Positions 1 to 64,000 of a stretch of DNA of 64,000 nt are shown here, one piece after another. The DNA comes from Apostichopus japonicus (taxonomy: Eukaryota > Echinodermata > Holothuroidea > Aspidochirotida > Stichopodidae). The translations under genes and the position numbers were made by a program. The stretch lies in the NCBI RefSeq assembly GCF_037975245.1, contig NC_092570.1:203501-267500 (forward strand). The letters are read 5' to 3'. Under the pieces are notes generated by a model. It saw only the letters and a list, made by a program, of their open reading frames with translations, searched no databases and was not told where the DNA came from. Each line of letters opens with the position of its first letter. Within the stretch, counting starts at the first letter, position 1.

Positions 1-1183
1 GAGTCTTGCCATAAAGCCATCAAAGCATAAAACCATGAGTCTTGCCATAAAGCCATCAGAGCATAAAACCATGAGTCTTGCCATAAAGCCATCAGAGCAT
101 AAAACCATGAGTCTTGCCACCATCAGAGCATAAAACCATGAGTCTTGCCATTAAACCATCAGAGCATGAAACAATGAGTCTTGCCACCAACAGAGCATAA
201 AACCATGAGTCTTGCCATAAAGCCATCAGAGCATAAAACCATGAGTCTTGCCATAAAACCAACAGAGCATAAAACCATGAGTCTTGCCATAAAGCCATTA
301 GAGCATAAAACCATGAGTCTTGCCATAAAACCATCAAAGCATGAAACAATGAGTCTTGCCATGAAACCATCAGAGCATGAAACCATGAATCTTGCCATAA
401 AACCATCAGAGCATAAAACCATAGGTCTTGCCATTAAACCATCAGAGCATAAAACCATGAGTCTTGCCATAAAACCATCAAAGCATGAAACAATGAGTCT
501 TGCCATAAAACCATCAGAGCATGAAACAATGAGTCTTGCCATTAAACCATCAGAGCATAAAACCATGAGTCTTGCCATAACACCATCAGAGCATAAAACC
601 ACAAGTCTTGCCATAAAACCATCAGAGCATGAAACAATGAGTCTTGCCATAAAACCATCAGAGCATAAAACCATAGGTCTTGCCATAAAACCATCAGAGC
701 ATAAAACCACAAGTCTTGCCATAAAACCATCAGAGCATGAAACAATGAGTCTTGCCATTAAACCATCAGAGCATAAAACCATGAGTCTTGCCATAAAACC
801 ATCAGAGCATAAAACCATGAGTCTTGCCATAAAACCATCAGAGCATAAAACCATGAGTCTTGCCATAAAACCATCAGAGCATAAAACCATGAGTCTTTCC
901 ATAAAATCATCAGAGCATAAAACCATGAGTCTTGCCATAAAACCATCAGAGCATAAAACCATGAGTCTTGCCATAAAACCATCAGAGCATAAAACCATGA
1001 GTCTTGCCATAAAACCATCAGAGCATAAAACCATGAGTCTTGCCATTAAACCATTAAAGCATGAAACAATGAGTCTTGCCATAAAACCATCAGAGCATAA
1101 AACCATGAGTCTTGCCATAAAACCATCAGAGCATAAAACCATGAGTCTTGCCATAAAACCATCAGAGCAAAAAAGAGACAGAA
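1..1183. repeat. 36-bp minisatellite, about 33 copies, in a TAF6 intron
   Basis: The array starts at the window edge, so its left end is not seen. The unit is 36 bp and is itself two related halves, each containing ATAAAACCAT (one continues GAGTCTTGCC, the other CAGAGC). Because 36 is a multiple of three, long open frames of 337 and 352 codons arise on the two strands; these are 12-residue periodic artefacts. The array ends about 85 bp before the acceptor of the first visible TAF6 exon, so it is intronic. Confidence 0.95.
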
Positions 1184-1269
1184 GAGGGCAATGAGGAGGG
1201 TAAAAGAACATTTTCATACATACATTATAATTTATAATGTGTAATATCAGAGCCTTTGTGTTTTCACAG

Positions 1270-1394
1270 CTTCATGAGATCATTCCAGCTGTGGTGACCT
1301 GCATCGTCAGCAAACAGCTCTGTCTTCGACCAGATATCGATAACCACTGGGCCTTGAGAGACTTTGCTGCCAGACTTATGGCCAGTATTTGCAA
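1270..1394 (+). CDS. TAF6: TAF6 exon, start of the HEAT domain
   Basis: The exon is preceded by TTTTCACAG and followed by GTAAGG. It begins in phase 0 and ends with two bases of a Lys codon. It encodes [36 protein letters not shown] and MASICK, among the most conserved TAF6 segments. Confidence 0.95.
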
Positions 1395-4300
1395 GTAAGG
1401 ACCAAACCAAACATCAACAAATCTCATACATAGGAAGAACAAATTTACAGAAATTTGTTGTTAGGGTTATTTAAATCGTAATGCAAATCTGTGACATATC
1501 AAATCCATTTTGGATGTTTGGTTATTTTGTTACATCAGGATAACAACAGAGTGTTTGTTTGGAAGCAAAAGTCTCTACTGATGTCTATTTATGTTTTAAA
1601 TCTTCTTCCAATAGAAAATTTAGCACATCTACTAACAACATTCAAGCCAGAGTATCTAAAACCTTTGACAAGTCTCTCAGTGTTGATCTTGCTCCCCTTC
1701 CTACCCTCTACGGTGCTTTTGCTGGCCTTTCTGAGCTCGGACCAGAGGTAAGTGTTAATTGTGTTACGGTAGTAATTGCTCCCCATATCCCCTCATTTTC
1801 TTTACACTTCCATAAACAATCGAAACTCAATCGGTGATTTGGTTTTCATGTCACCAGCTGTAAGTTGTAAAAAATGTACACTATCTACAAAGTTCAAAAT
1901 GAAATTATTTTGACAACTGATATGTAAGGTAAAGCACAAGGGAAGTATAGAGAAATATGGTAGGAAACCCAAACTGGGCAGAGAACCCAAATTGGGCAGG
2001 GGTAGGAAGTCTTAACTGTGCATGTAACTTAATGAGGCAGGGGTAGGAAGTCTTAACGGTGCATGGTTCCTAAATGAGGCAGGGGTAGGAAGTCTTAACT
2101 GTGCATGTAACTTAATGAGGCAGGGGTTTGAAGTCTTAACTGTGCATGTAACTTAATGAGGTAGGGGTTTGAAGTCTTAACGGTGCATGGTATCTAAATG
2201 AGGCGGGGGTAGGAAGTCTTAACTGTGCATGTAACTTAATGAGGCAGGGGGTTGAAGTCTTAATGGTGCATGGTACCTTAATGAGGCAGGGGTAGGAAGT
2301 CTTAACTGTGCATGTAACTTAATGAGGCAGGGGTAGGAAGTCTTAACTGTGCATGTAACTTAATGAGGCAGGGGTTTGAAGTCTTAACGGTGCATGGTAT
2401 CTAAATGAGGCAGGGTAGGAAGTCCTAACGGTGCATGTTACCTAAATGAGGCAGGGGTAGGAAGTCTTTACGATGCATGGTACCTAAATGAGGCAGGGGT
2501 AGGAAGTCCTAAAGGTGCATGGTATCTAAATGAGGCGGGGGTAGGAAGTCTTAACTGTGCATGTAACTTAATGAGGCAGGGGGTTGAAGTCTTAATGGTG
2601 CATGGTACCTTAATGAGGCAGGGGTAGGAAGTCTTAACTGTGCATGTAACTTAATGAGGCAGGGGTAGGAAGTCTTAACTGTGCATGTAACTTAATGAGG
2701 CAGGGGTTTGAAGTCTTAACGGTGCATGGTATCTAAATGAGGCAGGGTAGGAAGTCCTAACGGTGCATGTTACCTAAATGAGGCAGGGGTAGGAAGTCTT
2801 TACGATGCATGGTACCTAAATGAGGCAGGGGTAGGAAGTCCTAAAGGTGCATGGTATCTAAATGAGGCAGGGGTACCTAAATGAGGCAGGGGTAGGAAGT
2901 CTTAACGGTGCATGGTACCTAAATGAGGCAGGGGTAGGAAGTCTTAACGGTGCATGGTATATAAATGAGGCAGGGGTAGGAAGTCTTAGCGGTGCATGTT
3001 ACCTAACTGAGGCAGGGGTAGGAAGACTTAACGGTGCATGGAGCCTAAATGAGGCAGGGGTAGGAAGTCTTAACGGTGCATGTTACCTAACTGAGGCAGG
3101 GGTAGGAAGTCTTTACGGTGCATGGAGCCTAAATGAGGCAGAGGTAGGGAGTCCTAACTGTGCATGTTACCTAACTGAGGCAGGGGTAGGAAGTCTTAAC
3201 GGTGCATGGAGCCTAAATGAGGCAGGGGTAGGAAGTCCTAACGGTGCATGTTACCTAACTCAGGCAGGGGTAGGAAGTCTTAACGGTGCATGGTACCTTA
3301 ATGAGGCAGGGGTAGGAAGTCCTAACTGTGCATGTTACCTAACTGAGGCAGGGGTAGGAAGTCTTAACGGTGCATGGTACCTTAATGAGGCAGGGTAGGA
3401 AGTCCTAACGGTGCATGTTACCTAACTGAGGCAGGGGTAGGAAGTCTTAAAGAGAGCATTGAAGAATTCTACTCAATTTGTGTTCACCTCATGACAAGTT
3501 GTTGGATATCCCTGCAATCTGTGCAATGGCTTGTACAATACATATATATATATGTGTGTAAATTTTTCTCTCTTATCTTGTCTCATAGGTTATCAAAGTC
3601 ATTGTCATGCCCAAGTTAAAACCTTTAAGTGAAAGGATCAAGAGCGTGAGAGACAGCAGCCTCAGCAGTAACTTTGATAAAATTGCAGCAGAGCACCTGA
3701 AATCTCTTGTCCTGGTGAGTATCACAAATTTGTATGGAATTTAAAGGAGCTATGTTACCTTGAACAAAATACAACAAAGTTAAGCAGTCTTTGTATTTGG
3801 CAGATGTAATTTTCCAATTCTGTATGGTTTAAAAGAAGTCAGTTCAGAAAGAATTGACAGTGTTTGACTATTTGAGTGGTATCATCAATGTAGACGCTCA
3901 AGCATGATGAATGGAAGGGTATGAGCTACTGTCCGAGTTCTTGGGATCAATAAGGCACCCCAGAAATATGGATAAAAAATAATGTATTCTTAATTTTGAA
4001 ATGTATGTAGGAAAAACAAAACTTTTAAGGAGGCTTGGTGACAATTGCCCTGGGGCTTGGCTGGCTCTTCCCGTACTTTACATACAAAATATATATTGCT
4101 TCTACAAATTGCTTTGTACAACAAACATGTAGCAAAGTCATTCATGACAATGTTCTGAGAAGTACAGATCAGCTAAATCATCTGAAGTAGGAATTTGAAG
4201 ATGGGAAAGCTTATTATGAATATTTACCAAAGTCAAATGACTGACATGTGGCTTTACTCTACCAGTATGTTTCAGCTCATGAAATTGTTCAAGTGGTCTA

Positions 4301-6297
4301 ATGCTTCTTATTACAGTAGTATCTAGCAGTGAATGTTTCTACATCATTTTTTCATGCCATGTTTCTTTTGGGTTCTCAAGATCATTTTTCGAAAGCTGTT
4401 TGTCAACCTTCAGAGTCAGACCTGCCAAACTTGGGAATCTAGGTGCAGTGGAAACTTGATTAGAATATATTGAATCTAGTATCTACCTGTAATGAATTTT
4501 GGATGCAAAATGTTCATGATTATGAGTGAAGACAAATAACAATGTTTACAGGTACCAGCAAGCTAGTGAGAGCTTCTCTTTCTCTCATCATTACAGAAAC
4601 AATGCAGCCCCTACCTGAAGCAAGTCCGGACTGGTCCTGACACACCAGATGCCTATATTGAGGATTTTGGCCCAATTGGGAGTGCCCTCTGCAATCAAGT
4701 ACAAAAGCTGAGAGCTCAGCCTGGTTTAGCTGTAAATAAACCAACTATCCAAATACCTCCGGTAGGCTGATAAATGCTCATCTTTACTCTGTGAAAAAAC
4801 ATGCTCAGTTACTTGGGGCAAAACCAAATATGATTACAGCCTGATAAATTCATTATTATTGCTCCTTCTACAGAAACTAATAAATAAAGAACTGTAACAG
4901 CCAAGGTTGTAGATGAAATTAGTATGGACAGATATCATAAAATAAAGAACTGTAACAGCCAAGGTTGTAGATGAAATTAGTATGGACAGATATCATAAAA
5001 TAAAGAACTGTAACAGCCAAGGTTGTACTGTAGATGAAATTAGTATGGACAGATATCATAAAATAAAGAACTGTAACAGCCAAGGTTGTAGATGAAATTA
5101 GTATGGACAGATATCATAAAATAAAGAACTGTAACAGCCAAGGTTGTAGATAAAATTAGTATGGACAGATATCATAAAATAAAGAACTGTAACAGCCAAG
5201 GTTGTTAGTAGTAATTAGTATGGACAGATATCATAAAATAAAGAACTGTAACAGCCAAGGTTGTAGATGAAATTAGTATGGACAGATATCATAAAATTAG
5301 AAGTTTGTCATTAGCGAGATGTGAAAAGGGACATATTTATGACAAGCTAGAGTTAGTTCCATAATAGTTGTGGCTGATAAAAAAATCACAGGCTGCATAA
5401 GTATTTCAAATTAATAACTGATATGTGTAATGGGCCTTACTTATGACTGACATGGCTACTAATTACAAATATATATTTGTGACAGATACAAGTAGAGGCT
5501 GATCACAGACACACCCACCTGGAGATAAGTGCAAAGGATATTACTGTATCCTCACAAGTACTTATGCAAGGTGCCTATTGAGCTCAATATTCACATTTAT
5601 GTTTTACTTCAGGAACAGTTACCCGAGCATTATCCAAAATAAGATATAAATGCATCTCTTTGATTTCTGATTACTTTACAGCCCAGGCAGTCTCCACTTG
5701 GTTCTGGGCCAAGAACCCCAACCTCTGGTTTATCAATGTCAAGGTCTCCTGGCTTTCCTCTGATGGGAGACATCAAAGGGCCAATCCCTAGGTCCATATC
5801 AGTCCCAGGGGGACCTTTGACCCCTACGGGGAAACAGTCCAAGTTCTCCCCAATGTCGTCGAGCATGGCACAGAAGTCAAAGTCCAGTGGGTCCTCAGTA
5901 AGTATTAGAGACAATATCTTCCTCAAGTTAACATTACTGTCTCTGACAGATGCCATTTGTCTTCTGAACCCACTGCCTCCACCCCTTTGCTAACCTGTAA
6001 CAAGAAAGAAAATGACATTTATTCTTTATTATCCAGGTTCTAATTGGTGGGATCAGTTCCAAACCAGGATCTGGCAAAGGTGGCTCCTCCTCCTCTTTGT
6101 CACCCAGCGGGCTCAGTAAAAGTGCTGCATTTACCTTCACCGGGTCCATGAGAGATGAATCTGGTCTTTCACAGAGTATGTCATCAGCTGAGGGAAGGAG
6201 ACGATCTGGTGAGGAAGGGGGTAACAATGGTGCTAGCATGCTGATGTCCCTGGCCCATGCAGCTACCATGCAAGCACCCTATAAAACAAAGGAATGA
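1270..6297 (+). CDS. TAF6: TAF6, transcription initiation factor TFIID subunit 6, C-terminal part (six exons)
   Basis: TAF6 is a nuclear subunit of the general transcription factor TFIID (and of SAGA-type complexes in many animals). It pairs with TAF9 through an N-terminal histone fold and carries a C-terminal HEAT-repeat domain. The visible exons are 1270-1394, 1615-1747, 3589-3714, 4597-4761, 5682-5897 and 6037-6297. All are bounded by AG/GT, and the phases add up to 341 codons plus a TGA stop. The peptide contains [20 protein letters not shown] and [18 protein letters not shown], the highly conserved start of the HEAT domain, then [12 protein letters not shown] and [13 protein letters not shown]. 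After the HEAT region comes a Ser/Pro/Gly-rich, probably disordered tail ending in APYKTKE. The histone-fold exons must lie to the left. Three introns and the 3' flank hold tandem arrays. Family identity is from remembered TAF6 sequences; exon limits are read from the sequence. Confidence 0.95.
1615..1747 (+). CDS. TAF6: TAF6 exon, HEAT domain
   Basis: The acceptor is CCAATAG and the donor GAG|GTAAGT. The exon completes the split Lys codon and encodes [18 protein letters not shown] followed by [14 protein letters not shown], matching the TAF6 block with the STTTNNIQ-like motif. Confidence 0.93.
1985..3450. repeat. 42-bp minisatellite, about 35 copies, in a TAF6 intron
   Basis: The unit contains AATGAGGCAGGGGTAGGAAG and then TCTTAACGGTGCATGGTACC. 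A higher-order duplication of about 332 bp (eight units) is visible: the variant block near 2200-2530 recurs near 2533-2865 with the same order of diagnostic variants (AGGCGGGGGT, CAGGGTAGG, TTTACGATG). The 178-codon open frame at 2862-3398 is an artefact of the 14-codon unit. Confidence 0.95.
3589..3714 (+). CDS. TAF6: TAF6 exon, HEAT domain
   Basis: A pyrimidine-rich acceptor (TCTTGTCTCATAG) and donor CTG|GTGAGT bound 42 codons in phase 0. The exon encodes [20 protein letters not shown] and then [17 protein letters not shown], aligning with the TAF6 helices after the ELG motif. Confidence 0.94.
4597..4761 (+). CDS. TAF6: TAF6 exon, end of the HEAT domain
   Basis: The exon has acceptor CATTACAG, donor CCG|GTAGGC and 55 codons in phase 0. 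It encodes [20 protein letters not shown], equivalent to the conserved TAF6 segment with FGSLGPLLC. After it the protein becomes low in complexity. Confidence 0.94.
4862..5300. repeat. 58-bp tandem repeat, about 7 copies, in a TAF6 intron
   Basis: The unit contains AAATAAAGAACTGTAACAGC and AGTATGGACAGATATCATAA. One copy carries an extra 5 bp (CTGTA). Copies are nearly identical, suggesting recent expansion. The array lies between the exons ending at 4761 and starting at 5682. Confidence 0.93.
5682..5897 (+). CDS. TAF6: TAF6 exon, Pro/Ser/Gly-rich tail
   Basis: Acceptor TTACTTTACAG and donor TCA|GTAAGT bound 72 codons in phase 0. The product is [20 protein letters not shown] and similar low-complexity sequence, the disordered linker typical of the TAF6 C-terminus. 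Confidence 0.88.
6037..6297 (+). CDS. TAF6: TAF6 terminal exon
   Basis: The acceptor is TTATTATCCAG. The exon encodes [16 protein letters not shown], a Ser-rich stretch and [20 protein letters not shown], then TGA at 6295-6297. The frame follows directly from the previous exon. The last 17 coding bases recur in the 3' flank. Confidence 0.9.
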   Translation, partial: VLIGGISSKPGSGKGGSSSSLSPSGLSKSAAFTFTGSMRDESGLSQSMSSAEGRRRSGEEGGNNGASMLMSLAHAATMQAPYKTKE

Positions 6298-6325
6298 GTC
6301 ATTGATGTTATAAAACAAAGGAATG
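6280..6325 (+). repeat. 17-bp direct repeat spanning the TAF6 stop region
   Basis: TATAAAACAAAGGAATG occurs at 6280-6296 (the last TAF6 codons) and again at 6309-6325, a 29-bp spacing. It is a small tandem slip duplication just before the large 94-bp array. Confidence 0.8.
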
Positions 6326-6439
6326 TGCCAGAGGGTGGTATCAACAACTCAGTTGACAGTGTGGATTGATCAAATGTGGTGATGATGTTAGCAAACACTG
6401 TTAAAAGGAATATAGTGGAAACTGAATGACCAAAAGTAG

Positions 6440-7490
6440 CCAATGGGACATTCACAGGATGCACTATAAGGATTGATGTGGGTGTGTCAACTATCTCACC
6501 CTATGTGACCCTCAGTTACCATGGGAAACAGAACTATTGAGACATTCACAGGATCCACTATAGGGATTGATGTGGGTGTGTCAACTATCTCACCCTATGT
6601 GACCCTCAGTTACCATGGGAAACAGAACTATTGGGACATTCACAGGATCCACTATAGGGATTGACGTGGGTGTGTCAACTATCTCACCCTATGTGACCCT
6701 CAGTTACCATGGGAAACAGAACTATTGGGACATTCACAGGATCCACTATAGGGATTGACGTGGGTGTGTCAACTATCTCACCCTATGTGACCCTCAGTTA
6801 CCATGGGAAACAGAACTATTGGGACATTCACAGGATCCACTATAGGGATTGATGGGGATGTGTCAACTATCTCACCCTATGTGACCCTCAGTTACCATGG
6901 GAAACAGAACTATTGGGACATTCACAGGATCCACTATAGGGATTGATGGGGGTGTGTCAACAATCTCACCCTATGTGACCCTCAGTTACCATGGGAAACA
7001 GAACTATTGGGACATTCACAGGATCCACTATAGGGATTGACGTGGGTGTGTCAACTATCTCACCCTATGTGACCCTCAGTTACCATGGGAAACAGAACTA
7101 TTGGGACATTCACAGGATCCACTATAGGGATTGATGGGGATGTGTCAACTATCTCACCCTATGTGACCCTCAGTTACCATGGGAAACAGAACTATTGGGA
7201 CATTCACAGGATCCACTATAGGGATTGACGTGGGTGTGTCAACTATCTCACCCTATGTGACCCTCAGTTACCATGGGAAACAGAACTATTGGGACATTCA
7301 CAGGATCCACTATAGGGATTGATGGGGGTGTGTCAACAATCTCACCCTACGTGACCCTCAGTTACCATGGGAAACAGAACTATTGGGACATTCACAGGAT
7401 CCACTATAGGGATTGATGGGGGTGTGTCAACTATCTCACCCTATGTGACCGTCAGTTACCATGGGAAACAGAACTATTGTGTTCTATGGC
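6440..7490. repeat. 94-bp minisatellite, about 11 copies, in the TAF6 3' flank
   Basis: The unit contains GGGACATTCACAGGATCCAC, TGTCAACTATCTCACCCTAT and CCATGGGAAACAGAACTATT, with a period of exactly 94 bp where measured (6633, 6727, 6821). It lies 140 bp after the TAF6 stop and could be part of its 3' UTR. No clear AATAAA signal was seen before it. Confidence 0.95.
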
Positions 7491-9289
7491 TATTCAAGGT
7501 TTTTAGCAAAGAGAATGTCTCAAGACACCACCTTGAAAGTCCTACAAACTAAGAAATATAAGAGCCAACCTTTGATAGTGAGACCATTGATTAAATCACC
7601 ATTAAAAGGATGGATTAGTCCTGCAGCATCCTCTGATAACACTTTTATTTTCTTGTTATCCATGCATTTGCAGAGCATAATATTTGAAGTGTACCAATGT
7701 GAACTTGTTTGTAAAATAAGTATTGAAAACTTTTATAGCACTAATTAACCTTCTATTATGATTATAAATGCTAAAAGCAAAGCTGCATGTGATTGGTATC
7801 ACCTAACCAAAGCATTGATTGCTGTATGTTCCAATATAAAATACCACTATATTGTATGGACAAGACTCAAGCTTCAATAGCAAACATGTAATTTCACATT
7901 ATTGGAGGGGATCTATATTAATGCTCACATGCTCCACAGCTTACTGTGGCAAATGTAACCTTCTTACAAGGTCTAACAGCATTCCTCCATGAAGACATTC
8001 AAAGTCGCTATTTGAAGTGCAAGTTTAGCAGGTGAGTGGCTACAGTGATGGCATGACCATGTACCTTTAGTTCTTTGTTAAAGAAAATATATGAAAGAAA
8101 ACATCTAAACAAATGTACAGTAAACTTCTGTTGAATTTGTCTCTTTGTAAGCAATTCTTATTTCTTCAATCAAGAGTCCTGTTCCGAGTCACACACTATG
8201 CAAATGATACAAACTTTGACATATTAAGTCACTCTTTACTAGTTGTTCATTTCTGACATAAGCCAAAAGTTTACAAACAAATTATGTACATTAATAACAA
8301 TCATTCTTCAGAGTAAACAACTTGTTTGTGCTAACATATGTACTTCTAAGAAAATGTTAGGAAATCACTTGCAGTTTACTTCCTCACAATCATACAAATA
8401 TTTGAAATAATATTCATGAATACATATATCACTTGAATACATAATTAATAATAAGTGGCTGTGAGGCTTCAGTTAATGCTACCATTACCCTCCCTAACCC
8501 CCATAGAATACACACACAGCATCATGAAATATATATTTTTACCTAAGGCCTTAGACACATCCATGAAAGTATGAATAGGGAGCCTTTATTACCCGTCTTC
8601 ACTCTTCCCTATACCCCCCCCCACACCCCCCCAAGCCATTCCAACCCTCCTGTTTTCTGGTGCTGCACCAACGGCCAAAATTTGGACCCTGATTCTTATG
8701 CACATTACAGCTAAGTTAATAGGCTGCTGAAGTGTGTGATTTTCAAAATGTAGCAGAAGTTCCAGAGCAAAAATAAGTATTAGATGGGTTAACCTCTGAT
8801 TGACCTTTGACCAAGAGAGACATGAAACTGCAACCACTGCTGCTTTAATCCTTAAACCTTTCCAAGTGTAAAGGAATTTGAGATGTTCAACATGCTTTAT
8901 ATTCAGTCCCACTGGGATTAAAATGTGACTATTATTCATCACAGACCAAACATGTAGGTTTGGTACAGATTTTATTTCAACTGTAGAAATGCTTCAGAAA
9001 TGCAATGCAAACAACTTAAAGGTCATCAGTATTGCCGCATATTATGCTAGAAATCCATGTTATGGTCACTGAAGCTCAGATTGCAACACACATTTGACTG
9101 GGATCCTCATGCAATCTGTCTGAGACATTTAAATGCTAATTGATTCCTCCTGTCTGAAAGTAATGTGGAAGATCAGAGCCTCCCAGCAATAATTAGCAGC
9201 AAAGATTTGGGCAAATACTAGTGACCATTAAAAGAAATTATCTGCTTTCATCAGCATGTCAAATAATTCAGCTACTTGAGATTATGCCA
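7491..9289. other. Spacer after TAF6, no firm gene
   Basis: The region is AT-rich unique sequence with a short C-rich tract near 8612-8633. I see no conserved coding region apart from one exon-like segment at 7940-8031. Confidence 0.6.
7940..8031 (+). other. Exon-like segment of unknown origin
   Basis: The segment is preceded by GCTCCACAG and followed by a near-perfect donor AG|GTGAGT. Of the three frames only one is open throughout, encoding LTVANVTFLQGLTAFLHEDI followed by QSRYLKCKFSR. No partner exon was found, and TAF6 already ends upstream. It may be an alternative TAF6 3' exon, a relic, or chance. Confidence 0.2.
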
Positions 9290-10505
9290 TCATTGACCGC
9301 TATTGCATACCTGCCAACCCTCTAGGCTTGACCATGAGACTAATGGTTGGATGAATAGTCTCACAGCTATCACATACTTGCCAACCCTCTAGGCTTGACC
9401 ATGAGACTAATGGTTGGATGAATAGTCTCACAGCTATCACATACCTGCCAACCCTCTAGGCTTGACCATGAGACTAATGGTGGGATGAATAGTCTCACAG
9501 CTATCACATACCTGCCAACCCTCTAGGCTTGACCATGAGACTAATGGTTGGATGAATAGTCTCACAGCTATCACATACCTGCCACCCTCTAGACTTGACC
9601 ATGAGACTAATGGTTGGATGAATAGTCTCACAGCTATCACATACCTGCCAACCCTCTAGGCTTGACCATGAGACTAATGGTGGGATGAATAGTCTCACAG
9701 CTATCGCATACCTGCCACCCTCTAGGCTTGACCATGAGACTAATGGTTGGATGAATAGTCTCACAGCTATCACATACCTGCCAACCCTCTAGGCTTGACC
9801 ATGAGACTAATGGTTGGATGAATAGTCTCACAGCTATCACATACCTGCCCACCCTCTAGGCTTGACCATGAGACTAATGGTTGGATGAATAGTCTCACAG
9901 CTATCACATACCTGCCAACCCTCTAGGCTTGACCATGAGACTAATGGTGGGATGAATAGTCTCACAGCTATCGCATACCTGCCACCCTCTAGGCTTGACC
10001 ATGAGACTAATGGTTGGATGAATAGTCTCACAGCTATCACATACCTGCCAACCCTCTTAGGCTTGACCATGAGACTAATGGTTGGATGAATAGTCTCACA
10101 GCTATCGCATACCTGCAACCCTCTAGGCTTGACCATGAGACTAATGGTTGGATGAATAGTCTCACAGCTATCGCATACCTGCCAACCCTCTAGGCTTGAC
10201 CATGAGACTAATGGTTGGATGAATAGTCTCACAGCTATCACATACCTGCCACCCTCTAGGCTTGACCATGAGACTAATGGTTGGATGAATAGTCTCACAG
10301 CTTTCACATACCTGCCAACCCTCTAGGCTTGACCATGAGACTAATGGTTGGATGAATAGTCTCACAGCTATCACATACCTGCCAACCCTCTTAGGCTTGA
10401 CCATGAGACTAATGCTTGGATGAATAGTCTCACAGCTATCGCATACCTGCCACCCTCTAGGCTTGACCATGAGACTAATGGTTGGATGAATAGTCTCACA
10501 CAGGA
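9290..10505. repeat. 67-bp minisatellite, about 18 copies
   Basis: The unit contains ACATACCTGCCAACCCTCTA, GGCTTGACCATGAGACTAAT and GATGAATAGTCTCACAGCTA. Single-base length variants (66-68 bp) shift the frame between copies, giving the mosaic short minus-strand open frames here. The array lies between the two convergent genes. Confidence 0.95.
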
Positions 10506-12040
10506 TCTCACATGCAATTGGTAGAGCACGGTCAAGCAAATTTACATGGAGTTGTGGATATGTTGGTATAATAAATGATAAAACAATGAGTTCCATTTTG
10601 GAAAAGTTTCTAGATTTAAGTGACCAGAATTTTTAATTTGGAAATCTTAAGTTCACACCATTGTCAGGTTGGCAGTTCTGCTGTCAATCAAAGCAAACAC
10701 TTTGACCTTAACTTCTGCAAAAACAGAATATTCTTAGTAATTCACCATTTCTCCTTTATTTGATGTTTTGCCCATTCTATTAATCTTTTAAAGATATCAT
10801 GCATTAAATAATTGAAGCTTATAATCTGTTCAAATATAAGTTTGCTCCACCCATAGTAAACAGGGAAAAAATATGCAAAGAAAAGTACTGCAGTACTACT
10901 ACCTCTTAAAACACTGGCAAGGTTAAAAGGTCAAATATCCTATGTATATAAAAAATAATTGTGGCAACTAAGTTTTGAGGTCTGTTCATATACTAACTTA
11001 TCTTGCATTACTGTGTGATATTTACAAATGAATACAAAATGCTAAAGGTTTGGCATGACAAATTCTTTCCATCATACTATCAAATTCTTACTTACATTAT
11101 CCAATTAAATAGAAACAAGAAACACCCATTCAATGAAACCGTTACCCTCATAGACAGATAGACCGACAATATACAACATAATGCTAACATGAATCTTGTG
11201 AACTGGATAAGATGGAGTATGTCAATGGGTTGTTTGCTATCAAGATCAGTTTCCACCCTTACCACCATAACCTTTCTATATTTGCACTTTCACCAAATAA
11301 GTCTTTGTATCTCTTAGCAAAGCTGTAAATGTACAAATTGATATATAAATGCAAAATGGATGTAAATGAGGGAGAAAGAACTGTAATATAATGATTTAAC
11401 ATTCTAGCTGAAAAATGTATATGACACATCAAGTAATATTTCCTTTTTATACGAAGCCACAAATTCACATATTTTTCTACGATTTTGGGCATTAATTTGC
11501 CAAAGATATCAAGTTTGCAATTTCTTTCATAACATAATATAGATGATAAACTCCAAGCTATGTACTGCTATTAAGCCAATGTACCAATTGGAGAGAATGG
11601 GTAGTTACGATTTACATTAACAATGTATCCTACTGTGTATCGCAAAGCAACTATCAGGGTAACAGACTCATAGCCTGTTGGTCTGTTTCTAAAGAAAACA
11701 AATAAATAAACATGAAACAAAAGTGTTACATGTACTTCTTTGTGAAACCTTGGGATAGGTTTTGTATATAAATCATGTATATGTATTACTTGATTGAAAA
11801 GCAAGAGGGTAACAATGTCTCTTATATAGAGACACTTGGCACTGTCCCCTCTTTGTGACCTTAAAAATACCATTTCAGATTAAGAGGCTTCACATCCCTC
11901 TACCAAGGAACTCATTCATAATGTATTTGTTCAGGCTCATGCATTCCTTTTAAGTAAATGAGTCTATTTCAGTAAATATAGCATTATCTTTTGACATTCT
12001 GTAGCTGATAAGTGATGTGTATGGATATCTGTTAAATGCA
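10506..12040. other. Intergenic AT-rich sequence
   Basis: I see no coding region, RNA gene or clear repeat. A minus-strand AATAAA (TTTATT on the plus strand near 10757) could serve the AMOT transcript but is 2 kb beyond its stop. Confidence 0.5.
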
Positions 12041-12089
12041 GGGTAACATGTCTAAAGTAAATCTCCTTCATAACCTCAATATTCCATCC

Positions 12090-12385
12090 TCTTGCCCAAC
12101 CTGCTCACCCTCCCTGCACTGCTATTCCCTCCCTTCATACTACTCACAGCGATTCCCTCACCGCGCTCTCCTCAATGCCCTTCCTTCATTGCCTTCAATC
12201 ACTGCCCTCCCCACCCTCACTCCCCTGCCCTCCCCACCCTCACTCCCCTGCCCTCCTCTACACTCACTCACTCCCCTGCCCTCCCCTACCCTCACTCCCC
12301 TACCCTGACTGCCCTCCCCTTGTCACCCTCCCCTCATCACCCACTTCTCCACCATTGCTCTTCCCTGCCCCCCCCCCCCTTTACC
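12090..12385. repeat. CT-rich low-complexity tract
   Basis: The plus strand is dominated by CCCTC, CACTCCC and CCTGCC words with a C run near 12370. The overlapping open frames here (Pro/Ser/Leu-rich) are composition artefacts. Confidence 0.85.
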
Positions 12386-12791
12386 TTGTCAACCATATTC
12401 TCACCAAGCACTGTAAATGTACATATAATGCCTTTAAGTAAACATGTCAAAACTATGTAATGTACAGATTTGAAAATTTTACATATTGCAACATCAGTTG
12501 AATTTTCCATCACCATGGTGACCAAAAGTACAAAACAGTTGACTCTCAAAGAGATATCTAACATGTCTTAAATTTGCTTGGTACTCCGAGTCGAAAATTG
12601 CAAGCACTGTTTCTTACAACAATTTCATTCAAGCAAAACTTTGCTTTTAACCATCCTCTTGAAAGAGATCCTCTGCAAAAAGCAAATTAATTTTCAAACA
12701 AGAAACCTTAATTTGCTAACTTCTTTTCTTTCCAAATGGTAATAATACTGGCAAGGTGTACTGACAGAAAACTGAGTTTCTCCCAAAGTCA

Positions 12792-12824
12792 TTAAGACAT
12801 CCACATCTTTCCCAATATTTTGTC
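12792..12824 (-). CDS. AMOT: AMOT exon 11, predicted terminal exon
   Basis: A strong acceptor (pyrimidine-rich CTTTTTCTCTTTTCAACAG on the minus strand) precedes 11 codons in phase 0, [10 protein letters not shown] and TAA. The phase agrees with the exon 10 donor. It ends without the EYLI/EILI-type PDZ ligand known from vertebrate angiomotins. The exon is short and unverified, so another terminal exon may exist. Confidence 0.55.
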   Translation of the reverse strand, partial: DKILGKMWMS

Positions 12825-15800
12825 CTGTTGAAAAGAGAAAAAGTGGTGCTTTTATATAACTAGAAAGACCAGAACAAACCTAAAGAACATACACAGATGA
12901 TGAAACGGAACAATGCAATAATATTATAATAATGCAATCATATAACTGAAGTAAAATAAGCCCAAAATTATCTTGGTCACACAACAATTCAGGTATTTGA
13001 CCTAACTATAGACACAAACCTACCACACTTATAAAAAGTATGATTCTCTTTAAAATAAAATCACATTTGGGAGAGGATAGTAGGGGGGTACCATAAAAAC
13101 TGCAATTGCAAACCAATTTTCAAAAAATGATGCAAGAGTTCTGTTACCTAAATGCAGCAACAGTGTTAGGAAGAAAAAGAAAGTAAGGATAAAATGGGAA
13201 AAAGAGAAGCACAAATAGGAATGTAGGAACAAAAACATACAAGCTTTGCTTAATGTAGCGTGGTCTTGTCAGAGATGACAGGCAATGCCAAGACTCAACT
13301 GTTAGAGCTTACCCTTTCTTCAATTTCCTGGTCTAACTGCCTCAGTTTCTCATCCAGGGCTGTTCTCTCCTTGGACAAATCAGATTCGCTTCCACCTGGA
13401 GAGGCAGAGGAGACCAGAATGATATTTATTTTGCCAGATGAGGGAGATTGATACCATTTATCCTACTAACAGAATGACCTCCAAAAAATGCATTGGGGTT
13501 TCTGCACTTCATGAGGTGGATCTACACACATGCAGTTTACTTAACATTTCCATGAGGAATAATTGTGCTTACAAGGCTTTTAGACTGGTGTGATCTCAAA
13601 TGCTGTTTGACCTACTTATGAAGCAAAATTCTTTTAAGGGTGATCTGCATGCAACACAGAAAGTTCATTCAATCTTTACTTTGAAGTTTTGGATTTAAAA
13701 AGTTTGGGACTTTGATAGCTGCTGACTTCACATGACATTTGACCTCCACAATATATGCACCAAGTTTCTTACATTTACTAAGACAGATCTAGTACATACA
13801 AGGTCACAAGTTCAAGCAGGCTTTGTTTTTGGACTGTTTGTGTTACCATATCTCTACCACTGTTGGCCCTAAACGACTTTGGCCTAAAACAAAAAGATTC
13901 TTTTACTCACTAAGACGGATCTCTAGACATATCATGCAGCTGAATCAAATTTGAATACTGGAGTTGTGACTTTGACCTCAGATGACCATAACCTCTACAT
14001 AACACAAAAGGTTTCTTGCACTCACTAAGGTTATCTTTTACCTCCACAGCCAAAAAACACACGGTTCTAGCACTCAAAAAGATGAATCCACATACTATGA
14101 ACTACATACAAGACTTTAACCTATGTTGACCTTTGACCTCCACATAAGTAATAGGTGTATTGCATTAAGGTGTATCTATATATCATATCAAGTAGGAAGT
14201 CAATCCAAGCTTGGCTTTGGCTCTTTGACTTCCACCAATATCACTAGGGCTCTGAAACATACCAAGGAGATTTATTGCGTTTACGATGTTATCAGACTTT
14301 GACCTCTTTTGACGTTCGACCTCCACCAAATTCAATGGGCTTCTTGTACTCATCAAGTTGGATATATGTACCAATATGAAGCTCAACTATGATATCCTTC
14401 TTGAGTTATGGTGTTTACAATGAGTGTCACATACACACAAACATGCACTTACACATGACTGCATGGACTACTGTTGCCTTCCGGAATCAAAAATCAAAAA
14501 TACTTTTCAAAAACAATTGTAAATAGTTTCCCTCAAACTACAAGATTGTGAAAAGAAATGTACACATAGACATCTTTAACCCCAAACTTGGGACAGAAAA
14601 TGCTAAACACGGAACAGTTGATCAGCAAATTATTACAGTTTTAGTGGAAGAGAAGAGGGGAGGGGAGAACTTACTAGGATTTGTGTGTATGCGGATATGC
14701 TTGGAGGTTGAACATTGTAATATCAGTGTAGTAATGAAACCAAATTAGAAAAATAAATTCCAGAATTTTCAAGGATTGAATACATCCCAAGGTTTAAAGA
14801 AGTTTTGAACTTTCTCTTTTGTAAATTTCTTGATTGTATTAAACTCACTTGCACCCAGTGAGACTCCTGATGTTGTTACAGATGAGGGGTAGGAAGATAC
14901 CCCTGATTCCACCAAGCCTGGTATTCTTTCTTGTGAACCCGTCGGGGCAGCAGTGTGGCGGGCAAGGATAAGGTTCTGTTGTGAGCCAACAGGAGATAGT
15001 GACATCAAGCTTAAATTTTGCATAGAGACCACCGGTGACCTTGAAATGTTTTGATTAGATGAGTGAGGTGACCTCTGAGTTATATTGTGAAGAGAAGTGA
15101 CACTATTACCAGGAGAAGTCCTGTTGTTGAGGGAATCGGAAGAGTTTCTCCTAATATTTTGGACAGAAGAATTTGGGGAAATGGACGTGGGTCTAGATGA
15201 CGTGGATGAGAGTGATGAATCTCGTTCTTGAATTTGCTGGCGTAAGATTTGGATGAGCACTTCTTTCTGGTCAAGTTGAGCTTTGAGTTTGTTTAAACTG
15301 ATGGACAAAGGAAAAAGACTTTGACTGCCTCAGGATACTATTAAAGCAGCTGAAGCAAAACCAGTGATAACAGAATGACATGTAATGTGCTGCAAAAACA
15401 TTGCCATTCCACCTTACATTTCTACAGCAATAAATAAAAGACTGCCTTAAATTGTTCACAACATTTTAATGCAGGAAATATTTTTAACATGACACAGGTC
15501 TGAAACCAGTACCCTCAGGATAAGAAGTTCTGTGAGCCTTTAACTGATCTATCCTGAGCTAAATTACGGCAACTTCCTACAATTCCTTCTTTTGAATATA
15601 GTGTGGATGTAAACCAGACATATATATGATCAAGGAACCTTTAAATTTCTTACTTGGCATCCATGTCAGTCATTCTGTGTGGATTTGAATGGTCATTAGA
15701 CAGGTTTGAACGGTCACTGCTACCTTCAGCGGTTTCTCTGATGTGGAGGTCAGGAGAAACTCTTGGAATTTCTAAAGACTGGCGAAGAGTACATTCTTCT

Positions 15801-18800
15801 AAGTACTTTTGCTCCCACTGTGATGAAAACAGAAACAACAGTGAGTAAAGTTGATGTCTCTAGTTCCATTCACCCCCCTTCAACACCCTCTCCTCCCAAA
15901 AGTAGCTCAACAGACCCACAATTACTATATGCTATATTTTGATTTCCAAACTCTATATACACCTAAAGGTATTCAAGAGAGGAACACTTTATGTTCAATC
16001 TCTTTTACGATGAATTCTTCTGCATGACAGGAAAACTTACAATTAACCCATTACGCATATGTTACCTTGCTAACTTCAGCCTCCAGTCTTAATATGGTTG
16101 AATATTTTCCATTACATATACGTCACCATGCTAACTTCAGCCTCCAGTCTTAATATGGTTGAATATTTTCCATTACGCATACGTTACCTTGCTAACTTCA
16201 GCCTCCAGTCTTAACATGGTTGAATCTTTTCCATTATGCATACGTTACCTTGCTAACTTCAGCCTCCAGTCTTAACATGGTTGCATCTTTTCCATTACGC
16301 ATACGTTACCTTGTTAACTTCAGCCTCCAGTCTTAACATGGTTGCATCTTTTCCATTACGCATACGTTACCTTGTTAACTTCAGCCTCCAGTCTTAACAT
16401 GGTTGCATCTTTTCCATTACGCATACGTTACCTTGTTAACTTCAGCCTCCAGTCTCAACATGGTTGCATCTTTTCCATTACGCATACGTTACCTTGTTAA
16501 CTTCAGCCTCCAGTCTCAACATGGTTGCATCTTTTCCATTACGCATACGTTACCTTGCTAACTTCAGCCTCCAGTCTCAACATGGTTGCATCTTTTCCAT
16601 TACGCATACGTTACCTTGCTAACTTCAGCCTCCAGTCTTAACATGGTTGCATCTTTTCCATTACGCATACGTTACCTTGTTAACTTCAGCCTCCAGTCTT
16701 AACATGGTTGCATCTTTTCCATTACGCATACGTTACCTTGTTAACTTCAGCCTCCAGTCTTAACATGGTTGCATCTTTTCCATTACGCATACGTTACCTT
16801 GTTAACTTCAGCCTCCAGTCTTAACATGGTTGCATCTTTTCCATTACGCATACGTTACCTTGCTAACTTCAGCCTCCAGTCTTAACATGGTTGCATCTTT
16901 TCCATTACGCATACGTTACCTTGCTAACTTCAGCCTCCAGTCTTAACATGGTTGCATCTTTTCCATTACGCATACGTTACCTTGCTAACTTCAGCCTCCA
17001 GTCTTAACATGGTTGCATCTTTTCCATTACGCATACGTTACCTTGCTAACTTCAGCCTCCAGTCTTAACATGGTTGCATCTTTTCCATTACGCATACGTT
17101 ACCTTGCTAACTTCAGCCTCCAGTCTTAACATGGTTGCATCTTTTCCATTACGCATACGTTACCTTGCTAACTTCAGCCTCCAGTCTCAACATGGTTGCA
17201 TCTTTTCCATTACGCATACGTTACCTTGCTAACTTCAGCCTCCAGTCTCAACATGGTTGCATCTTTTCCATTACGCATACGTTACCTTGCTAACTTCAGC
17301 CTCCAGTCTCAACATGGTTGCATCTTTTCCATTACGCATACGTTACCTTGCTAACTTCAGCCTCCAGTCTCAACATGGTTGCATCTTTTCCATTACGCAT
17401 ACGTTACCTTGCTAACTTCAGCCTCCAGTCTCAACATGGTTGCATCTTTTCCATTACGCATACGTTACCTTGCTAACTTCAGCCTCCAGTCTCAACATGG
17501 TTGCATCTTTTCCATTACGCATACGTTACCTTGCTAACTTCAGCCTCCAGTCTCAACATGGTTGCATCTTTTCCATTACGCATACGTTACCTTGCTAACT
17601 TCAGCCTCCAGTCTCAACATGGTTGCATCTTTTCCATTACGCATACGTTACCTTGCTAACTTCAGCCTCCAGTCTCAACATGGTTGCATCTTTTCCATTA
17701 CGCATACGTTACCTTGTTAACTTCAGCCTCCAGTCTCAACATGGTTGCATCTTTTCCATTACATATACGTTACCTTGCTAACTTCAGCCTCCAGTCTCAA
17801 CATGGTTGCATCTTTTCCATTACATATACGTTACCTTGCTAACTTCAGCCTCCAGTCTCAACATGGTTGCATCTTTTCCATTACATATACGTTACCTTGC
17901 TAACTTCAGCCTCCAGTCTCAACATGGTTGCATCTTTTCCATTACATATACGTTACCTTGCTAACTTCAGCCTCCAGTCTCAACATGGTTGCATCTTTTC
18001 CATTACGCATACGTTACCTTGCTAACTTCAGCCTCCAGTCTCAACATGGTTGCATCTTTTCCATTACATATACGTTACCTTGCTAACTTCAGCCTCCAGT
18101 CTCAACATGGTTGCATCTTTTCCATTACATATACGTTACCTTGCTAACTTCAGCCTCCAGTCTCAACATGGTTGCATCTTTTCCATTACATATACGTTAC
18201 CTTGCTAACTTCAGCCTCCAGTCTCAACATGGTTGCATCTTTTCCATTACATATACGTTACCTTGCTAACTTCAGCCTCCAGTCTCAACATGGTTGCATC
18301 TTTTCCATTACATATACGTTACCTTGCTAACTTCAGCCTCCAGTCTCAACATGGTTGCATCTTTTCCATTACGCATACGTTACCATGCTAACTTCAGCCT
18401 CCAGTCTTAACATGGTTGCATCTTTTCCATTACGCATACGTTACCTTGCTAACTTCAGCCTCCAGTCTTAACATGGTTGCATCTTTTCCATTACGCATAC
18501 GTTACCTTGCTAACTTCAGCCTCCAGTCTTAACATGGTTGCATCTTTTCCATTACATATACAATACCTTGCTAACTTCAGCCTCCAGTCTCAATATGGTT
18601 GCATCCTTTTCTCGAATAAGATCAGCTAAAGACGTACTTTCATTATCTTCGAGTCCTGACACCCCTTCGTCAGGAGGAGTGTTCCTCTAAAGATAGACGA
18701 GAGAATGAAACCGTTTAGTGGTTTCGATGCCTTAATCTATTCATAGTCTGGTAGGTCATACATGTTAATATTCCTGAACTTGTGCAAAGCAAAATATATT

Positions 18801-21800
18801 GGCTAATGTGACAAAATATAAATGGAGGTACCACCAATTGGTTATCATGACAGTTTAGTGACATAGTATAACAAGAGCCCAATGGGCAATATGGTTCCTT
18901 GCTTAAAGAAAAATAAAATTTGTTGTATATATGTCAGTCATTACATTCGTTAATTAAACGCTAACACCAGTAACAACAAGTGTATTCCAAGTATGGATAC
19001 ATTCTGATTTAAAAGTTTTGGAGTTATTTCAAAATTACAGATTGGCCTCTCCCCAAGGAAATTGGGGCCAATAAAAGTTGTGCCTACATGGTCCCAAAAT
19101 ATTTGGCACAAACAAACTGGCTCTAAAATGTATATGCCCTCCCCCCAAATGGTCCCACAAATTTGATATCCCAAATGCATTTGAGGTGGCAATAAAATTT
19201 GAGCCTGTCTGGCCCAAAGATGCATCAGGAATTGTTTTGGGGCCCAGATGGTCCAGAAAATGTGGGCCTAATTGTTGTGGCAAAGAACAGGTACATGGCC
19301 ATACCAAGTAAATCATTAATAATCATGAGGCTGGAACCAAAACCAATAGCATACATCTACACATTATCTACCTACCAAGTATAGCATTGATTCAACCTTT
19401 AATTGTTGTTGTTGTTGGAAATTACTTACTATTTATTTACATCACCACACCAAAATGAACTAAATCAGACATAAAGATAAAGAGCTATTGACACTTTTAT
19501 GTTTTTATGTTAAGTCCTGCCCACTCATTAATATTCAAGTGATGTAACAGTGAACATACCAATTGAAAAACAAATAGCAAAACATGAAGCAAATTGTAGA
19601 AAAACTTGCATATTGTTGTCAAAGCGAGTAATCATGGAGATATGTAAACTATGACATGACAGCAACCTATAACAGCATACCCTTATTCTCTAAGAGCAAA
19701 CTGTGACATGACAGCAACCTATTACAGCATACCCATATATGCTCTCAGAGCAAACTGTGACATGACAGCAACCTATAACAGCATACCCATATATGCTCTA
19801 AGAGCAAACTGTGACATGACAGCAACCTATTACAGCATACCCATATATGCTCTCAGAGCAAACTGTGACATGACAGCATCCTATTACAGCATACCCATAT
19901 GCTCTAAGAGCAAACTATGACATGACAGCAACCTATTACAGCATACCCATATATGCTCTCAGAGCAAACTGTGACATGACAGCAACCTATAACAGCATAC
20001 CCATATGCTCTAAGAGCAAACTATGACATGACAGCAACCTATTACAGCATACCCATATATGCTCTCAGAGCAAACTGTGACATGACAGCATCCTATTACA
20101 GCATACCCATATATGCTCTCAGAGCAAACTGTGACATGACAGCAACCTATAACAGCATACCCTTATTCTCTAAGAGCACCTATTGCAGCATACCCATATG
20201 CTCTAAGCGCAAACTGTGACATGACAGCAACCTATTACAGCATACCCATATATGCTCTAAGAGCAAACTGTGACATGACAGCAACCTATAACAGCATACC
20301 CATATATGCTCTAAGAGCAAACTGTGACATGACAGCAACCTATAACAGCATACCCTTATTCTCTAAGAGCACCTATTGCAGCATACCCATATGCTCTCAG
20401 AGCAAACTGTGACATGACAGCATCCTATTACAGCATACCCATATATGCTCTAAGCGCAAACTGTGACATGACAGCAACCTATTACAGCATACCCATATGC
20501 TCTAAGCGCAAACTGTGACATGACAGCAACCTATAACAGCATACCCATATATGCTCTCCAGAGCAAACTGTGACATGACAGCAACCTATAACAGCATACC
20601 CATATATGCTCTAAGAGCAAACTGTGACATGACAGCAACCTATAACAGCATACCCTTATTCTCTAAGAGCACCTATTGCAGCATACCCATATGCTCTAAG
20701 CGCAAACTGTGACATGACAGCAACCTATAACAGCATACCCATATATGCTCTAAGAGCAAACTGTGACATGACAGCAACCTATAACAGCATACCCTTATTC
20801 TCTAAGAGCACCTATTGCAGCATACCCATATATGCTCTAAGAGCAAACTGTGACATGACAGCAACCTATTACAGCATACCTATATGCTCTAAGAGCAAAC
20901 TGTGACATGACAGCAACCTATTACAGCATACCTATATGCTCTAAGAGCAAACTGTGACATGACAGCAACCTATTACAGCATACCCATATGCTCTAAGCGC
21001 AAACTGTGACATGACAGCAACCTATTACAGCATACCTATATGCTCTAAGAGCAAACTGTGACATGACAGCAACCTATTACAGCATACCTATATGCTCTAA
21101 GAGCAAACTGTGACATGACAGCAACCTATTACAGCATACCTATATGCTCTAAGAGCAAACTGTGACATGACAGCAACCTATTACAGCATACCCATATGCT
21201 CTAAGCGCAAACTGTGACATGACAGCAACCTATAACAGCATACCCATATATGCTCTAAGAGCAAACTGTGACATGACAGCAACCTATTACAGCATACCTA
21301 TATGCTCTAAGAGCAAACTGTGACATGACAGCAACCTATTACAGCATACCCATATGCTCTAAGCGCAAACTGTGACATGACAGCAACCTATTACAGCATA
21401 CCTATATGCTCTAAGAGCAAACTGTGACATGACAGCAACCTATTACAGCATACCTATATGCTCTAAGAGCAAACTGTGACATGACAGCAACCTATTACAG
21501 CATACCTATATGCTCTAAGAGCAAACTGTGACATGACAGCAACCTATTACAGCATACCCATATGCTCTAAGCGCAAACTGTGACATGACAGCAACCTATT
21601 ACAGCATACCTATATGCTCTAAGAGCAAACTGTGACATGACAGCAACCTATTACAGCATACCTATATGCTCTAAGAGCAAACTGTGACATGACAGCAACC
21701 TATTACAGCATACCCATATGCTCTAAGCGCAAACTGTGACATGACAGCAACCTATTACAGCATACCCATATGCTCTAAGCGCAAACTGTGACATGACAGC

Positions 21801-24800
21801 AACCTATAACAGCATACCCATATATGCTCTCCAGAGCAAACTGTGACATGACAGCAACCTATAACAGCATACCCATATATGCTCTAAGAGCAAACTGTGA
21901 CATGACAGCAACCTATAACAGCATACCCTTATTCTCTAAGAGCACCTATTGCAGCATACCCATATGCTCTAAGCGCAAACTGTGACATGACAGCAACCTA
22001 TAACAGCATACCCATATATGCTCTAAGAGCAAACTGTGACATGACAGCAACCTATTACAGCATACCTATATGCTCTAAGAGCAAACTGTGACATGACAGC
22101 AACCTATTACAGCATACCCATATGCTCTAAGCGCAAACTGTGACATGACAGCAACCTATTACAGCATACCTATATGCTCTAAGAGCAAACTGTGACATGA
22201 CAGCAACCTATTACAGCATACCTATATGCTCTAAGAGCAAACTGTGACATGACAGCAACCTATTACAGCATACCTATATGCTCTAAGAGCAAACTGTGAC
22301 ATGACAGCAACCTATTACAGCATACCCATATGCTCTAAGCGCAAACTGTGACATGACAGCAACCTATTACAGCATACCTATATGCTCTAAGAGCAAACTG
22401 TGACATGACAGCAACCTATAACAGCATACCCATATATGCTCTAAGAGCAAACTGTGACATGACAGCAACCTATTACAGCATACCTATATGCTCTAAGAGC
22501 AAACTGTGACATGACAGCAACCTATTACAGCATACCCATATGCTCTAAGCGCAAACTGTGACATGACAGCAACCTATTACAGCATACCTATATGCTCTAA
22601 GAGCAAACTGTGACATGACAGCAACCTATTACAGCATACCTATATGCTCTAAGAGCAAACTGTGACATGACAGCAACCTATAACAGCATACCCTTATTCT
22701 CTAAGAGCACCTATTACAGCATACCCATATGCTCTAAGCGCAAACTGTGACATGACAGCAACCTATTACAGCATACCCATATGCTCTAAGCGCAAACTGT
22801 GACATGACAGCAACCTATTACAGCATACCTATATGCTCTCAGAGCAAACTGTGACATGACAGCAACCTATTACAGCATACCCTTATTCTCTAAGAGCACC
22901 TATTACAGCATACCTATATGCTCTAAGCGCAAACTGTGACATGACAGCAACCTATAACAGCATACCCATATATGCTCTAAGAGCAAACTATGACATGACA
23001 GCAACCTATTACAGCATACCCATATATGCTCTCAGAGCAAACTGTGACATGACAGCAACCTATAACAGCATACCCATATATGCTCTAAGAGCAAACTATG
23101 ACATGACAGCAACCTATTACAGCATACCCATATATGCTCTCCAGAGCAAACTGTGACATGACAGCATCCTATTACAGCATACCCATATATGCTTTCAGAG
23201 CAAACTGTGACATGACAGCAACCTATTATCAATATTAGCAAAACTGTTGGGTGCTCCACAATAAAACAAACTTAATTCTCATGACAAGGGATTGCATTTT
23301 TGTTTTCTCTCAATGAGCAAACAAAAGCTAGTAACTTTGTCCAAACATCCGGTGATGAAGCATTTTTTTAAATGCTTGCATACAAGAATGAAAATATAAG
23401 AACACTATTTTTGTGAAATGAGATGTTTCAGATTTCCTGGATGAGAGAAGCTGATGAAAGCTCCTTGCAATATATCTGTTTGCCAAAAGAAGAAAATTGC
23501 ATAGTAATACATCTTGATACACTGTTTAAAAACATAGAAACATAGAGCTGGTTGTCACGGAAACCAAGAAACACTCCCTATTGGCATGGCATTTTCTTTC
23601 AACATACCTTTTCAATTTTTAACCTCTCTATTTCTTTCTCCAAATGTTCCCTTACTTGCTGTTCCTTGATTTCTCTCTTCTGAATGGCTTTTTGCAGTGA
23701 TTCGACCAGACTCTCAAGTGCATTGGCCTTCTCCAGGTAACCTTGTCTTCGCTTGCACTGAAAACAAAATAGTAACGTCAAAAAAAAAAACAGATAAAAG
23801 AAAGAGAAAGACAAATGAAGCAAGGACAAGTTACTGAACAAACTTCATATCCACAGGTTGGTCCTGCTGCAGAAATGAAATGTTCAGAGGACTGACAGGT
23901 GTAATGCAGCAAAGAGACGTTTGCTTCGAATCCAAGGAAAAATGTTGAATAGACATGCAGCCTTCAGAAATTAAGTTTATTCAAATTATATATTTAAAAT
24001 GGGGACTGGGGTCAAAGGAAAACTGTTCTGTTCACAAGTGAAAGATATGAAATTGATTATCTAGCCCGTAAGCTATTGTTTCCAAAGGGTTCTTGTGCTG
24101 ATATATGCAAATTTAAGGATGGCAATCTTGTTTTCTGTTTTGTCCTGGCAGGCAGGACTTGGTTTTATCCTAACAAGATCATCCTTTATGGAATATGTTG
24201 ATATATTTATTCTTTACATCCCAGCAGAATCTCAATTGTTTGATCCTAACAGTGTCTTTGTTTTGATGATAGTATCACTGCTTTGATCCTAGCAGGATCT
24301 TCATGGTTTTTATACCTATTAGTCTATTTCATGATGCTGATCATAGAACAACCTTCACTGTGGCAGAATCTTAATTGTTTGATCCTAACAGTGTCTTTGT
24401 TTTGATGATAGTATCACTGCTTTGATCCTAGCAGGATCTTCATGGTTTTTACACCTATTAGTCTATTTCATGATGCTGATCATACAACAACCTTCACTGT
24501 AGCAGAATCTTTATTGTTTGATCCTAACAGTGTCTTTGTTTTGATGATAGTATCACTGCTTTGATCCTAGCAGGATCTTCATGGTTCTTATACCTATTAG
24601 TCTATTTCATGATGCTGATCATAGAACAACCTTCACTGTAGCAGAATCTTAATTGTTTGATCCTAACAGTGTCTTTGTTTTGATGATAGTATCACTGCTT
24701 TGATCCTAGCAGGATCTTCATGGTTTTTATACCTATTAGTCTATTTCATGATGCTGATCATAGAACAACCTTCACTGTAGCAGAATCTTAATTGTTTTGG

Positions 24801-27800
24801 AAGCAATAGCGATGGTTTGGTCCTTAGGGGACATATCTTGGAGTTAGTTAAGAATATCCATACTTGATCCTATCATTAATATCCATACTTGATCCTATCA
24901 TTAATATCCATATTTGATCCTATCATTAATATCCATACTTGATCCTATCATTAATATCCATACTTGATCCTATCATTAATATCCATACTTGATCCTATCA
25001 TTAATATCCATACTTGATCCTATCATTAAAATCCATACTTGATCCTATCATTAATATCCATACTTGATCCTATCATTAATATCCATACTTGATCCTATCA
25101 TTAATATCCATACTTGATCCTATCATTAATATCCATACTTGATCCTATCATTAATATCCATACTTGATCCTATCATTAATATCCATACTTGATCCTATCA
25201 TTAATATCCATACTTGATCCTATCATTAATATCCATACTTGATCCTATCATTAATATATTTATACCATCAGGAAATATTAGCATCCAAGTGCATTATTAT
25301 TAAGGTGAAGAAGGTAAGGTAGCCCCACCAATGACAAACTATTGTAACTTTATTAACATTCTGTTTAATCCAACACAAACTGATTTGAGACTTCAGGTAG
25401 ACCAACAACTCAAGAAACAATTGAACTTTTTGCAGTAAACTGCTAGCACTAAAACAAAACAACTTTCAGTTAATTCTCACCTCTTCCTGAAGTTTAACAA
25501 CATTAGCCTGAGCGTTTGAGAGAGCGTTGTCAAGGACGTCTATGTGTAGCCTTTGTTCGTCTAATGTAACACGTTGTGCAATCATTTCCTCTTCCATTCT
25601 TACATAGCTCATGTCGCATTCTTGTCCTTTAAAAAGAATCAAGGATTAAAACAACTTCAGTAAACATGTTTAAAACTTTGGGAGTACATTTTCATTCCAG
25701 CAGGGTCTTTTCAGAAGCAAGTGAAAGGGAACAAATGCAAATAACAGTTCACACAAAGTCTTTGCTTACACAATTTAACTATCAAAATTCAATCAAATAC
25801 TTTGATTAAAAGGGATCTTCCGAAGACAAAAACCGATTTCCCTATACAAATGGCAAAAGAGAAAGAGTTAAAGAAAATGAATGCTAAAGGGCATCATAGG
25901 AATTAAAGGAATATTGGAAGGTAATAAGAAGGTAATATAGCTGAGTTTATGGGATGCAAGCAAATCTGATTTTCTTACTTTGAGCTGTGAGTTCAGCAAT
26001 CATGGCCCCTCTCTTGTGCAGCTCAGAGTGCAGTTCTCCGGTCTCTACCTTCTGTTGTGCTGTTACGCTCTCCTTGTTGGTGTAATGCGCATGTAGATGT
26101 TCCAATTTGGCTGGAAAAGTTTGAATGCAACATTTTCAACGGACCATTCACAAAACATGCTACACATCTTTGGATTAGGCCAGATCTTTAATTATTCATC
26201 ACTGGGCATAGATTCTATTGTTATGGCTCCAGAACAACACATACACTGTAAGCTTAGCAGAATGAAGTACAGTAAGCACTGTTATGGAAGATATGACAAA
26301 CATCCCACATGAACAACTACTGCATACATGTCAGGGTTTCAATTAAGGACTTAGAGAGCCAATGCAACATTTTAGAGGCAAGTTTGAAATTGCCTACAAT
26401 TTTCTTTGAAATGTCAGGTTACTGTAGCACAGTAATTTTCAGCTTTCACAATGGTACCAAGGCAAGTTTCCAAAATCTAGGCTATTAACTGTTTGATATA
26501 GAACAGAGTAAAACTGTAAGTTACAGTTTGACTGACATGCACTCACCCATGAGTTGTCCATTGTGTGACTGCAGTCGTTTAATTTCATTTTCCAGTTTCC
26601 ATTTATACACTGTCTCTAGTTGTTCCCTTTTCCTGGATGTTTCAACAAGCATCTCATGATCAGCTTGGACCCTCATAATGTCTTGTTCAAACTATAATTG
26701 GAACAAAAGAAAGTTGGTTCCAAAATTTTGTTTATGAAATATATAAAGGTGGCAGGCACAAGACAATGTACATAATATGACCCATGATAAGAGGTTTCTA
26801 CAAGTTGAAAAGGGAGCAAAGGCCAATGAATTATGAAGTCTGTATGTTACATAATTATTGCACCCTTATGGGAACATATAATTGAGCAAATGTTGCTAAA
26901 ATGTTCTATTCTTGTCTCTGTAATGTGGGACTTTACCCTGTGCTAGTTTAGGTATTATTTTGGATTATACTGTACCCCAACAGATTCAACAAGCAAAAGT
27001 CAACAAAGGTAATTGGAAGAAATGTTCAAAAGATGCAGGAAAAATGCTCATTATTGATAGTATAGTACTAGTGTAGGGTGAAGATATACTGTAGCACCAG
27101 GGCACTAGATGTTAGTGACCATATACTGTACATGTACACAGTATGAATGGCTACATAAGCGTTCCTGATAATCCAGGGCACTAGATGTATCATGTTAGTG
27201 ACCATATACTGTACATGTAGGCACTATGTTAGTGACCATATACTGTACATGTACACAGTATGAATGGTTACTGTACATAATGGTTCCTGATAATCCAGGG
27301 CACTAGATGTTAGTGACCATATACTGTACATATAGGCACTATATGTTAGTGACCATATACTGTACATGTACACAGTATGAATGGTTACATAAGGGTTCCT
27401 GATAATCCAGGGCACTAAATGTATCATGTTAGTGACCATATACTGTACATGTAGGCACTATATGTTAGTGACCATATACTGTACATGTACACAGTATGAA
27501 TGGTTAATGTACATAAGGGTTCCTGATAATCCAGGGCACTAGATGTTAGTGACCATATACTGTACATATAGGCACTATATGTTGGTGACCATATACTGTA
27601 CATGTACACAGTATGAATGGTTACATAAGGGTTCCTGATAATCCAGGGCACTAGATGTATCATGTTAGTGACCATATACTGTACATGTAGGCACTATATG
27701 TTAGTGACCATATACTGTACATGTACACAGTATGAATGGTTACATAAGGGTTCCGGATATTAAGTTAGGGTGGCTACTTTGGATGGATTAAATGTGCTGT

Positions 27801-30800
27801 TCTGTGACTTGCCTCTGTAGTCAACAAAATGTAGAGAGACAGCTTTTGACTTCAAAAGCTATCAACGGTTAAAGTATATTAAATCATTTAAATGAATAAT
27901 TAACCATGTTGCTATTCTTAACTGTCCTGGAAAATATGCCCTTGAATTTGTGTTGCACTTCCAAGTCTTAGCCTAATAGTCTGTCATTATTTAACCTTTA
28001 ATTTGATGAAAGTTGAACTGGAGAAACAAATAAACCAACTAAATAAATTCTTTTTCACATAAATCCTGTGATTTTGCTCAGAAACAAGGAATTAAAGCGT
28101 GGAGTGATACAGTATAAATCTGTCAAACTTTGAAATCATGTGTGAGTTGAATCTTTAGGTAAAATATCTGGATGATTTCGATGCTCATTCTCCTTCTGTT
28201 TTTATTTTCTTAATGTTACACAGTATTTGCTTGTAACTTCTGTTGTGGAAACTGGGCAGACTGACTTCCAAATTAAAACATACTGTAGGTTTAAGAAATC
28301 TACATGTTTAACAGAAGAAAATAAATAACACTTAGGTCTTTGACTAGCAATGTCTAACTAGAAGTAAATGCAGACATTTAAGTGTTAGAGATGCAACTTG
28401 CAAGCAGCCATCTTCACTTTAAATTATGCATAAGAAAGACAAATAAACAACGGCCCAAGTTTCATTATTAAAACTACAAAAGCATTGGCACTGGAGTGTC
28501 AAAACTGTTACATGATTGATATTTTTGATGTCTATTACCTTTTGAAGCTTTGCAACTTTTTCGTACATCTTATCCAATTCTCTCCGTAAGGATTTGTTTT
28601 CTCCAGAGAGTATTTCCACCATTTGTGTTGCTCTGGCGGCGAGTGTCTCATGGTCGATTTTGACTGTGTTGGAAGCCGAAGATGGTGCGCTCATGCTGGT
28701 GTTGGGTAGGGTAGGCCTGAAAAGAAAAACAACAGACTACTTGAAGAGCTGTTTAATACCGATAGTTTATTGAACTTATTTGGGAGGTTCTGTCTTTTAG
28801 GCAAAACAATGATTTATAGAGCTTGAAATGATTCAGCTACCGCAAGTTGTCATAATATCTTATAGGTTTGTTGTCATGGCAACAAGTAATTAACTGTTTT
28901 ACACAAAAGGCCAAATAATGCCATTTACAATCCACAACAAATTCAATTTGCAGTCTTTTCAAGTAATACTTACATCAATGGTCCCTTTTCACACACTTTC
29001 ATTTTGCTTTCTTTCTAGCATAGGCATGCAATGAACAAAAAAGGTCACGTTTGGTCATCTGAGCACACATGTACAGTACAGAGGTTAAAATAGTTTATGT
29101 TTGGTAAGTTTATCAAAACCTACAATAAATAGTATTACATTTTTAAATAATCAAACATCTTATTTTTACCCTAAATAATGGATATTCAGCAAAGTATTTT
29201 CATTAGATTCTCAACATTTCATAGCCCAGATACTTCTCATAGAAGTATCAATCACATATGAAATAATATTGTCCAGGGAATGATTTATCTGGTACTGTAG
29301 CACATAAATGGGAAACTTGCTATGTTGCTATGCACCCAGAAATCATACAACTTAAAAAAGACAAATCTAGAGCCTTCAAAGCTGCTGAGATAGCAAAGTT
29401 GAACACTTATTCCCTGAATGTCTATTACACTGTAGCTCTAGATAGCAAAGTTTAACACTTATTCCCTGAATGTCTGCTACACTGTAGCTCTAGCAAAGTT
29501 GAACACTTTTTCCATGAATGTCTGCTACACTGTACAGTAGCTCTAGCAAAGTTGAACACTTATTCCCTGAATGTCTGCTACACTGTAGCTCTAGATAGCA
29601 AAGTTTAACACTTATTCCCTGAATGTCTGCTACACTGTACAGTAGCTCTAGCAAAGTTTAACACTTTTTCCATGAATGTCTGCTACACTGTAGCTCTAGC
29701 AAAGTTTAACACTTATTCCCTGAATGTTTGCTACACTGTAGCTCTAGCAAAGTTTAACACTTATTCCCTGAATGTCTGCTACACTGTAGCTCTAGCAAAG
29801 TTTAACACTTTTTCCATGAATGTCTGCTACACTGTAGCTCTAGCAAAGTTGAACACTTATTCCCTGAATGTCTGCTACACTATAGCTCTAGATAGCAAAG
29901 TTTAACACTTATTCCATGAATGTCTGCTACACTGTAGCTCTAGCAAAGTTTAACACTTTTTCCATGAATGTCTGCTACACTGTAGCTCTAACAAAGTTGA
30001 ACACTTATTCCCTGAATGTCTGCTACACTGTAGCTTCTTGGAATCTTACTGACAGAAATACAACTAGTTTTGATTGCTTGTCATTTTTAATTAACAGTAA
30101 ACCAGAAGTTCTTCATACAGGGTGTAGCATTTAAATTCACACAACCTGGTGAAGTACAATACTTTAGATCAATGATGACAATGAATATAAACATAGTTGT
30201 GGTTTTTTAAGTTTGGAAGTGAGAGAAATTTGGTTTTGAAAGATGGCAAATTAACCCTGTGGAATGTTACACCAGGGTCCCTAAAAGACAAAGGTTTTGA
30301 AATAAAGCATTGTTGTGACTTTGACACCAACACAAACATTTACAAACCTACAGCACACTACAGTATAGTACTGTTAGTACAGTCAATATGTACTGTGGAA
30401 TGTTACACCAGGGTCCCTAAAAGACAAAACATTTTGAAATGAAGCATTGCTGTGACTTTGCCTTTGATACCAACACAAATATTAACAAACCAACACAAAC
30501 ATTTACAAACCTACAGACTACAGTGCTCCCACAACAGTATGGTACTGTTAGTATCAGCGTCAATATGTTCAGTTGTGCAGCACTTCAGGTCAAATCTTAT
30601 CAGTTTTTATTCCAACCATAGACTAACCATAGACTAAACAATTCATCTGTTAAACTCAAAACAGGGAGAAAATTAGTTACAAACCATGCAGCAATGATCA
30701 TGTTAGAGGCTTTTTGTAATGCATATAAAGAAAAATATCGCTTATTTCAATTGTTAGAGATAAACTAACATTTGGTGAACTTTGCACTACAAAAAAGGTG

Positions 30801-31034
30801 CCGTAACTACACAGTTCAGATAAACGGTGGTGTTGTGCAGCAGTACTACACCAGCACCAGCAGTACTACACCAGCAGTACTACACCAGCAGTACTACACC
30901 AGCACCAGCAGTACTACACCAGCACCAGCAGTACTACACCAGCACCAGCAGTACTACACCAGCACCAGCAGTACTACACCAGTACCAGCAGTACTACACC
31001 AGCACTACTACACCAGCACCAGCAGTACTACACC

Positions 31035-31067
<33 letters not shown>

Positions 31068-34000
31068 TTTATTTCGTCCATAAGATATGGAAATTTGTCG
31101 CCCTGCAGCAAAACACATAAAAATCAAAGTTTTAAAGTTACAATCAGAATACAGTAAAATATTAGTATAAACAAAACACAGAGAAGTTGAATAAAAAGGT
31201 AAGAATATCAACAGCAACAATATCCATACATGTGAGAAAAATATACACATATATACATATATAAACAAGATTATAAAACAAAAGAAACCTATCTAACAGC
31301 CCTCAGGTTGAAAAGAGAAACAGAATTGGGTACAAAAGAAAACCTGAATCTGTTATGCTTAGACCGTGGCATGCGAAGTCTGCTGCCTGAACGGCAGAAT
31401 ACATAGTTTTCGAAAAAGAGGATGTGTATGGTCTTTTAATATTCCATGGGTTTTCTGGTGCACCAGAAAACCCATGGAATATATATACCAGCACCAGCAG
31501 TACTACACCAGCACCAGCAGTACTACACCAGCACCAGCAGTACTACACCAGCACCAGCACTGGTACTACACAAGTAGTACTACACCAGCACCAGCAGTAC
31601 TACACCAGCACCAGCACCAGCACCAGCAGTACTATACCAGCACCAGCAGTACTATACCAGCACCAGCAGTACTACACCAGCACCAGCAGTACTACACCAG
31701 CACCAGTACTACACCAGCACCAGCAGTACTACACCAGCAGTACTACACCAGCACCAGCAGTACTACACCAGCACTTGATTTTAGTTAATATAGTAGTTTT
31801 ACCAAGTTGAAATGAACTGGTCTTTGCAAGCCACCACCTGGTAGCCTTCCACAGTAGTGATATCCTTCATTTGTAAGCTGACTTCCATCACAGGCTGGTC
31901 ATGGTATCTATCCCGTCTAGATAATGATAGTTCCTTACCCCAGAGAAATAAACTTAACAAGCCAATTTCCAGCCCTGCAATTTAACTAACTACCATTCTT
32001 GGTATGTAAGCTTTCATTAATATTTTTTATCAATATTTTTTAACTATTTGGAATGTATGAAATTTAGGACACTGAGGGGAGAGTTAGTGGTTTTGAAGGA
32101 ATGTTAAGTAGGTGAATTGTTTGTTAATTTAAGAGACTTCTAGTCAGAAGCAGAGAGGCATGCTTCTCTCCTGATAAACATCTCAATGACGACGTACAGA
32201 CTGCTTCACAGCTAAAATGAATTATAACAGTTTGGTGACATTGTAGACCTACATTTTTTCTGGCCTCTTTTGTTTTGTGGGCAACCAACATAGCGTTCTA
32301 TTCAAAAGAGTAATTTAGTATTATGGAACAAAATACCCAACTCTCCTTTAGCTAAATTTATATTAAAACCAGAAAGCATGAAGGCTTTGAGATTCCTTGT
32401 CATATAGTTTGCTCAAATTTCCACTTAACTGTCTGACTAATGTAGAGCAAGTGAGTTAAATTTGTCCAAGAATTAAATGAGAACCAGAAATGATCAGAGA
32501 TTTCTAGAGCTCTATTATTTTTAGCATCTATACTTGTGGGCATCAACCAATTAATTCCCTGGATAGAAATATTTCAATATCTTTGTGAAATATAAACACA
32601 CTGATATTCTATGTATGAGCAAATGGACATTTCCTGTTATCAATTTTGAGCTCTATCACCAATCACTCCTTTGATAATGGTTATCAATGAATGAGAGTTA
32701 CATGACATTGTTTAATCACTGTAAAATATATTCAACACTTATTGCCAATACCAGAGTCATCTAGTATAAATCACAGCTCTAGAATAAGGCCAATTTAGGG
32801 ACAATTTGAAATTTATAACCTGCTGGTCCTTGAGACAATTTTGAGACCAATTGAGATAACTGTTGAACATTTGAAGTTGAAGGACCACTTGAATGTGATT
32901 AAATCCCCCAACCCAAGAGTATCAGATTTCATTTTATGGATGACTGTACCTAGATTGTTGAAGACATATATTGAATCCATTCACAAAACTAAACTGAAGT
33001 TGAGCTCAACCATTTCAATAGTGTTCTTGCACTCACCAAGCTGGATCTACGTACCAAGTATGAAGTTCAGCAAATATGTACTTCTTGAGTTACTGTGTTT
33101 ACAAGGTTCTTAGACTTTGACTTTGTTGACCCTTAGGCCTCCACAGAAAATATATGATAAGAGCATCAAACATGAACTTAATCCACTATGAACTTGTTTG
33201 AGTGACCTTGTTTACAGCAGGTGTCACATACACCCCCCCCCCCCCACACACACACAGATTCAGTTTGCCTCCAGCATGGAATCAACAAGTGCACAAACAC
33301 ACATGCTATTACCATTGCAGAGATTCCTCTGCCTCCAGCAAGGAATTTAAATCTAAATGACACATTCATAAAGATTTTACAAAGTTTAAATATACTTGTT
33401 TAGTAACTTTAAAAATCATTTGTTGATCCCAAATATGCTAAAAAGTCAAACAATGGCCTCAAGCTCCAAAGTCCCAACTTTAAGAACATATTTTAATTAC
33501 CACCCTCAAGTACAGTATTTTTCCTTCCTGAAAATTTAGTTGTCTAATTAACACTCCTCAATGCCTTGATGTAATTTGGAAGTACTTTTGAAAACTTCTA
33601 AAAAAAATTAGCATGCTAAACTTGGTGAATAATGCCGATGATCTTTATAACTGCTCATATGGTTGTGTGGCATCTTCTGCTATGCAAATGCACTAGAGGA
33701 TAATAACAATGTTGCATGTGTGACAATAGGTTTCCATGACAACTATCTGCATCTACAGACTTCTCAACTCATATTTGTTACTGTATGTTCAACTTTTGAT
33801 GTTATCCATAATCTACTGTGTATTCCAGATAACACAGATCAGAAACAGAGAATATTTCTGGGATATAACAATCTGAGTGCATTTTGGAAGGAAACTAAGA
33901 CAAAGTACTTATCAAGTGCCCTTCCTCACCAGTCACCACAGAGACAGGTGTAGGGCAGGAAGAACAGGATAAAGCATGAGGCTTACAAACCTGATATCAC

Positions 34001-37000
34001 AGGTTCAACATTTATTCTAGCCATTTATTTTCTTTTTAATTTTAAAATAAGCTCCAATTCATTTAACAAAAAAGTTTTGAGACATATATAGCTACGTAAT
34101 ATTCAAATTGCGGATTGTTCCTGACTTTGTTGAGCTGTATTCTTTATTTGGTCATATTTCTAATTCTATTCTATTTGAAATTTCCCATTTTATGATGAAA
34201 TTGAAAGCAGTGCTCATTCTCTTCTGGCATTGTTTCTTTGCATTCCTCGGAGTAGACTAACTTGCATGATGGGAGGACGAGGAATTACTGTAGTCCACTA
34301 AAACTTTCTTCATCACAGGAGGAGGGGAAGATACACAGAAGTGCACCTCTGATACAATCCCTGCATTCCATGCATGCTATTCTTGACAAGTGAGATGAAG
34401 GGATCCGGAATCCTGGAATGTGTCAAGGAACACCTGCATATTACACAGTACTAAAGTAAAGACAACTACAACAGTGGAAGACAAGCTGGTATATCAGATA
34501 TATATCTATGTTTGTGATGTAGAGCTACTAACTCTGATACATCAGACAAACACCATTGTAGAGAGATTCAAACAATAATGTACAGTAGGTAATTTCTTAT
34601 TCTTGGTCACAGCCTATGATCCTAACAAAATAGCTCAAAGACATCTACCATAGAAGGCATGCTTGAAATTCTGCTGCTTGGAATGTAAGTGTTCTAACTG
34701 TGATACATATTAAGATGGACGATGACAGAAAAATCTCTGTTTTTCATATATATTGTAGTTTATTACCAAGCAACACATTGTTTGAATTTTTCAAATAGCA
34801 CACCAGGAAGTGATCAAAAAGGGGAATTGAAACGTTGTTTCTTCCATCTCCGTAATTGATACAAATTAGGAATATTGCAAACACTGCAACAACTCAGGTC
34901 AGTGAATTCATGACATCACTGTGATGATCTTATCTGTAGTGTACTTAATAGCACTCAGGTCAGTGAATGACATCACTGTGATGATCTTATCTGTAGTGCA
35001 CTGTTCAGCACTCAGGTCAGTGAATGACATCACTGTGATGATCTTATCTGAAGTGTACTGTTCAGCACTCAGGTCAGTGAATGACATCACTGTGATGATC
35101 TTATCTGTAGTGTACTGTGCAGCACTCAGGTCAGTGAATGACATCACTGTGATGATCTTATCTGTAGTGTACTTTTCAGCACTCAGGTCAGTGAATGACA
35201 TCACTGTGCTGATCTTATCTGTAGTGCACTGTTCAGCACTCAGGTCAGTGAATGACATCACTGTGATGATCTTATCTGTAGTGTACTGTTCAGCACTCAG
35301 GTCAGTGAATGACATCACTGTGATGCTCTTATCTGAAGTGCACTGTTCAGCACTCAGGTCAGTGAATGACATCAATGTGAAGATCTTATCTGTAGTGTAC
35401 TGTGCAGCACTCAGGTCAGTGAATAACATCACTGTGATGATCTTATCTGTAGTGCACTTTTCAGCACTCAGGTCAGTGAATGACGTCACTGTGATGATCT
35501 TACCTGTAGTTTACTGTTCAGTACTAAGGTCAGTGAATGACATCACTGTGATGATTTTATCTGTAGTGTACTGTTCAGCACTCAGGTCAGTGAATGACAT
35601 CACTGTGATGATCTTATCTGTAGTGCCCTGTTCAGCACTCAGGTCAGTGAATGACATCACTGTGATGATCTTATCTGTAGTTTACTGTTCAGCACTCAGG
35701 TCAGTGAATGACATCACTGTGATGATCTTATCTGAAGTGCACTGTTCAGCACTCAGGTCAGTGAATGACATCACTGTGATGATCTTATCTGTAGTGTACT
35801 TTTCAGCACTCAGGTCAGTGAATGATATCACTGTGCTGATCATATCTGAAGTTCACTGTTCAGCACTCAGGTCAGTGAATGACATCACTGTGATGATCTT
35901 ATCTGTAGTGTACTGTTCAGCACTCAGGTCAGTGAATGACATCACTGTGATGATCCTATCTGTAGTGTACTGTTCAGCACTCAGGTCAGTGAATGACATC
36001 ACTGTGATGATCTTATCTGTAGTGTACTGTTCAGCACTCAGGTCAGTGAATGGCATCACTGTGATGATCCTATCTGTAGTGTACTGTACAGTATGGAGCT
36101 GTGCGTGCATTTCATGTCAGCATAACTGTTATTTTAGTTTAATTTTACGGCGCAATGTTCAAGATAAATAGATAATTAATGTCATTATCGTTTTTTATGA
36201 CATTTGCAATGATTTCCCAATATGAATGTGCTCACCTTAGTTGTCATGGCACAATAATAATCATGATAGTCTCAAACATAGGTTAATATAACATCCATTA
36301 GAAACATCCAAACAAAGTAGAAGTGCTTGTATGCACTACTGTTGAGTCAGATATAAACATTACTTGTTCCGTTCATCATAAATCCAACAGAAAGGTCACA
36401 ATGAGTTTGAAATTCAACCCCATTTGAACTCAATCAAGTGGTCAGTCTACAGTAGCTTCCACAATTTCTTAACTACATTTAATGCCTATTGTGATTATTC
36501 ACATATACAACTCAAGGTTTGGGATTCAGGAGGAATCATTCTAGCCCAACTTCACGGCGGTCCGCAAACGGTACTTCCACACTGTGCCAACACAAGTAGC
36601 AGTGTGTGCGCTACTGGAAGTAATACTCACACAAAGTTTTTCACTCAAGCATACACGCATTTCCTATTCGTACCACACATTTACTGTAAATGCTACATGG
36701 ACGGTATCAAGACATTTCCGCCCAAAAACTCGCCCTAAGCGACGTCCATGCCCCAATTGTAATTTGCATGTGGATTCTTTCCTCATGTAGACATTAGGTC
36801 ATTCATGTCTGACATGTCTTCCAGTTCCAACACTTACTGTACTGTTGCATTTATCAGCTTATATAATATATATAAATAATGCATGCATTCAAACATGTTT
36901 TACTAATCTTTTATCTTCTTTTTAGAGCTTCCGAACTCTATGATGGAGGACTATAAAAGTCATGAAACATTTCTTTGAACTGGGTCAACACTTACACCAC

Positions 37001-40000
37001 TGTACTCAGGCGCGTATCCAGGATTTTCTAACCCGGGGGGCGCGAATTACTATCTAAGCGGAGCGCCACCATCAGTTGGCGCGGAGCGTACAAGAAAATT
37101 TCTGGTTTTGATACCCCCCCAGATCACCGGAAATGGCACTTCTCGGGCTTGAAAATGACCAACCAGATGAACACTTTTGCCTGAGAACCAAGTATTTCCC
37201 AAAAGTTTTTTTTTCCATCCATAACCTTTTTGGAGATTGTCACCAGTTACACATCATGTTCGACCTCATTGCATGTCCATTGCATGGATCATTGCTTTTG
37301 TAGGTGATTCTACGTCACGGCCCACAATATCTGAAAACCCCACTTTTGAAGGTTTTAAGCCCATTTGTGGTTGAGAATTTAAAATTCACATTTCTCGTGA
37401 ATAAAAATCCCTTCAAAACATACCCATAATGTTGCACAAAATTCAATATGTGGACAACTAATATAGAAAAAAACCCTTCAACCCCTAATAGACAGGTCAA
37501 AATTGCACGAGTAGAGGAAAGTATGATGGAGAATGTTGATCAGGAAATTTTCGAAAATTCAGACACAGTTAATTTATTGGTGTACAAATATTAAAACCTC
37601 TTATAATGGCTATTATAAAACTTGATTGAAGGAAATGAAAAATACCAAATATTTCCGATATCAGGTATATCGAAACCGAACACTACACACATAGGCGTAG
37701 GTCCCGTAGGAGGCGGGGGCTGCAGCCCCCCCCCCCCCCCGCAACCAAAATTTTTCCCATTTTTTCGGGCACCTACTGAAAGAAAAATAAATAGCAATGA
37801 ATAGCTTAAAAATGATCTCCTTGGTAATTAAAATAAAGTTCTAAGCTTGGCCGACATTACTACTGTAAAAGAGAGTTTTGACATAAATGGATCAGTGTGC
37901 TTTTTCTCCATCTACACAAGACATTTCGTTGTTTACATTAACATCCGGCGGTATACTGTGCAACTTTCACGGACCGTAAGGTACACGATGCCATGCAATG
38001 TAATGGCCGATGCTTGCTTATATGATACTGGCATCGATATGTTGAACGCGCGCGAAAAATTTTGGCTTTTTTTTCGGGCAAGTCGTTACAGCCCCAAATC
38101 CAATTGGGCTCCTACGTCTTTGACTACACACATAAACAGTTTTTGAGGCTGTTCATCGTGGAACATGCATTTCAATGCTCACTGATATGATGTTATATCT
38201 GTTATTTGCTTTACAAATTCGAACAGGCGTGTAGCGAGTAATTGCCAAGGGAGAGGCGAAGCCTGTATGCAAACTATCTAAGCGAAGCGCCACCATGAGT
38301 TGGCGCGAAGCGTACAAGAACAAGTTTGGCCGAAATTGCCTCCCAGATCGCTGGAAATGACACTTCCCAGGCCTTGTAAGTTGCACCTAAGCATTGTCTA
38401 TTTTGAAATTACTAGCGATGTCATAAAGAAAATTTGCTCGGGGGGGGGGGCGGTCGCCCCCTTCCCGAAATGCGTCATGTTCCCCGATGACTCGGTCGAG
38501 TTCAAGACCAGCCACAGTTGGTTCCATATAGCACAATTGTACAATTGTTTAAGGCGTTCATAAACACACAAGCGTTATGATAGACCATATATAGCATTTA
38601 TATAGATACATTAGTGAGAGAGGAAAAATGGAAACGTCAAAAATGGAGTTGTCGGTGTAAGGGGTAGGGTGAGGCGCACACCCCCTCTGTAATCCTTGAT
38701 CTGTCACTGGCTACCCTGTGTATATAATAGGGATCAGCGCTTTAACTATGACTGTTCCTCCGTTTCTCTTCCCGAGGTCTTGGCTATCTTCTACTCCCTC
38801 CTTTTCTCCCTTTTCTCTCTTTCTTCTTTTTCTTTTCCCTTCCTTTCTCTCCTCCTTTTCTTTTTTCCCTCCTTTTCCCTTTTTTCTTCTCTTTTTTTCT
38901 CTCCTCTTTTTCTTACCCGGGGGGCGCGCGCCCCCAACGCCCCCCCCCTGGATACGCACCTGGTACTATATGTCTGTCTCTGTCTCTAAGATCAAAGATT
39001 TTCTGAGGAATAATTATTTCAGGAAATAAGTATCATCTTGTGTACAAAAGTTGTCTTTAATATTTCAAGGGAGATGAAAGTTTGGCAGGCATCTTGCTTC
39101 ATCTACATATCAAACAAACTATACATGATAGGACAAAGCCAATCCTGCCCTCATTATGCCTTCAACTACTCTTAAAAGTACAGTTGCAATTTCAAATTCA
39201 GATACATTTTACTATCAAAGATTTGCAATCTTGAGATGAAACCAGATATTTGCACACTAAATCACACTTCAAAATGCATCACTAAAATAGTATTTGGCTT
39301 TCTGCAAATGTCAACAACATTAACTGGTGGGCAGATGACATGAAAATTGGCGTATTTGCGTGTTTAAATTTCCAATGGAAAAGTGTGTTAAGGAAATTTT
39401 TGCAGGGCTACAAGAGAAACGCATGAGTTTAATATGACGCATGCTATACAAGAAAAGAAAAACCTGTATATGGCCAAAGTGAAAGAACACACCATGCAGT
39501 TAGTGATAAAAAAGATGAATTGACTCTAGACCAGCAACAGTCATGCGGGTTGGTCGTAACATCAGTACATGCCCAAGGACAAAGTACCCTACCTCTCATA
39601 GGTCGGATAGGATGGAATCACTTCTGTGATACCAATGGTTCCTATTGGCTGTACCCTCTTTTTACTGTGCACAAGCCTATTGTGCTCCCCGCCAATGGTG
39701 TTGTATCCTATATCTTTCCCTGTCATCAGCTGTTTATATTTTGTAGCTGGAAGTTCCTTCTGATGGGCAAATGAAGCCGGAAGGGAGGATTGGACATAAA
39801 TACTTGGCGTTGTGATTTCCGTGGAGGTCACCTTTGATACAGGCTGGAATTCCTTCATCAGTTGGGAGAGGATGCTACTGCTAGACGAGGATGTAGAGGA
39901 ATAATTATCGCCTTGTAGGAGGGCATCTTGCATGTACTGGGCAGGTGCAACGTGCACGTGAGCTATGTTGCCCCCTTTGGAGTCTTTATTAAGGTAAACC

Positions 40001-40464
40001 ACAGGTGTCGCTGTGTACCCAACAGTGGAGGGCAACCTACTATTCATGTGACTCTTCTGGTGGCCATCATGATTATCATTACTTCTGAACATTTGAGTCC
40101 TTGAGTTGACAGCACACTGACTCACTGGTTTGGTATTCACATACCCACCAGTATTTGTCTCCAATGAAGTTACATAAGACTTGTCACCTCGCATTGATTG
40201 TCTCCCAATCATGTAGTATGTTGATGCAGGAGGTTGCAAACAACTAAATTCTTCACTTTTGGTCTGTCTATGTGTTCGCACCTCTGTGGTGTTTGATGGA
40301 ACTGTAACTATAAACTGTTTGTCATCACTTTTACTCTGGCTATGTAATGCAATCTGCTTGGGAAAACCAGGTCCAGAGGAGAGTGACAAAGTGATGGAAG
40401 TTTCAGAGCGATGGGCTTTATGCCCAGAAGATGGTTGTAAAGAAGAAGATGGGGTCTGCATCAT
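12792..40464 (-). CDS. AMOT: Angiomotin-family protein (11 exons, 823 codons)
   Basis: Angiomotins are cytoplasmic scaffolds at cell junctions and F-actin. They bind YAP/TAZ and LATS in the Hippo pathway and bind membranes through a coiled-coil (ACCH) domain. The exons, in transcript order, are 39593-40464, 28539-28716, 26547-26691, 25979-26110, 25481-25626, 23608-23757, 18567-18686, 15654-15817, 14849-15297, 13313-13395 and 12792-12824. Every junction is GT-AG, the phases match at all ten junctions, and the total is 2472 nt (824 codons with stop). Diagnostic motifs are [38 protein letters not shown] and [16 protein letters not shown]. Residues about 1-300 are Ser/Thr-rich, 300-640 coiled coil, the rest Ser-rich. 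Oddities: the WW-binding motif expected as L/PPxY appears as YPTY, and the predicted C-terminus (GKMWMS) lacks the usual PDZ ligand. An extra 5' exon upstream of the chosen Met cannot be excluded. Confidence 0.93.
13313..13395 (-). CDS. AMOT: AMOT exon 10, short coiled coil
   Basis: Acceptor GCCTCTCCAG and donor AGG|GTAAGC. Two bases complete the Ser codon split by exon 9, then [20 protein letters not shown] and DQEIEER follow, a clear heptad-type charged helix. If the donor is not used the frame stops after VSSNS. Confidence 0.8.
13490..14510. repeat. Dispersed degenerate repeat with TTGACCTCCAC motifs, copy 1
   Basis: Several diverged units of roughly 120-150 bp repeat the words TTTGACCTCCAC, TTCTTGCACTCAC(C/T)AAG and a following GGATCTA-type box. 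A second block of the same family is at 32830-33370. It lies in the AMOT intron between exons 9 and 10. No coding capacity is seen. Confidence 0.7.
14849..15297 (-). CDS. AMOT: AMOT exon 9, end of coiled coil and Ser-rich tail
   Basis: The acceptor is GTCCATCAG and the donor GCAA|GTGAGT. Phase is 1 base in and 1 base out, matching both neighbours. It starts [20 protein letters not shown], equivalent to the vertebrate segment with VLHAQILEKDAVIKVLQQ, then continues as a Ser/Asn-rich low-complexity tail. Reading past the donor reaches a stop after WDVFNP, which could be an intron-retention form. Confidence 0.9.
15654..15817 (-). CDS. AMOT: AMOT exon 8, WEQKYLEE motif
   Basis: Acceptor TTTTCATCACAG and donor GCCAA|GTAAG. 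It encodes [20 protein letters not shown], closely matching the angiomotin hallmark [12 protein letters not shown], and ends MTDMDA plus two bases of the next codon. Phase is 0 in, 2 out. Confidence 0.95.
16061..18640 (-). repeat. 61-bp array: about 41 extra copies of the AMOT exon 7 end plus its 5' splice site
   Basis: On the minus strand each unit reads as the last ~45-48 bases of exon 7 (ATGTTAAGACTGGAGGCTGA then AGTTAGCAAG) followed directly by GTAACGTATGCGTAAT and back to the exon-like part. The exon-intron boundary of exon 7 is at 18567 and the most distant copy's boundary is at 16066. The difference, 2501, is exactly 41 x 61. Copies differ mainly at GCATA/ACATA and TTAAC/TCAAC positions. 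Almost all keep AAG|GTAAC; one near the far end reads ATG|GTGAC. No pyrimidine-rich acceptor is present in the unit, so the copies are donor ladders, not full exons. Confidence 0.95.
18567..18686 (-). CDS. AMOT: AMOT exon 7, source of the 61-bp donor array
   Basis: Acceptor CTATCTTTAG, 40 codons in phase 0, donor AAG|GTATTG. It encodes [20 protein letters not shown] then [20 protein letters not shown], equivalent to the angiomotin segment REKEEQILALEADMTK. Its own donor GTATTG looks weaker than the GTAACG of the downstream copies. Use of a downstream copy would give VLYM or VTYA and then TAA. Confidence 0.93.
18700..19649. other. AMOT intron 6 sequence, no gene
   Basis: AT-rich intron. At 19040-19290 there are diverged blocks with TGGTCCCA and ATTTG words that look like an eroded tandem repeat. 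The overlapping open frames on both strands have no recognisable protein. Confidence 0.5.
19650..23228. repeat. 52/54-bp minisatellite, about 65-70 copies, in AMOT intron 6
   Basis: The unit contains GACATGACAGCAACCTATTA and CAGCATACCCATATGCTCTA and ends AGAGCAAACTGT. Length variants come from CCATAT versus CCATATAT, and a shorter variant has CCCTTATTCTCTAAGAGCAC. Variants recur in the same order over several hundred bases (e.g. 20520-20720 and 21780-21990), indicating block duplications. It is the longest array in the window. Confidence 0.96.
23608..23757 (-). CDS. AMOT: AMOT exon 6, coiled coil
   Basis: Acceptor TTTTGTTTTCAG and donor AAG|GTATGT, 50 codons, phase 0 to 0. It encodes [20 protein letters not shown] then [20 protein letters not shown] and [10 protein letters not shown], matching the angiomotin segment with [20 protein letters not shown]. 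Confidence 0.95.
24224..24796. repeat. 139-bp tandem repeat, about 4 copies, in AMOT intron 5
   Basis: Units start GCAGAATCTTAATTGTTTGA and include TGATAGTATCACTGCTTTGA and TGATGCTGATCATAGAACAA. The period is exactly 139 bp between 24224, 24363 and 24502. A more diverged related segment lies just left (24100-24220). Confidence 0.93.
24845..25255. repeat. 25-bp minisatellite, about 16 copies, in AMOT intron 5
   Basis: The unit is ATCCATACTTGATCCTATCA plus TTAAT. Copies are almost perfect (one TATTTG and one TTAAA variant). GATCCTA also occurs in the adjacent 139-bp unit, so it may have been seeded from there. Confidence 0.95.
25481..25626 (-). CDS. AMOT: AMOT exon 5, coiled coil
   Basis: Acceptor CTTTTTAAAG and donor GAG|GTGAGA. 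Two bases complete an Arg codon. It ends [18 protein letters not shown], nearly the same as the angiomotin signature DQALSNAQAKVVKLEEE. Confidence 0.96.
25979..26110 (-). CDS. AMOT: AMOT exon 4, coiled coil
   Basis: Acceptor CTTTTCCAG and donor CAAA|GTAAG, phase 2 bases in, 1 out. It encodes [20 protein letters not shown] and then [20 protein letters not shown], which fills the expected place between the conserved blocks but is less conserved. Confidence 0.92.
26547..26691 (-). CDS. AMOT: AMOT exon 3, coiled coil
   Basis: Acceptor TTCCAATTATAG and donor ATGG|GTGAGT. It encodes [20 protein letters not shown] and [20 protein letters not shown], equivalent to the angiomotin region with [20 protein letters not shown]. 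Phase 0 in, 1 out. Confidence 0.95.
27088..27758. repeat. 117/119-bp alternating repeat (236-bp higher-order unit) in AMOT intron 2
   Basis: CAGTATGAATGG starts at 27139, 27256, 27373, 27492, 27609 and 27728, spacings 117, 117, 119, 117, 119. Each unit holds two copies of TTAGTGACCATATACTGTAC. Alternate units differ by presence of TGTATCA after CACTA(G/A)A, so later units duplicated in pairs. Confidence 0.9.
28539..28716 (-). CDS. AMOT: AMOT exon 2, start of coiled-coil domain
   Basis: Acceptor TTTTTCTTTTCAG and donor AAG|GTAATA, one base in and phase 0 out. It encodes [20 protein letters not shown], then [20 protein letters not shown] and [19 protein letters not shown], matching the hallmark vertebrate start of the coiled coil (ILS-EN--LRQELEGCYEKVARLQK). 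Confidence 0.96.
28720..29390. other. Start of the 10.9-kb AMOT intron 1 (left end), no gene
   Basis: AT-rich intronic sequence in which I see no exon or clear repeat. Confidence 0.5.
29395..30035. repeat. 48-bp minisatellite, about 13 copies, in AMOT intron 1
   Basis: The unit contains GCAAAGTTTAACACTTATTC, CCTGAATGTCTGCTACACTG and TAGCTCTA. Some units carry a short insertion (CTGTACAGTAGC) or an extra GATA before GCAAAG. The Asn/Cys/Tyr-rich open frames here are artefacts of the 16-codon unit. Confidence 0.94.
30255..30520. repeat. Tandem duplication of about 136 bp
   Basis: GTGGAATGTTACACCAGGGT followed by CCCTAAAAGACAAA occurs near 30258 and again near 30394, followed in both by a related TTTTGAAAT(A/G)AAGCATTG(T/C)TGTG block. 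Just two diverged copies. Confidence 0.8.
30836..31035. repeat. CAGTACTACACCAGCAC short-unit array, left block
   Basis: Repeats of AGTACTACACCAGC with optional ACCAGC. The same array resumes at 31486-31775, so a LINE fragment has split it. Confidence 0.9.
31036..31437 (-). mobile_element. 5'-truncated non-LTR retrotransposon (LINE) 3' end
   Basis: On the minus strand a frame reads [20 protein letters not shown] then [18 protein letters not shown] and a stop. This is the typical C-terminus of LINE reverse transcriptases of the CR1/jockey type, with Arg-rich sequence before a SFVP-like motif. It is followed by an AT-rich 3' UTR ending GACGAAATAAATATC and a (TATC)n tail at 31036-31066, a usual LINE 3' tail. 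The upstream part is missing; the element joins a perfect palindrome at 31439. Only a remnant remains, and the exact clade cannot be told. Confidence 0.75.
31439..31482. repeat. Perfect 44-bp palindrome at the LINE 5' junction
   Basis: The left half, ATATTCCATGGGTTTTCTGG plus TG, is the exact reverse complement of the right half, CACCAGAAAACCCATGGAAT plus AT, with no spacer. The left half continues without a visible break from the LINE sequence; the right half abuts the resumed CAGCAC array. Confidence 0.95.
31486..31775. repeat. CAGTACTACACCAGCAC short-unit array, right block
   Basis: Same unit as 30836-31035 with a few variants (ACTGGTACTACACAAGTAGT near 31558). Tyr/Thr/Ser/His-rich frames through it are artefacts. 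Confidence 0.9.
31800..32829. other. AMOT intron 1, no feature
   Basis: AT-rich sequence with no exon, repeat or RNA gene that I can support. Confidence 0.5.
32830..33370. repeat. Dispersed TTGACCTCCAC-type repeat, copy 2
   Basis: Shares GTTCTTGCACTCACCAAG, GGATCTACGTACCAAGTATG, TGTTTACAAG and TTTGACTTTGTTGACCC-type words with 13490-14510, and both blocks end near a GTGTCACATACAC box and a GCCTCCAGC/GCCTTCCGG box. A C-run and (CA)n interrupt it at 33233-33255. Confidence 0.65.
33380..34890. other. AMOT intron 1, no feature
   Basis: A 96-codon open frame at 33663-33953 has no recognised similarity and no good splice sites. Nothing else stands out. Confidence 0.45.
34895..36095. repeat. 57-bp minisatellite, about 21 copies, in AMOT intron 1
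   Basis: The unit is GTCAGTGAATGACATCACTG, TGATGATCTTATCTGTAGTG, TACTGTTCAGCACTCAG. Since 57 = 19 codons and the unit lacks stops in some frames, 416-codon (plus) and 193-codon (minus) open frames run through it. They are 19-residue periodic artefacts inside an intron. Confidence 0.96.
36100..37001. other. AMOT intron 1, no feature
   Basis: No gene seen. A 15-bp word CACGGCGGTCCGCAA at 36553-36567 recurs at 42753-42767. Confidence 0.4.
37693..38122. mobile_element. Nested insertion inside composite element A
   Basis: The segment begins AGGCGTAGGTCCCGTAGGAG and ends GGGCTCCTACGTCTTTG; AGGCGTAGG and its inverted counterpart form short TIRs. ACTACACACAT flanks it on both sides (37682-37692 and 38123-38133), compatible with an 8-bp hAT-type duplication inside a longer chance match. 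It contains a C/G-rich hairpin around 37715-37740. The copy at 62673-62809 is a shortened version in the same position. Confidence 0.7.
38775..38925. repeat. Pyrimidine-rich tract near the right end of element A
   Basis: Nearly pure C/T with TTTTCT and CCTTCC words; the same tract is at 63460-63620 in copy B, so it belongs to the element. Overlapping Phe/Ser/Leu and Lys/Arg/Glu frames are artefacts. Confidence 0.85.
38970..39590. other. AMOT intron 1 next to exon 1, no feature
   Basis: AT-rich unique sequence with nothing to annotate. Confidence 0.5.
39593..40464 (-). CDS. AMOT: AMOT exon 1 (first recognised coding exon)
   Basis: 290 codons plus two bases; donor GAGAG|GTAGGG, whose phase fits exon 2 exactly (Arg codon). 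The Met chosen ([20 protein letters not shown]) is the first ATG after an in-frame TGA about 40 bases upstream; an acceptor just before it (ATAATAG) is weak, so this is probably the start, but a 5' coding exon is possible. The product is Ser/Thr/Gln-rich and disordered, with a poly-Ser run and [11 protein letters not shown] at the end. Vertebrate long forms carry an N-terminal LQEQLRYG-type block and PPxY motifs that I cannot find here. Confidence 0.85.
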
Positions 40465-40519
40465 GACTATTATACAAACTAGTTGGTTGTTGGTGGATTC
40501 ATATCAAGGGCAATTTGCA

Positions 40520-43500
40520 GCTGTCACAAAGAATAATGTTACAGGTTATTAAGGATGCAACCTTCCCAAGCTCCTATGAGATTTATTTCAGTTGGTCAAA
40601 ATTTTCTACAGGCTCACACAAACACTTCTTAAATTTACACTAAAAGGTAGAGCTTGGTATATAAGTAAATGTACCTGTTTCAGTGCTTGAGCAACTAGTG
40701 AAATAGGCTAATTTCCATTTTGGTCCCCTTATGGGCTTCACAAAATTTCAAGTTTATGCTTAAGGATACAACACTAAGTATTATATACTGGCTTCAGTGG
40801 CTTGCATTACTATGGTAGGGCATGTGATTTGGCATGGCCTAAACTTATAAGCTAACCAAAGAAAATCTATGTCTCTCTCCTTTAAAAAATATATGAAGTA
40901 GCCTACTTACTCTAATATACTTCAGCACATTCCACATGATCAACCCCTCAGATCAGATCACATGATCAACCCTTTAGATCACATGATCAACCCCTCAGAG
41001 AAGAAACTTTTGTTTTTTCTGTACAACATGGCTTTAAATGCAGCAAAATTCTTAAAAGTTAGAGAGCAGAGAGTTCTACTTGCATTTCAGCTAAATAGCA
41101 TTTGACTTAAAGAGGATTTCCACTACTGATGTACACCTCTGAGAAAACTTGTAGGCAAGACCTTGAATAAAACTATCATCTACAGGAAATTAAGTAATTG
41201 TTTAGGAAACCACACAGATTGACAAGGTCTACAGCTGCAACTGGTACTATGTAGCCTGTTGTAACAAACACTTAGGCTTCCACTAGCCAACATACAGAAG
41301 TAGGCTTAACAGTAACACTGACACAACAATAACAATAGCCCTATGAAGTCTCTAAATTTTGTCTTTGTACTAACTTAAAAGCATGTTGTACTGTACTGTA
41401 GTTAACATTGTATGCGAAGACAGTGTTGATACTAGTGTTAGCAAAAGCGGTTAATCTACGTGATTTGATTTCGACTTTTTGTTTCACAGTTAGATAGTAT
41501 GAGAGATGGAATAAACATATTTGTTTATTCTACCGATAGGTGACATAACTAAGACGTAGTCTACAGCGCAGTAACCTTTACAAAGCTACAGAGTGCAAAC
41601 ACACTGTCTTACTCTTACTTCTTAGCCTATGCAGAGTTAGTGTACTCGTCGTAATGGGACCAACCTGTGTGACATTCCACGGGACAACATCCCAACTGAG
41701 GTCTGGGTGTGAGGTAGTCGTATCCTTTCCAAAGTACCAAGAGTGCAAGCAGCAGGTCTCCTAGGTAAACGACTGTCCCACTGAGTAATAGTATTTAGTT
41801 TAACTGTAGTCCTCGGCAGTAGAAATTACAGTAATGTTTGGCGGAGGTACGCCGCTTTCAGCACAGCCATTGTGTTGATTGGTGACTGTGACACATTCCG
41901 TGCATACTTTTCCAGTGCAGTAGTACTAATGAAGAACAGGGTACTGTTGTGGTTAGACACTATGGAACGCACTAAAGGCAAAAATACATTGAGTAAAACT
42001 CACGTTCATCGGGTAATACGAAGTATCAGTAATCTAAGGAAAGTGAAGATTGGAAAGATTAACAGGAAGCGGAGATTGGAATAGGGCGGGGAGGGGAGGG
42101 GGTGTCTAAAGAGAGGTTTTTGCGTGGTGTAAGACAATTTTTTTTAGTGGAGGGGACCTTTGTTATAAGTAATGAAATGACGTTAGTCACTATAGTAAAT
42201 AGTTGGTTAAAATCGGTTCCACTTTCCAATCTGGAAAAAGGCACAGGTAATTGTAGCATTTAGAACTTCACAATGCTATTCAAGTTACGCTTCCCTTTAG
42301 TTTTCGTCTGAATTTGTTCCTTCAAGTCCCGAACATGACATTTGGTGACGGAAGAGGAATAACTCTGTGGGAAATCGGGTGCCACTCTGTCATATGACTG
42401 CAGTTTAGTCGAAATTTGCTAGGTACATATAGGAGAGTGAACTCCCGGTTAAATTAACCAATATGCCTCCGCTCCATAAGAATCCATAGCTTTAGAAAAC
42501 ACTAAAAATATTATAAAGAAGTTTACTTAGTTTTCACGTGAACACTTTCGATGGATTTGAAAGACCGTATCAAACTTATAAACATTCTAACTTTTAAATA
42601 GCGGCAAGCTATTACCATTTTGTCGGTTGAATTAGAGCCACTTCAAATAGGTATCGGAAATATATTGCCTTTCAGCTCAAGTATCACACAGATTGCAGGA
42701 TAATTAAAGGAAATCAATTATATTTAGCTGTCAGTTTCCATTATTCCATTGACACGGCGGTCCGCAATATTTTTAAAGCATATGTCGAGATCCAGTAACT
42801 TATAAATATACAATACTTATGTAAGCGATTACTATTGATATTGGAGAATGCATCAATGATTTATGGTGGGTAATGTTGTCTCCAGGGAGATGAAACAGCG
42901 CCTGGGGTGGTGGGGGTGGGGCACAGGGGAACCTCTCACGTTGCCATGTTTTGCCAAAAGGTGCCACTTTTCATATATAAGAAGTTGACCTTTTTGGTAA
43001 CAAACAGTGCTATTTCCATTCTGTTAAAATAATAATTAAAATAATAAAAGTTTCCTTTTGGTAGAATTGAAATAAATTTGCTGAAAACACAGTTCTGTGG
43101 TTAAAAACTCAAGAAAGACATATACTTAAAATATGCCTTTATGTTGGAGGACATTCAAACACCGGTACGCATTGCTGTGCGGAATGCGAAGAGGATGCAT
43201 TTCGTCGAGAAGGTTTGATGTACCTTGTTGCCTACGTAAGTCACATGCCCCCCCCCCTCCAAGAAATATGTGACCCTTCCCCAAGATATGTTGAACCCTC
43301 TCGCATTGCCCCTACTTGTCGCTTTTGGTCAGTGGTGGAATGACGGTGAACGTAACAAAGTCAAGCACACTTTATACAATGTCCTCTTCATCTGATTTAA
43401 GCGCTTACCACTTTAAACTTCAGTAGTATCTACCAATAACATTCAACAGAGCGTTCAAGTGTGACATTCGCAGACAATCTCTGATTAAGAAGTTGACTGT

Positions 43501-44428
43501 ATATAGTGTAAACAATTAACGGAACGATGGAAGCAACATAGAATTATGAAAACCAATAATGCTTCTGCAAGTTTGTGTCATCGATATAGTCACATCATTT
43601 ACACAACCAGTAATTGCGAAGCCACGAGGGGGTTGGTGAGAGTTCGAACTAACAGCCCCAAATATTCCCTTAGCTGCCCTTATAAGCGTATCAAGCCAAA
43701 GTTTATCGATTGGACCAGGCTCCAGAAGAGATCTATCAACCTAATACTCTAACTTCCCTAAGTATAACGCATCTAGCTTGGCAACGGTTTGTTATTATTA
43801 ACACAGGCACAGCTGTAGTATACACCCATGATATTCAAAGTGGGGATAACGACCCTATTTGGAGGGTCGCCAAAAAATCGGATCAAAAAAGAAGTGGAAA
43901 AACCTTGAACATATATATCACTTAAAAATATGCAAAATATAACTCAGTTTAGTTGTAAGCACTCTTAAATATGTAAACATTTCTCAACGGGGAGTCGGCT
44001 AACTCCTCCCGTTAGACCACTTACCCAGGTTATAACATCCCGCAACTGGAGGATCGCCAATATGATGGAGAGGGGGACCAAGCACAAAATGTCAATGCCA
44101 GGGTTATACACAGATACACACGTAAGCTCAAGTTGACATGAGAATTGTTCGTTTTCGTCCGGCCAGAAGTAAACCTCTCCTTTTTCCCTTCACTCCCTCC
44201 CCGCCAAAGATTTCTCTGAGTTCAATCTGAAAGAAAACAGAAAATCTACTTTCAAATTGCATCAAAATTTCAAAACAAAAATTAAACGTCAAGGGTTTAG
44301 TTTTGGTATGAGAAGTCTGCAGACAGGTTTCCGCGAAATTTCTTTGTTGGAATTAAGTTAAATATAGATTGTAATAACACGAAGAAAGATGATGGAGGGA
44401 AAGAGATTATACTTTCTTATGAGACATG
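40520..44428. other. 5' flank of AMOT and intergenic sequence, no firm gene
   Basis: No coding exon is evident. A small ATCACATGATCAACCC triplication is at 40935-40998. The AMOT promoter should be in or near this stretch, but no TATA box or first exon can be fixed from sequence alone. Confidence 0.4.
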
Positions 44429-44430
44429 TA

Positions 44431-44700
44431 CACTGTAAACAATAGTTAGTCAATATGACTAAAAAAAATTAGTCACAACGATGTCTCTATCGACCAGTTT
44501 CTTCTAGTCATTTGACTATACAACCTTAGTTTTGTGACTAATTAAATCGAGTTTTCTGACTAATTAAAACTAGTCCTTCTACGATGCCTCTATCGACCAA
44601 AGCTTAGTCCAGTGACCAAAAATATTAGTCATTGCAACTGTGACTACTTATTTAAGTCACAAGACTAGTTTAAGATTAAGTACTTTTTAGTTAAGAAATG
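44431..44700 (+). repeat. Left terminal region with TAGTCA subterminal repeats
   Basis: TAGTCA, TGACTA and TTAGTCAC recur roughly every 15-30 bp in both orientations. A ~100-bp internal duplication repeats ACGATG(T/C)CTCTATCGACCA at 44478 and 44580. Confidence 0.8.
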
Positions 44701-46239
44701 AGATAGTGACACACATTGTAAGTTTCATGGTAATTTTTATTAACATTCAGTATTAATGCAAAATGTGACAAATAAGCATTTCATTTAAAAGTCATTTCAT
44801 AAAGAACAATAACAAACACTAAAGGTTAAAGAACATTTAAAACTAAAATAAATGTTTATGGGACAATTGGGAAAACTTATTTTTACAAAATTGTCAAAAT
44901 CTTTTCTGACAAAACATCTTGAGAATACTTATGGTATTACTTTGAAATGCTCCTAAGCCATTAAGTTGGAAATGTTCAACAGTTTTCAAACAATTAGAAC
45001 CCCTGGTGACCTATACCTATAAATTTCTTAAAGACCCTCATTGTCCACTGACTATGCATCATTATGGGCTCCATCAGTTTCATCAAAATAGCAGCATGGA
45101 AGAGATGTGGACAGACAGAACAAGGGAAAAATGCAAGTACACAGCTCAAATACAAAAATAGAAGTTTAGCCAAATAAATTATCTTAATTAATATTTAAAT
45201 ATAAATATACATAACATATATTAAATATACACAAAATAATATATCATATTTATAAATTTATTTATAAAAATAATACCCCATGTCAAATCAAATGGTATAA
45301 AAAGGCCTTGAGTAGCTCTTTATGACCTTAGCTGTTAAAAAGGGCCCGAAAATATCCTTATAATCATCATCTCGAATTAGGAAGTTGGAAGTGATATTAT
45401 TATGAGTTTCTGACCATGGATGTGATGGTACAATATTAATGCAGAACATGTAAGTTGAATATGTTATTATCCTTGAAGCAACATTAAGGTGGAACAGAAA
45501 ACAAAGTAGTTAAAATATTTCTAAAAGTACTTTTTCACAAACTATAAGCTATGTCTTGAATGGTAGAAACTTACCTTTTAAGTCAATTTTTGGGGTACAT
45601 TTTAAATGAGGTCCCCACATTCAATCACACTAACCTCATTTAATGTAATGATTGTAATTTTTGCCAAGTACACTGAAGTCCATGTTAAAGACTTGCCCGA
45701 TATATCGAACATCATTTGCTGATAATCTGAACTTTGCTTGATCCCCAAGGTGTGCGCAAGTACACAAACAATGATCTTATACACTACACTTATGGGGGGG
45801 GGGTGGGGGCTTAGGCATGCAATATATATAGCATACTAGTAGTATGACCGGTGTACATTATTTAATATAACCGGTGTGCAGTATTATGTGTACGTATATG
45901 CTACAATTTCTGCTGAGAAATTATTTGTCATAAGTTTGGTTTATGACTCACCACAGTTTTTCTATAAATCAATGATGAATACTCAAGTGAACTATCTCTT
46001 TGCATTACACAAAAAAATATCCTTCCTTTTTCACTTTTGACATACAGTTGTTGCAAAGTAACAAAGGCCTAAAGACATTTGGTTAAGTATGTAACATTTG
46101 TGCTAGCCGCACTCTGTAAATGTAATGTAAATTAGCCATTTATATTGCAACATTGGCACAGTATTTACGGAACACTATCTATGGTCCTTGGTAACACATA
46201 TCAGACATTATGCTCACTATGCTGAGATACATCTACATG

Positions 46240-46445
46240 TTCCCCAGGGGACATCCCATATCATTGCAGCCATAAAGTGGTGCAAATGTTATACCTCCCA
46301 GGGTACCCGATACACCTGGGTAAAGAGAGGCAATTGAGATTAAGTGTCTTCATTAAAGATACATACTTATGGACCAGGTTGGTACATGAACCCACGATCA
46401 TGGAATCACGTGTTCAGTGCCCTAACCATTCCGCCACAACTTCTC
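46240..46445 (-). mobile_element. tRNA-derived SINE
   Basis: On the minus strand the head GTGGCGGAATGGTTAGGGCA has a good pol III A box (TGGCGGAATGG). It is followed by GGGTTCATGTACC, a decayed B box. The body contains the complement of CACCTGGGTAAAGAGAGGCA and ATTAAGTGTCTTCATTAAAG, a conserved SINE body style common in deuterostome genomes. It resembles a Leu/Ser-type tRNA but is not an intact tRNA gene. The 3' limit is approximate. Confidence 0.65.
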
Positions 46446-47241
46446 TATGTCTTTACATACTGTGGTTATTTCACTGATTGCATAATGCTCACTGTATATC
46501 ACAGATTGTTCCTTATATTTAAGGTAGCATACGCCTATTAAAAGCCCCATTGACTTACACACTAAATCACAAAAGTAATGTGGTCTCTAAGTCTAGATAG
46601 AAGTTTTCACTAGCTGAATGCTACCTATCACCGGATAGCTGACAAGTTGGCCTTTCAAGGCCCTAACAATTTTCTGTATCATGACCATGTAGATATTTTG
46701 TTATTCGACACGGAAGTTTTCGTCACTTGTAAACAAACCTCTTCACTCAGTGGTAAACAATTTTCCTACGCTGCTCCTGTGAAGCCTAAAGGGGTCTAAA
46801 GGCTTAATTGACCCAATTTACCCACCACATGTACTTCCATATATGCTCTTCAACATGCAAGCCACAAAAAACCAAATTATGATTAATAACAGGTCAATAA
46901 AAGATGTTCTCCCGCTGCTTTTTGGCACTTTTCCTGAAGGAGAACAATCGAGAGAATGGATATAGACTCTAATAGGAGTATGCCACCTTAAGTGAGAGAT
47001 TAATTTTTTTTCATACCAAAATGATACTTTTCATAGTCGTTACAATATAAACCAGAACAGAATTCTATGCAATTATCATTTTTGGTCCATAAAGATGTCT
47101 TTTCAGACATTTCAGTATGCACTGTGCAGTGTGTGTGTAATACTGTGTAAGCATTAACCAGGTCTACGTCTGCAGCAACATTTCTAGTCACCAATTTTGA
47201 TAAGCTTGACCAAGTTGGTTGCATTTATGATTCTTGCAGGT

Positions 47242-47247
47242 TTTATT
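47242..47247 (-). terminator. AATAAA polyadenylation signal of the candidate gene
   Basis: TTTATT on the plus strand; it follows the TGA at 47258 by 10 nt in the transcript direction. It supports, but does not prove, a 3' end here. Confidence 0.35.
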
Positions 47248-47257
47248 GGTATCCGGA

Positions 47258-48880
47258 TCACAGTCCACTTGGTCTGGCTTGCCATACTGCAGAAACATCA
47301 TCCAGAGAAGGGTCAGCGGGAGGGCTTTTTCGTCTCTGGCTCTGAAATGTGATGAAAACCATTTTTGTTTAGCTCAGCTGATTCCTCCCAAACTGACCCA
47401 CAGGACATACCCCAATGTATTCCTGATCTGTTTCGAACATGTTAAACTGATATTGCCTGTCACTCCAGTGCAACTGTTAAGTTACTCAGAATAAGAGAAT
47501 AGAATTGAAGGTGTTCTTTGCCAAAACTGGATCATTGGGATTTGTAAACCACAGCCTAACTATAACAGTATATACTTAGTCTAAAGGAAAGCTTACTGAA
47601 ATGCTATCTAGGTACACAGTTCACCTCAATACTACATATCCAGTCCATTTAAAGGTTTATGCATAGGTTGTTACACTGTATTAAAGACAGGTATAGGGGA
47701 CAAGAGATAGATAGGGGGCATAATTTGTGATAAAACATTCAAATTTGTTGCTCGTCAAATTATACCTTAATCTCCATGGGTGGCAAGCACTGGTTCCTAT
47801 AGTTACTACAGTAGATCTCCCATGGAAGTATCAGGATATCTATTTCTGCTGTCAGAGTTGTTTGGAATTTGTTGTTACCTCATCTAACCAGTTGAGTCCA
47901 TTGATACCACAGCCATTCAAAGTATATAGCTGTGAATGCTGAGGACTTGGCACATCAACTTTCTCTGCAAATAGACAAACAACAGAAAATTAATGATAGG
48001 CTGAGTAGGCTCAAACCCCCTTGATGCACATATGCAGGAGCAGAAAATGCATACCTTTGTGGAATATTTGCTAAATAAGACTCAAAACATTCTCTGTTCA
48101 GGGTATTAGCACCCAGCAGCCACTCCACTTAGGATACAGAACCCTACAACATTGCTACAGCTGGTGTAGACTTGGTCTAGGAGTAGGAAGTAGGATACTA
48201 ACATAGCGCCACTATGAACCTGAGGCCTAGGCCTAAGCTAACAACATTATTGGTATTTCATGCATTGAAACTGAGTTTTTGTCCTTAGTTAAACACCAGG
48301 TTCTTCCAACTTTAGCAAAAATATCCTAAAATATGAGTACCATGTACTTTAGCCTACAAGAGCAGAAGGTAAGTCCCACTCCGAAGATCTTCAGTTCAGA
48401 GTGCACGAAATGCAGACGGGGTTGGTGGTCGACGAAGTGTCTAGAAACTTGACGTATGCTAGCCTACACCACAGACGCTCTTAACATTATACTAAGAATA
48501 TAGGCCTAGTATACTAGCTAATAATACACATTTATATAAAATATGTCAAATAAGTGTGTATTACTGCTACTATAGTACTATACATCTACGAGGGCATGTG
48601 GGCTACACCAGGTAGACTAAACTCCTAGCCTAGCTTCGTCCTAGCGTTAGCAACAGTTTTGCTTACTAAGGCCTAACGTTATAACTTTACCCATACTTTC
48701 CAGCCAAAAATATCGCGGATATTCAAACCTTCCTTGAACATTATGTCAATTGTGTCAATTATTATTTATAAGAATTTCAGTTGTGATTGAACTTACGTAA
48801 CTGACGACATTTTGAAACTGCTTCTGACAGTTTGCTAAATGATTAAGAATCTTCTCATTTTGTTGATAGCCCTGTTCTAT
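47258..48880 (-). CDS. Candidate small spliced gene inside the TIR element
   Basis: No known family was recognised. Minus-strand pieces that fit: 48797-48880 (acceptor CTAACTGCAG, donor TAC|GTAAGT), microexon 48055-48070 (TTTAG / G|GTATGC), 47879-47964 (ATTTGCAG / GAG|GTAACA) and 47258-47341 (CACATTTCAG, ending TGA). They add to 90 codons in one frame. The first reads IEQGYQQNEKILNHLANCQK, coiled-coil-like; the third KVDVPSPQHSQLYTLNGCGI; the last SQRRKSPPADPSLDDVSAVW. A minus-strand AATAAA (47242-47247) lies 10 nt after the stop. An alternative start is ATG at 48808-48810. The 5' end is unresolved. Either the element's own gene or captured host exons. Confidence 0.35.
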
Positions 48881-48902
48881 CTGCAGTTAGGCAATGGCCG
48901 CA

Positions 48903-48947
48903 AGTACGACGTACGACGTACCACGTACGTGCATACCGTATATATAA
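48903..48947 (-). promoter_or_regulatory. TATA-like box and ACGT-rich segment
   Basis: TATATATA at 48939-48946 is followed in the minus direction by repeated GTACG/ACGTAC words (48904-48930) and then the first candidate exon. Spacing would suit initiation near 48910, but that conflicts with treating 48880 as a splice acceptor, so only one of the two readings can be right. Confidence 0.25.
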
Positions 48948-49296
48948 TCGCCGGCCGTCGTCTGAATTTTTGATCTCTGATCAGCTGAGCACACGGTATT
49001 CTACGGTACGATGATTGGATAAAAATAATGACGTCATTGGTCAAAGCTGAAGGTTAAAGAAAGTAAACAAACAGAAGACTAGAACATTCTCGTCACGCTT
49101 ACATACATGACATGCTTAGTGAGTGTCAAAAAATTTCATACAAATTTATGTGACTAATTTATGTTAGTCGAACGACCATGCAAATTGGTCTGCTACTAAC
49201 GAATTGGTAATGACTAGCTAACTCTAGTCACTGTGACTAGATTTTTGCCATTCGTGACTAACTAATGTTTACAGTGTAGGAATTGATTGTGTGAAT

Positions 49297-50125
49297 AATT
49301 GATTCTCATGGGGAAGGGATTTTGCAAAACGTGCGGAAAAAATTTAAGTTTAAATAGGGGCTTTATTATCATGCCCATATACTTTATACTTGTTACCTTT
49401 ATTCTTGGTGGGCTTCTTGTACAAGCTACGGCTTCCAAGCCCTTCCACCATTTTTCTCTCCGTAATTTCCATTATTTTTCTTTTATTTGAATTACTACTT
49501 TTATTTTCTTTGCATGGTATTGTCTTCACAGTCCTATTATTATATAAACATTGTGAGAAAATGGAAAAATAAATGAAATAAATGAAATAAATGAAATAAA
49601 TACTTCCTCGATATTCTTCGAAAAATACATAATTTTGGAGTAATGTAAAATCACGCTCGTCTGGAACTATTTATGTCACCGGGTCGGCAGCTCCCATGTC
49701 ACCGGGTCAGCAGGTCCCATGTCACCGGATCGGCAGCTCCCATGTCACCGGGTCGGCAGGTCCCTAGTCACCGATCGGAAGGTTTCTGATTCTCATGGGG
49801 AAGGGATTTTGCTAAACGTGCGACAAAAATTTAAGGTGAAATACTTCCTCGACATTCTTCGAAAAATACATAATTTTGAAGTAATGTAAAACCACGCTCG
49901 TTTTGAACTATTTATGTCACCGGATCGGCAGGTCCTATGTCACCGGGTCGGCAAGTCCCATGTCACCGGGTCGGCAAGTCCAATGTCACAGGGTCAGCTG
50001 GTCCCATGTCACCGGGTCGGCAGCTCCCATGTCACCGGGTCGGCAGCTCCCATGTCACCGGGTCGGCAGGTCCTATGTCACCGGGTCGGCAGGTCCCATG
50101 TCACCGGGTCGGCAGGTCCCATGTT
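49297..50125. repeat. 23-bp GC-rich array within a local duplication
   Basis: ATGTCACCGGGTCGGCAGGT plus CCC repeats at 49673-49770 (4-5 units) and 49913-50120 (9 units). The flanks are duplicated too: GATTCTCATGGGGAAGGGAT at about 49300 and 49790, and AATACTTCCTCGA(T/C)ATTCTT at about 49600 and 49840. Thus a block of about 240 bp containing the array was duplicated. Short open frames here are artefacts. Confidence 0.85.
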
Positions 50126-50129
50126 TAAC

Positions 50130-51780
50130 ATCTTCAGGTTTCACTTAACGAAAATAAAAAAAATACTTCATGCCATATTTCATGCGCACCTATCCCAGAC
50201 TCCGTGCCTGACCCCATCCCATAAACGAGCTTTTTAGGAGTTGTTTATCATAAGAATCTCTATCATTAGTAAAAGATATGAAGGAGGCGGTTCGTTTAAT
50301 TGTTCCTCCTTCAAAACATTGTTAGACAAAATAATTCGATATCTTCACAATTACTAACTGCGTTGATGTGTTTTCTTTATCACCATGCAGATCAAATTTA
50401 GAACTTAGAGTACATTTTCCAGTCAGGATATATATATTAATCACGACATCTACAAAAGTTTTCTTTTTAAGTTCAAGAGACAACACAAAACTATAAAATG
50501 GTATTCATCTAAGCACTGAAATCCCGCACTTTCCCTAACTGCAAACTTTGTGTAGAAAAACACATGGCGGATAATAATGTTTATCGCCTGCTAACTATTT
50601 AGCATGCAGACACGCTAACAGATGTAAAACTCAGACGTTGTGGAAGTCATATCTAACGTATGTAGTTATTAATCAGGATATGGTTCGATATAACACACAT
50701 TAATGTATAGATAACTTGACATACTTAGAACATGTATGAGGGAAAAAATAAACAAACTAAAGCACGAAAAGAAAAGAGGACTTAATGTTGTTCTCTAACT
50801 TCGACTCGTTGCCAACACAAAAGCAACACATTGGCATGCGGGAGGCTTCGGTGAGATGGGGCCCTTGGGGAGTCCATTTAATGAAGTAAGATGATTTTAT
50901 TGGAGTGTCCCCGGACAAAATGCTTGAGAGGTCTGCGGGGAACAGCTAATCTGGGTCGCAGTTGGAGAATGCAACGAATGCATCAGAATAATGAATGCAT
51001 TCTTGGAATGCCATGAGTATGATGCGGCTAGCTATCAGAGCAGGGTCAATAGGAATTCCTGACGGGTCAATTCTTTAGCAACTCATAGTTTGTAACTGAA
51101 AAATAAGTTGAATGCGCCCTCAGTTAGTTATAGTATTTGTTGTTTGTTAAATTAAGGGATATTCAGGTGATTGACACTGATTGCTTTACATAATTGCCTG
51201 CATCTTTAGGTCAAAACCACACCTTCATAGGCTATTTATACTGAGATGAGGATCCAGGAAACAGTGTTGAATATGTAATGAAATAAGTGTTAGATTGCTT
51301 TAATTTACATATTGTAACTACGTGGTTAAAGGGATAGTCTGGTTGCAGACAATAACACACGTACAGGGAAGACAAAAATATGTATTTTTTTTTTAAATTC
51401 CTTTAGATGAACCCTTCATGTACCTTAAATCTAGATGATTTTTAAGTTGACTCGTTTTGTGCAAGAAAAAACAATGTCTCTAGGAATTGGGTAAATTTAA
51501 CTAGTTACCATTTTATTTTTTGGCGTTTGGATTTTTAAAATTGCTAATTATAGGGTTAATTTATATCTTCGTTTTGTTTTATAAAAAATGTTGTGGCCCT
51601 GCAGTTCGACATTTATTTATGTAAAACGACGTTTCCTTATTACCTGAAAATTTAAAAGCAACTCGGCCAGTCAGGCTATTAATTCGTTGCAATAAGATTT
51701 TTCATCACACAAAGTCATGCAACGTACAGACGCGTTTGCCGCATTTAGTAGGAAAAATCTAGCAAGATGAAATAAATATA
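50130..51780. other. Intergenic, no feature
   Basis: AT-rich sequence without recognisable gene or repeat array. Confidence 0.45.
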
Positions 51781-51789
51781 AATGAGACC

Positions 51790-52716
51790 AATAACATAAG
51801 TTTCCTTTATTCAAGTATAAATAGCATAAAATACAATTTATAAATAGGAGAGTATAAAAAGTTATGATACAAAGATTACAATAAAAGGGAAAGCGATTAA
51901 AGACATTTAAAATGTAAGAAACATAATCAACAGTTTTGAAAATTTAAGTTAAACTGGGAATGATAAGGAAATATCAAAGAGGATACATTAAATCATTTCA
52001 AATTCCATTTTGAATAAAATAGATGCTCTGTATAAATATGGATTTTTTGAAAATTTGAACCCTATGTTTTGGTTTTATTGCACGATTTCGTAAATTATAG
52101 TTAGTTTACAGACAAAGAGAGTTGAGTTCTTTATTAAGAGGTTGTTTACTATCCTTATGAATATTCATGGTGATTCTAATCAATTCACTTTTAGCTGCAC
52201 CGTTAACCAATTCAGTAATGCTCTTAACAATCCAACTTAAAAATCTTAGCACAATACTTTAAGAAAGCTCTCATACCTTGTTTATCACAAGTTAATAAGA
52301 AATGATACCAAACAGGGACAGCGTATACTAAATCAGGCAGAATCCATGTAACAAATATTTGTTTCTTCACCTCTAAACATGTGACTATATCAATAACAAG
52401 TGTTAAAATAGCATCCGTACATGATACTCCACAATACGAACTGACAATTATTCCCATGTAGACCAATAGCTATGGTAATAAATGGTAACAATGCCTTTTG
52501 CATGCAATTAAATGCAATACTAGCCACATCAATTGGTCTGTAGTTATGTACAGAAGTGGGGTTAGAAACCTTGGGTAAGGGTGCAGTTATTGTGTGCTTC
52601 CATAAGGAGGGAATTATACTCTGATTGATACTTTTATAAAATATTTCAGTAAAAATACTTGACAGTTGATTTGAAACAATACTTAAAAACCCACCAATAA
52701 TATATACGATTTGCAA
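51790..52716 (-). mobile_element. Decayed CR1-like LINE fragment
   Basis: The minus strand encodes LSSIFTEIFYKSINQSIIPS, LWKHTITAPLPK and NPTSVHNYRPIDVASIAFNC, the classic reverse-transcriptase start of CR1/jockey LINEs (VPxxWKxxxxxPxPK, NxYRPI). Further down, another frame gives FVTWILPDLVYAVPVWYHFL, matching the C-terminal LxYAxPVW motif. The catalytic core between them is missing and stops follow, so the copy is dead. The AT-rich 3' part runs to about 51790. Confidence 0.8.
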
Positions 52717-52719
52717 TCA

Positions 52720-55100
52720 ATCAAAGTAAGACACACCCAAAACACTATCGACGAATGGAGGTTAACCGCTGAGTACCGGTAGTAGTTAATGAGTTCATTC
52801 GTTGTCAACATTTCATAGCCGAGACACTTGAGCATATGTGGAAAATGGAAACTTTCAACGGTTTCAACTTTTACGTCATTCCTTTGAAATGAAACTACAC
52901 TATCAAAGCAGTGTAGATCAATATCGTATTAACTTGTACCAAACCCAAACCGGACTGGATTTAATCATGAAGAGGTGTCACCCCTGCGGTCCTTGAAGCC
53001 TCTCATCATCTGTGGGGGAGTGAGGTTCCTCTCCCAGATTAAATAAAATATGATACCTGGGAATGTTCTGAGGAATATTAATCCCACAACCACATCGCTC
53101 TCTTAATTCTTATCCAGCTTAACTCGAAGTAGAGGAGTTTCTGGAAAGTGCTTCTGGAAACTTAGTGATTTGAATCCTGCTAAAATTCGGGGTCAATTCT
53201 GATGACCTTTAAAAGCTTCTATACCTTATTAGTAGTATACATTTCAGATTGTAAATAAGGTTATCCGTTTAACGAAATTAATCTGACCGCGTCATGGACT
53301 TTGAGACTAGTTTTTCCTTGGTAACTGATCGTTGTACACAATACAGAACGATACTCAAGTAAGTTAGTTGACGAGGACACATAAGTGTATGTTTCTATAA
53401 GTGTCTGTGTGGAAAGACGAACTTTTCATGGTCAATCCTGCTTTGAAACTCAACAAAAATTTAGGAAAAAAGTTGTTTTTTTTGTTATTCGTTGTTGAAC
53501 AATGTCGGTGCGGTATACCTGAACTGTAGAGAGACAAACAAAGGCTATGCGACGTAACTGGTGAAGGAAACCAGCAACGGTGGTTTTTACAGAGCGAAAA
53601 AAAAAAAGCTTGAAGGCCTAACAACTTTTCTGGTTCTGTCTTTGGTGGTAAGTTTGACTCATAAAATCACAGTGGATATTTGTTTAGGAATTAAAGCAGT
53701 TATTCTATTATGCCTATACATGAGTGGAATGATGCAAAATATAAATAAGCCTAAAATAAAGAGTATAGACCTTCATCACGTAAATTGGATGCCAACTTAA
53801 AGCCATTATGACACGCATGCACCAAGCGATGAAGTTGGAAGGTAGAGGCGGGGTAGACCAGGAAGAGGAGAAGGGGGTGGGGGATCGGGACTCGGGGTCA
53901 GAGCAACAGCTGCTAACGACACCCGGTGTAAGACAGCCGTCAAAGCTATCATGCTAGTAGTCGAATATACTGTTTACTATATATGGTTACTACTGTTATT
54001 CTTTGTAGTTCGTGCAAAACGGAGAGTGTCATTTTTCCGTTGAGGAGCAAACCGTAAGATCACCCGGGCCCAACAATGAATCCACTACGCAGTTCGCACC
54101 ACAAAAAAAGTTGCGATTAACTAAAACGGTACTCGAAGTCACATAGTTAGGTATATAGTTATATATTATCAGCGTTGTCCCCAAAATATGCTATAAAGTC
54201 AGATAATGGTCAACCTTGCTCAAATTTCAACAAGTATTTTCAGTACTGCCGCTCTGAAAGCATGTTATTTACTCTGAGATATTCAATTATTGTCTGTTTT
54301 AGACCTCCTCACTGACAAGGGATCAAGCCATGTAGGAAAGCAGCATTTCAAAACTTCTAACTACTTTGGGGCCAAACCGATCAATTACATAAACAAAAGA
54401 CAAAGGGATGAAAAGGAAATGGTGTGGTACTATTCATATAAACAAAGAGGCCCGCATAGTGTAGTGAGTGAATATAATAATTAGTATCTATCATTATTTC
54501 TTCTTATGTAGACAAACTCCACGTATATTACGTGCTACTTCATTCCTCCAATAACGATCTCGTTGGGTTGTCTCGTATTCGGCGGATACTGCTAAGTGAC
54601 TTGAAAGGGAAGACGATCTTGTGTCTGCTTATTTTCCGACTCGAGAAAAATTGTGGTGAGAAGGTCAAATAATGGCCAATCCAGTTCAAACCTCATGAAG
54701 CCTTTGACTGTAATCTTCAAAACGTTTTACTTGGGCAGACATTGAATTGTCTAAATGGACCCTCCTTTTTGTTTATGTTTGTCAGAAACTACTAGTTTTC
54801 CAAACTTTAGCATACTAATTTCGCAGCAATTACTGAATACCTTTACTCTTTAAAAAATCGACAGATAGGTCCATACGTTGCCATAGACGAAGGCAGCTGC
54901 AACACTTTCACAGTAGATGTTCCTATATATAGCCTCAGTTGTTTGCATATATTATTCTGTAGACGAACTATTTTGTTATGCTCATCAACTAACTAGCGTT
55001 ACTATTTAATCATACTTTCTGTTTCGAAAGCGTACAAGAAAAATTACATCCTCGGTAGATAGCTTTATGCTAATATTGTTAAATAGTATATCTGATTACA
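52720..55100. other. Intergenic upstream of the 55-kb gene, no feature
   Basis: No exon is recognised. 5' non-coding exons of the gene at 55159 may be here because an acceptor-like site sits just before its ATG. Confidence 0.4.
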
Positions 55101-55103
55101 GGT
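55088..55103 (+). promoter_or_regulatory. Possible 3' splice site of a 5' UTR intron
   Basis: GTATATCTGATTACAG lies 55 bp before the ATG at 55159. Such an acceptor near the start codon is common for genes whose coding sequence is in one exon. It is a motif match only. Confidence 0.3.
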
Positions 55104-55158
55104 GAACTAAGAATTGGTAATTATAGCAATAAACATAACCAGCTAGGGCAAAAATAAT

Positions 55159-56451
55159 ATGGAGCAAGAAGAGGCAATCGATTCGTCGAAAGGCAGAACA
55201 GCAAAACGTGAAACAGATGGAGCCCTTCCAAAATTGAACTACACCAAGAAAGAGATCTCTCTGCTGCACGAACGAACGACCGGGTTTCGTGATAAAGAAT
55301 CTTCAAAGTTGGATAAGAACGCTAACTATTTAGGAGGATATTCAGCGAAGAGGAAATCAGTTAACACCGAAAGCGATTCCTCCATTCAGTCCCCACGGGG
55401 AATTTCATCTAAAACAGTTGAGGAAATTTCTGCTTTCCCAATTTCCAACGAAGGAGAACATTCCGTCTATAAAGGAGATTACACTGGTTATAAAAGGACG
55501 TTATCGACAAAAACGGAAACTTCAAACCTCAACGATATAAATGTTCTCAATACTATTGGGAAACCTGGAACTACTTTAGTCGATTTTGGGTTCATGAAAG
55601 TCGATTGTTTGAAACATCTAGCAAGTACAAGTGATTGGAACCAACCGTCGCCACCTGTTGTTAATATTCACGACAAATTTGCCAAATCCAATCGTTTCTT
55701 CGCAACAAAGCTAGACGACGATGCACTGTCCAGAAGTAGTTTGATTAGTAAATATGAAAGACAAGAAGCGCTTGACGTTAAATGTGACGTCACAATTTCA
55801 GCAAAGCCTGGTGCGGCCTTTGGAATTAATGAGGATGAACCAAATTTAGAGAAGAGTGTCATTCATGAGCAAGAAATGCATGAAAAGTATAAACAATTAG
55901 CACTGAGAACCGAAGATCATCTTAAACAAGCAAAAAGAGATAAACACGTGACATTTCGTGAAGATCTAAATGAAATATTTCTTTTGAAAAGTCGGGGAAA
56001 TACTACCGAAACAGATGAAAGTTTAAAAACACATGGTGTTACTAGACTACCTACCATTGGTCAAAACTACAGAAGTAGAATTTTCTGCAAGAAAAGTCTG
56101 CACTACAATATAAGTCAACCGTGGTATGACAAACGCCCTCGGATTAAATACCGCTCTAACTATGAAGCTATAAGTAATACAGTCCCTGTTTCCAGCATAA
56201 AAGCAAAACCTTCTCAACAAATTTCCAAGAGCCGTCCGCAATATAGCAATTCATGGAAACCAAAAGTATCAATCACGTGGGCCGATGATCAGCCAATGAG
56301 AGTAGAAATATTACCTGGCTACCATGACAACCGAATTGGGGTAAGTTTACGAGAAGATGATGACCTTTGGCCTCAGATCAAACTTAGGGTCATTTTGAGA
56401 ATGCTTGATGGACAACATTATCGTCAAGAAATTAAAAGATGGAGTTTGTAA
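55159..56451 (+). CDS. Intact 430-residue protein of unknown family
   Basis: An uninterrupted frame from ATG (context AATAATATGG) to TAA. I do not recognise the family. It is not built from repeats, unlike the other long frames here. The protein is hydrophilic, rich in Lys, Ser, Glu and Asp, with no signal peptide or membrane segment, probably largely disordered to about residue 230. A charged helix-prone stretch (EKSVIHEQEMHEKYKQLALR) is followed by KHVTFREDLNEIFLL, whose KHVTF fits the RVxF-type PP1-docking consensus. The C-terminus (VSITWADDQPMRVEILPGYH, then IKLRVILRMLDGQHYRQEIK) looks folded. AATAAA is present at 56987. A retained ORF of this length suggests selection, but a taxon-restricted gene and a transposon-derived one cannot be separated here. 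Confidence 0.7.
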   Translation: MEQEEAIDSSKGRTAKRETDGALPKLNYTKKEISLLHERTTGFRDKESSKLDKNANYLGGYSAKRKSVNTESDSSIQSPRGISSKTVEEISAFPISNEGEHSVYKGDYTGYKRTLSTKTETSNLNDINVLNTIGKPGTTLVDFGFMKVDCLKHLASTSDWNQPSPPVVNIHDKFAKSNRFFATKLDDDALSRSSLISKYERQEALDVKCDVTISAKPGAAFGINEDEPNLEKSVIHEQEMHEKYKQLALRTEDHLKQAKRDKHVTFREDLNEIFLLKSRGNTTETDESLKTHGVTRLPTIGQNYRSRIFCKKSLHYNISQPWYDKRPRIKYRSNYEAISNTVPVSSIKAKPSQQISKSRPQYSNSWKPKVSITWADDQPMRVEILPGYHDNRIGVSLREDDDLWPQIKLRVILRMLDGQHYRQEIKRWSL

Positions 56452-56986
56452 TAATAGGTCTAGCTGATTTGGGGAAAAGTGAATGGGAAGGTGCGTGATT
56501 TTTAATTTTGTGTAATTTTGCCATTTATTTGGCATCTTATGAGTGAATGACATCTTTCACGCTGTTACCAGATATCACAGCAGTTTGAAAATTCATATCT
56601 TCGCGATACAACATGCTATGAGGATGTGTTTTTGACCAAGCGATGAAGAAAATTTGCTGCTATTTTGCTAAGCGATCAACTCCAGCCGCCAGAGAAGCCT
56701 TTGAGCATTCTTCCTCATTTAGACATTTTATTCGCTAGTTGGAAACTTATAAATGTTTTGGAAAAACCTGGAAAATGAGAATCCAGGAAGTATTTAGAAA
56801 ACACTTGTCACTTTTTAGCACTGCTAACATTTTGGGGACAATATGATGTCCTATTAAGACGACAAATGCTTGTTGTCGTTTTAAGACATAACATACGGAA
56901 TGAACTCCCGGTAGAGAATCGGGCAGAGGCTACGGCACACAGGGGTGCTGATAATCTGTTAAACTAATGGCAATTTTAAAAGGTAC

Positions 56987-56992
56987 AATAAA
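56987..56992 (+). terminator. AATAAA polyadenylation signal
   Basis: It lies about 535 bp after the TAA of the 430-residue gene, in a plausible 3' UTR position. Confidence 0.35.
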
Positions 56993-57131
56993 ATGTCATC
57001 GTTCATTGATTCCGTTTCTCTCTCTATCTCTCTATCAATAAGTAAATAATGATCAGTGCTATATTAAAGTTGAATCTTGCGGTAGAGTATACCCTGTCCA
57101 TCAGCGTCGACTTGGGGTAAGGAGTGGACCA

Positions 57132-57191
57132 CTATTAGTCAGAGCCGTATATAGAGAGCCGTATATCTCTATATACGGCTCTGCTATTAGT
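57132..57191. mobile_element. 44-bp hAT-like remnant with perfect TIRs and 8-bp target duplication
   Basis: CAGAGCCGTATATAGAG (57140-57156) and its exact inverse CTCTATATACGGCTCTG (57167-57183) surround a 10-base loop that itself repeats part of the arm. CTATTAGT flanks both ends (57132-57139 and 57184-57191). CAG...CTG termini plus an 8-bp duplication are the hAT pattern. Nothing but the ends is left. Confidence 0.8.
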
Positions 57192-57199
57192 TACTTACT

Positions 57200-57925
57200 A
57201 GCGCCCTCGATTTATTTTAACGCCTCCCCCCCCCCTCCTATCACGTAATCATGTTTAGAGATTGTTTAACCCCGTTGGGAAATAACATTAACTGCCACGG
57301 GCAAGACTATAATTATTCACTGTGGAAAGTGCGGAAATTCATAAATAATTCATTGGCATTCAAGTTTTCTTTACAGTTAATGCATCTCGAAAATGAATGG
57401 TGGTAAAATGGTATGAAGACATTAAGTTTGGGGTAATGATTCATTCATGCAATGAACCAGACTTGATTAGGTAGCTAATATAGCTATACGCTGGTTTGGC
57501 ACGTATTTTGTAACACATTTGCTGCTAAAATCAGTAGCAAAATCTTGACAGTAAATGAATTAGTTGTAGCAAAAGAAGTCAGAGTTGATAAACCGTATCA
57601 TAAAAATGGACTGGATTAACTGAATCGATGAAGCAAACCTATAACAAGCATAATTGGTCTTTGCGAAAGAAGTATTTGATATCAACAACTAAGAAATATA
57701 TTCTTCCGTTTGGGAGATACCACATGTATAACGCTTCTTCGGCATATAAGCAAGATCGAAGATTTGAGCAAGTCTACGTCATCGATCCACGTAGGCCTGT
57801 ATTTTTGGAGGATTTTTATATTATTACAAAGTTAAATTTTCACAGAAATGATATTGCAAATACGGATTTTGAAGTTATTAAGACGCCCTTATTGGTTTCA
57901 GTGGAGAAAATTGTTTTCTTAGTTA
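57200..57925. other. Intergenic, no feature
   Basis: A C-run near 57228 and AT-rich sequence. The open frame starting at 57628 has no recognised similarity and runs into the G tract. Confidence 0.4.
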
Positions 57926-57927
57926 TT

Positions 57928-57980
57928 TTTTGGGGGGAGGGGGGGGGGGGGAGGGGGGGGGAGGGGGGGGGGAGGGGGGA
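57928..57980 (+). repeat. Poly-G tract with G-quadruplex potential
   Basis: Runs of 3 to 13 G separated by single A residues over about 50 bp on the plus strand. It would code Gly/Glu/Arg in the overlapping frame, an artefact. Confidence 0.9.
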
Positions 57981-58344
57981 GAACCGGTTTCATCAGAAAG
58001 ATCTCTGTGGTATATACGCCTATAAGCGACAATCTCCATATCATGATACTAACTATAGTTATGATAATGTATTTTAACCAGATAAACTCTTCCTTTCTAC
58101 AAGATATGAATCAAAATAGCCTCTGTGATGTCATAATGACAGGTGCTCATCAAAAGGTTTACTTTCCTACCTTAATACATAGATGTTGATATATCTTTGA
58201 AATGAAATACATTTGAAATTTTCTTAGTTATCGGTGTTCTCTTTATTTCATCAGAATTCATCTTTTTAATAGAAATATTGTTTTCCTCTGTGGATATATG
58301 ATTGAAATATTACAAAGAAAAACAAGACATTTTCAGCTTAATTC

Positions 58345-58390
58345 CCCCCCCCCGCCCCTCCCCGCCCCTCCCCGCCCCTCCCCGTCTCTC
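58345..58390. repeat. C-rich tract (CCCCGCCCCT repeats)
   Basis: CCCCGCCCCTC is repeated four times after a C9 run, so the minus strand could form a G-quadruplex. It is 370 bp from the poly-G tract of opposite orientation. Confidence 0.9.
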
Positions 58391-58399
58391 CCACCAATC

Positions 58400-59600
58400 C
58401 CTCACCAGCTACAACTCATTTTTACAAACTGTATGTACTGTAAACCCTAAAAGGTGACGTTCAGTAAGTATTAGATAAATGGCTAAGTGGTCTCATTTCC
58501 ATAACTCTTTACGACCTCATTTTACATCCGTATTATTGACCGTATAACGAACCATTTCGGTTGCCATGAGCCTACTAATTAGGTCTGCCGTTACGTCTCA
58601 TTTCCTAATCTATGGATCATTTAGTATGATGATGCCTCATCTGACGGTAACGAATATAAAGTGCGTCTATATTTACTAAGGTATGATGCAATTAATTTTA
58701 ACCAAACTCTCAGTTCAGGTGTAAACTTAATTTGGTCAATTTGTTTACTGTTTCCACTCATGGAGATAATGTAATAATGATAAATATTGTCTATACTTCA
58801 CTTGTAGTTACCCAAACCGTAACATCAACGCGAATTAACAGACCACACAACTTACCATTTAATATTAAATACAGTGTTTTTTCTTATGATGATATCAAAT
58901 TATTGAAAATCATTCAAACACAGGCTCGAGACCACCATGTGTATAAAATAATACCGTATATATACTTTATATGGGCTGGTCCTAACGAATACCACAGAGG
59001 TAGGCTACTTAAATACCAACCCTCTTTGTGTAGGCATATCCATATATATGTATTATATCTACTATATAGACTTACCTATCATGTAAAAGATAATCATGAA
59101 ACGTGCTTAATAATAGAGTCGTCATGATAAGGAAAGTTTGCCTCCGGAATTTTATATTTCGGAGTTGTTTTACACGCCCTTGGGAGACTGGTTTGGATGT
59201 GAAAATAAACAATTCTTCCCACTGGGATTGTGGACTATAATTAACTCAAAATATGATATTTAAGGTCAACCATACTACAGCCAGGACATTCTCTCAATCA
59301 CAGATACGCAACGTTATGCACAAATCACAACGTCATTTGCAACGACATAAAATAAAAATAATGTCCAGGACTGGTGGTCGTGCTATATACTTCAGTTCCG
59401 TCCCCACGGTATAGGGCAGGGAGCTGTCACCTTAGCACCCTGGTATTTTGTTCCCCTTATAAATGGACCTGCAACGGGTGGGTGGTCTTTCTTCCCAAAC
59501 AAGGCATATAGTTAGCTATTATTAGCGAATCGGTACCCAAAACAGAATATAAATCTTTAATACACGAGAAAGATTTTGCTAATTGATATCATGGTTTTTG
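58400..59600. other. Intergenic, no feature
   Basis: A 131-codon frame at 58732-59127 has AT-driven composition (Ile, Tyr, Asn) and no recognised family. No other support. Confidence 0.4.
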
Positions 59601-59608
59601 TAATTACA

Positions 59609-59609
<1 letters not shown>

Positions 59610-59704
<95 letters not shown>
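59610..59704. repeat. (TA)n microsatellite
   Basis: An uninterrupted run of about 47 TA units. Confidence 0.97.
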
Positions 59705-59707
<3 letters not shown>

Positions 59708-59709
59708 CA

Positions 59710-61960
59710 TTAAACTTTTTACGTTAAAACATAACTCAATGCTACACTTCAAGTATAATACACTACGCTCTTAAATGATATAGGGCAACACTCAACAATT
59801 GTAAAGAATAGTACAAACTTACCTAAACACCTCTTCATTTCTATACTCGCGATTAGATTTCTCCCTTTGTGATAAATGAACCGAACCAAGACATTCCTCA
59901 AAATTAAGACGGGGAATGAACTTCGTTCACGACATAATTACGACAGATAGAACATTTCTCTTTAATTTAAGACGAATGAAACAAAACATAGTATAGCCTA
60001 TTACCTGTCCACTCCCTCTCTGTCACCACACCCCTCTTCACTCAGCAACGATCTACTCACAACAAAAGAAAATCGCAAATGCCCTTTACATCAATAAACC
60101 TTCATTAATACTTTCATTATATAAGCCTTTAACTTTATCAAGTTCAAGTTTAGAACTCAGGAAGTGTATTAACCTCTGTATATACATCATAACCTTGTTG
60201 AGTGACGAGACACTGATCTCATACGCCACACAGCTTTTTCCGTACACACGTTCACTTACCATTGAGTTTGACTTTTGTTTGAGTACCCGTAAATTCATAG
60301 CTGTTCATATTTTCCGCATCAAAGGTTCCCGTTCGTCTAAACCCCGAGGCTGAAATTAGATTCCCGATAAGCCAGCTATAAGCCTACGACGCACGTTGGA
60401 ACTAGCATCAAGATTTTACATGTGTAGAGATCTAGACATCAGCTAGCTATCTAGAGGGTTGCTCAGATGTTGTCCACTGCCATAACGATTCAGTACTTTT
60501 CACGGTAAGGAACGGAGTACGTTGTTCCCATTTAAACTATTTCCGCATACTGAACACCAGGACCTCCTTTCTAATTTGTAAGATGGAAATCGTCCATTTT
60601 GGGGATCTTGGAAATAAATAACTGATTTAAACTTGAAGCTAAAATACTTGACAGTTTTATTTGCTCGAGCGGCCATGAGAAGTGTTAATGCTTAGTCCGC
60701 CAGAATGGGATCTGGTTTAAGGTGCCAAATTATTTAGAGAAGAACAGAAGTTAAACGGCGGCTGACATGGACAAAGCATTTTGTATATGAATACACGTCG
60801 GTATTTCGCAAAGTCAACGCAGAGCTGTCAAGTATCGTATTGCAGCAGGACTAGATGTAGTTCCACGATATGTGTTGATGCGGTGAAATTTACCGAAGCC
60901 ATTTACAAGATTGTGGTCGACATTCAACGGCATTCATTGAATTAACACAAAGTTAGAGAATCGTTTGCGCAATATTGTGGTACATAGTGAATGGTAAGCT
61001 TATTTGATTGATTGATTCGTTTTCTTGATTTTATGTTTTTCTTATAGGTTCTAAACTATAGGTCTAATATCGTGGTAAGCTTTGGGATGTGAGAGGGGTG
61101 GAGGTATGGTAAGGGTTAGGTGTGGGGAGTTATGTGCAATCCATCTGTTTTGCCCTCAGTGATATAGTCTTAATTAGTGAGTGAATGATGTCATCAGGGC
61201 AATCAGCTGGAAAAAAACATGTTGCTTTTCAATATCTTAATCATGTATCCACAGAGAAGAAAAATGTTTCTGCAAAATAGCTTCATTTTGATGGAGTTCA
61301 AAAGTTATACAGAGAACATAACAGGTCAGCAAACATCCAGATGTATCAAGTTTCAATGCTGAATCAACAAGAGGAATATAAAAACCGCTTTTGAGAACGT
61401 ACACCTGGTGACGTCACAGACCACCCGCTGTGCATGATCTTCCTGGAGTTGAAATGGGGATTTCAGCTAACATTGTGAATAATTTATCATTTTCAAACAT
61501 TCTTTAACATTATCTGCCCGGAATACACATTTAGGAAAACAAGATTTATTGTAATTGTCGAAGAGTTAAGTACTAAACCTTAAGTGATTTACAGCTTTGT
61601 GCTTGATTGATACATTCGTTATTCTTCATTCTTACCAAATGACCATCTGGTTAGAAGAATTTGGCTACATTTTAGTCTCGAGCTCGTAACAGAAATAATG
61701 TGATTTGCAATTAGGCTAATTAGGCTAATTATGCTCATGTTCACTACTCGTTGTGTGATTTCTGTGTATTAATAGCAGACAAGTAGTTCGAGCACAACAT
61801 CACTGTGATAACGACTATAAGTAGAACCTTTACCTTAAATGCAGAGTATCTAGATTTCCGAAAGACCCCCCCCCCCCACCCCTCCCGAGTAGTACGACTA
61901 AACTTGTACAAATCCACGGGGCGAGAAGGCCTTCGAGCACTATATATGATAGGACACCAG
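59710..61960. other. Intergenic, no feature
   Basis: No gene seen. A C-run lies near 61867. Short frames lack support. Confidence 0.4.
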
Positions 61961-61991
61961 GAAGAGTACGATATATATATATATATATATA

Positions 61992-63660
61992 CAGGCGCGT
62001 ATCCAGGATTTTCTAACCCGGGGGGCGCGAATTACCATCTAAGCGGAGCGCCACCATCGGTTGGCGCGGAGCGTACAAGAAAATTTTTGGTGTTGATACC
62101 CCCCAGATCACCGGAAATGGCACTTCTCGGGCTTGAAAATGGCGAACCAGATGTACACTTTTTGCCTGAGAACCAAGTATATCCCAAAAGTTTTTTTTTT
62201 CATCCATAACCTTTTTGAAGATTTTCACCAGTCACACATCATGTTCGTCCTCATTGCATGCCCTATGGATCATTGCTTTTGTAGGTGATTCTACGTCACC
62301 GCCCACAATATCCGAAAACCCCACTTTTCAAGGTTTTAAGCCGATTATTTGTTGAGAATCTGAAAATTCACATTTCTCGTGAATAAAAATCACTTGAAAA
62401 CATACCCATGATGTTGCAGAAAATTCAATCTATGGACAAGTAATATAGAAAAACCTCCTTGAACCCCTAATAGACAGGTCAAAATTGCACGAGTAGAAGA
62501 AAGTATGATGAAGAATGTTGGTGAGGAAATTTTCTAAAATTCCGACACAGTTAATTGATTGGTGTAGAAATATTGCAACCTCTTATAATGGCTATTATAA
62601 AACTTGGTTTCGGAACTGAAAAATAGGAGATATTTCCGATATCAGGTATATCGAAAGCGAACACTACACACTTAGGCGTAGGTCCCGTAGGAGGCGGGGG
62701 CTGATATTGGCATCGATATGTTGAACGCGCGCGAAGCGCGCGAAAAATTTCGGCTTTTTTTCGGGCAAGTCGTTACAGCCCCAAATCCAATTTGGCTCCT
62801 ACGCCTTTGACTACACACATAAACAGTTTTTTGAGGCTGTTCATCGTGGAACATGCATTCAATGCTCACTGATATGATCTTATATCTGCTCTTTGCTTTA
62901 CAAATTCGAACAGGCGTGTAGCGAGTAATTGCCAAGGGAGGGGCGAAGCCTGTAGGCAAACTATCTAAGCGAAGCGCCACCATAGGTTGGCGCGAAGCGT
63001 ACAAGAAAAATTTTGGCCGAAAATGCCTCCCAGATCGCTGGAAATGACACTTCCCAGGCCTTGTAAGTTGCATCTAAGCATTGTCTATTTTGAAATTACT
63101 AGCGATGTCATAAAGAAAATTTGCACGGGGGGGGGGGGCGGTCGCCCCCTTCCCGAAATGCGTCATGTTCCCCGACGACGCGGTCGAGTTCAAGACCAGC
63201 CACAGTTGGTTCCATATAGCACAATTGTACTACAATTTATACAATTGTTAAAGGCGTCCATACACACACACGCGTTATGATAGACCATATACAGTATTTA
63301 TATAGATACATTAGTGAGAGAGGAAAAATGGAAATGTCAAAAATGGAGTTGTCGGTGTAAGGGGTAGGGTGAGGCGCACACCCCCTCCGTAATCCTTGAT
63401 CTGTCACTGGCTACCCTGTGTATATAATAAGGATCAGCGCTTTAACTATGACTGTTCCTCTTTCTCTTCCCGAGGTCTTGGCTCTCTTTTACTCCCTCCT
63501 TTTCTCCTTTTTCTCTCTTTTTTCTTTTTCTTTTCCCTTCCTTTCTCTCCTCCTTTTCTTTTTTTCCCCTCTTTTTTCCCTTTTTTCTTCTCTTTTTTTG
63601 TCTCTCCTCTTTTCCTTACCCGGGGGGCGCGCGCCCCCAACGCCCCCCCTGGATACGCAC

Positions 63661-63663
<3 letters not shown>
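61992..63663. mobile_element. Composite TIR DNA transposon, copy B (1672 bp)
   Basis: Same orientation and structure as 37007-38962, with identical left end CAGGCGCGTATCCAGGATTT and right end CCTGGATACGCACCTG. It is inserted in a TA microsatellite (TA runs at 61971-61990 and 63664-63721), so the target duplication cannot be told from the repeat. The nested element is reduced to 62673-62809 and adds a palindromic GCGCGCGAAGCGCGCG. The rest is mostly collinear and closely similar, so the two copies came from one already composite source. No transposase frame. Confidence 0.87.

Positions 63664-63721
<58 letters not shown>
63664..63721. repeat. (TA)n microsatellite split by element B
   Basis: About 29 TA units directly after the transposon end, matching the shorter TA run before its start. 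Confidence 0.93.
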
Positions 63722-63723
<2 letters not shown>

Positions 63724-64000
63724 CTTCGTCGACTTGACTTAAATGATATCACAGGATCATTTAGGCAAACTCATTACCGAATGCCATTGAACGTCTCTGT
63801 AACACTATTCCCGATCAGTCTGTGAGCATCAAATAACACAGACGATGTCTTAATAAAGAAAACGACCTGACCTTGTTAACTGAACTCTCACCTTGTTCAA
63901 TCACGTGAGTAATCTTATACATAACTCATCTTTCAACTTCATTAAAGGTATGGCAGATCACAGACATCGCACGAAGTTCATACATTAACTACTACAAACC

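Follow-up and report, generated by a model that had tools for sequence, protein, structure and literature searches.

The angiomotin gene of the sea cucumber Apostichopus japonicus contains, adjoining one of its exons, 41 tandem copies of a 61-bp unit that crosses the exon-intron boundary and repeats the 5' splice site, an arrangement with the structure of a mirage. We consider it likely, with a probability of about 70%, that this array arose by tandem duplication, as a chance event at a locus rich in minisatellites, that splicing mainly uses the first donor and that the repeat has no dedicated function. The angiomotin array is neither the sole nor the biggest donor array in the genome, and the occurrence of many donors in series on exon ends of several genes is a more interesting result than angiomotin alone.

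Anatomy of the array and identity of the host gene

The features found in the window (the whole 64-kb stretch of DNA that was analysed) are collected in Table 1. A first-pass annotation of this DNA had named the host gene as angiomotin, and this identification was upheld: the joined peptides of four neighbouring exons matched the Pfam family Angiomotin_C with 88.2 bits (6.9e-25; cut-off 23.5), and a match to PF12240 at 4.8e-12 was obtained from the amplified exon and part of the next one alone. The name 'exon 7', which the annotation had given to the amplified exon, is a label only, as our gene model is incomplete, with nine donors in our own count. A search of the whole genome with the Angiomotin_C family model gave nothing over threshold, and nothing in the control genomes; a domain divided among exons would be missed in this way, and the joined exon peptides did match. 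The exon-pair peptide gave no match to solved structures. The frame is open through the whole of the amplified exon, and its acceptor, read on the minus strand as CTATCTTTAG, has its last base at 18687. The flanking introns measure 4.9 kb upstream (in our own gene model) and 2.7 kb downstream, the latter because of the array: the repeat accounts for 2501 of the 2749 nt of the host intron, and about 248 nt are left without it.

Tandem Repeats Finder (TRF) reported a single array at 16048-18611 with a period of 61, a match of 98% and 0% indels; its 42.0 copies count the exon itself, and the 41 copies proper, from 18549 to 16049, span 2501 bases. All 42 boundaries, at 18567 - 61k (k = 0..41), were read individually, which confirmed base by base the earlier count of 41 copies and the distance between the first and the last boundary (18567 - 16066 = 41 x 61). 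The composition of the unit, described before as the exon end, the AAG/GT boundary and the start of the intron, was likewise recovered. The boundary reads AAGGTAACG in 38 of the 41 copies and ATGGTAACG, ATGGTGACG and AAGGTAACA in one copy each; GTAAC is present in 40 of 41, in line with the annotation's 'nearly all', and GTGAC in one. Compared with the matching exon-plus-intron stretch the unit lacks one base (AAAAG in the copies, AAAAGG in the exon), and the coding frame is therefore lost in the copies. Reading of the unit by eye revealed no pyrimidine-rich acceptor, and the copies are therefore unlikely to serve as exons. When the genome was searched with the exon end, all 41 matches among the best candidates scored lay inside the angiomotin array. 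The locus thus combines short tandem units (42.0 copies of 61 bp) with a unit that crosses the exon-intron boundary of a real gene.

Table 1. Features of the angiomotin locus (positions within the window) and homology-backed exons with donor arrays elsewhere in the genome
Feature	Position	Strand	Basis or remark
Preceding angiomotin exon, 150 nt, peptide ...ERLKIEK	23608..23757	-	Joined-peptide Pfam match and sequence reading
Amplified angiomotin exon, 120 nt, 40-residue peptide	18567..18686	-	Acceptor and donor read; Pfam match
Authentic 5' splice site AAG/GTATTG, boundary 18567	18561..18569	-	Read as AAGGTATTG
41 tandem 61-bp copies	16049..18549	-	Each with 44 exon-like and 17 intron-like bases and a donor-like site
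Donor-like site of last copy, AAG/GTAACA, boundary 16066	16060..16068	-	
Host intron, 2749 nt	15818..18566	-	Pyrimidine-rich TCATCACAG acceptor
Next angiomotin exon, 164 nt	15654..15817	-	Joined-peptide Pfam match and sequence reading
Following angiomotin exon, runs to stop codon	14769..15297	-	Joined-peptide Pfam match and sequence reading
L029, YJU2 homologue, donor array at exon end			Yju2 2.9e-13
L050, KRI1 homologue, donor array at exon end			Kri1_C 9.3e-29
L056, NAP1 homologue, donor array at exon end			NAP 1.1e-9
L057, SID-1 channel-like, 43-bp donor array at exon end	C12:69300-73300		PF13965 2e-8
L039, USP6NL homologue, donor array at exon end			7.7e-6, solved structure only
L062, acyl-CoA oxidase (ACOX) homologue, donor array at exon end			2.4e-12, solved structure only
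L059, ATP13A2 homologue, donor array at exon end			1.3e-6, solved structure only

Probable origin of the array in a minisatellite-rich locus

Ten unit types, arranged in runs, occur across the 41 copies. Identity is 96.5% between copies and 88.0% between the copies and the exon end. Divergence is greatest in the two distal copies, which have CATATT as in the exon, against CATGTT in the other 39; elsewhere the array is homogenised in runs. Divergent end units beside a more uniform rest are the usual product of slippage or unequal exchange, and the pattern fits a minisatellite that turns over. Variable columns are found in the exon-like part (6 of 44) as well as in the intron-like part (5 of 17), the donor bases among them.

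The window holds 21 minisatellite arrays that cover 14.6 kb of 64 kb, mostly in its first 36 kb (1-36091), compared with 32 arrays and 7.9 kb in five 40-kb blocks (200 kb) taken elsewhere in the genome. Given the nine donors counted and the 18 arrays that have three or more copies, 0.16 arrays are expected on an angiomotin donor by chance (14% probability of one or more); the position of the array is therefore unusual, yet within chance. Another array in the window, with a 57-bp unit (19 codons; 34892-36091), lies within a plus-strand open frame of 421 codons, probably by unit length alone, and the stretches 38282-38989 and 62969-63737 contain highly similar translated reading frames, a dispersed repeat.

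In the reading that we prefer, a tandem duplication would have captured the last ~44 exon bases and the first 17-18 intron bases of angiomotin, and slippage or unequal exchange would then have expanded it to 41 copies wholly within the intron, with the true exon preserved at the 5' edge of the array.

Strength of the authentic donor and possible use of the copies

Donor strength was scored with a human splice-site matrix. The authentic donor scored 4.5 bits and the copies 5.1-7.3 bits; all 41 were higher, the 38 common ones by 2.8 bits. Duplexes with U1 over 11 bases gave -7.9 kcal/mol for the 38 common copies and -6.5 kcal/mol for the authentic donor, a gap of 1.4, and -6.4 to -6.5 kcal/mol for the three variant copies; over nine bases the common copies were better than the authentic donor by 0.8 kcal/mol. 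The suggestion that the copies look stronger than the authentic GTATTG thus held by the matrix for every copy and by duplex energy for 38. By the matrix the authentic site is also the weakest among the seven donors scored on our angiomotin gene model, whereas by U1 duplex energy two angiomotin donors are weaker than that of the amplified exon (-4.5 versus -5.7 kcal/mol). A simple folding model predicted an accessibility of 0.36 for the authentic donor and of 0.42-0.67 for nine sampled copies.

Any later donor would append GTA TTG TAT ATG TAA to the exon and place a stop at the fifth codon, +12 nt. The annotation had rightly predicted a stop within five codons; the sequence it quoted, GTAACGTATGCGTAA, is that of a copy, and the real stop lies in the first segment. 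The exon would be 120 nt long with the first donor and 181, 242, 303... nt long with the successive copies. As later copies need ever longer exons, copies 1 and 2 (181- and 242-nt exons) would be the credible competitors of the authentic donor.

The long flanking introns lead us to expect exon definition at the amplified exon. The spliceosome would then mainly pick the first donor, which is the nearest to the acceptor across the exon. In human data, at near-equal strength and under exon definition, the upstream donor, nearest to the acceptor across the exon, is favoured (PMC9225289). The same source reports that the stronger donor is dominant in 86% of competition events and that without a filter on strength the downstream donor is favoured in about 60%.

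These figures bear on the main alternative, in which the first one to three copies would be used in part of the transcripts, and these transcripts, being truncated or degraded, would lower angiomotin output. The score advantage of the common copies by both measures, the early stop after any later donor and the usual success of stronger donors in human data (PMC9225289) are all consistent with it, and such use is likelier at angiomotin because the authentic donor scores low. Against it, proximity across the exon speaks for the first donor when strengths are nearly equal, and lancelet mirages (Adh, TnC, globins) seem, according to PMC3087553 and PMC3902484, not to disturb regular splicing or to yield aberrant mRNAs. 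We regard partial use of the copies as possible though unlikely, and predominant use of the first donor as the better account. With a low authentic donor and higher copies, neutrality is nevertheless less certain at angiomotin than at most other arrays.

Tandem donor arrays elsewhere in the genome

The genome (671,581,487 bases, 35 contigs) was searched for tandem donor motifs in a loose and a strict form. The loose motif was AGGTRAG with a period of 37-67, whose listed matches belong to 13 arrays, all on contig 1; the strict motifs were the four 9-mers AAGGTAAGT, CAGGTAAGT, AAGGTGAGT and CAGGTGAGT with a period of 29-59. The loose search yielded 3,850 windows compared with 2,471 in the reversed control, and the strict searches 50 versus 38, 61 versus 48, 192 versus 36 and 65 versus 64, respectively. 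Since windows overlap inside arrays, these numbers were not taken as array counts; counting by hand gave 9, 6, at least 10 and 10 arrays for the four 9-mers. We read the 5' edges of 12 of the 13 loose-motif arrays and of 9, 6, 3 and 7 strict-motif arrays, respectively. Two arrays were common to both sets, which makes 35 edges in total; the remaining 10 strict-motif places (seven with AAGGTGAGT, three with CAGGTGAGT) are G/C-rich and dispersed. Dispersed G- or C-rich repeats contain AAGGTGAGT on C2, C3, C5, C6 and C7 and CAGGTGAGT on C6, C10 and C18.

In our own unblinded reading, 15 of the 35 edges, and possibly one more (L049), show an exon (acceptor and open frame) that continues up to the array's first donor. 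No such exon was seen at the other 19, of which the L042 edge was judged on only ~42 bases before the first motif. Seven of these 19 (L037, L040, L044, L046, L051, L053 and L063) likewise have an open frame, 43-89 codons long, that reaches the first motif, so an open frame by itself is weak evidence for an exon. The array of L040 (C1:12780680-12781480) has a ~49-bp unit in which an acceptor-like TTGTTTACAG stands a few bases from a donor-like AAGGTGAGG. That of L054 (C10:510000-510800) lies just upstream of the acceptor of a putative opposite-strand exon, whose product we take to resemble a RanBP1 domain.

Homology backs seven of the 15 exon-end arrays (Table 1); for the exons of L039, L062 and L059 the support came from solved structures, no Pfam match having passed the cut-off. 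At L036, matches to P-loop families stayed below their cut-offs, and at L030, L035, L041, L048, L052, L055 and L058 the exon call was made from an open frame and an acceptor alone. Family or structure searches with fragments of L030, L035, L037, L040, L041, L044, L048, L052, L053, L055 and L058 gave no match. On contig 12 the donor motif of the SID-1-like array begins near 71,950, where the exon ends, and can be followed down to 65,220 or further, over about 156 unit lengths with some imperfect units. L041 (C2:13555050-13555850) carries a 33-bp donor array with no stop reading on from the exon in the stretch examined; its unit length being divisible by three, use of later donors would insert repeats of 11 residues in frame.

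The authentic donor scored at least as high as the mean of the later AGGTR sites in 11 of the 13 arrays scored (angiomotin included; L058, L059 and L062 left aside). The two exceptions, with a weaker authentic donor, were L052 (10.1 versus 12.6 bits) and angiomotin (4.5 versus 7.3 bits).

Donor-like sites were not enriched in minisatellite units (13 of 53 arrays, 12.2 expected), and tandem AAGGTAAGT showed no significant enrichment over its reversed control (9 arrays at 8,442 places versus 8 at 16,317; Fisher p = 0.12). On the donor matrix used above, and assuming that genes have 6 to 10 introns, ~31-52% of the AAGGTAAGT places would be real donors; the average lengths given in PMC10344927 lead, by our own arithmetic, to nearer 5 introns per gene and to about a quarter. 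Two to three of the nine AAGGTAAGT arrays are at exon ends, which is compatible with those rates. Within the limits of a small sample and a rough estimate, the data suit arrays that are seeded regardless of function, with little removal on real donors.

The annotation had suggested that the angiomotin array could be a regulatory device of this particular gene. The same architecture at exon ends of unrelated genes (15, and one possible, of 35 edges), a donor position within the 14% chance probability and the lancelet reports cited above all argue against this view. A broader proposal is that donor mirages occur at many exon ends and that, where the copies outscore the authentic donor, the length of the array sets the share of poison transcripts. 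We hold it to be improbable, somewhat more so than partial use of the copies at angiomotin itself; if true, the dosage of genes of the angiomotin type would be a fast-mutating, possibly somatically variable trait. Whether strength or position decides has often been examined with pairs of rival donors, for instance in the minigenes of PMC9225289. A genome with mirages offers a ready-made collection of competing 5' splice sites, more than 100 near-identical donors in one gene included, and exons of several genes followed by tens to more than 100 such donors in tandem let RNA-seq test the exon-proximity rule directly.

Other explanations

Arrays of short units are generally hard to assemble, and an artefact in the existence or the length of the angiomotin array has to be weighed. 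Its unit variants follow one another in runs, and the HiFi reads of the A. japonicus assembly, with a mean length of 14.7 kb according to PMC10344927, can span a 2.5-kb array, so that collapse or false expansion is unlikely; we consider an artefact very improbable. Selection of the array length to tune angiomotin as a Hippo scaffold is equally far-fetched. Minisatellites in general vary in copy number, and what points to dosage control is only the position of the array in a Hippo-pathway gene; like arrays lie on the unrelated genes YJU2, KRI1, USP6NL, NAP1, SID-1, ACOX and ATP13A2, and the variable columns fall in the exon-like and intron-like parts alike, donor bases included. Least probable of all is a role of the 42 donor-like sites in series as a sponge for U1 snRNP, which the annotation had also raised, or as a platform on which bound U1 shields the transcript from premature polyadenylation: their complementarity to U1 is weak (-7.9 versus -14.0 kcal/mol for a consensus donor), and some 42 sites per pre-mRNA are too few against total U1, which makes sequestration implausible.

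Comparison with known systems

Ordinary intronic minisatellites resemble the angiomotin array in unit length, homogenisation and divergent end copies; unlike them, the angiomotin unit takes in coding exon sequence and a donor. Intron gain by tandem AGGT duplication (the Rogers model, cited in PMC3087553) shares with it the duplicated AG/GT. In contrast to what that model describes, nothing in the angiomotin array points to a newly formed intron or exon, and its copies are without an acceptor and a polypyrimidine tract, and intron gain by this route was rejected since the unit lacks a pyrimidine-rich acceptor.

The closest counterpart is found in lancelets, where tandem repeats spanning an exon-intron boundary were named 'mirages' in Adh3 and globin genes (PMC3087553); mirages of lancelet Adh and TnC were described, and PGBD5 was likened to them, in PMC3902484. 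Lancelet mirages are built like the angiomotin array: their units span the boundary, adjoin the authentic exon and in many cases repeat the AG/GT. Unit length is comparable (10-72 bp in the lancelet Adh3 mirage, 61 bp in angiomotin), whereas copy number differs, with 41 copies in angiomotin as against 3 and 6 units in two haplotypes of BflGb6 (lancelet globins BflGb6/BflGb9; PMC3087553). Among the titles listed, the open-licence full-text literature yielded no report of the mirage type in sea cucumbers or echinoderms, and no paper on angiomotin in Apostichopus japonicus was found in that literature. The phylum differs from that of the lancelets, and in the one sea cucumber genome 15 further cases were read at exon ends. 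Mirages, described from lancelets in the papers cited here, are thereby extended to an echinoderm.
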